IMG/VR virus record: IMGVR_UViG_3300031772_008746
Span: 1-39,169 of that record
Length of the DNA stretch: 39,169 nt
Strand: one strand, 5' to 3'
Source of the DNA: a virus
Made by a program: the position numbers and the translations under genes. Below are positions 1 to 39,169 of the stretch, one piece after another. The notes beneath the pieces are model-generated. The model made no database searches, was not told the DNA's origin, and worked only from the letters and a program-made list of their open reading frames with translations. Within the stretch, counting starts at the first letter, position 1. Every line of letters begins with the position of its first letter.

Positions 1-1
1 T

Positions 2-178
2 TACGCCTACTGGGGTAATGGCGAGGGTGTCAACGCCATGGTCATCAATCACAAAAATGTAACAGGTGAAGTAGCTGAACTTCTTAAACCATGGTACGGT
101 GGATCAGCATCAAAAGCTGCAGAACGATTGCTTGTCAGCGTCGCTGAACAGTTCTTCAATGATGCTTATCATGATTGA
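2..178 (+). CDS. C-terminal end of an unidentified protein (partial at window start)
   Basis: An open frame enters from the left edge and runs 58 codons to a TGA at 176-178. The readable tail begins YAYWGNGEGVNAMV and ends AEQFFNDAYHD. No family is recognised. It converges on the minus-strand phosphatase-like gene and overlaps its last bases by 10 nt, which is normal for this compact genome. The start and most of the protein lie outside the window. Confidence 0.5.
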   Translation, partial: YAYWGNGEGVNAMVINHKNVTGEVAELLKPWYGGSASKAAERLLVSVAEQFFNDAYHD

Positions 179-651
179 TCAGTTGACTTGAGATTGTCAT
201 GAATATATCGAGCAAACGTTCCATTGCACAGTGACATTTGCCTCTGTGAACGCACGTAAGCCAGACACTTTGAGCCGGGCCAGCCTGTCAAGTAGTGCAC
301 CGCTAGTGCCACGATGAATCCCGATCGATTGAGTCCGGCCATGCAAGTGACAAGGACTTTTTTGCCAGCTCGCACCAGATCAGCGACCTCATGAGCAGCG
401 GCAATCCACGTGGGCAGGAATTTTTCAAAGCGATGTAGTCTTGGGTCATCGTCGCCTGGGGCGCAGATCACCTGAATTCCATGATACATGCTAGAAACTT
501 GGTGATCTGCCGCAGCCAGAACCAAGACATCGAATCCATTGTCCTTGAGAACATTGCCGCCAGGAGGACAAGCACCTTGCCAGAGGGTTCCCCAGATATT
601 ATCCACGTCTAGTACGTTGAAGACATCATCAATTGATGGGTTATCGTTCAT
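169..651 (-). CDS. Dual-specificity / tyrosine phosphatase-like protein
   Basis: A 160-residue protein with the cysteine-phosphatase signature C-x5-R: Cys103 to Arg109 in VTCMAGLNRSG, in the usual position after a hydrophobic strand (KKVLVTC) and before a helix. The acidic run DDD at 67-69 could supply the general acid. The family removes phosphate from Ser/Thr/Tyr, and sometimes from sugars, lipids or RNA ends; the substrate here is unknown. The start is the ATG at 649-651, whose ATGA overlaps the upstream stop codon; an in-frame extension to 783 would lie inside the neighbouring gene and is rejected. It is the last gene of the minus-strand glycan operon, so a phospho-sugar or phosphoprotein substrate is possible, but that is inference. 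Confidence 0.8.
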   Translation of the reverse strand: MNDNPSIDDVFNVLDVDNIWGTLWQGACPPGGNVLKDNGFDVLVLAAADHQVSSMYHGIQVICAPGDDDPRLHRFEKFLPTWIAAAHEVADLVRAGKKVLVTCMAGLNRSGFIVALAVHYLTGWPGSKCLAYVRSQRQMSLCNGTFARYIHDNLKSTDQS

Positions 652-1052
652 CACATGTCCTTGACAATGACACTCGCAACTGTGCGTCGTGGAGGTCCCA
701 CCATGATCCGGTTTGTCAGGCCTTTGTCTTCCTTGACAGTAAACAGTCGCCCGATGGTGCCATCTGACTTGTAGAGCACGCACGCCTGGAGGATACAGTG
801 CACGTCGGGGCCCACGCGGAGTTCAACGCGGTTGCCTTCGCCGACCTTGATCTTGTGTGCACGGACCGCCTGATTGCGAGCGTCGATGCAGGTCTCAACC
901 AACGTTTCGTACCATTCACGGACAGTGCCGGTAAACTTGGGCAGCGTCCCGAGTAGTGGTAGTGTCCCGCTCTCGATCAATGAGATGTACGACTCGCCAG
1001 TTGTCTTGTTGACGAAGTTGCCGGGTTTCCGGCTCCAATACAATTCAATCAT
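651..1052 (-). CDS. Conserved-looking hypothetical protein (133 aa)
   Basis: Not recognised. The preferred start is the ATG at 1050-1052 (MIELYWSRKPGN), which overlaps the end of the upstream dehydrogenase gene by 8 nt; the longer frame to 1127 would be wholly internal to that gene. The protein has mixed alpha/beta character and no signal peptide or membrane segment. Residues 45-65 (WYETLVETCIDARNQAVRAH) look like a helix followed by beta-rich sequence. Its end overlaps the phosphatase-like start by ATGA, so it is probably co-translated with it. Confidence 0.7.
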   Translation of the reverse strand: MIELYWSRKPGNFVNKTTGESYISLIESGTLPLLGTLPKFTGTVREWYETLVETCIDARNQAVRAHKIKVGEGNRVELRVGPDVHCILQACVLYKSDGTIGRLFTVKEDKGLTNRIMVGPPRRTVASVIVKDM

Positions 1053-2034
1053 TTTTGTCACCTTTCTTGCTGACTGCGCGCCCTGGCATACGTTCCCAAT
1101 CACGGTGTTCTGGTGAAACCACTTCAAGGTTCTTGTCCCAGATGGCAGACATGACGGTGGGCGAGACGTTCAATTTTTTAGCTTCATAGATGAGTGCGTT
1201 CAAGTCTTTCGGAAAACAGTGCCCTCTGGCACCCGGAATGCCATCTGGACCTGGGACGTTCATGTGTGAACTGCCCAACCTGGCGTCCCACTTCGCGTAC
1301 TCGACGACTTTGTCGTAGTCAATGTTCATGCCTTTCTGATCAAGGGCCTCGCACACCTGAGACAGTTCACAGGAAAGCACCACGCGGGCCGCGAGCTGGA
1401 TGTTGGTGAAGTACTTGACCATTTCTGCCGTGGTACTTGACGTTTTGATGATCGGGACCTTTGGAAAGGCCTGTTGAAAAATGAGCTTGACGGCGTTGAT
1501 CCACGGGCGAGGTCCGCCGAGCACGATGCGGGACTGGTTTCGCATGTCGTCCAGGGCATTCGCTTCTGTGAGGAACTCCGGGCAGAACACCACATGGAGT
1601 CCAGTTCCCTCGAATTGCTTGTTCCAACGCTCTGTTGAACCGGGAGGCACAGTAGATTTGACGACTGCGATACGCACGCCGGGGACAGATGCCAACTCTT
1701 TCAGGACACCTTCAACGATCGTCAGATCTGCTTCACCGTCCTCGAACATCGGTGTTGGAAGACAGACGAAGTAGATGCCTGAAAAGTTCTTGGGTATGTC
1801 AGCTTTGTTACTGTGTTCACCCACCCGAATTCCTTCGCATACCACAACTAGATCAGTTACGCTGTGAACTTTGCATAGATCTCCATTGTCGTTAATTTGA
1901 ACGTAAGGCGCGCGCCCACCGGACGAAACTTTTCCTGCCTTATCGTAAGCAAGTACGTCGAACCCACGTTCGGTCAAAACTGTCGTCAGTGAACCGCCTA
2001 CAAATCCCTGTCCAATACACGCGATGCTTTTCAT
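1045..2034 (-). CDS. UDP-glucose/GDP-mannose dehydrogenase family protein, short form
   Basis: The family oxidises the C6 hydroxyl of a nucleotide sugar to a carboxylate with two NAD+. The 329-residue protein has an N-terminal Rossmann motif (CIGQGFVGG, residues 6-14), the KSTVPPGS segment (126-133), CPEFLTEANA (151-160), the central helix EMVKYFTNIQLAARV (204-218) and the catalytic cysteine motif GHCFPKD with Cys273. Canonical enzymes of about 390-450 residues carry a C-terminal nucleotide-sugar-binding domain; only about 55 residues follow Cys273 here, so that domain is missing or minimal. It lies among nucleotide-sugar and glycosyltransferase genes, which suggests a uronic-acid-type donor. 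The ATG start at 2032-2034 gives a complete Rossmann N-terminus. Confidence 0.9.
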   Translation of the reverse strand: MKSIACIGQGFVGGSLTTVLTERGFDVLAYDKAGKVSSGGRAPYVQINDNGDLCKVHSVTDLVVVCEGIRVGEHSNKADIPKNFSGIYFVCLPTPMFEDGEADLTIVEGVLKELASVPGVRIAVVKSTVPPGSTERWNKQFEGTGLHVVFCPEFLTEANALDDMRNQSRIVLGGPRPWINAVKLIFQQAFPKVPIIKTSSTTAEMVKYFTNIQLAARVVLSCELSQVCEALDQKGMNIDYDKVVEYAKWDARLGSSHMNVPGPDGIPGARGHCFPKDLNALIYEAKKLNVSPTVMSAIWDKNLEVVSPEHRDWERMPGRAVSKKGDKND

Positions 2035-2054
2035 GATGTTCTAATCTTACTTCA

Positions 2055-2630
2055 TTAAGGGACAGATTTACAAATCCACCTGCAGACGTCGTTCCATGAA
2101 CTCAAACGAAGCCATGCATTTCTGTTGGTATTCAAATCATCATACGTTAGTTCATCCATTGATTTCAAAACAGTGATCGGATCATCGTTCTGTGTCACTC
2201 GAACGAGCCCGACCCCATAGTCATAATTTCCCACGATTGCATCGAAATTTGGATTCGCTCGAATGTGAACCATGGCGCGCCAGGCGGTACCACATGCATC
2301 TTGCAGTTCATACCTCTGGTTGTGAGGATTGCAATCATGAAACAGAATTATGCCTCCGGAATTGAGGACCTTGAGAGAATTTTGAAAATCCTTCATCACC
2401 TGAGTGTGATGGTGAAAAGCGTCGATAAACACGATGTCAAATGTTTCTGTGTTCTGCAAAAAGAACTCATCAGTTGTCATCCTGTGGGTGCCACCTTGTT
2501 CTGAATCAACACCAATTTTATGAGAACAATTGACTCCATTGAAATTGCTGTTGAATTGACACCCAAGTTCCAGGTAGGTTTTGTACCCGTGGATATTGAT
2601 AGCTTGGTTGATGGTCTGTGTTCTATTCAT
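2055..2630 (-). CDS. Class I SAM-dependent methyltransferase (Methyltransf_24-like)
   Basis: A 191-residue protein with the class I fold order. Motif I is YLELGCQFNSN near residues 19-29, with a degenerate glycine loop. The acidic residue ending strand 2 is in IGVDSE. FDIVFIDAFHHHTQ is the DxFH motif typical of Methyltransf_24, and GGIILFHDCNPHN is strand 5 with its HDC. Such enzymes methylate sugars or small acceptors in polysaccharide clusters, and the glycan operon fits O-methylation of a sugar. No strong Shine-Dalgarno precedes the ATG at 2630, but no upstream in-frame start is better. A second, unrelated-length methyltransferase of the same superfamily lies at 14490-15215. Confidence 0.85.
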   Translation of the reverse strand: MNRTQTINQAINIHGYKTYLELGCQFNSNFNGVNCSHKIGVDSEQGGTHRMTTDEFFLQNTETFDIVFIDAFHHHTQVMKDFQNSLKVLNSGGIILFHDCNPHNQRYELQDACGTAWRAMVHIRANPNFDAIVGNYDYGVGLVRVTQNDDPITVLKSMDELTYDDLNTNRNAWLRLSSWNDVCRWICKSVP

Positions 2631-2642
2631 AGGTTGTGTCTT

Positions 2643-3434
2643 TCACTCAGGAATGAAGCGTCCTCTGTACGACGTTAGCCACGACATGAAGTTGCGTTCA
2701 GTTTCTGTCAACAACTTTGTATACTTCCGTGAGCTCACCGAGATATAAGTGACCCCGGGCTCGCGGGCCTCGAGTGGGGGCAGATCGAAGCACGGCACGA
2801 TCGAAAATTGCGTGTGTGCTGTGAAGTTTGGATCGTGCGTGTTCAAGTACTGTGCCTTCGTCTGTTCCAGCAGGAGAAACTTGTCCTCGTCGGTTCGCGG
2901 GATCCACGGGGGCCCGACCTTGTCAGTGATATCCTTGGCTGGGGTGCCTGCGTAGACGCGGTTCATCTCCATGTCCTTGGCAACGACAGAACCCAACATG
3001 GCCATCGACTTGGCTTTGGCGTGGATCGGTGAAACGAGGCACTGACCAACGAACCACACGTCGTCTTCTATCGTCATCTTCTTGACACTCATGAAACGAC
3101 AACCTTCGATGACGTCACCGTGTGCAATGTGGGTATAGAGATGACTAGCGATTCCAACGCCGATGTTGTTGCCTCCCGATAGACCCCCAGTACCATCGAG
3201 GACAGTGCGTTCGCCGAACCAACAGTTGTGACCGAACTCAATGTAACCACCGTCTCCTACATTGATGAGACAACCATCATGAACCTTGCAGTAGTCACCG
3301 AACTTGACGCGGCCATATCCAACGATGCGGACGCCAGGTCCGATGTGGGTCATGTCGCCGAGCTCGAGTTCAACGTTGTGACCAATCTTTGCAGTAGGAT
3401 TGACGTTGATGTACTTGCCATACTTGCGTAGCAT
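2643..3434 (-). CDS. Left-handed beta-helix (hexapeptide-repeat) acyltransferase
   Basis: The sequence shows repeated hexapeptide turns (IGHNVE, IGPGVR, VKFGDY, VHDGCL, IEFGHN, MTIEDDVW) over residues 15-160, followed by the family's typical SVVAKDM and VYAGTPAKDI ending. Such trimers transfer acetyl or similar groups from an acyl-CoA to sugar hydroxyl or amino groups. In this operon it could acylate the 4-amino group made by the DegT aminotransferase, as PglD-type enzymes do, but an O-acetyltransferase role is equally compatible. ATG at 3434 is preferred because a GGGGGTGAG stretch lies just upstream; GTG at 3440 overlaps the preceding stop and would add two residues. About 75 C-terminal residues after the helix are unassigned. 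Confidence 0.85.
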   Translation of the reverse strand: MLRKYGKYINVNPTAKIGHNVELELGDMTHIGPGVRIVGYGRVKFGDYCKVHDGCLINVGDGGYIEFGHNCWFGERTVLDGTGGLSGGNNIGVGIASHLYTHIAHGDVIEGCRFMSVKKMTIEDDVWFVGQCLVSPIHAKAKSMAMLGSVVAKDMEMNRVYAGTPAKDITDKVGPPWIPRTDEDKFLLLEQTKAQYLNTHDPNFTAHTQFSIVPCFDLPPLEAREPGVTYISVSSRKYTKLLTETERNFMSWLTSYRGRFIPE

Positions 3435-3436
3435 TC

Positions 3437-4354
3437 TCACCCCCTGATCAGGACCTCAGCGGTCCTGCTCCATTCGTCTGAATCACGAATGTATTCAACC
3501 GTTGAGTTGATTCGTTCTTGCAACTCTATTGGGTCCATTTGCGAGATTGTCTTGATAATCCCAGGTACCTCCTCGGGACGTTGGTAAAGAAACGTGTTCT
3601 TCACGTGGTCATTTACGTACGAAGAATGTTCAACTCCCCAGTTGCGGATGCTGATGCAACCTCGAGCACCGACCTCGATCTCGCGGGCCCACAGTCCGTC
3701 GTTGAGATTGTGAGGTGCACCTGCGATGGTGAAGGGACAGTCCTCAGAATGTACGTATACCTTGATCCTGTGGAGCGCGTTTAGGTACCCGCGATAGTCG
3801 TACCCGCCAGAAGCATTGACAGGCATTCCTGCGTCATCGAGCAGGTCAATCAACTTACGACGATGCGGGTGCATGCTACCGATGAATCCCAACTCAATGT
3901 GTCGATCAATCAACGGTGGCCCTCGATCACAGTATTGAGGCAACATCCACATCTTGACAAAGCGCGCCGGAACGCTGTGGGCCTCCATGTATTCTGCCCA
4001 CCACCTTGTCGTGACTGCCACAAAACTAAGATTCAACTGTTGTCCTATAAGAGCAAAGATCCCGTTATATGGACTTCCGTCCATGTACCCGTGCCAGGGA
4101 TCCTGCTCATACATGACCAGGGGGCAATTGCTCAGGTACGAATTCAAGGCACCGATCGAGCGATGTACTGTCCTCATCTTGAGACAGCTCACCACGTGAG
4201 AAGTGTTCGCTGGGACCTTGCTATTATGAAGTTCCGCTACGGTCACCTGAGTGACGTCAGCTTTACTTCTCAACGCGTCTAGAAGTTGGTGCTGAAAGCA
4301 GTTCGAGTGAACATACTCGAGCGAATCAACGAGCTGAATGATTTTGGGTTTCAT
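3437..4354 (-). CDS. GT-B glycosyltransferase, CgeB/glycosyl transferase group 1-like
   Basis: A 305-residue protein. The C-terminal half carries the nucleotide-sugar-binding pattern of CgeB-like glycosyltransferases: SEDCPF, then LWAREIEVGARGCISI with the conserved glutamate and Gly-Ala-Gly turn, GVEHSSYV, and a downstream LYQRPEEVPGI helix. The N-terminal half has Rossmann-like strands such as CPLVMYEQDPW. A near-perfect AGGAGGT Shine-Dalgarno lies 4 nt before the ATG at 4352-4354. The start overlaps the upstream glycosyltransferase end by 29 nt. Acceptor and donor are unknown. Confidence 0.8.
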   Translation of the reverse strand: MKPKIIQLVDSLEYVHSNCFQHQLLDALRSKADVTQVTVAELHNSKVPANTSHVVSCLKMRTVHRSIGALNSYLSNCPLVMYEQDPWHGYMDGSPYNGIFALIGQQLNLSFVAVTTRWWAEYMEAHSVPARFVKMWMLPQYCDRGPPLIDRHIELGFIGSMHPHRRKLIDLLDDAGMPVNASGGYDYRGYLNALHRIKVYVHSEDCPFTIAGAPHNLNDGLWAREIEVGARGCISIRNWGVEHSSYVNDHVKNTFLYQRPEEVPGIIKTISQMDPIELQERINSTVEYIRDSDEWSRTAEVLIRG

Positions 4355-5045
4355 CGTACCTCCTCAGACACTCTTCGAATGCCCGCTCAAATTCAGGATC
4401 ACCGTAGTTGTGTGTGTGGAGACCCATTGTCACCTGTTGCGCACCAACGAGGGCCATTCCACGGGTTCGGTCTGCTAGCTTTGTCCAGGCAATCTTGACG
4501 CGCTCGATGATGTCATTCTGATTCTTGAGAGCCCGGTGAACTCCATAATGAAACGCTTGTTTTTCACTGGCATGGAAGCAGTGCAAGCCTGCAGGTTCAA
4601 GTTCCTTGGGCAATTGCCCCTGACGAAGTACTAGCTCGTGGCCCGTATCAACACCTCGATCACAATATAGACCATCGCGTGACGGATTGAAGATAACTCG
4701 TGGACTGAAACAGTTGAGTCCATTGATCATGCTGTTTGTCATATAGTCGAACAATGGTGCCTGAACGGCAGTCACCCGCGGGTCGGCAGCAAACAATTGC
4801 CATATACGTGAAACAGTGAACTCGTCGCGGAGGACAGTATCAGCGTCGACCTTGATGAACAGATCATATTCACTTTTACAACTGTTCCAAACGTTCCACA
4901 GGATATTGTGAGCGTCTTTTTCAGGCAAGTTAGCAATGATGTGATGGGTAATTGCGACGTGCTCCTGCACTGTGATGAGACGTGATGATTCTTCGAAGTC
5001 GCCCTCGCGACAGTACAACGTGCCGATGAAAACCCTAGGTGTCAT
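4326..5045 (-). CDS. GT-A (family 2-like) glycosyltransferase
   Basis: The 239-residue protein begins with a short strand (RVFIGTLYCREGDF). The metal/nucleotide-binding DxD motif is in LFIKVDADTVL near residue 70, followed by the FTVSRIW and VTAVQAPLF strands usual for GT-A folds. The start is the ATG at 5043-5045, whose ATGA overlaps the aminotransferase stop; an in-frame extension to 5111 lies inside that gene and is rejected. Several His and Cys residues in the C-terminal third (HCFHASEKQAFHYGVH) may shape the active site. Specificity cannot be read. Confidence 0.75.
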   Translation of the reverse strand: MTPRVFIGTLYCREGDFEESSRLITVQEHVAITHHIIANLPEKDAHNILWNVWNSCKSEYDLFIKVDADTVLRDEFTVSRIWQLFAADPRVTAVQAPLFDYMTNSMINGLNCFSPRVIFNPSRDGLYCDRGVDTGHELVLRQGQLPKELEPAGLHCFHASEKQAFHYGVHRALKNQNDIIERVKIAWTKLADRTRGMALVGAQQVTMGLHTHNYGDPEFERAFEECLRRYDETQNHSAR

Positions 5046-6190
5046 TTCGTTAGCTCCATGACCCTGTGCGCAATGTGATGTATGTCTTCTTCTTGCAGCC
5101 ACCAACCGCAAGGCAATGAAAATTGATGGCTTGAAAATTCTCTAACGCCAGGCAAGTTTGTCTTAAATTGTTTGAATGCTGTGTAATCATCATTAGGAAC
5201 ATGAACAATACCGGCCATGATGCCTTCAATGTTCAGAACCCTCAACAATTCATCACGATCAATGTGAGCACGATTCGAATCAATTTTCATGGCATAGACC
5301 CAGTGACTAGAAAACGCATCATCATGACGTTTCAAAGGACGTACGCCAGCATGATTTCGAAAAATCTGATCATATATCGATGCATTTGACCGATGGGCAC
5401 CCAAAATTTGATCGATGTATTTGAGCTGTGACAGTCCAACTGCAGCAGCGAGATTGTTCATGTTGAACTTATAGCCACTTTCAACAATGTCAACGTCCCA
5501 ATGTTGTCCTCTCCAATCGCCTTTTTCATCTTTGACTCGATCGCGATCTAGACCAAACCATTTCAACGCTTTTGCACGATGGTGATCAGCTGGACGTTGA
5601 CAGACGAGCGCGCCCCCGTCGCCGGTCGTAAAGTGTTTGATAGCCTGAAAAGAGTAACACGTGTAGTGTGCCCAGGCATGGGCTGGTTTTCCTGCAAATC
5701 CTGAATCGAAAGCATGTGCGGCATCGAGAATCAAGGCAACACCGCGTTCATCACAGACCTGACGAATTCCTCGAAGATCAGGTGGCGTGCCGGCCCAAGC
5801 GACAACGATCACAGCCTTGGTTTCCAGTGTCATTGCACTTTCAACCGTTTGAGGTGTCACCATCCCAAATTCAGGATCAATGTCGGCCCAAACAATGTGG
5901 GCCCCGGCTACGATGATAGGAGTGTTTGATGCTACACATGTCATCGGTGTGCTGATCACATGATCCAAGTGTCCCACGTCTGCAAGGCGCAAGGCCAACG
6001 TCAAGGCAGACGTGCAACTGTTTGTCAGTATCAAATTGTCTGCCTGTAGTTCGTGCTCCATGGCCTCTGTCAACTTAGAAACCTCGACACCCTCATTGAT
6101 AAATCCCGAATCAAACACGGATTCGATCAAATTCAAGGCATCAACTTTGTTAACGTGAACCTTGAACAGAGGATATTTTGCTACACTCAC
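5042..6190 (-). CDS. DegT/DnrJ/EryC1/StrS-family PLP aminotransferase
   Basis: The family transfers an amino group from glutamate to a nucleotide-linked keto-sugar. The 382-residue length is typical. Visible landmarks are TNSCTSALTLAL (55-66), LDAAHAFD with Asp156 for the PLP ring nitrogen, and the Schiff-base lysine Lys185 in SFQAIKHFTTGDGG. The gene starts with GTG (6188-6190), overlaps the dehydratase stop as GTGA and has a GAGGAG Shine-Dalgarno 9 nt upstream. Lying next to a PseB-type 4,6-dehydratase, it most likely aminates the 4-keto intermediate, as PseC or PglE do. Confidence 0.92.
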   Translation of the reverse strand: MSVAKYPLFKVHVNKVDALNLIESVFDSGFINEGVEVSKLTEAMEHELQADNLILTNSCTSALTLALRLADVGHLDHVISTPMTCVASNTPIIVAGAHIVWADIDPEFGMVTPQTVESAMTLETKAVIVVAWAGTPPDLRGIRQVCDERGVALILDAAHAFDSGFAGKPAHAWAHYTCYSFQAIKHFTTGDGGALVCQRPADHHRAKALKWFGLDRDRVKDEKGDWRGQHWDVDIVESGYKFNMNNLAAAVGLSQLKYIDQILGAHRSNASIYDQIFRNHAGVRPLKRHDDAFSSHWVYAMKIDSNRAHIDRDELLRVLNIEGIMAGIVHVPNDDYTAFKQFKTNLPGVREFSSHQFSLPCGWWLQEEDIHHIAHRVMELTK

Positions 6191-7194
6191 TTGCGAATCT
6201 CCTCAATCGATCGACCAGCAAAGTCATCAGACTTCATGTCGATGATTCCAAGACTGGTCAAGTGTTGTCTAAGCTGTGCCTTCGTCATGACGTTCTGATC
6301 GCTCGAATACGTGAATCGGGGACCTGCGGCTGAAGAATGCGCCGGCTCGATCACATAGTGAAGATCGATGGATTCTGTACGAACAGATTCTGATTCATTG
6401 ATCAGATCCTCGTGTTTCTTTTCGCCCGGACGGAGGCCGACGATCTTGACCTTTTTGTCGTGTTGTTCGGCAAAGATCTCTGCAAGGTCTCCGATACGCA
6501 TTGAAAACAACTTGGGAATCCACGTTTGCCCATTATGGCCTTTTTCAATGGCACTGAGAATCAGATCGACAGAATCGTCCAGTGTCATGACGTACCTTGT
6601 CATATCAGGGTCGGTGACAGTCAAGAACTCTTGCGTCTCAGCCTGGTATTTGAACAGCGGGATGATGCTCCCGCGGGATTCAAGAACATTGCCATAGCGA
6701 ACTGCAAGAAACCTGACATCGGGTCGACCTGACAACTCTTGACTTGTCACAATGCGTTCTGACACGGCCTTACACATGCCATAGACGTTGACGGGAGAAC
6801 AAGCCTTGTCAGTGCTGACGAACAACACTGCGTGGAACGTCATGTCTCTCAGGTCGTTGATGGCAGCGACGATGTTTTGTGTTCCTATCAGGTTGGTGGC
6901 AACGGCTTCATTTGGACTGCGTTCACACGTGTCGACCTGCTTCAGTGCTGCTGCAATGATGACGTGGGCCGGCCTCACCTGACGAATGACGTCCTTGACA
7001 CGGGAATAATCACGCACGTCGCCGACGTAGAAATGAACGTCCCTACCCCGATCCTGCGCTGCAAGTTCGTTCTTGATCGTCCAGTGCTTTGCCTCATCGC
7101 GGGAGTACACAGAAACATGGTTCTTGCGCGACAATCGGTCGATCAGCTTTTTTCCTAGCGAGCCCGTGCCGCCAAAAATGAGGTACCGTGACAT
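6187..7194 (-). CDS. pseB: PseB/CapD-type UDP-N-acetylhexosamine 4,6-dehydratase
   Basis: A short-chain dehydrogenase of 335 residues, the size of soluble PseB rather than the membrane-bound FlaA1/PglF forms. It has the nucleotide-binding GGTGSLG (8-14), VYSRDE (29-34), GDVRD (58-62), AAALKQVDTCERSP (81-94), STDKACSPVN (127-136) with Asp129-Lys130, the Tyr138-x3-Lys142 pair, RYGNVLESRGS, and the late GLRPGEKKHEDL motif. The family converts UDP-GlcNAc to a 4-keto-6-deoxy sugar, in PseB with C5 inversion. It is the committing step for the aminotransferase that follows and overlaps it. The inverting versus retaining outcome cannot be settled by eye. Confidence 0.9.
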   Translation of the reverse strand: MSRYLIFGGTGSLGKKLIDRLSRKNHVSVYSRDEAKHWTIKNELAAQDRGRDVHFYVGDVRDYSRVKDVIRQVRPAHVIIAAALKQVDTCERSPNEAVATNLIGTQNIVAAINDLRDMTFHAVLFVSTDKACSPVNVYGMCKAVSERIVTSQELSGRPDVRFLAVRYGNVLESRGSIIPLFKYQAETQEFLTVTDPDMTRYVMTLDDSVDLILSAIEKGHNGQTWIPKLFSMRIGDLAEIFAEQHDKKVKIVGLRPGEKKHEDLINESESVRTESIDLHYVIEPAHSSAAGPRFTYSSDQNVMTKAQLRQHLTSLGIIDMKSDDFAGRSIEEIRK

Positions 7195-7224
7195 GTGTAG
7201 ATTATCCTTTATGTCGAACAGACG

Positions 7225-8055
7225 TTACATTACAGAGATCATTTCTTCAAATGATGGAACATTCAACTTAGAACACAGATCATGAACTGTTGACAATGTC
7301 CTATCAATTTTGTTGAAAGCAGCAGCGTGATTGATTGACAAGTTAAGTCCAAATTGTCGATTGAACGCTTCAAGCATCTCAGCTTTTGTTACAGGCGTTG
7401 GATTGAAAATGTGTCGAAGTCCGACGCAATATCGATCGTTCAATATGATGTCATCACAGCACTGAGCAAATTGTTGCGTTGTCACGCCGTTCCAGAGGTG
7501 ATTGGTGTAACCGGTGACAGACTTTCCTCGTTGTGACATAGCCCAACCTAGTAGGCTAACTGCCCCATGCAATTCTGTTCCCACAAACGATGTTCGAATG
7601 ACCATGCACGTGGTGGGTTCACCCGTGAGTTTTGACAAACCGTACGAATCGACCGGTTTGGGTTCATCGAGCTCCGTTGATTGTCCTTTTTCGCCACTAA
7701 AGACGCAGTCTGTCGAAATGTGAATCAAACGTGAACCAGCTTGTTCGCATGCTGCAGCCAATTTTTGGGGGAACACGACATTGAGACGGTACAGTTGCTC
7801 GTCATTCAGGGCATTCTGCTTGATCCCACCGATGCAATTGATGACGTAGTCGTATCCATCAAATGATGTCTTTGTTTTGGCATCGATGTAATCGAGTGCG
7901 TCAAAGTAAAAGTGTCGCGTGGGATCATAAGAGTATTTTATGTTACGCAGCGACAAGCTAACATCGTGATCTGTTTTGGTCACAAAATGGTGACCCAAAG
8001 CATGTCCCAACATACCTGTGCTACCCAAGACAGCTAGTTTATACCGCCTTGACAT
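7225..8055 (-). CDS. RmlD-like NAD(P)-dependent nucleotide-sugar reductase (SDR family)
   Basis: From the ATG at 8053-8055 the protein is about 276 residues, beginning MSRRYKLAVLGSTGMLGH with the GxxGxxG dinucleotide motif. It continues with YVINCIGGIKQ, LIHISTDCVFSG and a YGLSK catalytic Tyr-x3-Lys, all in the order of dTDP-4-dehydrorhamnose reductase and of WbjC/CapF-like reductases. These reduce 4-keto (or epimerised) 6-deoxy nucleotide sugars. It sits directly upstream of the PseB-type dehydratase, so a shared 4-keto intermediate is likely. The start overlaps the preceding glycosyltransferase by 17 nt; a longer frame to 8106 lies inside that gene. The exact product is inference. Confidence 0.87.
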   Translation of the reverse strand: MSRRYKLAVLGSTGMLGHALGHHFVTKTDHDVSLSLRNIKYSYDPTRHFYFDALDYIDAKTKTSFDGYDYVINCIGGIKQNALNDEQLYRLNVVFPQKLAAACEQAGSRLIHISTDCVFSGEKGQSTELDEPKPVDSYGLSKLTGEPTTCMVIRTSFVGTELHGAVSLLGWAMSQRGKSVTGYTNHLWNGVTTQQFAQCCDDIILNDRYCVGLRHIFNPTPVTKAEMLEAFNRQFGLNLSINHAAAFNKIDRTLSTVHDLCSKLNVPSFEEMISVM

Positions 8056-8875
8056 GCATTTTTTCCGGAGGTGTGATGATAGAAACGCGAGTTTCTTGAT
8101 AACCAATCGTGTTTTGAACGTTTGGACCGCAATAGCTACCTGCGATTGTGCCGTTATTCCAACTTAGCCTGGCATGAAACAAACCTCCGTCAATGATACC
8201 AAACTTGTCATGATGCCGTTCAAACATGAGTTGATAATCAAGTTCACTAAACTTTTTTCCCGAGCGCGAGGTTTTTTCGAGCTCTGTAAACACTTGTTTG
8301 AATGCGTCTAGACGATTGACGCTGTGAAGTTGTGACAAAAAATCTGTCACAAAAAAACCTGCAGTGTCTGTCTCAGAAATGGAAATGGGCTGACGTGTCT
8401 TGTGACTGATTTGATTGACCCAAGCATACGTCCTAGAACCGGTTACCGGCGCTGATTTGTTGTAGAGGCGACGTTCAGCTACTACGAACTCTTGAGCTCG
8501 AACACCGCCAACTTCAGGGTGAGTGAGCAAAAATGATTCAATGTCAGCAACTTTTTCGAGTGCAAAATGCACGTGATCAGACTCAATGACATAAATGAAT
8601 TCGTACCGTGAATCAATGACTTGCAACACCCAATTGATGGCTGACCAGAAACCCTCATTAGTCGATGATTGAAAAATGTGTTTGAAATTTTGGGCCAACA
8701 GATCAATCGTTTCAGGAACAGTTGAACCATTGTCAAAAACAATGATGTCATTTTCGATGTTGAAATTCTTGGTAATCTGTTCATTTTTGATGCTTTCAAT
8801 CACTTGTTTCAAAATGTCAAAACGAGTTTGTTCTACACAACAAGTGATCAACAGGTAAAGAGTTTTCTGTGTCAT
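8039..8875 (-). CDS. GT2-family glycosyltransferase
   Basis: From the ATG at 8873-8875 the protein has 278 residues. It starts with a GT-A strand (TLYLLITCCVEQ), followed by IIVFDNGST near 47-55, which replaces the usual V-D-D-xS-T, then NEGFWSAINW and the acidic motif FIYVIESDHVHF at about 93-104. These correspond to the NDP-sugar binding and DxD-like region of family 2 enzymes. A frame extending to 9058 would run through the next gene and is rejected. A four-base gap separates it from the small gene upstream. Confidence 0.8.
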   Translation of the reverse strand: MTQKTLYLLITCCVEQTRFDILKQVIESIKNEQITKNFNIENDIIVFDNGSTVPETIDLLAQNFKHIFQSSTNEGFWSAINWVLQVIDSRYEFIYVIESDHVHFALEKVADIESFLLTHPEVGGVRAQEFVVAERRLYNKSAPVTGSRTYAWVNQISHKTRQPISISETDTAGFFVTDFLSQLHSVNRLDAFKQVFTELEKTSRSGKKFSELDYQLMFERHHDKFGIIDGGLFHARLSWNNGTIAGSYCGPNVQNTIGYQETRVSIITPPEKMHVKAV

Positions 8876-8879
8876 CAAA

Positions 8880-9131
8880 TTACTCACAAGGAACAGCAGT
8901 AAATCCGTGTGGCTCGATTGTGATGATGCACTTGATGTTTTGACTGGGTGGGTGCTCTGAACAACAACATGAACCCGTCGACACCCAACCTTCACCTCGA
9001 GTGAGGGCAGCAAGAATCGGTTCCAAGAACAGTTCACGTAGTCGAGCTTCAAACTCACCCCCGGTGATGAGTCCCTCTTCGTACATTTCTACGTACGTTT
9101 TGGTGATCACAACGATATCGTTGTCTTTCAT
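8880..9131 (-). CDS. Small hypothetical protein (83 aa)
   Basis: Not recognised. The ATG at 9129-9131 overlaps the stop of the split glycosyltransferase C-half as ATGA; a GTG one codon earlier is the alternative. The first 50 residues look helical and acidic (EMYEEGLITGGEFEARLREL). The C-terminal part holds a cysteine run (GSCCCSE) and a late cysteine, which could bind metal. There is no membrane segment. Confidence 0.55.
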   Translation of the reverse strand: MKDNDIVVITKTYVEMYEEGLITGGEFEARLRELFLEPILAALTRGEGWVSTGSCCCSEHPPSQNIKCIITIEPHGFTAVPCE

Positions 9132-9688
9132 CACAGTGATTCAATCAACCTTCTGTAGGGTTCATATCCCATGGGCAATTTCAGGTGTTCAACGTTTGGA
9201 ACTGCGGGTGTTGTTGCCGATAGAGCGTCTGCTGTGAAATCTATTGCAATTGCACATGGTGGTAGCACTTGTTCAGCAATACCCACGGGAGTTGAAATAA
9301 CAGAGATGTTTAGCAAACCACATTCAATCAATGATTGTGGGCCACCTTCGCAACGAGCAGTCACGGGGTACAAGTCTAGACATTGATAGAGCTCATTAAC
9401 ATTTTGTTGGGGAGGTCGTTCAAAATATGTGAAAGGAACGTGTTCTTTCAACAAGCGACTAATGACGTACTGTCGACGCCATCCAATAAGAACTACGTGC
9501 AAATTTTGATGTCGTGTCTTGTTTTGTACGATGTAATCACACAAGATATCAGGACCCTTTTCAAGCTTAGGCAAATACTGACCCATGGAAATCCCAGCAC
9601 CTTCTGTGTCGCGTTGCGCGCTTCCAATGAGAAATGCGTCAATTGGCAACTGATACTTCTGTCTGAGCGCTGTTTTGATCTTGTTCAT
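9131..9688 (-). CDS. C-terminal half of a split GT-B (group 1) glycosyltransferase
   Basis: A 185-residue C-terminal Rossmann half: FLIGSAQRDTEG, then KGPDILCDYI, HVVLIGWRRQ, and the donor-binding CEGGPQSLIECGLLNISVIS with its conserved glutamate. It lacks any N-terminal acceptor domain. The missing half is the gene at 10308-10763 on the other side of a GIY-YIG endonuclease gene. Joining the halves at the shared GAACA copies restores one frame of 313 codons, the size of the neighbouring GT-B enzymes (310 and 317). The likely start is ATG 9686-9688, inside the tail of the endonuclease ORF (50-nt overlap). It may be made separately and pair with the N-half, or be inactive. Confidence 0.85.
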   Translation of the reverse strand: MNKIKTALRQKYQLPIDAFLIGSAQRDTEGAGISMGQYLPKLEKGPDILCDYIVQNKTRHQNLHVVLIGWRRQYVISRLLKEHVPFTYFERPPQQNVNELYQCLDLYPVTARCEGGPQSLIECGLLNISVISTPVGIAEQVLPPCAIAIDFTADALSATTPAVPNVEHLKLPMGYEPYRRLIESL

Positions 9689-10304
9689 ATTTCTTTTTCC
9701 AACGACGTTTAGAGGCTTCTGAACATTTCTGGCATGCTTCTTTTGATAGACGTTGTCCTCGTTTTTTAATTGCAATTTTAGCTTTTGTTTCATCTGAGTG
9801 TCGTTTTCCATGTCGGGCAGCCATTTTTCCCGTGCGCCCAAATTGTGGATTTCGTTGACCCAATTTTGTTTCTCTCAACAACGCACGTGTTTCTTCTGAA
9901 ATAGGCGGCCGTTTTTTTGCACCCAAAGATATTTTCAATTGTTCATTTGGATCCATGAAACGACGATGTTGAGCCTCACTAAGATGTTGTCTTGCAAGAA
10001 CATTTGGTACTGCGCCTTCGCCACCCGTTGATGAATTGTATCCATGATTTGGGTCATTACTTTGATAAAATGTAATCCACTTCTTTTCAGCTAGCAGTGC
10101 TTCAGATTGTGTAGCCAGTGTTTCTAGAACAATGGATATCCAATCACTCTCACCATAAAGTGAAATTGCACGATGAAAATGATACTTGCTACCGCATTTG
10201 GCGGTTGCAACATGTCTCCTCCAACGCTCATCAATGGATTTTGATGTCCAACCTACGTAACATTTGCTAGTTGTTTTGTTTGTGTGTTGGTAGATTATGA
10301 ACAT
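9639..10304 (-). CDS. GIY-YIG homing endonuclease with NUMOD3-type repeats
   Basis: The 221-residue protein opens with the GIY-YIG nuclease core: IIY at 3-5, YVG at 16-18, an arginine-rich RWRRH (27-31), Glu73 in LLAEKKWITFY, and HGYNSSTGGEG (88-97). The basic C-terminus holds NUMOD3-like DNA-binding segments, such as ISEETRALLRETKLGQRNPQFG and the HSDETKAKI and LSKEACQKCSEASKRRW repeats. Such enzymes cut a homologous allele lacking the insert, so that repair copies the gene into it. It starts three bases after the N-half stop and its end overlaps the C-half. There is no room for a group I intron core on its 3' side, so it looks like a free-standing insertion. Confidence 0.92.
   Translation of the reverse strand: MFIIYQHTNKTTSKCYVGWTSKSIDERWRRHVATAKCGSKYHFHRAISLYGESDWISIVLETLATQSEALLAEKKWITFYQSNDPNHGYNSSTGGEGAVPNVLARQHLSEAQHRRFMDPNEQLKISLGAKKRPPISEETRALLRETKLGQRNPQFGRTGKMAARHGKRHSDETKAKIAIKKRGQRLSKEACQKCSEASKRRWKKKYEQDQNSAQTEVSVAN
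9682..9686 (-). repeat. GAACA direct repeat, copy at the C-half edge of the endonuclease insertion
   Basis: GAACA on the minus strand, in the codons ATG AAC AAG of the C-half. With the copy at 10373-10377 it brackets 691 nt. Deleting one copy plus the intervening DNA rejoins the glycosyltransferase frame exactly. Confidence 0.55.
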
Positions 10305-10307
10305 GTC

Positions 10308-10763
10308 TCATTGTAATCTACCGTTGGAACACGTAAATTGCTGTGTGGGAGAAATTGTTGGAACATCATCAATGTTCTCTAGTGTTGTCATCTTGAATAT
10401 GGATCCATTTGCCCAATAATTGATGACGTGAATCGGTTTCTGGGTCAGTGGACGGATGAACGCTTCAGTGTACCTATTCGGCACGTGGTACACCGTCGTG
10501 AATTTATCACAGGCAATGAAGTCTGCCAACTCTGCTGTCCCAAACTTTTCTGGGACGATGTGATGCACCGTGGTGATGACCTTTTTACCGTGCAGAAGAC
10601 CCGGGTCAGCCAAGCGCCGCCAACACCAGTTTGCATGCAGCCACACCACATCAGCATCTTTTGGGTGCAAGACACTGATGTCACCGTTGTCTTCATTCCA
10701 CTCTTTGACAAAACGGTCAACGATCCATGATTCGTTTGGTGCTAGAACGAACACGCGATTCAT
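10308..10763 (-). CDS. N-terminal half of a split GT-B glycosyltransferase
   Basis: A 151-residue ORF. The first 130 residues are a GT-B N-terminal domain, with Rossmann-like strands MNRVFVLAPNESW, DADVVWLHANW, KKVITTVHHIVPEKF and the linker PIHVINYWANGSIFK that normally leads into the donor domain. The last 21 residues and stop (from about IDDVPTI) have no place in the family and come from inserted sequence. The donor domain continues at 9688 on the far side of the GIY-YIG gene. The reconstructed enzyme is 313 residues. Whether the two fragments assemble is unknown; the split NrdA of Aeromonas phage Aeh1, interrupted by mobE, is a precedent for function in two pieces. Confidence 0.85.
   Translation of the reverse strand: MNRVFVLAPNESWIVDRFVKEWNEDNGDISVLHPKDADVVWLHANWCWRRLADPGLLHGKKVITTVHHIVPEKFGTAELADFIACDKFTTVYHVPNRYTEAFIRPLTQKPIHVINYWANGSIFKMTTLENIDDVPTISPTQQFTCSNGRLQ
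10373..10377 (-). repeat. GAACA direct repeat, copy at the N-half edge of the endonuclease insertion
   Basis: GAACA on the minus strand, in the codons GAG AAC ATT of the N-half. It is in the same codon phase as the copy at 9682-9686, so one may be a target-site remnant. Confidence 0.55.
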
Positions 10764-10778
10764 GTCGAGATACTACCA

Positions 10779-11732
10779 TCAGATGAGCGACGCGAACAAC
10801 TCAATGTACGCTTGTGCCACGTGGTTGATGTCGATATTCAAGATTCCCGTATAATCGAGATCCTCGCGGGAAGGCAAAAACTTGACCTGTGTGACGTCGA
10901 TCTCAGGTGGATTATCGTAATCTGCCAACTCAAAATTATAGGCATGCGGTTCTTTGAGGACTATCCCATAGGCACCGTGACCGATCAGTTCCTTGGTCCC
11001 ACCGACCTCACTGCACACCACGGGGGTACCCTGTGACAGTGCCTCAACGATGACGTTGGGACAGTGATCAGCCCATGCCAGGTGTAGCATCCAGTTCGCG
11101 GCAGAATAGATCTGCATGTAGACCTCAGGGCCAACTGCTCCTGCATAGAAAATGTGGGGTCCCACGATTCGACAATCAGGGTGGTCACCCAAAACGATGA
11201 GACAGCTATTTGGATGCTGCGTAGCACGCAGGTGATCAAACAATTTGATGTTTGCTGCAAGTCTCTTTTGTGGGTGCCAGTTAGAACTACAGACGTAAAT
11301 TTGATCGTAGGCGGCGCGCATCTCCGCGAGCTTAGGAATAGTAATCTCCTTGACTCTTGTCAGTTCAAGGTCAACGCCATTGCTGATGATTGTGTAAGGT
11401 TTCTGTTGATCGTGAACACCCCACCAGTGATCAACCATGTCATGATCAAATTGTGATTGGAACACGATACAATCAGCTCGGTCGAACAAGGCCTTGATTC
11501 CTCTATTTTTGATTTCGTACTCGTTGGGTTTAAACCATATTCCATCGAGACGTTGGACGACTTTCTTGGCCAATGGCTGACCCGTTGGTTCAATGAAGAC
11601 CAACGACACGTCAGCTTCGGGACCTTTGTCGACCAACTCGTGACCTGAGTTAAATAGGGCAACTGCAAGTCGCTGTGCGAAAGTCCCAGGGCCAGTTTTG
11701 AACTGATGTACGTTGTCAAAATGTACTTTCAC
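10779..11732 (-). CDS. GT-B (GT4-like) glycosyltransferase
   Basis: A full-length 317-residue group 1 glycosyltransferase. It has the N-terminal glycine-containing FKTGPGTFAQRL, the strand VSLVFIEPTG, and ADCIVFQSQFDHDMV, where such enzymes carry their acceptor-side helix. The domain link is YTIISNGVDLE, the donor domain opens with QIYVCSSNWHPQKR, and the donor-binding segment is DHCPNVIVEALSQGTPVVCSEVGG, with the conserved E-x-Leu/Ala-x-x-G-x-P pattern. The GTG start at 11730-11732 overlaps the upstream stop as GTGA. It probably acts in the same glycan assembly as its neighbours. Confidence 0.9.
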   Translation of the reverse strand: MKVHFDNVHQFKTGPGTFAQRLAVALFNSGHELVDKGPEADVSLVFIEPTGQPLAKKVVQRLDGIWFKPNEYEIKNRGIKALFDRADCIVFQSQFDHDMVDHWWGVHDQQKPYTIISNGVDLELTRVKEITIPKLAEMRAAYDQIYVCSSNWHPQKRLAANIKLFDHLRATQHPNSCLIVLGDHPDCRIVGPHIFYAGAVGPEVYMQIYSAANWMLHLAWADHCPNVIVEALSQGTPVVCSEVGGTKELIGHGAYGIVLKEPHAYNFELADYDNPPEIDVTQVKFLPSREDLDYTGILNIDINHVAQAYIELFASLI

Positions 11733-12097
11733 GAGCGCTTCTTGACCTCCATGATCAGTGGCACCGCAAAATCAGTGCCATTCAACATCATGGCCATCAG
11801 AGCAATTTCCTTGGTCGTGATGTTATCGAGCCTGGCACGTTCACTGAAGATGTTAGGATCTAGCTCGTGGGTGTTGTTGATGAGGATGCCATCATAGTAC
11901 TGTTGTGCCAAATAATTCATCGATTCATTGCTGATTTCGACCTTGGCAGCGGTCATCACCTCGACCAACGTCTCGAAGATCTCACTGTAGATCTGCGTAC
12001 AAACAAGGACGTTCAAGTCCTGGTCAGGTCTGATATATTTCTTGAGCTTTCCTCCCAACAGAGAACTGATTGCCTCGTGCAATCTCGGTGGTTTCAT
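11729..12097 (-). CDS. Hypothetical phage protein, helical (122 aa)
   Basis: No function recognised. The protein is mostly helical and ends in a conserved-looking segment (TTKEIALMAMMLNGTDFAVP, then LIMEVKKRS) that I associate from memory with small proteins of large marine phages. It is embedded between two GT-B genes with 4-nt overlaps at both ends (ATGA and GTGA), so it is certainly part of the operon. The hydrophobic tail is too broken for a clear membrane helix. Confidence 0.7.
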   Translation of the reverse strand: MKPPRLHEAISSLLGGKLKKYIRPDQDLNVLVCTQIYSEIFETLVEVMTAAKVEISNESMNYLAQQYYDGILINNTHELDPNIFSERARLDNITTKEIALMAMMLNGTDFAVPLIMEVKKRS

Positions 12098-13026
12098 GGA
12101 ATTCCTTTGACGCTTGTTTCGAGAAAGTCACTGTACTGCTTGACACAGGTTTGCCAGTCGGTGAGAGGTTGTGCCTGGGCGATCTTGGGAAATTCATTTG
12201 CCAACAGGTCACGCTTGAGTTCTTCCCAAGAATGGTACTGAGCTGCATCTCCTGCAAATTCTACTGCACCGCCACCGTCTGTGTGAACGAAGGTCGGCAG
12301 GCCACACGCGAGGCTCTCGAGCACGTGATTGGGCCCAGGATCCCACCGTGAGGCACTGACATAGACATCGTGTTTGCCGAGCTCTTCCCCGAGTCGCTTA
12401 CCACTCAAAGGTCGCACCACGGTGGTGTTCTTGAAGTTGCACTTGTGTCGACCGATGTAGGTGAAAGCGAACTTGTCAGGGTTCTGTCCGACAAACTTAT
12501 CGAGTTCCTCGTAGATGTCGGCCCCTTTCATCGAGTTATCCGACCAGTGGTGGGCTGCGATGTTGACCTTGCCATTGTTCAACTTGGACTGTGACTTGAA
12601 GACCTCACGGTCAACACCGTTAATGATGACGGTGTTGTTGGTACAACCCCATCCCTTTTTCTCGAAGTATTCCTGCAACCATCGTGAGACAAAGACGGTG
12701 CCGTCGACATGGTGAGACAAGGCAATCAGCATCTTGTCGACGTCAGTCGTTCCCTTGCGGGCATCGTTTTCATTAACGCGGAGCACGAGCTTGACGTCGC
12801 GGTGCGGGCTCATCACCGACTTGTACATCACTGCCTGTTCGGCAGAGATACCGTACCCATCATTGTCGATTCCTGCGAGGAGCATTGCATCAGGTGCCAC
12901 CCGCGAGTCGTCAGCTGCGATGACTTGGTGACCGTGTTGAGGCAGCATTTCGTATGCCGCGTGCACGAAAGCATTGCCCCCGCCCCAGGGTCCACGAACA
13001 GGTAGCCTATTGACGTAGATCTTCAT
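12094..13026 (-). CDS. GT-B (GT4-like) glycosyltransferase
   Basis: A 310-residue complete group 1 glycosyltransferase. It has the N-terminal glycine-rich loop RGPWGGGNAF (residues 11-20), DGTVFVSRWLQEYF as the acceptor-side helix, and the VIINGVDREVF linker that opens the donor domain. AAHHWSDNSMKGAD and FTYIGRHKC follow, then the donor site DPGPNHVLESLACGLPTFVHTDGGG. It starts at ATG 13024-13026; about 30 nt separate it from the broken small gene upstream, and it overlaps the 122-residue gene downstream. Confidence 0.9.
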   Translation of the reverse strand: MKIYVNRLPVRGPWGGGNAFVHAAYEMLPQHGHQVIAADDSRVAPDAMLLAGIDNDGYGISAEQAVMYKSVMSPHRDVKLVLRVNENDARKGTTDVDKMLIALSHHVDGTVFVSRWLQEYFEKKGWGCTNNTVIINGVDREVFKSQSKLNNGKVNIAAHHWSDNSMKGADIYEELDKFVGQNPDKFAFTYIGRHKCNFKNTTVVRPLSGKRLGEELGKHDVYVSASRWDPGPNHVLESLACGLPTFVHTDGGGAVEFAGDAAQYHSWEELKRDLLANEFPKIAQAQPLTDWQTCVKQYSDFLETSVKGIP

Positions 13027-13058
13027 GTTACAATATTATCACCGTGGTATCATAAGGT

Positions 13059-13298
13059 TCACTGTCTGTTGACAATGAAATTTGACGATTCATCGTCAAT
13101 CCAAACAACCTGTGTCATCCCCTGGTGTCCGTGAATGTCAATGACGGTGTCGATGTCAGGGTAGTAACTCATCGCAGTCTTATCAGACAACCAAACCAAG
13201 GCACACCAATTGGTGTCAAATTGACAACCTTCGGCGACCTTTCATAGACCTGAGACACCTGAAGCATCTTGATTACGTTGTAGGTAGAAGCGTTTCAT
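13059..13298 (-). pseudogene. Small conserved phage gene broken by an in-frame TGA
   Basis: From ATG 13296-13298 (overlapping the upstream stop as ATGA) the frame reads MKRFYLQRNQDASGVSGL, meets TGA at 13242-13244, then continues in the same frame for 60 codons (KVAEGCQFDTNWCALVW onward) to a second TGA at 13059-13061. The post-stop half has coherent protein sequence, including VIDIHGHQGMTQVVWID. From memory, related small phage proteins read VSG-x-G-(R/K)-VAEG across the junction, so a GGA glycine codon appears mutated to TGA. TGA is an ordinary terminator elsewhere in this genome. Alternatives are readthrough or a sequencing error. Confidence 0.65.
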
Positions 13299-13477
13299 GA
13301 TTGTTCTCTTGTTCGATAGACGATATTTGTCACGTAGATGTACGGCTGTTTCAGTTGGCCACTTTCGATGCAACCACGACATGCCCAAAGAGGGTAGCCC
13401 GAAATCCATCCGACGTCGGCAATCTCATCTTTGATCGCGTAGCAGAGTTTGCACCGCTGGTGATCCCAACGACTCAT
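13295..13477 (-). CDS. Small zinc-ribbon-like protein (60 aa)
   Basis: Two CxxC knuckles are visible: Cys9-x2-Cys12 (RCKLC) and Cys33-x2-Cys36 (ACRGC). Their spacing of 20 residues suits a zinc ribbon. The Tyr/Arg-rich tail could contact nucleic acid or protein. ATG 13475-13477 overlaps the upstream glycosyltransferase stop, and its own stop overlaps the next start, so it lies in a continuous translational chain. Function unknown. Confidence 0.65.
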   Translation of the reverse strand: MSRWDHQRCKLCYAIKDEIADVGWISGYPLWACRGCIESGQLKQPYIYVTNIVYRTREQS

Positions 13478-14220
13478 TTAATGTAACTTCTCTGACGTAG
13501 GAACACTGCCTCATCGCGCTGGAATCGAGCATCAGGCGTCTGGTAGGTCGCTGGGACATCATCGATCGTATAGTGATAAAATACACGGGGAATGAACCCG
13601 CGACGCTTAGAGTTGTGCAAGACCGGCAAATAAATCGCCTGATCGCCAGCGCGCTTGATGTACTCACCGTCTTCACCGCGGAAGTTTTCATCCTTGACAT
13701 CATTGAGCATGCGCTTACGGAACGTCTTCAGGTGACTGGAAACCCATGGGTGTGTGTACGGGTCAGCATCAGGGGACATCGGTCCTGAGATGTTCTTGTC
13801 AGTGAATCCCCACCTGTGAGCCGTCCACAGGGCATCAAAATCGCCTTGGTTGTAGAAGACATTGAGGTACTTGAGAGCGTCAAGCTCTGTCAACCAATCG
13901 TCTGCATCAATGCGACAGATGATGTCGTCGTCGTCACACAGTGAGATCCCGTGAAGGACGTTGGCGACCTCCCATTTTTTCTCAGCGTTCCAGATGGCCG
14001 TCACCTTGCCAACGTTCATGTCATCGAAACGTCGCAGCCAGTCCTTGGCAGAACACACCTGAATAGGGTCACTGACATCATCGATCAGAATCAGACGCCA
14101 GTTCTTGTATGACTGCCCATACAGCGAGTACAACATCTGTGGCAATGTGGCCTCTGCGTTGAACATCGGAGCCACAAAGCAGAATCGATTTTCACCAGTC
14201 ATCGAAGTTTGTGACGTCAT
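13474..14220 (-). CDS. GT2-family glycosyltransferase
   Basis: A classic family 2 N-terminus: RFCFVAPMFNAEATLPQML, then WRLILIDDVSD, with the nucleotide-binding Asp-Asp, and DDIICRIDADDWL with the DxD metal site. Length is 248 residues from the chosen start. Of several nested starts, the ATG at 14218-14220 is preferred because GGAG lies 6 nt upstream; GTG at 14232 would add four residues. The gene overlaps the upstream 102-residue gene by 29 nt. The C-terminal region (FHGEDGEYIKRAGD-like, with RGEDGEYIKR visible) holds acidic and basic residues typical of the acceptor side. Confidence 0.88.
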   Translation of the reverse strand: MTSQTSMTGENRFCFVAPMFNAEATLPQMLYSLYGQSYKNWRLILIDDVSDPIQVCSAKDWLRRFDDMNVGKVTAIWNAEKKWEVANVLHGISLCDDDDIICRIDADDWLTELDALKYLNVFYNQGDFDALWTAHRWGFTDKNISGPMSPDADPYTHPWVSSHLKTFRKRMLNDVKDENFRGEDGEYIKRAGDQAIYLPVLHNSKRRGFIPRVFYHYTIDDVPATYQTPDARFQRDEAVFLRQRSYIK

Positions 14221-14500
14221 GTTCATCTCCACACATGCAGAAAATTGACACGCATTGGCCTATACCCGTGTCGATGATTTTCCATCCAAGAGCTCGGCCG
14301 GCTGCACTAGCATATGGAAATTTGCCTTTGTGTTTGTCGATGATGTGTTGATTGACCCAAGCGTTTGCTTCTGCACGTTGTTCTTTTGAAAGAAAACCAA
14401 CCGGCTGAAGATCTGTTGATGTTTTTCGTGGCCTGCCATACTTCCTTTCGAACCATGCATCTGAACCGAAATCATCGGCTAGCTTGAATTCACCAGTCAT
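14192..14500 (-). CDS. Hypothetical protein (102 aa)
   Basis: Not recognised. The chosen start is ATG 14498-14500 (MTGEFKLADDFGSDAW), overlapping the methyltransferase end by 11 nt; the longer frame to 14575 would be internal to that gene. The middle is helical and charged (SKEQRAEANAWVNQHIIDKH). The C-terminus holds CVSIFCMCGDEHD, a cluster of three cysteines and a histidine that could bind metal. There is no membrane segment. Confidence 0.6.
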   Translation of the reverse strand: MTGEFKLADDFGSDAWFERKYGRPRKTSTDLQPVGFLSKEQRAEANAWVNQHIIDKHKGKFPYASAAGRALGWKIIDTGIGQCVSIFCMCGDEHDVTNFDDW

Positions 14501-15215
14501 CACGGGCGCCTCCTGGTTTTGTGAGCAAAACTTGACCGTAGTCAACTTGCTCGTCAGCGAAACGTCGGTCGTCAAAAAATAGTCGACGATCCATCACGAT
14601 CAGTTCTTTGCTGGGATCATCAATGGTATCAATCAGGTCGCGGCACTGGATTCCTGGGTCTTTCTTTGACGGCATGTGGTAATCGTCAAAGAGCATGCAT
14701 TGCTTCCATTTGTCCTTGGTCAATTCCCAATCGAGCTTGGTCGCCTCGTAGGAGTGATCACCGTCAATGTAGATGAGGTCGAACTGTTCGTTCATTGCCG
14801 GCAACACCTGACCTGATGTTCCTTTGACGAACTGGATGTACCCGAACCACTCGCGGGGGAAGACTTGTTGCAACATACCCACGTATTTCTCGTCAAGGTT
14901 GGGATCGACAGTGGTGACCTTGCCCACGATCCCCGCGTCATGGAACGCCCGGGCCGCACAGAACGTAGAGTAACCGCGACCAAAGCCGATTTCCAACATC
15001 GACGTCATGTTATATTTTCTGATCAGGTGATAGATCAGGATGCCTCGTTCATAGTTGGCGCGGTAGAATGATCCGTATTTCTTGTAGTTGGGATCAGCTG
15101 CCTCGCGCTGGCGTTCTGCAGTGAATCGACCGATGTAGTCAAAGTCTCCCATGATGACTGTATCGGGTGAGACACCGAGCTCTTCGAGCTTCTGTTTGAT
15201 GTTGATCGTTTTCAT
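14490..15215 (-). CDS. Class I SAM-dependent methyltransferase (Methyltransf_24-like)
   Basis: A 241-residue enzyme with motif I SMLEIGFGRGYSTF, the strand-2 acidic VTTVDPN, the DLIYIDGDHSYEA motif (IDGDHSY is typical of Methyltransf_24), and CMLFDDYHMPS at strand 5. The start ATG 15213-15215 overlaps the stop of the fused glycosyltransferase (ATGA); an extension to 15278 is internal to it. Sugar O-methylation is the likely role given the operon. It shares superfamily but little detail with the methyltransferase at 2055-2630. Confidence 0.88.
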   Translation of the reverse strand: MKTINIKQKLEELGVSPDTVIMGDFDYIGRFTAERQREAADPNYKKYGSFYRANYERGILIYHLIRKYNMTSMLEIGFGRGYSTFCAARAFHDAGIVGKVTTVDPNLDEKYVGMLQQVFPREWFGYIQFVKGTSGQVLPAMNEQFDLIYIDGDHSYEATKLDWELTKDKWKQCMLFDDYHMPSKKDPGIQCRDLIDTIDDPSKELIVMDRRLFFDDRRFADEQVDYGQVLLTKPGGARDDW

Positions 15216-17143
15216 TTTTGCATCACCTTGGGTTGTGATCGGGTACACTTGATATGAGGTGTGGTTTTTCCAGTCCACTTTGAGTGCCAGATGTGACCGC
15301 CTGTTTTTTCTGTGAGTTCTTTTGCCCGTGATTCAATCATCTCATCGGTCACTTGCGACCACGGGACATCGAACATCATGTTGTTTTCTGTTGTGTCAGA
15401 TGTGTCTTTATCCCAGAGACCTGACCAGTGATTTTGCCAGTAATCACGATAGAGCTTGATCTTCCGCGACATATCATACCAACTGTAGTGAAACACTGAC
15501 GGCAACTGTGAGACTGCGACATTGAACCAACTTTCGTACTGCTGCATGTCATTTGACTGCAATCCCCTCAGACGAACCTGATCAACATCAGGCGTGTAGA
15601 ACGAAATGTGAGGAATCCGTTCACCCGTTTCTTTATCAACCATGTCACACCCGTCGGTACCCAGGCGGGCCATAGGATGCCCAGACGCGTCGATCGCACG
15701 AAGTTCCCTGGGAATTCCATGGGTAATGTTGGGCTTGTTCCGCGAGAGCCGCCATTTCCAGGGTTGAACGTCAGCACGAACTTTCTCGGGACCACCCCAA
15801 TACTCAATGACGGGCAGTGAAATGATGTCAATGTCGCGCGGCATGTGACGACATAGGTCTTGAATCTTTCTTACATCATCCTCATGAACGATTTCATCTG
15901 AGTCCATCTGCCAACAGAACTCGCCGGTGCACATGGAGCGGGCCTCAGCCTTCTGCATGCCATCGTAGACCGCGTGTCGGGGGTGAGACCAATCACGAGA
16001 AACCTGCTTGACCTTGACCCGAGGATCAGACGTGGCCAGGAACTGCAATGCAGGCCAGGTTCCGTCGGTACTGCCGCCGTCAACCACACAAATCTCATCG
16101 CAGAACTCTGCCATCGACAGGATGGCTTCTTTCCACGGATACTTCTGCGTCTGACAGTTGTAGACGGTCATGTAGCCCGAAATGGTGGGCTTGTAATTCA
16201 TCATGTATTTGACACTCGACCAAAATGTCTTGGGAGAAACTGAAAGATATTCATGAATTGAATCGAGATCATCTGTGTTGAACCACTCCTCGTGACGGTG
16301 TTGAACGTGGTCATTGAGGACCAACTGACATCCCAACAATTTGGCTTCAATGACCATTCGTGGACATGTGTCGCCGCCAGCGGGCAAATAAACAAAGCCT
16401 TCGGCCTGTGAAAGTTTCGTCAACAGTTGATCGTACGGAAGATTCCAAACCACTTCATAGTCTTTGTTGTTGTCTTTGCACCATTGCTCGGCAGTTGAGG
16501 CCCCTTTGACCCACGAGTTCGAACCTAGGACGAGCCACTTTTTGCGCTCTGCAGAGGCTTCACTATGAAGCTTGTTGATGAAAGCTAGGGTGACAGGATC
16601 GAAGACACTGGATAGTACAACGTTTGTCTTTTCAAGCAAGAATGGAAACAACGTCGTGTAGCGCTCTTTTTGCTTCTCGGACATCCACCAGAGGCCCATC
16701 GAACCATAATAGAAAGCTGACACCAGTTTACCACTATTTTGCTCGTGACAATCACAAGGTGTCTTAGTGTTGTCAAAGTGTTTTTCTGGTGACCTAAAAC
16801 GACAGTACTTGTAGTCGTACTCAAGTACCATGTACTTCAAGTTACCGATAATGCTGGGGATCAGCTGTGCATTAATGTCAGCGAAATTTCCAAACAACCA
16901 GAACTTTGCTACACCCTGCTGCAGCAAGTCCATCGTCAATTGTTTTGTGTGAAGCTTGAACACCTTGAAAGGACTGGACTCAATCAATGCTTGAGTCGTC
17001 AGTTCCGCTCCTCCGACATAATCGTCAACAAACATGTCAGAAACAAACACGATGTGTGCATCGTCTGGAATTTGTGGTTGCTTGTTTCCTGAAAATACCG
17101 GGTTTTCAAACACAGTGTTGACCTCAAACAGAATACTACCCAC
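15212..17143 (-). CDS. Two-domain glycosyltransferase: GT-B module fused to GT2 module
   Basis: The 643-residue protein is the first gene of the glycan operon. The N-terminal module (about 30-315) is GT-B: HIVFVSDMFVDDYVGGAEL with the GAE loop, WLVLGSNSWVKG at 204-215, and the donor segment DTCPRMVIEAKLLGC with Glu267. A second module begins near 320 (ISGYMTVYNCQ) and is GT-A family 2, with ICVVDGGSTDG (352-362) and the DxD-like QMDSDEIVHED (413-423). It may add two sugars in sequence. Translation appears to start at GTG 17141-17143 without an obvious Shine-Dalgarno; no upstream in-frame ATG exists, so the exact N-terminus is uncertain. Confidence 0.85.
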   Translation of the reverse strand: MGSILFEVNTVFENPVFSGNKQPQIPDDAHIVFVSDMFVDDYVGGAELTTQALIESSPFKVFKLHTKQLTMDLLQQGVAKFWLFGNFADINAQLIPSIIGNLKYMVLEYDYKYCRFRSPEKHFDNTKTPCDCHEQNSGKLVSAFYYGSMGLWWMSEKQKERYTTLFPFLLEKTNVVLSSVFDPVTLAFINKLHSEASAERKKWLVLGSNSWVKGASTAEQWCKDNNKDYEVVWNLPYDQLLTKLSQAEGFVYLPAGGDTCPRMVIEAKLLGCQLVLNDHVQHRHEEWFNTDDLDSIHEYLSVSPKTFWSSVKYMMNYKPTISGYMTVYNCQTQKYPWKEAILSMAEFCDEICVVDGGSTDGTWPALQFLATSDPRVKVKQVSRDWSHPRHAVYDGMQKAEARSMCTGEFCWQMDSDEIVHEDDVRKIQDLCRHMPRDIDIISLPVIEYWGGPEKVRADVQPWKWRLSRNKPNITHGIPRELRAIDASGHPMARLGTDGCDMVDKETGERIPHISFYTPDVDQVRLRGLQSNDMQQYESWFNVAVSQLPSVFHYSWYDMSRKIKLYRDYWQNHWSGLWDKDTSDTTENNMMFDVPWSQVTDEMIESRAKELTEKTGGHIWHSKWTGKTTPHIKCTRSQPKVMQK

Positions 17144-17334
17144 TTAACATGACTGTGTTCAAGATTGCGTTTCTATGTTTGTCTCGCTCGAGAGCACACC
17201 TACTTATGCGTGCAACACTTAAGATCCCATTTCTTAAATTTCTTAAATTCTGTTTCCCTGCTCGAGCAGGCATTTTCTTAAATCTTTAAAGCATCTTTAA
17301 AGCTTAACTGCGTAGCTAGCGCGAGAAAGTAAGC
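17144..17334. promoter_or_regulatory. Divergent intergenic control region with short AT-rich repeats
   Basis: This gap separates the leftward glycan operon from the rightward genes and must hold promoters for both. It contains three copies of TTCTTAAAT (17231, 17240, 17275), two copies of TCTTTAAAGC 11 nt apart (17283, 17294), and the palindrome CCTGCTCGAGCAGG (17257-17270). CACCTACTT at 17197-17205 is the reverse complement of a 9-mer found before the gene at 20219. No textbook sigma-70 -35/-10 pair stands out, so the promoter assignment is inference. Confidence 0.5.
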
Positions 17335-17862
17335 ATGGCACAGCAACCCAAGAAATCATCGTATACCTCAAATTCAATCGATGAACCTGCGATGATCAAA
17401 CTGTTGCTTGATATCCAACAGAAGATCAATGCTTCACCTGCGCTAAATGGTGGATTTGATACGTTGTTGTATAAAGTCGACAAAATTGAAGGAGCCCAGG
17501 GTGAAATTGTTGGTCGTCTCAGTGAAATTCACAGTGCGATTTATAATCCTGACGAGGGTCTATTCGCGAGAATCGTTGAAGCAAAGAACACAGCTGTGAC
17601 AGAAAATTCTGAGCTCGACAAGAAATTGATCGCAATGAATTCCTGGCGTGAAAACGTCGACAAGTTGATCGATGACGATGCTACAAAAGACGAAGTGTTG
17701 TCTAAAAGAGTCGACGAACAACAGAACATCATCAATGACTTGAAATTGTGGCGTGCGAACGTTTCATCGCTCGGTAAATGGATGGGCGTTGCATTTGGCG
17801 GGGGCTTTGTCACCGTGATGTTCAAGTTGATCTATGATGCCGTCACTACCCACTGGAAGTAA
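17335..17862 (+). CDS. Coiled-coil protein with a C-terminal membrane segment (175 aa)
   Basis: The N-terminus is hydrophilic and Ser/Lys-rich. Residues 20-145 are helical with heptad-like patterns, including YKVDKIEGAQGEIVGRLSEI and VDKLIDDDATKDEVLSKRV. The C-terminal hydrophobic stretch (about 148-168, GKWMGVAFGGGFVTVMFKLI) is a single membrane helix followed by a short polar tail. This layout resembles phage XhlA-like or other membrane-anchored coiled-coil proteins, but no homology is claimed. ATG 17335 follows a GAGAAAG stretch. It is the first rightward gene after the divergent region. Confidence 0.7.
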   Translation: MAQQPKKSSYTSNSIDEPAMIKLLLDIQQKINASPALNGGFDTLLYKVDKIEGAQGEIVGRLSEIHSAIYNPDEGLFARIVEAKNTAVTENSELDKKLIAMNSWRENVDKLIDDDATKDEVLSKRVDEQQNIINDLKLWRANVSSLGKWMGVAFGGGFVTVMFKLIYDAVTTHWK

Positions 17863-17882
17863 CGTGGTATACCATTACCCGT

Positions 17883-19133
17883 GTGGATAACACGGTTCAA
17901 CTGCAACACGATGTCAGGCTAGCGATCGAGGTCGTCGTTTTCACCGTCAAGCGTCTGCTCGATGCTGACGTTAACACGGTCATGATCCCAGTCGATTCAC
18001 GTCCAGTGACACAGACTCGTTTGCAGTTGTTTTACAACTTGAAGTGGTCCAATCGAGTTCAATCTCGAGTTTGGGAAATCGTGTTGACCCATGCCGTGGC
18101 TGCTGAAAAATTGGGTCCCGGGGCCTTCGATCCGACACTCAGGAGCATCATAGAAAATCTCGAGTGTCACTTGAAGGGACAACAACCTTCCTTTATTTTG
18201 AACAACTCGTGTGTCACCTCGAGGCACTCTTCAGAAACAGACCTCAAGCGGCTCATTACAACATACGATGTCAATTCACTGACCCGGTCGATGCTCCATA
18301 CGGCCTTGCATCTGGCCGGTTATGGGGGACGCATTGTGGTTGAAAAGACGCATGCCCAAGTGTCGTCCGTGGAATTGGTCAATGGTTACAATTTCACTGT
18401 GAATCCTGGTTGGCCCATGTCAGTTCGTCTTGAGTCACCACGGGTGTTTGTCATCGACGGTTATATCGAGCAGGTATCAGAGGTGAATCACCTGCTCGAG
18501 GCTGCCAGTGAAACCAGAGAATCAGTAGTGATGTTTTCACGGGGACTGTCAGATGACGTGTTGCATACCCTCCGCATCAATCACGATCGTGGAACACTGA
18601 AAGTGATTCCGCTGGTAGTTCCATTCGACCTAGATGGGATCAACACCGTCAATGACATCGCGATCGCCTCAGGTGCCAACATGGTCGCTAGCAACAAGGG
18701 TGACCTGATCAGTTCGACAAGATTCGTCGATGCCCCACGGGTAGATTCAGCGTTGGTCTATCCCACCAAAGTGGTCATCCAAGAGACCAAAACGGGACAT
18801 GCTGTGGCGGCCCATGTCGCAGAACTCAAGAAAAAACGACATAGTTCGAACCTGGTCGATGTGGGTGAATTGTACGATCGCAGAATTAGAGCATTGTCGC
18901 CCAATCAGGTCGTCATTCGCTTGTCAGACGACAAGGATTTTGTCAGAAATTCACAAGCCATCGATGTGATGCTGCGAACTTTTAGGTCACTGGTCGATCA
19001 TGGGACAACAGATGATGGTAGATCAGCGATTATAAAAGTAGCCACAGTGGTACATGTTCAAAAATGTCTAGAAACGCTGATGTCTTTGGGTGCTGTTATC
19101 ATTTCGTCTGATGACGCAAAACAGACTCCTTGA
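17883..19133 (+). CDS. Divergent GroEL-like chaperonin lacking the ATP-binding signature
   Basis: The 416-residue protein parallels GroEL. GYGGRIVVEKT (146-156) matches the GKEGVITVEDG region, and VELVNGYNFT (163-172) matches the VVEGMQFDRGY strand. Residues 181-275 match the apical domain in order: LESPRVFVIDGYI, VNHLLEAASETRESVVMFS, DDVLHTLRIN, RGTLKVIPLVVPF and DIAIASGANMV. The Ser-Asn-Leu...LYDRRIRALSPNQVVIRLS part matches the return to the intermediate domain. The GDGTTT phosphate-binding loop is absent (about 55-63 reads WSNRVQSR), and the GroEL Asp398 position aligns with valine. The protein ends about 130 residues early, missing the second equatorial part. It starts with GTG and has no clear Shine-Dalgarno. 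Confidence 0.8.
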   Translation: MDNTVQLQHDVRLAIEVVVFTVKRLLDADVNTVMIPVDSRPVTQTRLQLFYNLKWSNRVQSRVWEIVLTHAVAAEKLGPGAFDPTLRSIIENLECHLKGQQPSFILNNSCVTSRHSSETDLKRLITTYDVNSLTRSMLHTALHLAGYGGRIVVEKTHAQVSSVELVNGYNFTVNPGWPMSVRLESPRVFVIDGYIEQVSEVNHLLEAASETRESVVMFSRGLSDDVLHTLRINHDRGTLKVIPLVVPFDLDGINTVNDIAIASGANMVASNKGDLISSTRFVDAPRVDSALVYPTKVVIQETKTGHAVAAHVAELKKKRHSSNLVDVGELYDRRIRALSPNQVVIRLSDDKDFVRNSQAIDVMLRTFRSLVDHGTTDDGRSAIIKVATVVHVQKCLETLMSLGAVIISSDDAKQTP

Positions 19134-20151
19134 GCTTTCCATTGGAATTCAAGGCTGAAAGGATCTTGAGTGTCACAGCTTTATCGACACCGAGTTGCTT
19201 TGCGAAGTCTCCCGCCATCGATTCAACATGATCGTCTTTGAGTTTATTTTCCCCGGGACCCTTGGCAGCTCCGGTGGTGGATGGGACATTTGGTGCATTG
19301 GCTCCCCCAGGAGTTGATTGCGTCGTTTCCTTGCCTTGTTCACCTGCTACCGGGTCGCTCCCCTTACCGGCCGACGCAGCGATTTTTTCACCTTCAGCTG
19401 CTGCATTAGCAAACTCCTTGGAGACCAACGCAGCCTTTTCCTTGAATACCTTAGGCGTCGTTTCGAGAATATCCTTGACGATCGATTGAAGTCCCTTGCC
19501 TCCAGTCAGACCTGGAAGGTACTTGCGGATCCATCCTTGACCAAGCTTTGATGCATCAAAGTCCGGACGAAGGCTTTTCTTGATGATATCACTCATCAAC
19601 TTGATCTGTTTTTGTGCATCTTTATCAGACTTTGTCGAGGCGTTCATAGCCTGCCGGGCTCCGGCAGTGGCTTCGCCTTCTTTATCCTGGCCAGTGATGC
19701 CTTGCTTGATCGATACGTCTTCCGGAAGCTTCATTGAATCAATGAGCTTTGTCATGTCTTCAAAGAAATTTCTCGTGGAATCAACGAAGGCCATGGCACT
19801 CGTCAAGGGATCATCATTGAGTTGTTCACCTTTACCAGTGAGCTTCTTGAAAAAATTAGCGATCGCTCGAACTGGATCTTTTCCGCCGCCTGCCAACACT
19901 TTTTTGACATCGTCAAGGACGGCTGTTTTGACAGTGTTGAACGCCGTGATAGGTTCAAAATCAGTGGCACTCAATTTCTTGATGATATCAAAAGCGATTG
20001 CTGATTGTTTTGGATCGAGCGCTTCCAACAGCAACAGATCTCGGGGTCCGTACTTAATTTCACCGATAATGACTTTTTTGTCAATTCGATGCAATCGTTC
20101 TTGCAACAGTTTCAATTTACGCGAGGCATGTTTTTCTTTGAGTGTCGTCAT
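19099..20151 (-). CDS. Unidentified 350-aa protein, Ala/Gly-rich C-terminal half
   Basis: The function is not recognised. The N-terminal 150 residues are helical and Lys-rich (KLKLLQERLHRIDKKVIIGE). Residues 155-185 are low-complexity. A middle segment (about 200-240, LGQGWIRKYLPGLTGG) may be amphipathic. Residues 255-310 are a Gly/Ala/Pro/Thr-rich linker (QSTPGGANAPNVPSTTG), followed by a short helical tail. An AAGGGA Shine-Dalgarno lies 8 nt before ATG 20149-20151. It is one of only two leftward genes in the right half and converges on the GroEL-like gene with a 35-nt overlap. A virion-internal or scaffolding-type role is conceivable but unsupported. Confidence 0.7.
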   Translation of the reverse strand: MTTLKEKHASRKLKLLQERLHRIDKKVIIGEIKYGPRDLLLLEALDPKQSAIAFDIIKKLSATDFEPITAFNTVKTAVLDDVKKVLAGGGKDPVRAIANFFKKLTGKGEQLNDDPLTSAMAFVDSTRNFFEDMTKLIDSMKLPEDVSIKQGITGQDKEGEATAGARQAMNASTKSDKDAQKQIKLMSDIIKKSLRPDFDASKLGQGWIRKYLPGLTGGKGLQSIVKDILETTPKVFKEKAALVSKEFANAAAEGEKIAASAGKGSDPVAGEQGKETTQSTPGGANAPNVPSTTGAAKGPGENKLKDDHVESMAGDFAKQLGVDKAVTLKILSALNSNGKLKESVLRHQTK

Positions 20152-20218
20152 TCTGGCGTCCCTTCACCTTTTACTCATGTAAGTAGGTGGATACCTTTCA
20201 CGGTAGGAACATCGTACA

Positions 20219-20485
20219 ATGCAACCCAAAGACAAGATTGGCAAGGCCTCATGGAATCACTTTGAGGCCTCCCGTGATTCAGTCATCAAAAATATCGTTG
20301 ATGCCATCCGTGATGGAAAAATCAAAGTTGAAGCCTCAACAGTTCCTCAACTATTGTCCTTGATCGGCGCTTCTTTGGAAGAAGGCTATCACAAGGGATA
20401 CAGAATCTTTGAGCGCGAAGTCGTCGCAGCTCTGGGTACTGCAGCCGGTACATCAGTGCCTTCACCGACTACGAAAAAAAAGTGA
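20219..20485 (+). CDS. Hypothetical protein (88 aa)
   Basis: Not recognised. It is mostly helical and acidic/basic (SRDSVIKNIVDAIRDGKIKV), with a short Pro/Ser/Thr tail ending in three lysines. ATG at 20219 is preceded by GTAGGAA about 12 nt upstream, a loose Shine-Dalgarno spacing. It begins the rightward run that follows the divergent gap 20152-20218, where the 9-mer AAGTAGGTG (20181-20189) is found. Confidence 0.6.
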   Translation: MQPKDKIGKASWNHFEASRDSVIKNIVDAIRDGKIKVEASTVPQLLSLIGASLEEGYHKGYRIFEREVVAALGTAAGTSVPSPTTKKK

Positions 20486-20529
20486 CCTGGTTGAACTGGC
20501 TGGAAGATGTGAAACTGAGGATATTCTGA

Positions 20530-20997
20530 ATGCCTTCAGGAATCAAGCACTTGATCCGTTGCCGATGTATCATGCCCCAGTTCAAGAACTTGCATGAGCC
20601 TCCTGTACACCAATTCATTGTTTTTTCTGTCTTGGGAGACGATGACAAGCTCGAGGTGAAGTTCACGCAGTGTAACAATTGTGGTATCATTCACAAAGTG
20701 ACTGACGTGTGTCGATCAGAGATCCTACAATCTCGTGAGTCGATGGGATCACTAATGACACTCGATGACATCAAGTTGGGCCTGCCGGCAAGTCTTATAA
20801 CCATCCTAGATGCTAACGGTGCCGATTTGTCAACATGGGAAGCCGCTAAGTTCATATATGAAAATAAGCAATGGGGCAACTTTACTGTGTTGGGAACGGA
20901 TTCAGACGCAGGAACTCGACAAGGGAAGTACCTGCAAATTCTAGGTGAAAACCTTTTCAAGGTCAACACATTTTCTCGTGAGGAGTATGCCAAGTGA
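20530..20997 (+). CDS. Conserved phage protein with zinc-binding cysteines (155 aa)
   Basis: Cys11 and Cys13 (IRCRC), and the CNNC pair near 48-51 followed by a His, form a probable four-ligand zinc site. From memory this protein, with its KHLIRCRC start, CNNCGIIHKVTD core and GTRQGKYLQILGE ending, is conserved in T4-like marine phages next to a small gene like the following one; no function is known to me. A GAGG Shine-Dalgarno is 9 nt before the ATG. The stop overlaps the next GTG start. Confidence 0.75.
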   Translation: MPSGIKHLIRCRCIMPQFKNLHEPPVHQFIVFSVLGDDDKLEVKFTQCNNCGIIHKVTDVCRSEILQSRESMGSLMTLDDIKLGLPASLITILDANGADLSTWEAAKFIYENKQWGNFTVLGTDSDAGTRQGKYLQILGENLFKVNTFSREEYAK

Positions 20998-21254
20998 ATC
21001 AACCCACCGTGTACGGTCAATTGCAATCAGAGAAGACTGCCCAAGAGAATGCCATCGCACGACAGATTGTCCGTGAGATCGGCATGTTTGGCATCAATGA
21101 GAGACAACGATGGCTCATCATTCACGGGCTCGCAATGGAACTTGAGAACGTAGAAGACCTCAAGACATTGGTCGGCTTTGTCAAAAATCTCAAGGGTCAT
21201 GAAGTCTTCTTGACCGGTCATGATAAGGAGTTCGACGATGGGACGATCGATTGA
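20994..21254 (+). CDS. Conserved small phage protein (86 aa)
   Basis: It starts with GTG at 20994, overlapping the preceding TGA (GTGA). The sequence MNQPTVYGQLQSEKT is followed by a helical core (AIARQIVREIGMFGINERQR) and an acidic tail. From memory similar short proteins occur at this place in T4-like marine phages. No catalytic or metal motif is visible. Its last 17 nt overlap the ClpP start, implying coupled translation. Confidence 0.75.
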   Translation: MNQPTVYGQLQSEKTAQENAIARQIVREIGMFGINERQRWLIIHGLAMELENVEDLKTLVGFVKNLKGHEVFLTGHDKEFDDGTID

Positions 21255-21888
21255 AAAAAATATGCCGGTGACAGTCGCGACTGCATCAACACGGCATGCT
21301 GGTTCTTCTGAAGAAATGTTGATGCAGTCATTGATGGTCCAACAAAGTGACACAGCACGCATCGTAGTGTTGCACGGTGAAGTCAATGAAATGACAATTT
21401 CTACCGTGATTGTACAGCTACTACAGCTAGCGAATCAAAATCACAAGCCCATTCATCTGGTCATCTCAACTTATGGCGGGTCTGTCGATGAAATGTTCAG
21501 TCTGTACGACACAATCAAATTTTTGCCATGTCCAGTTCACACTATTGCCTTGGGAAAAGTAATGTCAGCAGGTGTTCTCTTGTTGGCCTCAGGTGTTAAA
21601 GGACGCCGCATGATTGGAAGATCAGCACGAATTATGATTCATCCAATCTCGAGTTCACGAGAATTTGGCAACGTTTTTGAGGCCATGAATGAAGTCAAGG
21701 AACACCAACGTCTACAATCATTGATGATCAATGCATTGAGTAAAGAGACTAAGATGACCCGTGTACAGCTCGAAAAAATTATGAAAACCGGTCACGATTA
21801 TTTCTTGACCCCGGAGAAGGCCGTCAAGCTAGGAATCGTCGACAAAATTGTGGGCGACGATACAAAGTCTGAACCACCTGAAGTGTAG
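21238..21888 (+). CDS. clpP: ClpP-family serine protease
   Basis: From ATG 21238 (AAGGAG 7 nt upstream) the protein is 216 residues, the usual ClpP size. The fold landmarks are RIVVLHGEV, HLVISTYGGSVDEMFSLYD (oxyanion-hole glycines) and the nucleophile Ser110 in GKVMSAGVLLLASG. His135 is in RIMIHPIS, and Asp187 comes in HDYFLTPEKAVKLGIVDKI. All three catalytic residues are present, so it should be active. Phage ClpP-like proteins either work with a Clp ATPase of the host or process phage proteins; no phage Clp ATPase is seen in this window. The in-frame ATG at 21220 is less well placed. Confidence 0.92.
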   Translation: MGRSIEKNMPVTVATASTRHAGSSEEMLMQSLMVQQSDTARIVVLHGEVNEMTISTVIVQLLQLANQNHKPIHLVISTYGGSVDEMFSLYDTIKFLPCPVHTIALGKVMSAGVLLLASGVKGRRMIGRSARIMIHPISSSREFGNVFEAMNEVKEHQRLQSLMINALSKETKMTRVQLEKIMKTGHDYFLTPEKAVKLGIVDKIVGDDTKSEPPEV

Positions 21889-21920
21889 AAATCATTACCA
21901 CCGTAGTACATTTGGAGCAT

Positions 21921-23579
21921 ATGCCCAAGTTTGACTACGTGAGGTATTTTCCATTTTCTAGCATCAGACCTGAACAACGGACAGCTATCGAATTTGCGCT
22001 GGATGCTTACGAAGCAGGTAAGCGCTATGCTGTGCTAGAAATGGGCACAGGATGTGGAAAATCCGCGACTGGCATCACGATTGCTAGGTATCTTGAGGCT
22101 CACGGGAACAAGACGTTCGACGAGGATAACATGCCTCTGTCAGGAGCCTACGTCTTGACGACTCAGAAGGTACTTCAACAACAGTACCTTGATGATTTTG
22201 GACCGGGCATCGGTGCCAGCAAGAACCTGTTGTTGAGCATCAAGTCTGCTACCAACTATCGCTGCGGTTTTTATCAAGATCAGAGCTGTGCAGAAGCCCG
22301 CCGCATTTTGACACAGTTGGGCAAGCGCATTGCAGGAACAGATTTTCATAAACACTGCCGTGGAGGTAAGTGTCCCTATGCTGTCGATAAACAAGCCTTC
22401 ATCGAGTCTCCCATCTCCATCACCAACTTTTCATATTTTCTAGCAGAGACGATGTATGGCAAGAAGTTGACACCACGGGACCTGTTGATCATTGATGAGT
22501 GTCACAACACAGAGAATGAGCTGGGTAAGTTCATTGAGATCACATTTTCTGAAAAATTCGCTAAAGAAGTACTCAAGTGTCGGATCACAGCGCTCAACAG
22601 CCAAGAAACTGTCTATGATTGGATCTGTAAGAGTTATAAACCGGCCCTCTCACGGTATCTCAAGGGCGTTGAAAAGGCACTGCACTCCAAATTTGACTCG
22701 TCGATCACTGGGTTCGGTGACCTCAGCAAACAATATGAGATGCTCGACAAACACATTTGTAAAGTCAATCGTTTTATCTCATCTTACACACCTGACAATT
22801 GGGTGTTGAACCTAGTGAAGCCTCCCGCTGGCTCACGGGGAAAGCGCAAGTTTGAGTTCAAACCCGTCGATGTTTCAAGATTTAGCTACGATTCATTGTT
22901 TAGATTTGGAGGCCGCGTCTTGTTGATGTCAGCGACAGTCGTTGATAAAGACGTCTTCTGTAGGTCGATCGGGCTCGATCCGTCGGATGTGGCGTTCTTG
23001 AGCATACCGTCTCCATTTCCAGTCGAGAACAGACCTGTTCATTATGTTCCTGCAGGATCAATGTCAATGAGCAACATTGAAAAAACGTTGCCTTCGATGG
23101 CTGAAGCCGTCAAAATGTTGATCGATCAACATCCCAACGACAAAGGCATAATCCACTGTGTTTCATTCAAAGTTGCTCAATACATGATGGAACACGTAGA
23201 TTCACCGAGGTTGTCGACACATAATTCAGAAAATCGTGATCAAGTACTACGGTCTCACATTGAAGCAAAAACCGCCTCAGTGCTCCTGTCACCATCTATG
23301 ATGGAAGGTGTTGACCTAGCTGACGATGCCAGCCGGTTTCAAATTCTGTGCAAAGTACCTTTTCCGTATCTCGGTGATGCCGTCATCAAAAAGAGGATGT
23401 CACAGAACAAAGCATGGTACACGTATCAGACGGTCAAGACGATAATTCAAGCCATGGGACGTTCTGTCAGAAATGATCAAGACCATGCTGTGTCGTATAT
23501 CCTTGATTCAGACTGGGAGAGGTTCTTTTCGATGAACGGCCGGATGTTTCCACCTGAGTTTTCAAAAGCGTTGTTGTAG
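21921..23579 (+). CDS. DinG/XPD-type superfamily 2 DNA helicase with probable 4Fe-4S cluster
   Basis: A 552-residue helicase. Motif I is MGTGCGKSATG (41-51), followed by motif Ia-like VLTTQKVLQQQY. Motif II is DECH (192-195), motif III is LLMSATVVDKD, and motif VI-like IIQAMGRSVRNDQDHA is near the end. Between motifs Ia and II lie four cysteines (115, 123, 146, 151), matching the XPD/DinG iron-sulphur cluster domain that acts as a wedge on 5'-3' helicases. ATG 21921 is preferred over TTG 21912. The role is probably unwinding during phage replication, repair or recombination. Confidence 0.9.
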   Translation: MPKFDYVRYFPFSSIRPEQRTAIEFALDAYEAGKRYAVLEMGTGCGKSATGITIARYLEAHGNKTFDEDNMPLSGAYVLTTQKVLQQQYLDDFGPGIGASKNLLLSIKSATNYRCGFYQDQSCAEARRILTQLGKRIAGTDFHKHCRGGKCPYAVDKQAFIESPISITNFSYFLAETMYGKKLTPRDLLIIDECHNTENELGKFIEITFSEKFAKEVLKCRITALNSQETVYDWICKSYKPALSRYLKGVEKALHSKFDSSITGFGDLSKQYEMLDKHICKVNRFISSYTPDNWVLNLVKPPAGSRGKRKFEFKPVDVSRFSYDSLFRFGGRVLLMSATVVDKDVFCRSIGLDPSDVAFLSIPSPFPVENRPVHYVPAGSMSMSNIEKTLPSMAEAVKMLIDQHPNDKGIIHCVSFKVAQYMMEHVDSPRLSTHNSENRDQVLRSHIEAKTASVLLSPSMMEGVDLADDASRFQILCKVPFPYLGDAVIKKRMSQNKAWYTYQTVKTIIQAMGRSVRNDQDHAVSYILDSDWERFFSMNGRMFPPEFSKALL

Positions 23580-23657
23580 ACTGCCACGCGCACTCTGGTC
23601 ACCTTTCCTTTACTAGTAGGCACCAAGGCGTATATCTATATTAGGAGATGTATACGA

Positions 23658-23909
23658 ATGGAAACTGACAATCAAGTGTTCACGAAGTGGTGCGAACTAA
23701 AGGCAGTCTTTGAAAGCATGGAGCTCGACGTGATCAAGAACTCTCGGGGCGTTTCAGCCGCTGGTGTTCGTGCTCGTAAGGGACTACGAACTTTGAAGAC
23801 AAAGGCGACTGAACTCGTCAAGCTGACAGTTGAGCTCGATAAGTCAAAAAAGTCTGACCAGCCGGCGAAGGTTGCCAAGCCTCCGGTCAAGTCACCCAAG
23901 AAGTCCTGA
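23658..23909 (+). CDS. Histone H1/Hc1-like small basic protein
   Basis: An 83-residue protein. A helical first half contains SAAGVRARKGLRTLKTKATE, the pattern of Hc1-like and phage H1-like proteins, followed by a Lys/Pro/Ala-rich tail (VAKPPVKSPKKS) like eukaryotic H1 tails. The family binds and compacts DNA. AGGAG is present 11 nt before the ATG; the preceding 78 nt hold an AT-rich tract (GCGTATATCTATATTAGG) that may be a promoter. It is followed by a hairpin terminator. Confidence 0.75.
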   Translation: METDNQVFTKWCELKAVFESMELDVIKNSRGVSAAGVRARKGLRTLKTKATELVKLTVELDKSKKSDQPAKVAKPPVKSPKKS

Positions 23910-23923
23910 ACTATAAAACGTTA

Positions 23924-23960
23924 GGATGCCTCGGCGACTGACCGGGGCATTCTCGTTTCT
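23924..23960 (+). terminator. Probable Rho-independent terminator
   Basis: An 11-bp hairpin: GGATGCCTCGG (23924-23934), a 7-nt loop, then CCGGGGCATTC (23942-23952), with two G-U pairs, followed by TCGTTTCT. It lies after the H1-like gene and before the next gene on the same strand. The T tract is interrupted, so it may be partial. Confidence 0.65.
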
Positions 23961-23990
23961 ACTGACCTATTTACGTTAGTTGGAGAACAC

Positions 23991-24323
23991 ATGCCTTCAA
24001 ATCGAGCAATTCTAGCAGACCTCGCGAAGTACAATCTAGATCCCAAGGTGGCACATACTACGATCCATGCTCATGGGCGATTGGGAAAAAACGTCGCTCC
24101 GCCGTCCCAGCCTCCTGTTCAACCTGTGAAAGTTGTTACTAAACCGCCCACGCTCCCCAAAATTCAAGATCTTGAACCGGTCGTGGTCGAAGTCAAAGTA
24201 GAGGAAAAAGTGATTGAAGTAAAAGTAGACGAAAAACCTGTCGCCAAAAACAATGACGAAGTCGTCGTAGACGTCACAGATTCTTCGAAAAAGAAAGTCA
24301 AGAAGATCTTTGAGAAGGCTTAA
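23991..24323 (+). CDS. Hypothetical Pro/Val/Lys-rich protein (110 aa)
   Basis: A short folded-looking head (NRAILADLAKYNLDPKVAHT) is followed by an extended, charged Pro/Val/Glu/Lys-rich region (residues 40-95) with KVEEKVIEVKVDEKP repeats, and a basic KKKVKKIFEKA tail. The repeats suggest a disordered linker or adaptor. The sequence is not recognised. TTGGAG precedes the ATG. It converges on the sigma-like gene with a 4-nt overlap. Confidence 0.65.
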   Translation: MPSNRAILADLAKYNLDPKVAHTTIHAHGRLGKNVAPPSQPPVQPVKVVTKPPTLPKIQDLEPVVVEVKVEEKVIEVKVDEKPVAKNNDEVVVDVTDSSKKKVKKIFEKA

Positions 24324-24613
24324 CGGCTAGCATTTCTGATTTTTTCATAGATGCCCTTTTCGATCTGACAGATTCTCATCCTTGTCAATCCATAGATCTT
24401 TCCGATCTCCTGCAACGTGTGAGAGCCCTCGCCGGCAGCGATCATGACACAGTTGTGTCCAGCTGGATATGATATCCAATGTGAACATTGTTTTCGTTGG
24501 CAGTCGACACCGTATTTTGCGTGGACTGAAAAACACGTAACACCCTCAATGACAGTACCTGTTGATTTGGACTGGATGATATTGAGATGCCTTTTATCGT
24601 TCTGCTTCACCAT
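24320..24613 (-). CDS. Mini-protein with sigma-70 region 4 helix-turn-helix and a Cys cluster
   Basis: From ATG 24611-24613 (AAGGAG 4 nt upstream) the protein is 97 residues. Residues 66-92 (TLQEIGKIYGLTRMRICQIE and following) match sigma-70 region 4, which binds promoter -35 elements. The upstream half has no region 2 but has Cys27, Cys38, Cys43 and Cys55 with nearby histidines, a probable zinc site. It could be a small transcription regulator, an RNA-polymerase-binding factor or a sigma-appropriation partner; a full sigma factor is excluded by size. It is one of two leftward genes in this half and is divergent from phoH. Confidence 0.8.
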   Translation of the reverse strand: MVKQNDKRHLNIIQSKSTGTVIEGVTCFSVHAKYGVDCQRKQCSHWISYPAGHNCVMIAAGEGSHTLQEIGKIYGLTRMRICQIEKGIYEKIRNASR

Positions 24614-24726
24614 GTGTCTCCTTGGTATACAGTAACGTGAGGTGGCCGCTGTGTACAAGATTCAACGCAGATCAAAATTACATGCTGTCAGTGAAGTGAG
24701 AAAATTGTAAGGACGTCCGGAGACAC
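24614..24726. promoter_or_regulatory. Divergent gap between sigma-like gene and phoH
   Basis: 113 nt with starts on both sides, so it should hold both promoters. GCCGCTGTGT at 24645-24654 is the reverse complement of ACACAGCGGC at 26138-26147, which also precedes a gene start in the same relative orientation. CTGTATACC lies between that motif and the leftward start. Confidence 0.4.
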
Positions 24727-26118
24727 ATGACTAAAAAGACTTATGTTTTGGATACGAACGTGTTGTTGAGTGATCCCAATTCGATTTTTTCTTTTGAGGA
24801 ACACGATGTCATCGTTCCTATGGTCGTTCTTGAGGAGCTAGACCATCATAAGAGCCGTCAAGATGAGGTCGGCCGCAACGCACGAAACATTAGCAGGACG
24901 CTAGACGATCTCCGTCAGAAAGGTAGTCTCTTTGAAGGCGTCGCCCTTCATTCCGGAGGTGTGCTCAAGGTCGCAACTATCCAGTCCGACAAAATTGCAG
25001 AACTACCGATTGAACTGAGGTCGACCAATCCAAAGGTCGATAACTTGATCATTGCTTTTATGCTATCGTTCAAGTCTTCTTCGGCTGAGGCCGTTCTAGT
25101 ATCAAAGGACATCAACGTCAGGCTAAAGTGCGATTCTTTGAACGTCAAGTGTGAAGATTACTTGAAGATGAGAGTCACTAGCGACCCACAGAAGTTCTAC
25201 CGTGGTGTTGAAGTCATTGAATTGGCAGAAGACCTGATCGATCAGTTTTATCATCAAGGTGAACTACAGCTGTCGGCCGACATTGCGTCTTCTTACAGAT
25301 TGTGTCCGAATCAGATTGTTGTCATCAAAAATGTCTTGAATGGTCAGACGACCAAGTCTGCGATCACCAAGTTCATTGCGGCTGACAAACCACTCATCCC
25401 AGTTGCTAAAATCGAGCATGCATACAATCTGAAGCCCAGGAATAAAGAACAGAGCTTTTCACTTGACCTGTTGTTTGACAACAATATCAAATTGTTGACG
25501 TTGGTTGGTCCATCGGGCACCGGTAAGACGTTGTTGGCTATTGCAGCTGCTTTGGCACAGCTTAAAGGTCTAGGTGATCAGCCTAAATATGAAAAGTTGA
25601 TTGTGACACGCCCAGTTCAACCTGTAGGTAAAGACATTGGCTTCCTGCCGGGCACTCTTGAAGAAAAAATGGAGCCATGGATCGCTCCCATTCGTGATAA
25701 CATCAATTTTTTGATGGGCACACGGAAGACGCCTGTAAGGCGAGGCAGAGGTGGAGGTGACCAGGGTAAAACTGTCGATGAGTACTACTTGTCGCTGATG
25801 CAGGAAAGGGGACTCATCGAGATCGAAGCGATCACTTTCATCAGGGGTCGTTCAATTCCAAATGCCTTCATCATCATCGATGAAGCACAGAATTTGTCGA
25901 TGCACGAATTGAAGACGATCATCACCCGTGTTGGTGAAGGGACAAAAATTGTCCTGACGGGCGACATTGAACAGATTGACAATGTACACGTTGATGCTTA
26001 TTCAAATGGGCTGTCATACGCCGTTGAGAGGTTTAAAGGCTACGACATTGCTGGTCATGTTACACTCATAAAAGGTGAGCGAAGCATGCTAGCTACTCTC
26101 GCCTCTCAAATTCTCTAA
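24727..26118 (+). CDS. phoH: PIN-PhoH protein (PhoH2-type)
   Basis: 463 residues with two domains. The N-terminal PIN nuclease (1-150) shows YVLDTNVLL with Asp9, VVLEELDHHK (33-42), the RNARNISR helix and LVSKDINVRLK (124-134). The C-terminal PhoH ATPase has LVGPSGTGKTLL (Walker A, 261-268), VTRPVQPVGKDIGFLPG, the Walker B FIIIDEAQNLS, and LTGDIEQID. Bacterial PhoH2 proteins act as RNA helicase-ribonucleases. Phage PhoH is widespread, but its role in infection is not settled. GGAG lies 4 nt before the ATG. It may act on RNA together with the neighbouring transcription-related gene. Confidence 0.93.
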   Translation: MTKKTYVLDTNVLLSDPNSIFSFEEHDVIVPMVVLEELDHHKSRQDEVGRNARNISRTLDDLRQKGSLFEGVALHSGGVLKVATIQSDKIAELPIELRSTNPKVDNLIIAFMLSFKSSSAEAVLVSKDINVRLKCDSLNVKCEDYLKMRVTSDPQKFYRGVEVIELAEDLIDQFYHQGELQLSADIASSYRLCPNQIVVIKNVLNGQTTKSAITKFIAADKPLIPVAKIEHAYNLKPRNKEQSFSLDLLFDNNIKLLTLVGPSGTGKTLLAIAAALAQLKGLGDQPKYEKLIVTRPVQPVGKDIGFLPGTLEEKMEPWIAPIRDNINFLMGTRKTPVRRGRGGGDQGKTVDEYYLSLMQERGLIEIEAITFIRGRSIPNAFIIIDEAQNLSMHELKTIITRVGEGTKIVLTGDIEQIDNVHVDAYSNGLSYAVERFKGYDIAGHVTLIKGERSMLATLASQIL

Positions 26119-26165
26119 GATTCGGGCGGCCACTAGAACACAGCGGCTGTATATTTGTAGTCGAC

Positions 26166-27215
26166 ATGGCAGGAATTCTTGACAGTAAGACTCGAGTGCT
26201 CGATAGCATCATCACGCTAGAAGGCCGCAAGCAGTTTTCACAAGGTGGCATCAACATTCACTATGTGACGTTCACTGACGCTGCTACCTTTTATAAGGGT
26301 GACGTTGTCAGTGGTTCAGCTGATGCGACTGCTAGGATCTATCTTGAACAATCACACTTGCCACAGGATCAAGTGACATTGCAGGCTGACGATGATGGTC
26401 TCCTGATGAATGATTTGGGAATTTTTGGAGGAAAAGTCGAACAGATTAACCCTGATGCTGCAGTTGCATATGAAACTGTGACACCATTGACGGGTACAGA
26501 ACTGGTCGATTATTTTGAAAAGACTGTGTTGCCAAACACAATCAAGAACTTTCAAAAACAACAGGCGATCGCTACCCGTGATCCTGTCTTCGAGGATGAT
26601 GGATTTGCCCTTGGAAATTCAGAGATTCAATTTACCATCGTAGAAAACAAACCAATTCCCAATCGAGCGTCTTTTATTGGACAGTTTGAAAACTTGCAAG
26701 ACATCTTTGCAGACCTAAGGATGGCACACGTTGATAATTTCAAATTTTTGCCACCGATCAATCGAGTTGATGACTCTACGGTCGACAAATCAGATCGTTT
26801 TCAGGTTTCTAAGTTCGGAATAGGTCACTATAGACCATGGTCACCACCGACAACTGTGCCGCAAGATCAACGATTCGTTGAACTGCAACACGATTACTTC
26901 ACTAAAAATGGGTATGTCCGACATATCAATATTGATCCTACGTCACGGGATAACAATCTGTTCATTCAGGCCTTTGAAGTGACTCATGGGACAATGCACA
27001 AACTTCATATCATTGACTTTGGTTCCCCTCCTGCTCCACCTCCTCCGCCTGTCAAGATTGGCAAAAAAGCCGGCGGCGCGAACATTGTCAATATCATGAA
27101 GCTTCAAGCAGCTACATCGTCCACGTTTCGTACTTTTTTTGTGGGGAAACTTGTCACCAAACCCGAAACTGGCACCCACTCGTTCGTTCATCTTTTTACG
27201 TTGATATTTGGGTGA
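26166..27215 (+). CDS. Virion structural protein with conserved GILD/LEGR N-terminal domain (349 aa)
   Basis: The N-terminus (MAGILDSKTRVLDSIITLEG then RKQFSQGG) is a shared domain: it lines up with the N-terminus of the gene at 35905 (GFLDHST...ILDAVLTDVGRQF). A proline tract PPAPPPPPV lies at about 289-297, before a short C-terminal domain. The gene opens a six-gene run of large virion proteins and overlaps the next by a few codons of frame. Neck, tail or baseplate function is possible; I cannot say which. Confidence 0.75.
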   Translation: MAGILDSKTRVLDSIITLEGRKQFSQGGINIHYVTFTDAATFYKGDVVSGSADATARIYLEQSHLPQDQVTLQADDDGLLMNDLGIFGGKVEQINPDAAVAYETVTPLTGTELVDYFEKTVLPNTIKNFQKQQAIATRDPVFEDDGFALGNSEIQFTIVENKPIPNRASFIGQFENLQDIFADLRMAHVDNFKFLPPINRVDDSTVDKSDRFQVSKFGIGHYRPWSPPTTVPQDQRFVELQHDYFTKNGYVRHINIDPTSRDNNLFIQAFEVTHGTMHKLHIIDFGSPPAPPPPPVKIGKKAGGANIVNIMKLQAATSSTFRTFFVGKLVTKPETGTHSFVHLFTLIFG

Positions 27216-27219
27216 TCAC

Positions 27220-29679
27220 ATGTACTACAATCCTCCAGCGCAGTTTAGATTGCTACAAATCAGTGATGATTTTGCATCACTTAGACATGTGGGTGCTGGA
27301 AATCTGTTGACGTTCGAATTTCGATACAAGATTTCACAGAGTTCAGCTATCAAACATAACGCTATGATCGTTGAAGCTACGGTGTTCACCCGAACCGTGA
27401 CTAAACGTCCAATCTTGGGTCGAACTAAATTTGGACAAATCGATTCTCGACAGGTTATCAAGAACATTTTGTCTGACATGCCCGAAGCAAAATCAGCCGC
27501 AAAAAATAAAGAGAACTACGTGATTCACTCACGTAAACATGACATTTCATCATTGATTAACAATGAAATTGTGGGTGATCTCCGCCGCGGGATACATCCT
27601 ACGTACATTCAAAAAATGTACAGCAATCAATTGAAGACTGTCACGGCCGGAGAACTGAAAGAAAACAATAACCTTCATCCCATAATCGATATTCTAGATC
27701 TTAAAGTTGAAAACATTGCGCTCAAAGTTTCTGCCTCTCTTGAAGAAGACACACAGAAATTGTGTCACGATTTGATCCTTCGCCGCGGGATCGATCCTAG
27801 TGAAGTGCAAACGATTAGTTCTAAAATGTTGCATGCTTCAGAATCCTACCTGGGTACCCTAAGACCTCGTATACGACACGAAGCTGAAGAGGGAACATTG
27901 ATGCGACTACACGATCACTTGATTCTTAGACATGGAGTCAATGACGTTCAATCGACTACCGTTGAGGTCGAAGATCATAAGCTAGTCAATATCATTGTCA
28001 ATGAACCCCATGATGATGTCGAGGCTGTGATGTCATTCAAGTTCACACCGCCGGTCAAAAAACCAAAATCAAAAGACACGACTGACGTTTTCGTCAAATT
28101 CCAACTGTTGGATCCCAATACAGGATCAGCTATTGACGAAATCATCAAGCCCCTAGACGTTCCCAGACACCTCAGCATATTCTATACGCCTGTTCATGCG
28201 CCGATAGTGAAGCTAGCCCGATCAAAAATTTCTTCTCGAGCTAATCTAGAAATTTTGCAAATGTCTCCCAATGCTGATCAAGTGTTGATTTATAGGAAAA
28301 ATGTGTACACCGCAGACGTACACATTGACGATTACAAGCTCGTGGGCGTATATCCATGTCAATTTGCTCATAGAACGACTATTCAAGTTAATTTGCCCAC
28401 CTACGACGCGGCAATTTACCGTGTCATTCCTGCGAACAAGCGCGCTCGCGGTTTTTTGTATGCTAGTGCAGTCATCAAACCTCAAAGATATCGTCCAGTT
28501 CGTGCAATTTCATTGACGTCAAAAACAATCGATAACGGCATCTTGATCGAGGCTCGTAGGTTGCCTCCCGATGCAGTCTCGATTCAATTTCTACAACGTA
28601 ATTTGACAATTCATGAAAAGGATTTCTCACCGGTCGATGTACCAAAATTTATTAGCAACACTGTTCGTCACGGTGATCATTTGTCGGTCATCACACTCGA
28701 CGTGCAAGATCACAACGTGTATGAATTTGCTGTCAAACTTTATCACCGCGGTGGCGAACAAATCATCACAGCAAATGAGATACAGGAGTATGTCAGTCCA
28801 GCACCAGGAAAAGTTGACATCAAAATTAGCAATGTGACAGTCAGTCACGGCGATGAACCAAACGTGACGTTCAATGTTGCAATTAACATGCTCGATAAAG
28901 ACATTGATCATGTCAAGTCATTGCTCGAGAGACATGGGATCAAATCGTATTTTGAAGATGATATCATGAACCACCGTGACCAACTTAAATCACTGTTGGC
29001 ATATTCTGTTCATAGGATTGATCTTTTTACGGGTGACCGCGAAGACATGGGAATCGTGACAGTCAATAGTTTTTCTGATAATGATATCAGCAAAAATTTC
29101 GCTTCAAAGCCTTTGAAGTACGGTCACAAGTATCGTTACATTGTGTCTGCTGTCGCTCGTGCTCCAGAGCCGATGTTCGAACTGACAGAAAAGAAACTAG
29201 TCGATCAAGTCACTAAAAAGCCCTACAGTTTCAAGCCTCATAAATTTTTGCATCCCATTGCTCTTCGACGAGGTCTATTGTTGTCGCCTTCGGGATTGAA
29301 AACCTTGTACACTAAGTCCGCTCTCGCTCACGGAGAATTGGGAACTTATACCGAGATTGAAGTTTCACTTGACCCATCGCCGGTGCAAATTGTAGAAGCA
29401 AATGCTAGCAAGTTTGACCACTACAACAACATCATCACCTGGAGGTATCAGGGCGATATCGCATCATGCGATCACTTTGTCATAATGAAAGACGTACATG
29501 GAATTCGTAAAGTACTGGGAACAGCCCACACGGATTTTTCACATCACAGTGCTCAGTGGTTGCATCATTTGACCAGCACAGATAAAGGAGAGATCAGGTA
29601 CGTTATAGTTCCTATTTTGAATGATTTCAAACACGGACAACCAATTGTCACCAATGATCTACTCATCGAGGAATCATGA
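27220..29679 (+). CDS. Large virion structural protein (819 aa)
   Basis: It starts at ATG 27220 (MYYNPPAQFRLLQIS); a TTG 12 nt upstream is less likely. The protein is a long beta-rich chain. Several segments look like immunoglobulin/fibronectin-type sandwich repeats (for example around 330-420 with VHIDDYKLVGVYP and TYDAAIYRVIPA, and around 700-800 with NNIITWRYQGDIASCDHFVI). Repeated helical units with LILRRGIDPSEVQT and LILRHGVNDVQS are seen at about 185 and 232. It is placed between structural genes with 4-nt overlaps and is likely a tail or baseplate component. Confidence 0.75.
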   Translation: MYYNPPAQFRLLQISDDFASLRHVGAGNLLTFEFRYKISQSSAIKHNAMIVEATVFTRTVTKRPILGRTKFGQIDSRQVIKNILSDMPEAKSAAKNKENYVIHSRKHDISSLINNEIVGDLRRGIHPTYIQKMYSNQLKTVTAGELKENNNLHPIIDILDLKVENIALKVSASLEEDTQKLCHDLILRRGIDPSEVQTISSKMLHASESYLGTLRPRIRHEAEEGTLMRLHDHLILRHGVNDVQSTTVEVEDHKLVNIIVNEPHDDVEAVMSFKFTPPVKKPKSKDTTDVFVKFQLLDPNTGSAIDEIIKPLDVPRHLSIFYTPVHAPIVKLARSKISSRANLEILQMSPNADQVLIYRKNVYTADVHIDDYKLVGVYPCQFAHRTTIQVNLPTYDAAIYRVIPANKRARGFLYASAVIKPQRYRPVRAISLTSKTIDNGILIEARRLPPDAVSIQFLQRNLTIHEKDFSPVDVPKFISNTVRHGDHLSVITLDVQDHNVYEFAVKLYHRGGEQIITANEIQEYVSPAPGKVDIKISNVTVSHGDEPNVTFNVAINMLDKDIDHVKSLLERHGIKSYFEDDIMNHRDQLKSLLAYSVHRIDLFTGDREDMGIVTVNSFSDNDISKNFASKPLKYGHKYRYIVSAVARAPEPMFELTEKKLVDQVTKKPYSFKPHKFLHPIALRRGLLLSPSGLKTLYTKSALAHGELGTYTEIEVSLDPSPVQIVEANASKFDHYNNIITWRYQGDIASCDHFVIMKDVHGIRKVLGTAHTDFSHHSAQWLHHLTSTDKGEIRYVIVPILNDFKHGQPIVTNDLLIEES

Positions 29680-32600
29680 TCAAGACTTTTAAAGTTGGCA
29701 ACACCGCTGTCATGCAGACCAGTTTGGTTGAAGTTCAACCACAAGCGTCAACAACAGCGGCACCTAGTGGAAATCAGGCCTCATTGCCTCCCAGTGAGGC
29801 GAAAATCAAAGGGCTAGCGTATACGTCTCAACAAAATGGGCAATCTTCCCTTTCCACAAATGCCAGTCTTAAAGACATTGTCAATGCCATTAGTCTTCCT
29901 GGTTTTTCTACGTCGACATTTCGAGGTCAAGGAACGAATCGTTACATTCCAAGCCAACACAATCGTCATGATCCCAATCACAATCTACCTAAATCGACTG
30001 ACGATCTTGCTGTCTCTCCTCAAAAGTTCGAACCCTATGAACAGTTGACTGGAATATCAAAAGAGCGACCTGAAGTCATCATGATGACCAATTTTGTGCC
30101 ACTTTACAAATCACCATCATCGACTAACAACAACGATAAAGAAAAATATTCTACAAGAAGTGCATCTGCAGCTCACAATGCTACACCAGCGGGTCATTTT
30201 TTTGATACACAGTGTACCGCCCGTGCTCTGAGGCAGGCAAATTTCAATCACATATGGTCGACTCTTAAGGAAACGTACCCTGGATTCAAACACACGGCCT
30301 CGGGTAAATTCAACATAATGGGCGAAAAAGTCAATCAGCTTAGCGCCACAGCATTTTATCTGTATAATCTAGTCAAGACGCTCGAACTTTTGAAGCGTCA
30401 GCTAGACATTAGAGATGATGTTCACATAGTTGAGGCTCAAAAAGTTTCTGACAGTCACGATAACAAAAATGCCTTTCAAGGCAGCAGTGGGGGTTTGTCA
30501 GCAAACAATATAGCCTCTGCGGTGCCTCCCAAGTACGATACTTCGTATGTCATGGGTTTGTTCGGATACAACACCAATAGCGTCAAAGGCATTTACTCAT
30601 CGACAAAGATCTGGATGCAACTGTTGCTTGAATTGAAACACGTCTTGCGATCGCATTCTCTTGACATGCTAGACATTCCTAAAACGATACAGAAAAATGA
30701 CTCGAGCGCGACACGGATCGTTAAAACGCCCAACACTAAGCGTTTTGAATATGCATCACTGCTGCCGGCAAATTTGCCCACGCTAAGTGTCTTGAAAGAC
30801 TTGCAACCAGCAAGTCTACCTAAAACAATTCAGGCAATCACAGATGCATATGATTCAATGTACACAGGCGTTCATTTCAAAAATGAAGAAATGCGTATCG
30901 CTGGAATCTTTAACATGATGTCTCGAGAATATCGCTATTCTCGAGGATTGACTGACGATGACGTTAAACAAGCGCTGTCAAATTATTACGGATTTACTGC
31001 CACCGTTCCCTCTGGGGCCCCAAAAGAAAACAACGCAATTGTTCTTGATGCTATCATAGGCCAATTTGGAAACAATATCTCTGATGTAGCCTCAGCCACT
31101 AGTAATTCACTGGCATCACTTGCTCAACAACAGCCCTCGGCAGACGTTGTGGTGTTGCCTCTAGAATCAAGGTACATTGATGGAGACGATGGCACCTTGA
31201 CGCCTGGTAGCGTATACTATGTTGATCAAGTGTTGTCAATTAAGGACAATAGATTTGACACAAAACGTCTAGAAGTTCTACGAACGACGATCCGTGAAGC
31301 TCGAAAAGCGTTTGGGATCATCGTTAGCGGTATGAATTTCTTGTCAAAAGACGATCAGGTCGATGATGGAGGACCCACGATCAGCAATCCTAGGACGTTC
31401 TTTGATCAGATGCGAGCAACCGTACTAGACTCTGCGGGATATCCGATATTTGAACTGAAGTATGATCCACTTGTTCCCGTCTTTGCTGCTGCTCACAAGA
31501 ACAAAAAAATCAGATCATTGTTGTTGATGTACACTGTCACGGTGATATCTCGTGCGTACCTTTCAAACATATCGTACCTCAATAGTTTGGCCGAGCAAGA
31601 CAATACGGCAACAACAGAGGCCATCGTTAATTCCTTGATCAAGGAACTACAAATCGATGCACATCACACAGCAACATCGACAAAGACTGCTTCAAAAGCA
31701 AAGTACGACCCGAACAACAAGACTACATTGGCACAATCCGGATCTCCTCCGGCTCCTGCGGGCAGCATTATCAACGTAGACACTATCAAAAATGCGCTCA
31801 AACAAGAACCTTTCGGCAGGTTCATAGGTCAAGTCATCACCATGATGAGTCGTGTGATGCAATTTTTTAGAATCGATTCACAGGCCGCGAGTTCAGGTTT
31901 CACTCGTTATGGTGGCCACGTTGATACAATTGTGTTGATGACGATGTTGGACATCTTTACGTCAATGATCTACAATTGGGGCGGACGTCGCATCACCGGC
32001 ATCCATAGCGAGAAGTCCAGTTCTCCGCATTTCACGATCGACGAACACGTTGATAATCACACGCCATCAATCAATGAAATTGATTCTCGACTAGCCAAAG
32101 AAATCAACCACACTCACACGGTCATATTTGCGATTTTCAACTTGCTTGACAATCTAGCTAACTCGATTGACAATGTCATTCATGCCGTCAATGGACCTGA
32201 TTCATTGACAGAACTGAAAAAAATCACTGATTTGATCGATGATCCCGTCTTGTTGCAATTGTTGTTCTCAGAACAACAGATCAGTTTGTTTGCGTCAGCT
32301 GTTGCTGACATTCAAAGTGCCTTGAAGGGAGGCACATTTCCCAAGGAAGTTGGCACTCAGGGTACTTTTGATTCTGATGAGGAGATCAGGGCCCTCGATG
32401 ATTCGGTGGTATCGTCTAAGATGAAAGACGTCTTGGAGACCGTACTGTCGCTGCCTGAGTATTCTTCTAAATTTGCCGCCGCTAAGAAAATTTTGACTGT
32501 AGGTATACCGTTGGGATTTGCGCGACATTTGCAACAAAAATTGACAGTTCATCCAGAATCTAATTCTACGTCCCAGCGCTCTGGACCCAGCAAGGGAAAT

Positions 32601-33782
32601 CCACTCCTTAAAAAAGATCATTCGTTTGACGTCAGACAAAATGACGTCATAGAAATTGCAGTTCATAAAGTCGATCTACAAAATCCTGACATCATCTTTC
32701 GACCGGTGAAATTTCTTTTCGAATTGACACGGTATCCAGTCAGAAATGATGGCGTAATTGGTGATGAAGCTGAGGCTTCGTCCTCACGGGGATTGCAAGG
32801 TATAGTCAATGGATTTGCCACCCGCGGCTATGCCCAAGTTTTTGCAGAAGGTGGAGATGCCGTGCAATTTTTTAAGTCTCACTCGGCATATTCACAGGCA
32901 CTTTCTGGGCCTTTGTATAGCTTCTTGACTGATGAACAGAAACAACAACTATACACAAATCATGTCATGAGTTACTTGTTCGAAGTGTATCTCAGGGTGA
33001 TGACAGGAGTTTCCACGACTGATTATCACTTTGATCTTGTGCAGGCGCCACCGCCAGTTGACGTCAAAAACACAGTTGATGTTGTCAAACACTATTTGAA
33101 TTTCTTGCAAGAAAAAACCCGGGGAGGCCAGCGTACTTCAAGAACCACGGGACATTCTCACACGCACTCAGATCCCAGCGGCGGCATGTACATGTCACAA
33201 ATACAGATCAATCCCGGTTTTCTAGTCGGCACGAATTCTACTAGTCGCGGTAACATTGCTGGAGGAATGAGTCAGAATCCGTGGGACTTTTCTGTGGCCG
33301 ACATGCCAGTCAGTGACCAAACAATCGTGAACACATCAATTTCTAAAGCGAATGGAAATCTCCCGTCGTCTGATGAAGTCATGTCAAGTTTTTCGAGCAA
33401 ACAAGTAGCTCCCGCAGTTCATGGAGTGGGCGTGATTAGTGAAGGATCACGGACGCTGTCGCCACAGTCTGATCCAGTTCCATTGACCAAACGTTTGTTG
33501 AATCCCAAACAGTTTGATCGTGTTTTTAACATTGTCATCGATCCATTTGCATTCAAGATCAATAAGACAGCAACCAATGCTTCACCTCACGGTAAACAAG
33601 CGCTTGAACTGTTGCTCAAGCAAGGTGATGTCATCCATGTGTTGAAACAGACGTCTTCGCCGTCACACGTTCCCTTCTTTGACAATGAATTTGCAATGCG
33701 ACCACGTGATGTTTCTGAAGGAAATTTGTCATTCGAAAAATACATCGTTTCAATCAATACTATTGGCGAAGAAGAGGTTTAA
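29676..33782 (+). CDS. Very large virion structural protein (1368 aa)
   Basis: The ATG overlaps the preceding stop (ATGA). The first 200 residues are Ser/Asn/Thr-rich and look extended; the centre is largely helical (for example SATAFYLYNLVKTLELLKRQ, LEVLRTTIREARKAFGII). The region around 1140-1170 is low-complexity His/Ser/Arg-rich (GQRTSRTTGHSHTHSDPSGG). The C-terminus is again mixed. No catalytic motif was recognised. Size and position in the structural cluster point to a tail, baseplate or neck protein. Orthologues would be needed to name it. Confidence 0.75.
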   Translation: MIKTFKVGNTAVMQTSLVEVQPQASTTAAPSGNQASLPPSEAKIKGLAYTSQQNGQSSLSTNASLKDIVNAISLPGFSTSTFRGQGTNRYIPSQHNRHDPNHNLPKSTDDLAVSPQKFEPYEQLTGISKERPEVIMMTNFVPLYKSPSSTNNNDKEKYSTRSASAAHNATPAGHFFDTQCTARALRQANFNHIWSTLKETYPGFKHTASGKFNIMGEKVNQLSATAFYLYNLVKTLELLKRQLDIRDDVHIVEAQKVSDSHDNKNAFQGSSGGLSANNIASAVPPKYDTSYVMGLFGYNTNSVKGIYSSTKIWMQLLLELKHVLRSHSLDMLDIPKTIQKNDSSATRIVKTPNTKRFEYASLLPANLPTLSVLKDLQPASLPKTIQAITDAYDSMYTGVHFKNEEMRIAGIFNMMSREYRYSRGLTDDDVKQALSNYYGFTATVPSGAPKENNAIVLDAIIGQFGNNISDVASATSNSLASLAQQQPSADVVVLPLESRYIDGDDGTLTPGSVYYVDQVLSIKDNRFDTKRLEVLRTTIREARKAFGIIVSGMNFLSKDDQVDDGGPTISNPRTFFDQMRATVLDSAGYPIFELKYDPLVPVFAAAHKNKKIRSLLLMYTVTVISRAYLSNISYLNSLAEQDNTATTEAIVNSLIKELQIDAHHTATSTKTASKAKYDPNNKTTLAQSGSPPAPAGSIINVDTIKNALKQEPFGRFIGQVITMMSRVMQFFRIDSQAASSGFTRYGGHVDTIVLMTMLDIFTSMIYNWGGRRITGIHSEKSSSPHFTIDEHVDNHTPSINEIDSRLAKEINHTHTVIFAIFNLLDNLANSIDNVIHAVNGPDSLTELKKITDLIDDPVLLQLLFSEQQISLFASAVADIQSALKGGTFPKEVGTQGTFDSDEEIRALDDSVVSSKMKDVLETVLSLPEYSSKFAAAKKILTVGIPLGFARHLQQKLTVHPESNSTSQRSGPSKGNPLLKKDHSFDVRQNDVIEIAVHKVDLQNPDIIFRPVKFLFELTRYPVRNDGVIGDEAEASSSRGLQGIVNGFATRGYAQVFAEGGDAVQFFKSHSAYSQALSGPLYSFLTDEQKQQLYTNHVMSYLFEVYLRVMTGVSTTDYHFDLVQAPPPVDVKNTVDVVKHYLNFLQEKTRGGQRTSRTTGHSHTHSDPSGGMYMSQIQINPGFLVGTNSTSRGNIAGGMSQNPWDFSVADMPVSDQTIVNTSISKANGNLPSSDEVMSSFSSKQVAPAVHGVGVISEGSRTLSPQSDPVPLTKRLLNPKQFDRVFNIVIDPFAFKINKTATNASPHGKQALELLLKQGDVIHVLKQTSSPSHVPFFDNEFAMRPRDVSEGNLSFEKYIVSINTIGEEEV

Positions 33783-35693
33783 ATGTCGACATCGTTGCCT
33801 TCTCGACAAATATTTGCAGTCGACGTGCCTGAGGTCAAAAACTTCAAAGTCGTCTTCAAGTACAATTTTTTTACGCCTGACGAACAAGTCAATGAGCGTA
33901 GCGGCATTCCTAGAAAATTGATCTCTCGTTCAACTGGAGAGACTGATGATAAAACTGTCAAGTACTTCGAGTCTCGAGTTCCTCGTTACGTGTTGTTTTC
34001 CTGGAACAAATCAAAATTTGCTGATCCGGGCAATCTAGTTCTTGAAAAAGACATAATTGCTCATGCTCACAAGACTCATCCGGTCAGTACGTTGATAGCT
34101 ACGCACTATGATAAAATTGTGATGGAAGATCACTTTTCTGATTTCAATTATGTGGCTGTCACGTTTCACGATGGTGACATCGACACAAAGATCTACAATT
34201 TGATTTCCGGAAGCAGCGTTCAGCGAAATTTGGTCTCATCAATGGATCCCCATGCTGTTGCAGTTGACTTGAACAATCAGACTCCTGAAAACGTTGACAT
34301 GTCAGTCTTGGATCATGGTTCTGCCGGGAAAAGTGCCTCAGGCAGACCTCTATATCCAAGAGATAAAAAGACCGCCGCAGTTCCCGGATCTGCATCTGGT
34401 CAAGAACACCACGAACAATTTCATGATAGTCACTTTGATGCAATGAAGGGTGTCGTCGTCACTTCTCAAATCAATTCAAAGTTTTTTCATGACGTGACAA
34501 GTAGAATGATTCAAGATCCACATGCATCAGATCCAACAGAACTTTTGACACTCAATCAGCATGCACACAAGTTGTCACTTTCAACTAAACGCCGGCTCAA
34601 TTCGGCTATTAACGAAAATGAATTCAAGACTGTGGCTCCTCACATTCATCACCGTGTCGATCGAACATCACATCATCAGCAGCGCCATGCGGCGGAGCTA
34701 GTCGGATATGTCATCGACAAGTATGCTGTCAACCCAAATGGAACGACCACACCTCTACACCCAATCATCATCGAGAATCCAGCTGCACACCAGGCGATCG
34801 ATTCATTCATCAAGTATGATCAAAATTACTTTTACACGATTAGAGCGATCGCCCGTTTTTATCTACCTGCAATCGACAAAGACTCTGGTGACGTCGCAAC
34901 GATTCAACTGTTGGTCAGTTCGCAACCATTTGCCAAACAACACGTGCGCGTTCATGATATGATCGCCCCACCGTCGCCAACTGACATCAATTTTAATTGG
35001 GACTATGAAAACAACAAGTTGGTAGTCCACTGGACGTTCCCACCGAATCCTCAGCGCGACATCAAGAGATTCCAGGTCTTCCGACGGGCATCGATTAATC
35101 ATCCTTTTGAATTGATCAAGGAATACAATTTTGACGATTCTGCCATCAAAATGGACGATGGGGAACATCCGGATCCAAAATTGATAATGAATTCTTTGAA
35201 CCCAGCTTCTTTCTATGTTGATGATGATTTTGTGAAAGACTCAAAATACATCTACACTGTGTGTTGCATTGATGCTCATGGTCTGACATCGTGTTATGGA
35301 GCGCAGTACGAACTGTCGTTCGACAGATTTAAGAATCAACTAGTCAAGCGTCTGGTGAGTCACAGCGGCGCGCCCAAACCTTACCCAAATCTGTACTTGC
35401 CCGGTGAAGGTTTCGTTGATGTGGCCCGTGTCAGTGGTCCGAGTTCAAAAAAGTTTCGGGTCTTCTTTACGCCGCAGTACTATTTGCTCGAAGACAACAA
35501 AAAATTGACGCACTCGATCCTGTCGACGAATCAATCAGGGGGCTACTATAAATTGCAGTTCATCAACACTGACAATCAAAAATCCGATTCATTGACAATC
35601 AAGATTGACGACAAGATTAAAGTAGCGGAACCCAAATTGGCCTATCCGGTGGCAAATCTCAAGCTCAACAAGAAAAGTTTGAGTGGAATCTGA
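33783..35693 (+). CDS. Virion structural protein with fibronectin-III-like domain (636 aa)
   Basis: It begins one base after the previous TAA. The N-terminal 110 residues show beta-strand sequence (VPRYVLFSWNKSKF). Residues about 395-505 resemble a fibronectin type III domain: APPSPTDINFNWDYENNKL, then VHWTFPPNPQRDIKRFQVFR and SKYIYTVCCIDAHGL. Fn3-like domains are common in phage tail and fibre proteins and may bind carbohydrate surfaces. His-rich stretches (HIHHRVDRTSHHQQRH) lie near 290-305. The gene is followed by a decayed mobile-element relic. Confidence 0.75.
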   Translation: MSTSLPSRQIFAVDVPEVKNFKVVFKYNFFTPDEQVNERSGIPRKLISRSTGETDDKTVKYFESRVPRYVLFSWNKSKFADPGNLVLEKDIIAHAHKTHPVSTLIATHYDKIVMEDHFSDFNYVAVTFHDGDIDTKIYNLISGSSVQRNLVSSMDPHAVAVDLNNQTPENVDMSVLDHGSAGKSASGRPLYPRDKKTAAVPGSASGQEHHEQFHDSHFDAMKGVVVTSQINSKFFHDVTSRMIQDPHASDPTELLTLNQHAHKLSLSTKRRLNSAINENEFKTVAPHIHHRVDRTSHHQQRHAAELVGYVIDKYAVNPNGTTTPLHPIIIENPAAHQAIDSFIKYDQNYFYTIRAIARFYLPAIDKDSGDVATIQLLVSSQPFAKQHVRVHDMIAPPSPTDINFNWDYENNKLVVHWTFPPNPQRDIKRFQVFRRASINHPFELIKEYNFDDSAIKMDDGEHPDPKLIMNSLNPASFYVDDDFVKDSKYIYTVCCIDAHGLTSCYGAQYELSFDRFKNQLVKRLVSHSGAPKPYPNLYLPGEGFVDVARVSGPSSKKFRVFFTPQYYLLEDNKKLTHSILSTNQSGGYYKLQFINTDNQKSDSLTIKIDDKIKVAEPKLAYPVANLKLNKKSLSGI

Positions 35694-35896
35694 CTCGTTT
35701 ACCTTGACGCCCAAGATGATAGGATGTTCTTGGTTACACAGACGCTGGTGGAAGTCCAAGCGAAGAGAATATGTAAGGTAGAACAATCATGATCGGGTAC
35801 AGAGTTCGCAACGTTTTGAATGGTCGTCGACATACTCACAAGGGATACTTGTGGCAGTATACTAAAGAAAACAGTCATTCTGTAGAAAAGGGTTAA
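35694..35896 (+). pseudogene. Decayed NUMOD1-like (homing-endonuclease DNA-binding) relic
   Basis: The gap between two structural genes is not empty. A frame from ATG 35789 to TAA 35894-35896 reads MIGYRVRNVLNGRRHTHKGY then LWQY. NVLNGRRHTHKGYLWQY fits the NUMOD1/IENR1 repeat of intron and homing endonucleases, which ends L-x-G-(K/R)-x-x-T-x-x-G-Y-x-W-x-Y. The same frame upstream (GYTDAGGSPSEENM) is interrupted by TAA, TGA and TAG, so the 5' part is degraded. No catalytic domain remains. The relic stop is followed directly by the Shine-Dalgarno and ATC of the next gene. Confidence 0.55.
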
Positions 35897-35907
35897 GGTG
35901 TAACATC
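35895..35907 (+). promoter_or_regulatory. Shine-Dalgarno and presumed ATC start of the 238-aa structural gene
   Basis: AAGG (35895-35898), six nt, then ATC (35905-35907) where ATG is expected. No ATG, GTG or TTG start lies in frame between the upstream in-frame stop and GTG 35962. Confidence 0.5.
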
Positions 35908-36621
35908 GGTTTTCTAGACCACTCAACTAACAATATCATCCTCGATGCAGTTCTGACTGACGTGGGTCGTCAGTTCTTGGCCCGCAATGACGGTAGCTTT
36001 TCGATCCATAAGTTTGGTCTCGGCGACGACGAGGTCAATTACAAGATCATTGCGAAGTACGGGCGAACCGTGGGCCGTGAAAAGATCGAGAAAAATACGC
36101 CCATCTTTGAGGCCTTGACCAACCAGAGCCACTCGCAAAAGTACAAATTGATCAGTATTTCCAATCCTCATCTATTGCGTTTGCCGAACCTCAACTTGTC
36201 AGGTGATGCCAACGTCGATGGTCTCAATGCAATCGTCACCCTAGGTAGAAATCGACAGAAGACTTCGACTGTGACGTTCGAACAGACGATTCAGAATGAA
36301 ACCTCGATCGACGTGGAGCTCCGTGATCAGACATTCATTGTCGAAGTGCCGAATCTCTTCTGTCACATTCTCCGCCACACGCCAGAAAATGTCGATGGAC
36401 AACAAAAGGCAACATACATTATCACACGATCTCCTTCTGAAAATGCATTTGGAGGTTCGTCTGTTCAATTCACCCTGGCCGTAAAGTCGTTGACCGATAC
36501 TTTGTTTGCGGTCTATGGATCGACGGCCAACAAGTCGAAGATCAAGGTTTTCATAAAGGTCACAGGTGTCCAGTCTGGTGCCGTCAAAGACATCACTGTT
36601 GTCATCGATAAGAACCTGTGA
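35905..36621 (+). CDS. Virion structural protein (238 aa), apparent ATC start
   Basis: Read from ATC 35905, the N-terminus is (I/M)GFLDHSTNNIILDAV then LTDVGRQFLARNDGS. It lines up with the MAGILDSKT...LDSIITLEGRKQF N-terminus of the 349-residue gene at 26166, including its start. From memory, this conserved family (FLDHSTNN, GDDEVNY, YGRTVGREKIEKNTPIFEAL) begins MGFLDHS. The only conventional start, GTG 35962, would delete 19 conserved residues and has no Shine-Dalgarno. So the true start is most likely ATC, possibly used by coupling from the relic stop 8 nt upstream. The remaining protein is a beta-rich structural type. Confidence 0.75.
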   Translation: MGFLDHSTNNIILDAVLTDVGRQFLARNDGSFSIHKFGLGDDEVNYKIIAKYGRTVGREKIEKNTPIFEALTNQSHSQKYKLISISNPHLLRLPNLNLSGDANVDGLNAIVTLGRNRQKTSTVTFEQTIQNETSIDVELRDQTFIVEVPNLFCHILRHTPENVDGQQKATYIITRSPSENAFGGSSVQFTLAVKSLTDTLFAVYGSTANKSKIKVFIKVTGVQSGAVKDITVVIDKNL

Positions 36622-36628
36622 GTGAACT

Positions 36629-36817
36629 ATGAATAAACTCATCAAAGAAGCACAAATTTTCATCAAAGATTACATTGATGATCCTGCTCTTGAAGCAGAA
36701 CTTCGTATGATCGCGTACGAAACTGGACAAAACGTTGATCACCTCAAGCGTCGACTTTTGGGAAAAGCAAAGTTTACGTCTTTCAAAGAAGTGTTACCAT
36801 GTATTCGTGTACACTGA
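36629..36817 (+). CDS. Small hypothetical protein beside the homing endonuclease (62 aa)
   Basis: Starts 7 nt after the structural gene. It is helical and charged (DDPALEAELRMIAYETGQ, NVDHLKRRLLGKAKF). Its tail TSFKEVLP resembles the FKEILP start of the structural gene at 37699, both as protein and in DNA (13 of 18 bases). It may have arrived with the endonuclease or be a remnant of the displaced gene start. Function is not recognised. Confidence 0.5.
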   Translation: MNKLIKEAQIFIKDYIDDPALEAELRMIAYETGQNVDHLKRRLLGKAKFTSFKEVLPCIRVH

Positions 36818-36836
36818 AACCACAGAAGAGCGTTTT

Positions 36837-37694
36837 ATGAACAGGCGTTGGAATACCGAATCCGTGCGACACAAGGATGTCTACAAGTGTGACGAGTGCG
36901 GATCTGTGTTTCAAGGGCCATACAGGGCAGCTCACGCGACATCTGGGGCACTCACGTTCTGTGGCAGTACATGCAACAAAAGATCTAGATCGTCCGGTGT
37001 GTTGGCCGAGCAATGGAGACGAACGAAGCTCGAGCGCTACGGTGTTGAACATTCATCACAGGTTCCCGGTGCTTCCAACAAGATGTTGGCCTCTCGTGTT
37101 GAAAGGTACGGAACGACCGCACCGGTGCATCACCATCCTGAAATTCACAAAAAGTGGGCCAATACGATGCAACACCGTCACGGGGCCCAACATCCCCTGC
37201 AGGCACCGGGACCCAAGGCCAAACGGTTGGCAACGGTCAAAGAAAAGTTTGGGATGGATCCACTGGCGATGCCCGAAAACAGGAAACACCTCAGCGAGGC
37301 GGGACAGAAGGGATATCGAACGACAGCAAAACGCATTGGATCTTGGATCCTTTCGAAACCTGAAATCGACATGGTGAAATTTCTTCGTGATCGATACGGT
37401 GACGTTGATCAACAGGCTGAAGTTGATGCACCTGTAGGAAAGAGATATTTCATCGATGCATATGTCAAATCGCTTAACACGTACGTACAGCTTGATGGGG
37501 AATTTTGGCACGGTCTAGACAAACCATATGATCAGCTGCATGAAAATGGTAAGAAAGCATATGATCATGATCGGATTCAAGATACATGGTTCCTTTCTTT
37601 ACACAAGACGCTAATTAGAATCACAGACAAAGAGTTCCTCGCGTGTCAGAAGAGTGGTGACTTTTCTAACATCGTTCGCAAACTCGGAGGGTGA
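36837..37694 (+). CDS. Vsr/PD-(D/E)XK-type homing endonuclease
   Basis: A 285-residue protein from ATG 36837. The N-terminus has a zinc knuckle, Cys18-x2-Cys21 and Cys42-x3-Cys46. Then come four repeats of a (K/R)-x-(K/E)-(R/K)-(Y/F/H)-G unit (64-70 LERYGVE, 88-92 VERYG, 111-116 MQHRHG, 134-140 VKEKFGM), a DNA-binding arrangement seen in phage homing endonucleases. The catalytic domain shows Glu175 in KPEIDMVKFL, FIDAYVK with Asp207, VQLDGEFWHG with Asp220/Glu222, and LHKTLIRITDKEF. Vsr-like homing endonucleases make the double-strand break that drives gene spread. An upstream frame from 36735 is a shadow. It ends inside the Shine-Dalgarno region of the next gene. Confidence 0.85.
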   Translation: MNRRWNTESVRHKDVYKCDECGSVFQGPYRAAHATSGALTFCGSTCNKRSRSSGVLAEQWRRTKLERYGVEHSSQVPGASNKMLASRVERYGTTAPVHHHPEIHKKWANTMQHRHGAQHPLQAPGPKAKRLATVKEKFGMDPLAMPENRKHLSEAGQKGYRTTAKRIGSWILSKPEIDMVKFLRDRYGDVDQQAEVDAPVGKRYFIDAYVKSLNTYVQLDGEFWHGLDKPYDQLHENGKKAYDHDRIQDTWFLSLHKTLIRITDKEFLACQKSGDFSNIVRKLGG

Positions 37695-37701
37695 AAACAT
37701 C
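37686..37701 (+). promoter_or_regulatory. Shine-Dalgarno GGAGG and presumed ATC start of the 428-aa structural gene
   Basis: GGAGG (37686-37690), eight nt, then ATC (37699-37701). The endonuclease TGA is at 37692-37694, four bases before the ATC, favouring termination-reinitiation coupling. Confidence 0.55.
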
Positions 37702-38985
37702 GCAATATTTAAAGAAATACTCCCAAGCGACATCAAGTCTGCACGAAGTTTCCTCAACCAGTTGATCGATGTCCTGCAAGAGGACGTCAGCGGCTCGACG
37801 TCGCGGCGTAAGTACCAAGTCTTCGTCACAGGTGGTATCGGGCCAGGAGTGACCAGTTCGTTGTTTCAGACTGTCTATGATCAGGATTTCACGCTGCAGA
37901 CAGCCAATGCTGTCTTTGATATGACTGTCGGCTTGCAACCTGGAGGTGTCACAGAATTGTCCAGTCAATCAGGGACTGATTCTGCGGGTAAAGAATTGTT
38001 TCCTAGTTCTTCTTTGATGGCCCGTGAGAAGCTTGACATCTACCGTCAGTTTGCTCAGGCTCTCCTTGGTGATGCTTCACTGAAATTTGCGGCCCCCCTG
38101 GATTCAATCACCACCACTGACACGATTGACGTGGGTCTGTTCATTGCCTTCAAACGTTTGTTTGCTCGCGATCAGATCAAACGTGAGTCGTTCGCCATGA
38201 GGTTCTTTCAGACAGCTTCCGCTGTTGCCAAGGGTCCACCGGGCAGTTCAATTGACGTGCCTCCTCATACCAATGGGTACACTGATGCCTACGGTCAGTT
38301 CAATCTCAACAGTACCTCTGTATCAGGATCATCGATTTACACTGACATCGGTGCCTCGACCAACAAGTTGTCGACGTTCGGTGGCCAGGTCGGTAATGTC
38401 GTCGACGCCGCGAATACCAACAGGACAGTTGGATTGATGTTCTATGACCGCGGGATCTTGGTGCTTGACATGGCTAAGGTCACTTCAGGTTCACAGTTCA
38501 TGTCTGGAAACATCGATGCAATGCATCCTCTGGGGACCCAGGTCCTGGGCAATCCCGGGACGGAGACTCCCTTCAAGTCGAATTTCATTCCTGATTTTGT
38601 GATGTCAGCCTCGATTGACAACATCGTTGACCACATCGCGGCTGCCCGATTTGGTTCAGGCTCGCAGTCCGCGATGACGTTTCAGAACGTGACCAACATC
38701 AATTCAACATTGATCTTCTGCAGGGCCTCGGCAGACGAGTTCAACTACTCTGCTAATCCGACGTTCACTGATGCCCAAAATCGGATCGTCGTCATCGACG
38801 CGGGCCAAGAAGATACGCAGACGTCCTTCACTTTCATCACAAGCGTGGGTCTGTACGATGCCAATGATAACTTGTTGGCGGTGGCTAAGTTGAGCCGACC
38901 TGTAGAAAAGAGCAGTGAAAGAGATCTGACGTTGCGTGTGAGACTTGACTTCTTAAAAGTTTTGATCGAACCGACACTTCAGTAG
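37699..38985 (+). CDS. Virion structural protein (428 aa), apparent ATC start
   Basis: Read from ATC 37699 the protein begins (I/M)AIFKEILPSDIKS and then ARSFLNQLIDVLQEDVSG, RRKYQVFVTGGIGPGVTSSL and VYDQDFTLQTANAVFDM. From memory these segments are highly conserved in large marine myoviruses, and the family usually starts a few residues before FKEILPSD. A GTG at 37654 is in frame but lies in the endonuclease tail, lacks a Shine-Dalgarno and would add 15 unrelated residues. GGAGG 8 nt before the ATC supports initiation there. The rest has beta-rich repeats, and NTNRTVGLMFYDRGILVLDM looks like a structural sandwich. Tail or baseplate role likely. Confidence 0.8.
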   Translation: MAIFKEILPSDIKSARSFLNQLIDVLQEDVSGSTSRRKYQVFVTGGIGPGVTSSLFQTVYDQDFTLQTANAVFDMTVGLQPGGVTELSSQSGTDSAGKELFPSSSLMAREKLDIYRQFAQALLGDASLKFAAPLDSITTTDTIDVGLFIAFKRLFARDQIKRESFAMRFFQTASAVAKGPPGSSIDVPPHTNGYTDAYGQFNLNSTSVSGSSIYTDIGASTNKLSTFGGQVGNVVDAANTNRTVGLMFYDRGILVLDMAKVTSGSQFMSGNIDAMHPLGTQVLGNPGTETPFKSNFIPDFVMSASIDNIVDHIAAARFGSGSQSAMTFQNVTNINSTLIFCRASADEFNYSANPTFTDAQNRIVVIDAGQEDTQTSFTFITSVGLYDANDNLLAVAKLSRPVEKSSERDLTLRVRLDFLKVLIEPTLQ

Positions 38986-39000
38986 AACATACTTATTGAC

Positions 39001-39169
39001 ATGGCCAATCACAGCTGCGTCAACTGTCCATGGTGCCACTCAGGTTGCAACATTTGTGAGCGTTGCCTTTGTCGTCACAGTGATGACCACAATCTATTGT
39101 TCATGAACCCTGTTGTCACAATAGATCCTATGAATTACGTTGCCTATGAAGATGATCCTGTGTCTGACC
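39001..39169 (+). CDS. Cys-rich protein, N-terminal part only
   Basis: ATG at 39001 starts a frame open to the window end (56 codons). The first 27 residues hold eight cysteines in CxxC-type pairs (CVNCPWC, CNICERCLC) with histidines, a likely zinc-binding head. It then becomes acidic. No Shine-Dalgarno is obvious. The 15-nt gap after the previous gene suggests continuation of the structural operon. Its product and length are unknown because it is truncated. Confidence 0.6.
   Translation, partial: MANHSCVNCPWCHSGCNICERCLCRHSDDHNLLFMNPVVTIDPMNYVAYEDDPVSD

Follow-up and report, generated by a model that had tools for sequence, protein, structure and literature searches.

In the window, as I call the whole stretch of DNA analysed here (39,169 bases of an IMG/VR virus fragment), the coding sequence of a viral GT4-type glycosyltransferase is interrupted, at the linker between the two domains of the predicted enzyme, by the gene of a free-standing GIY-YIG homing endonuclease. 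Judged by homology, the gene split is real, and it adds a well-supported example to the phage genes split by homing endonucleases. Taken as a whole, the history that I consider probable is that a free-standing endonuclease left its place beside the target gene and entered the linker, that no splicing takes place, and that the enzyme is now likely to consist of two chains. Splits by free-standing homing endonucleases are known from T4-like phages; as far as the literature searched goes, a glycosyltransferase target appears to be new. The homing-endonuclease splits known in phages concern a few core replication and nucleotide genes, whereas the gene affected here encodes an accessory sugar-transfer enzyme, and the break, which falls exactly at the domain boundary, is unusually clean.

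The split gene and its uninterrupted relatives

The left part of the window is a minus-strand cluster of sugar genes; phage-type genes follow on the plus strand in the right part, with PHROGs matches to a head maturation protease, a DNA helicase and PhoH. A 416-aa ORF at 17883–19133 (plus strand) also matches a GroEL-type chaperonin (phrog_5725, 1.5e-15). Within the cluster, the minus-strand order is a 317-aa GT4-type glycosyltransferase (10779–11732), the N-half of the split gene (10308–10763, 151 aa), the GIY-YIG endonuclease (9639–10304, 221 aa), the C-half (9131–9688, 185 aa), an 84-aa ORF (8880–9134) and a 278-aa ORF (8039–8875); several further glycosyltransferases lie around the split gene. 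The three central ORFs have the coordinates given in the original prediction, and its figures of 310 and 317 aa for the neighbours of the split gene are likewise correct. The C-half ATG (9688) does lie inside the endonuclease ORF, the last 50 nt of which overlap the C-half in another frame.

Residues 1–126 of the N-half (10763–10386) align with the same residues of uninterrupted orthologues, the highest identity being 69%, whereas residues 127–151 are a tail translated from the insert. The C-half is 56–66% identical to orthologues, matches Glycos_transf_1 (33.0 bits, cut-off 26.4) and retains the GGPQSLIE, GWRRQY and QRDTEG motifs.

A search of viral contigs with the N-half matched 67 loci, one of which is a second copy of the window virus and one of which is cut by the contig end; all the remaining ones carry the N- and C-domains in a single open frame of 298–351 aa. 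With further searches that used the C-half as query and covered bacterial and archaeal genomes, both domains were found contiguous in 111 distinct relatives (94 viral and 17 genome-contig proteins), a 42-residue match close to the end of a locus on a Poseidonia contig (L186) being set aside. These relatives match across the junction, which bears out the proposal that the two halves are parts of one glycosyltransferase gene; the test that the original prediction had set for itself, a mismatch of uninterrupted orthologues at this place, thus gave agreement. No other split copy was present among all fetched loci, within which the split is confined to the window virus. The phage GenBank records held no relative of either half and so yielded no isolate with a known host. 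The genome-contig proteins (L152–L168) are uninterrupted relatives in assemblies of Candidatus Actinomarina and other marine genomes.

The best control is the L028 contig, in which the same genes stand in the same order around a whole glycosyltransferase (304 aa). The orthologue of the 278-aa gene follows the intact gene there (54% identity), and the orthologue of the 317-aa neighbour lies directly upstream of the intact gene in L028, L062, L005, L017 and others. The 84-aa ORF, which sits between the C-half and the 278-aa gene and contains a GSCCCS motif, is absent between the corresponding L028 genes and gave no confident family match.

Position of the break

Structure prediction was applied to an uninterrupted orthologue. 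The AlphaFold2 model of the L062 enzyme, built from a 55-sequence alignment (pLDDT 93.4), has as its best solved matches the GT4-type GT-B enzymes MshA (3c4q) and BshA (6d9t), both with a probability of 1.00; the split enzyme is accordingly classed as a GT4-type glycosyltransferase with a GT-B fold, and sugar transfer is its predicted activity. The L062 counterpart of T126 in the window is residue 125, which lies in the loop joining strand 110–112 to helix 128–134, and the first strand of the C-terminal domain in the model is 142–148. With domains assigned from the GT-B fold, the model suggests that the break separates the two Rossmann domains at the interdomain linker and leaves each half a whole domain: the N-half up to T126 would comprise the N-terminal Rossmann domain and the linker, and the C-half from K3 onward the C-terminal Rossmann domain, of the nucleotide-sugar-binding type. 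Modelled alone with AlphaFold2, the C-half forms one domain that begins with the helix following the linker (pLDDT 83.9).

In the alignment, similarity ends at T126 in the N-half and resumes within the first five residues of the C-half. Linker length, counted between a conserved W (replaced by F in the window) and the leucine of LRKK, was compared among 55 relatives: it is 8 residues in 29 of them, 7 in 19, 9 in three, 11 in two, and 15 and 19 in one each. Joining T126 to K yields a linker of 8 residues; joining the halves at the GAACA repeat that the original prediction took for the edges of the insert yields 12, a length found in none of the 55. An insert of about 703 nt is for this reason favoured over one of 691 nt, and the comparison favours a junction in which T126 is joined to K (AAG at 9682), the insert so defined spanning 9683–10385 on the minus strand with an uncertainty of a few codons.

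The GAACA copies themselves are present at the 5' edge (10377–10373, minus strand) and the 3' edge (9686–9682) proposed for the insert, at a spacing of 691 nt that keeps the codon phase, exactly as described. An in-phase 5-mer shared within ±15 nt nevertheless occurs in 44% of shuffles (P about 0.44), so that the repeat, being at chance level, is rejected as a target duplication and finds no support as an exact boundary; the 313-codon reconstruction built on it, with its 12-residue linker, is likewise unsupported. Other in-phase repeats are CAAGAT at 712 nt and ATGA at 703 nt (copies at 10391–10388 and 9688–9685). Repair junctions at microhomology are known from illegitimate homing events (PMC2988022), and none of GAACA, CAAGAT and ATGA can be singled out as the repair junction.

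Two chains or a broken gene

The two chains, each a whole domain, would most likely associate as a working enzyme in the manner of the split NrdA of phage Aeh1, and I rate the chance that the halves form such a two-chain enzyme as slightly better than even. The same insertion may instead have killed the enzyme, as a recent disruption of a dispensable glycosyltransferase whose halves have yet to decay; this is a serious possibility, though I regard it as doubtful. Since both halves are open and conserved and each is a whole domain, a two-chain enzyme is somewhat likelier than a freshly broken gene.

Neither half contains a stop or a frameshift, and mean identity to the same 29 relatives is 0.588 for the N-half and the C-half alike, which argues against a dead enzyme. 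So do the position of the C-half ATG, exactly where homology resumes, the presence of the split in two contigs, and the location of the break at the only point where neither domain is cut. On the other hand, near-invariant residues are changed at 3 of 34 N-half sites and 1 of 47 C-half sites, and this total of four, against zero to three in most relatives, is a slightly raised count that would suit a dead enzyme. Two of the changes, W123F and F148A, lie beside the junction; F148A was considered as a mark of the split and rejected, the L188 enzyme also having A there. A dead enzyme would also be in keeping with the other glycosyltransferases alongside in the cluster, and with the decay, by a 325-bp deletion, of the endonuclease itself in a related pair of viruses (L188 and L220). 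Likewise, the endonuclease is AT-rich at third codon positions (GC3 0.257, against 0.39–0.66 in neighbouring genes); this foreign composition, unlike that of the flanks, fits a recent arrival, and a very recent disruption would look identical to a functional split. Without selection, a stop would probably have arisen in the C-half once substitutions exceeded about 0.11 per site, which suggests that the C-half is either still under selection or was cut off very recently.

GC3 is 0.58 for the N-half and lower by 0.197, at 0.38, for the C-half; of the 56 genes compared only one shows a larger drop, and this too would suit a dead enzyme. The closest relative of the C-half is L028 and that of the N-half L003. 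Recombination of the C-half with an L028-like virus, a candidate prompted by the higher C-half identity and the GC3 drop, was not statistically shown: the N- and C-half trees place the window differently, and none of the completed tests rejected a shared history (AU p 0.12–0.32).

There are precedents for activity in two pieces. Aeh1 nrdA, interrupted by mobE, and gene 43 of Aeromonas phage 25 are both active when divided (PMC2988022). The original prediction had compared the window with Aeh1, and the comparison is supported: mobE encodes a free-standing homing endonuclease and interrupts a phage enzyme gene that relatives carry intact, its own relatives adjoin the same gene, it has a hairpin at its start, and NrdA is made as two separate chains, which in the window are predicted from the ORFs (PMC2988022). 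The two cases differ in that MobE is an HNH and the window endonuclease a GIY-YIG enzyme, and in that nrdA is a core metabolic gene with demonstrated two-chain activity (PMC2988022), whereas the target in the window is a GT4-type glycosyltransferase whose two-chain function is predicted. The seg43 element of phage 25 is closer in type, being a free-standing GIY-YIG (Seg-type) endonuclease with a split enzyme gene, but its target is a DNA polymerase, the split there may predate the endonuclease, and the halves of gene 43 have been shown to co-purify with activity (PMC2988022).

GT-B enzymes in particular can work as separate domains, as Alg13/Alg14 does (PMC8993221). In Alg13/Alg14 and in EpsE/EpsF the enzyme is divided, as in the window, between its N- and C-terminal domains; these pairs, however, are related to GT1/GT28 and not to the GT4-like family of the window enzyme, and theirs is an ancient, stable split without an endonuclease (PMC8993221). 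I consider it an even proposition that a GT4-type glycosyltransferase of one chain became a functional GT-B enzyme of two when the endonuclease inserted into the linker; if true, this would exemplify a natural and recent route to a domain split of the Alg13/Alg14 and EpsE/EpsF kind.

The endonuclease, its expression and its relatives

The product of the inserted gene is predicted to be a GIY-YIG homing endonuclease with NUMOD3 motifs. It matches the GIY-YIG domain (43.6 bits, cut-off 22.6), NUMOD3 in two stretches (29.9 bits, cut-off 20.4) and, in PHROGs, the homing endonuclease family phrog_314 (1.8e-29). Its GIY-YIG catalytic domain is homologous to that of I-TevI (1mk0), with which it aligns at E 4.6e-4, RW..H motif included; the I-TevI-like residues are intact, Y5, Y16, R27, H31, E73 and N90 being invariant among four relatives.

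Group I introns often encode GIY-YIG enzymes that carry NUMOD motifs. This combination, together with a score of 60.5 bits against the NCBI group I intron endonuclease model (TIGR01453, cut-off 56.05), raises the possibility that a self-splicing group I intron, with the endonuclease encoded in it, makes up the insert, so that one full-length enzyme would be made. I regard this as very improbable and reject it on two grounds. First, the window gave no Rfam match at gathering scores, and no Rfam intron family matched within 9000–10800 up to E 10. Second, there is no room: the ORF fills about 620 of the 703 inserted nt, which leaves fewer than 90 nt for a catalytic core. In addition, the closest relatives found of the endonuclease sit between genes and not in a split gene. 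Unlike I-TevI, which is encoded in a group I intron, the window endonuclease thus lies in no detectable intron, and with neither an intron nor an intein the RNA would stay unspliced. That the arrangement is an assembly chimera or a sequencing artefact is scarcely credible and largely refuted: the virus is a single uncultured one and the composition of the endonuclease differs, but every reading frame is intact and a second IMG/VR contig (IMGVR_UViG_3300031707_003225) shows the same split, with 5 SNPs in 7160 nt (99.93% identity). The single SNP in the C-half is at a third codon position; four of the five cluster within 98 nt (window 14296–14393).

A hairpin (10289–10322, minus strand) with a perfect 9-bp stem, GGTAGATTA (10322–10314) pairing with TAATCTACC (10297–10289), encloses in its loop both the stop codon of the N-half and the ATG of the endonuclease. 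Its folding energy is −14.5 kcal/mol (z −3.24), no shuffle out of 200 was as stable, and of the 817 minus-strand ATGs in the window, 7 have a stem of at least 9 bp, a count that includes the ATGs of this hairpin. Start signals hidden in similar hairpins have been described for I-TevI, segB and Aeh1 mobE (PMC2988022). Ribosomes finishing the N-half would open the hairpin and so couple translation of the endonuclease to that of the N-half, and translation of the C-half would start at ATG 9688, where the endonuclease gene has not yet ended. A point against this reading is that the C-half has a weak ribosome-binding site (−3.3 kcal/mol, which puts it at the 27th percentile of local ATGs), although those of the N-half (−3.1) and the endonuclease (−3.0 kcal/mol) are no better. 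A search for promoters and terminators gave nothing convincing.

Homologues of window genes were present at only four of the 80 loci collected in the search for relatives of the endonuclease, namely the window virus itself, L188, L220 and L203 (the L051 contig). Of these, L188 and L220 belong to one lineage; L051 was among the query sequences of that search, which L188 and L220 were not. In L188, L220 and L051, the endonuclease is followed directly downstream by the orthologue of the split glycosyltransferase. The term endonuclease transposition has been used for elements of one type that flank a gene in some phages and interrupt it in another (PMC2988022), and the positions seen at this gene fit that pattern. 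Because related endonucleases sit just upstream of the same gene elsewhere, the element probably travelled only a short distance to enter the gene from its flank, through break repair involving little or no sequence homology. DNA comparison of the insert with the related endonuclease loci gave short matches only, with no shared insertion unit traceable.

Viruses with the same type of endonuclease just outside the gene and viruses with the same gene but no endonuclease thus form a before-and-after series, which bears on how such elements enter genes and on how one enzyme becomes two chains. L028 has an endonuclease remnant further upstream in the cluster. The 325-bp internal deletion that distinguishes L220 (2992–3314) from the nearly identical L188 (2992–3639) amounts to decay of an endonuclease upstream of the same glycosyltransferase. 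In L051, the sugar-gene cluster holds two GIY-YIG endonuclease genes and an ORF resembling an endonuclease tail (1862–2299, 5001–5309 and 7032–7526).

Follow-up and report, generated by a model that had tools for sequence, protein, structure and literature searches.

Probable start codons one base from ATG recur beside homing endonuclease DNA at two neighbouring late phage genes

In the stretch of viral DNA that we analysed (the window; 39,169 nt, IMG/VR record IMGVR_UViG_3300031772_008746), two neighbouring late genes, gene 1 (from 35905) and gene 2 (from 37699), have ATC at a conserved start position beside homing endonuclease DNA, and the same type of change recurs at seven other gene-1 and 11 other gene-2 junctions. 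The best reading of these sequences is that the odd codons are real near-cognate starts, and the most likely reason for avoiding ATG would be that this keeps an endonuclease target destroyed. Taken as a whole, this explanation (near-cognate initiation together with target destruction) has a probability of roughly 0.5 in our estimate. The wider proposition, that two unrelated endonuclease families drive the repeated replacement of start codons, either by blanking their own target or by creating a ribosome dependency, seems to us to stand slightly better than even.

The features concerned are collected in Table 1. In the window, the relic upstream of gene 1 ends with TAA (35894-35896), followed by GGTGTAAC (8 nt) and then by the ATC, which has AAGG 6 nt upstream. 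The endonuclease gene upstream of gene 2 ends with TGA (37692-37694), followed by AAAC (4 nt) and the second ATC, with GGAGG(G) as the upstream motif. The sequence-only reading, made without database searches, had described an endonuclease or relic stop codon 4-8 nt before each start, and these spacings bear it out. It was also right that standard upstream starts are absent or implausible: in gene 1, the stretch from the last in-frame stop to the ATC contains no ATG, GTG or TTG, and the frame of gene 2 has two GTG codons, 45 and 42 nt upstream within the endonuclease gene, both without a Shine-Dalgarno sequence (0.4 and -1.0 kcal/mol).

Table 1. Features at and around the two junctions (positions in the window)
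Feature	Position	Strand	Basis
P0004, conserved gene 5' of gene 1	33783..35693	+	ORF list; homologues in the same place in relatives
GIY-YIG/NUMOD homing endonuclease relic, 35 codons, open	35789..35896	+	NUMOD-like match; resemblance to relatives
Gene-1 Shine-Dalgarno, AAGGTG	35895..35900	+	Direct reading; GAGGTG in four relatives
Gene 1 (P0001), 238 codons, predicted ATC start; conserved late protein	35905..36621	+	Homologue starts
62-aa ORF in the interval between gene 1 and the endonuclease	36629..36817	+	ORF list
Free-standing homing endonuclease, DUF7487 region and putative EDxHD/Vsr-like nuclease region	36807..37694	+	PF24308, PHROG
Gene-2 Shine-Dalgarno, GGAGGG, inside the last endonuclease codons	37686..37691	+	Direct reading
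Gene 2 (P0003), 428 codons, predicted ATC start	37699..38985	+	Homologue starts

Start codons were counted over deduplicated IMG/VR homologues. For gene 1, ATG was found in 111 of 125, with ATC seven times and ATA once; for gene 2, the counts were 106 ATG, 15 GTG and 3 TTG, with ATC six times, ACG five times and ATT once. Where the element is missing, relatives carry ATG (in some cases GTG or TTG) at the identical base, which is what had been predicted for an alignment with endonuclease-free relatives. Because homologues start at these very codons, mostly with ATG, the N-termini of both genes are correctly placed, and the claim that ATC sits at a conserved start beside endonuclease DNA holds for both. 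Codons one base off ATG occupy the homologous start, in many cases with no standard alternative. The base altered at the odd junctions is the second or third of ATG, never the first; GTG and TTG would be expected to translate better than the odd codons seen.

The odd codon of gene 2 varies from one near-cognate to another and was never found as ATG. For example, L004 and L007 have the junction GATTGGAGGGGTAATCCC in common and differ in the codon (ACG and ATC, respectively), and L169 and L303 likewise differ (ACG versus ATT). The 4-nt spacer exists in eight versions (AAAA, TCCC, AATC, GTTT, ACCA, CATC and GACA in relatives), while the codon is limited to ATC, ACG or ATT. On the gene trees the trait is scattered, with at least eight changes for gene 1 and at least nine for gene 2. 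We screened 15 records (1.34 Mb); of the 314 starts that could be placed by at least two other records, 12 genuinely had no standard start within 10 codons, and every one of these was gene 1 or gene 2. Three further matches were dismissed: two were shadow frames, and one was an N-terminal extension that has an ATG of its own. Phage-wide unusual initiation was rejected, as the screen gave no additional gene of this kind; the list of predicted phage tRNA anticodons showed nothing that would account for the pattern.

The element at gene 2 matches PF24308 (DUF7487; E 1.5e-13) and a PHROG homing endonuclease family (E 2.9e-8), and its start is probably the GTG at 36807, judging from comparison with L005 and L007. 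In the nuclease region of the gene-2 elements, matches were weak (MTES_1575 in L005, E 0.008, below the cut-off; DUF559 in L169, 0.087), and a motif, D-G-x-[FY]-W-H-G, is conserved. The insertion site is occupied in some relatives and empty in others, and so the element is optional. All 12 odd gene-2 starts show a stop codon, exactly 4 nt and then the codon, and in 11 of the 12 the preceding endonuclease or relic belongs to the same EDxHD/Vsr-like clade as the window's. Among the endonucleases found at gene 2, those of this clade (41% identity or more) all have their stop 4 nt before an ATC or ACG, and none was seen ahead of a standard start. With relics and part copies included, the clade's junctions are non-standard in 11 of 11 cases; among the 62 other gene-2 rows there is one such case (Fisher p 3e-12, for rows that are not independent).

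At gene 1, GIY-YIG endonucleases or their relics are involved in the odd starts. The relic in the window shows a single domain match, to an I-HmuI NUMOD-like region (E 1.8e-4, below the curated cut-off); similar relics and complete endonucleases occupy this position in L081, L003, L005 and L085. Elements there include clear family members (L085, GIY-YIG 6.5e-8 and NUMOD1 3.4e-5; L075, GIY-YIG 2.7e-9). The sequence-only reading had taken the two junctions to be alike ('AACATCG') and had suggested a shared insertion boundary. Neither idea finds support in comparison: the likeness fails in relatives, and is a coincidence in the window, because the endonuclease families differ (EDxHD/Vsr-like at gene 2, GIY-YIG/NUMOD at gene 1), and the relatives' junctions diverge freely except in Shine-Dalgarno, spacing and start codon.

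The mean gene-2 Shine-Dalgarno strength is -9.6 kcal/mol at odd starts versus -4.8 in standard-start relatives, and GGAGG is retained despite differing encoded residues (GG or EG). At gene 1, the Shine-Dalgarno sequence is no stronger than in relatives (-6.2 versus -6.5), and in L014, which has ATA, it is almost absent. As for the proteins themselves, a structure model of gene 2 (pLDDT 72) gave no significant Foldseek match, and in a second structural look the best match was 9f4a_Aa, from a phage baseplate cup/tail interface (Z 5.5 over 78 residues), with T4 gp6 at Z 3.2; these are too weak for gene 2 to be named by fold. The gene-1 model has a low-confidence N-terminal third and matches generic beta-sandwiches. 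In cultured phages, homologues of both genes are distant and partial, with none closer.

It is improbable that the proteins start elsewhere, whether at a standard codon upstream in the endonuclease gene or through a frameshift or readthrough fusion. Some odd-start cases of both genes do possess in-frame upstream alternatives; for gene 2, the window, L160, L161, L167 and L168 have a GTG or ATG at a distance of 39-45 nt. However, these gene-2 candidates have poor Shine-Dalgarno sequences, no upstream standard start exists for gene 2 in L162, L169, L187, L266, L303 and L004 or for gene 1 in the window, L005, L014 and L147, and a non-start codon should drift as the spacer does. Furthermore, no single recoding event suffices for all cases, because the element frame is +1 at gene 2 and other frames occur at gene 1; a programmed fusion, for example a prfB-like one (GGG TGA), was rejected because the relative frames are inconstant. 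Even less credible is an endonuclease within a self-splicing intron, with the true ATG in an upstream exon. Phage introns of groups I and II can carry EDxHD/Vsr-like endonucleases (PMC12350094), but no Rfam intron match, and with it no catalytic core, was found even at lax thresholds, and in L161 and L266 the gap between gene 1 and the start of the endonuclease is 6-7 nt and that between its end and gene 2 is 4 nt, so that intron RNA has no room. Nor is an upstream ATG exon conserved: the ATG at 36629, considered as a 5' exon start, is not conserved among relatives, and the 62-aa ORF that begins there is absent from the insertions of L004, L005 and L007 and has no significant match in Pfam. 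Finally, chance and error of sequencing or assembly have a negligible probability, as had already been argued, because the change recurs at so many other junctions; the same phenomenon is found across many metagenome samples, with different codons.

Under the explanation that we favour, free-standing endonuclease genes of two unrelated families have been inserted just 5' of the start codons of the two neighbouring late genes, and carriers and relics have at the start a codon one base off ATG (ATC, ACG, ATT or ATA). The fMet-tRNA may still initiate there and, because a near-cognate start would still be read as Met, the protein would be unaltered. The strong, well-spaced Shine-Dalgarno sequence of gene 2 is supplied by the element's final codons, and ribosomes finishing the element frame would halt a few nucleotides from the start. 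The recognition site may include the ATG and the conserved first codons behind it; since the element lies wholly upstream, this downstream part would survive insertion alone, and a change at base 2 or 3 could shield the carrier, and later its relics, against circulating endonucleases. The altered codon would move together with the element in homing. Such protection, one of the suggestions of the sequence-only reading, is plausible. The AUC initiation proposed there finds support in these comparisons, and the translational coupling that it invoked is a live rival. We infer both initiation at the odd codon and target destruction as its cause, and several points count against them. Initiation at AUC or ACG is inefficient in E. 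coli, which makes such a codon strange for a conserved late gene. Relics of dead endonucleases (window gene 1, L003, L005, L006, L168 and L004) have not reverted, although a single mutation would bring ATG back, and an ATG or TTG start is unchanged beside the other endonucleases that occupy these sites in L014, L017, L018 and L087. Within the first 15 codons, no clear DNA difference apart from the start codon separates carriers from non-carriers, and the gene-1 Shine-Dalgarno values given above also count against the explanation. Free-standing T4-type endonucleases, moreover, usually cut far from their own gene, at hundreds of bases or more (PMC2988022).

A live rival, though a less likely one, is that ATG is avoided for reasons of expression: a weak start would offset the element's strong Shine-Dalgarno sequence, or tie the gene to ribosomes from the element frame, so that loss of the element harms the phage and retention is favoured, as has been argued for promoters embedded in T4 endonuclease genes (PMC2988022). 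The invariant distance from stop to start and the strong Shine-Dalgarno sequence carried by the gene-2 element fit this, as do relic mini-ORFs open to the same stop (window gene 1, L003 and L005), the persistence of odd codons in relics and the reported pairing of weaker starts with stronger Shine-Dalgarno sequences (PMC5622118). However, GTG and TTG, which would be easy ways to weaken a start, are absent from these junctions, the gene-1 relics of L006 and L168 are frameshifted and still precede ATC, L014 almost lacks a Shine-Dalgarno sequence, and L147 has no element frame ending nearby. Less likely again is that the odd codons are tolerated baggage, one or a few start mutations per element whose altered end homing has spread without benefit. 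The choice of ATC or ACG does follow endonuclease relatedness, and the scattering on the gene trees fits horizontal spread, but the switches among ATC, ACG and ATT at otherwise alike junctions, the ATA and ATC beside a different endonuclease family and the lack of any ATG at the junctions of that clade to which the window's endonuclease belongs point to selection acting repeatedly.

In bacteria and their phages, starts at AUC, ACG, AUA and AUU count as very rare. The conserved genes described here show them repeatedly, with a clear candidate cause beside them; because common gene finders disallow such starts, genes of these types would be mis-annotated. If the odd codons are used, they illustrate the capture of a start codon by a parasite, which would be a link between selfish element and host gene at the level of the start codon itself, and they offer natural material for studying the rescue of weak starts by Shine-Dalgarno strength and coupling.

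Several known systems offer partial parallels. The seg and mob endonucleases of T4-like phages are likewise intronless and lie between phage genes, and some carry the promoter of the downstream gene (PMC2988022), whereas here the start codon is replaced; no such replacement was found in that review. The EDxHD/Vsr-like endonucleases of phage introns, with a repeat DNA-binding region and a C-terminal nuclease, resemble the gene-2 element in its predicted architecture, but are intron-borne (PMC12350094), whereas the element in the window is free-standing and without an intron. Natural starts other than AUG, GUG or UUG occur in infC (AUU) and Streptomyces sigR (GTC; PMC5472188), which are cellular and under IF3-linked control, while the codon described here takes several forms and is linked to a mobile element. 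In the 'collaborative homing' of cyanophages, the free-standing endonuclease F-CphI spares the carrier, whose target has been destroyed (PMC6083498); there an intron destroys the site, and here a one-base change of the start codon may do so.

Both gene 1 (P0001, a conserved late protein) and gene 2 (P0003) begin with ATC in the window, whose end is a conserved late gene block. IMG/VR was queried with both proteins, their alignments and the homing endonuclease upstream of gene 2 (P0005). With duplicate junctions removed, homologues of gene 1 started with ATG (111), GTG (5), TTG (1), ATC (7) or ATA (1), and those of gene 2 with ATG (106), GTG (15), TTG (3), ATC (6, the window counted once), ACG (5) or ATT (1); three gene-2 rows were alignment artefacts. 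Protein conservation begins one codon past the odd (near-cognate) codon, for example xA[TI][FY]KEILPSDIK and xGFLDHSTNN, which gives good support to this placement of the N-terminus. Among bacterial-genome contigs, only L469, a Halobacteriovorax MAG, contained a gene-2 relative, which may hint at the host or reflect a binning error.

Features of the window and of related records
Feature	Record	Position	Remarks
Gene 1	window	35905-36621	start ATC, sequence read directly
Gene 2	window	37699-38985	start ATC, sequence read directly
Intact free-standing homing endonuclease	window	about 36807-37694	upstream of gene 2; DUF7487 region, PF24308 E 1.5e-13
35-codon open relic	window	35789-35896	upstream of gene 1; NUMOD-like motif
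62-aa ORF	window	36629-36817	between gene 1 and endonuclease
GIY-YIG endonuclease	L266	1927-2500	before gene 2
Gene-2 start	L003	6001	GTG
tRNA-like gene(s), odd anticodon loop	L001	228801-228949
tRNA-like gene(s), odd anticodon loop	L168	51217-51369
tRNA-like gene(s), odd anticodon loop	L161	95499-95647
tRNA-like gene(s), odd anticodon loop	L064	96186
tRNA-like gene(s), odd anticodon loop	L014	84719

At gene 2, nearly all odd codons are linked to one clade of endonucleases. Every endonuclease found with at least 41% identity to P0005 sits before gene 2, and its stop is followed, with no exception found, by exactly 4 nt and then ATC (window, L160, L161, L162) or ACG (L167, L168, L169, L170, L187). 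None was found adjoining a standard start among the gene-2 homologues. Odd codons also follow relics or partial copies that end alike (L004 ACG, L261 ATC, L303 ATT). More distant endonucleases at this place leave ATG or TTG (L014, L017, L018, L020). The GIY-YIG endonuclease of L266 has the same kind of end, TAG AAAA ATC, also found behind the EDxHD-type endonucleases of L160 and L161, as if the body of one element had been replaced by another. The C-terminal region of the window's gene-2 endonuclease may tentatively be assigned as EDxHD/Vsr-like, from a weak MTES_1575 match in L005, a conserved DGxFWHG-type motif, and a published account of comparable phage endonucleases (PMC12350094). The 62-aa ORF ends in FKEVLP, resembling the gene-2 start FKEILP, possibly as a remnant or by chance.

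At gene 1, the odd codon follows a full GIY-YIG endonuclease in L014/L085 (ATA) and L075 (ATC), and deleted or frameshifted remains sharing GAGGTGTAACATCGG in L003, L005, L006 and L168; the window's counterpart is AAGGTGTAACATCGG, and its relic is akin to the GIY-YIG endonucleases and relics at this place in relatives. The distant relatives L147 and L148, with a GAGGTG Shine-Dalgarno before the ATC and no recognisable endonuclease upstream, carry at most a scar and are therefore one gene-1 case without a visible element.

Reading back from the odd codon to the nearest in-frame stop reveals no ATG, GTG or TTG in gene 2 of L162, L169, L187, L266, L303 and L004, or in gene 1 of the window, L005, L014 and L147; where gene 2 has such codons upstream, their Shine-Dalgarno sequences are poor. 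The gene-2 spacer exists in eight versions, always followed by a codon one base from ATG. The strong Shine-Dalgarno of gene 2 is embedded in the last codons of the endonuclease, is retained despite differing encoded residues, and averages -9.6 kcal/mol vs -4.8 in standard-start relatives (p 5e-8, rows not independent); a known trend pairs weaker start codons with stronger Shine-Dalgarno sequences (PMC5622118). Programmed frameshifting or readthrough cannot be the common explanation, since the relative frames of element and gene vary. Rfam scans exclude an intron, and so does the tight packing of the genes, which leaves no space for one: the endonuclease gene of L161 and L266 starts 6-7 nt past gene 1 and stops 4 nt short of gene 2.

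Screening 15 records (1.34 Mb) gave 314 ORF starts placed by at least two other records. Fifteen lacked a standard start within 10 codons: 12 belonged to gene 1 or gene 2 and lay at the junctions described above, two were shadow frames, and one was an N-terminal extension that has an ATG of its own. Odd starts are thus not used generally in these phages.

Five related records carry, separate from the tRNA array, a single or tandem tRNA-like gene whose odd anticodon loop was reported as CUA, two-base or four-base. The tRNA arrays of the large phages behind L001 and L168 comprise about 50-60 predicted genes, among them, in L001, one predicted to have a UUA anticodon.

Protein trees were computed with the start codon left out (gene 1, 124 rows, 8 odd; gene 2, 73 rows, 12 odd). 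They require a minimum of 8 and 9 changes, respectively, to account for the odd codons, or 4 and 3 on well-supported branches alone; an additional earlier tree had 72 rows and left out the window. Near relatives differ: L160/L161 (ATC) vs L016 (ATG), the window vs L001, and L005 (ACG, with endonuclease) vs its close sister L003 (GTG, without), which may have reverted to a standard start following loss. The choice of ATC or ACG tracks endonuclease kinship, as expected of a unit spreading by homing. However, nearly identical junctions can differ in codon (after GATTGGAGGGGTAATCCC, L004 ACG vs L007 ATC; likewise L169 ACG vs L303 ATT), and thus the codon itself still shifts among near-cognates, never seen as ATG.

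Alongside the observed codons, linkage, recurrence, spacing and strong gene-2 Shine-Dalgarno, and the absence of alternatives in many cases, we infer that translation is initiated with fMet at the odd codons. Less certainly, we favour target destruction as the reason that ATG is avoided. Because the insert sits entirely upstream of the start codon, an endonuclease site including that codon would persist in the carrier unless the codon altered. All changes fall at base 2 or 3 of ATG, and GTG and TTG, in which these bases are unaltered, are absent from these junctions, which counts in favour; against it, odd codons persist in relics, and free-standing endonuclease genes of T4 are usually distant from their cleavage sites (PMC2988022). 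The main rival is that a weak start offsets the strong Shine-Dalgarno, or renders the gene dependent on the element.

We found no report in the open-licence literature tying homing endonucleases to replaced start codons; the individual ingredients are already known, and their combination appears to be new. Dependence of the gene on its element would be an arrangement similar to that of the T4 endonucleases, with their embedded promoters (cf. PMC2988022).
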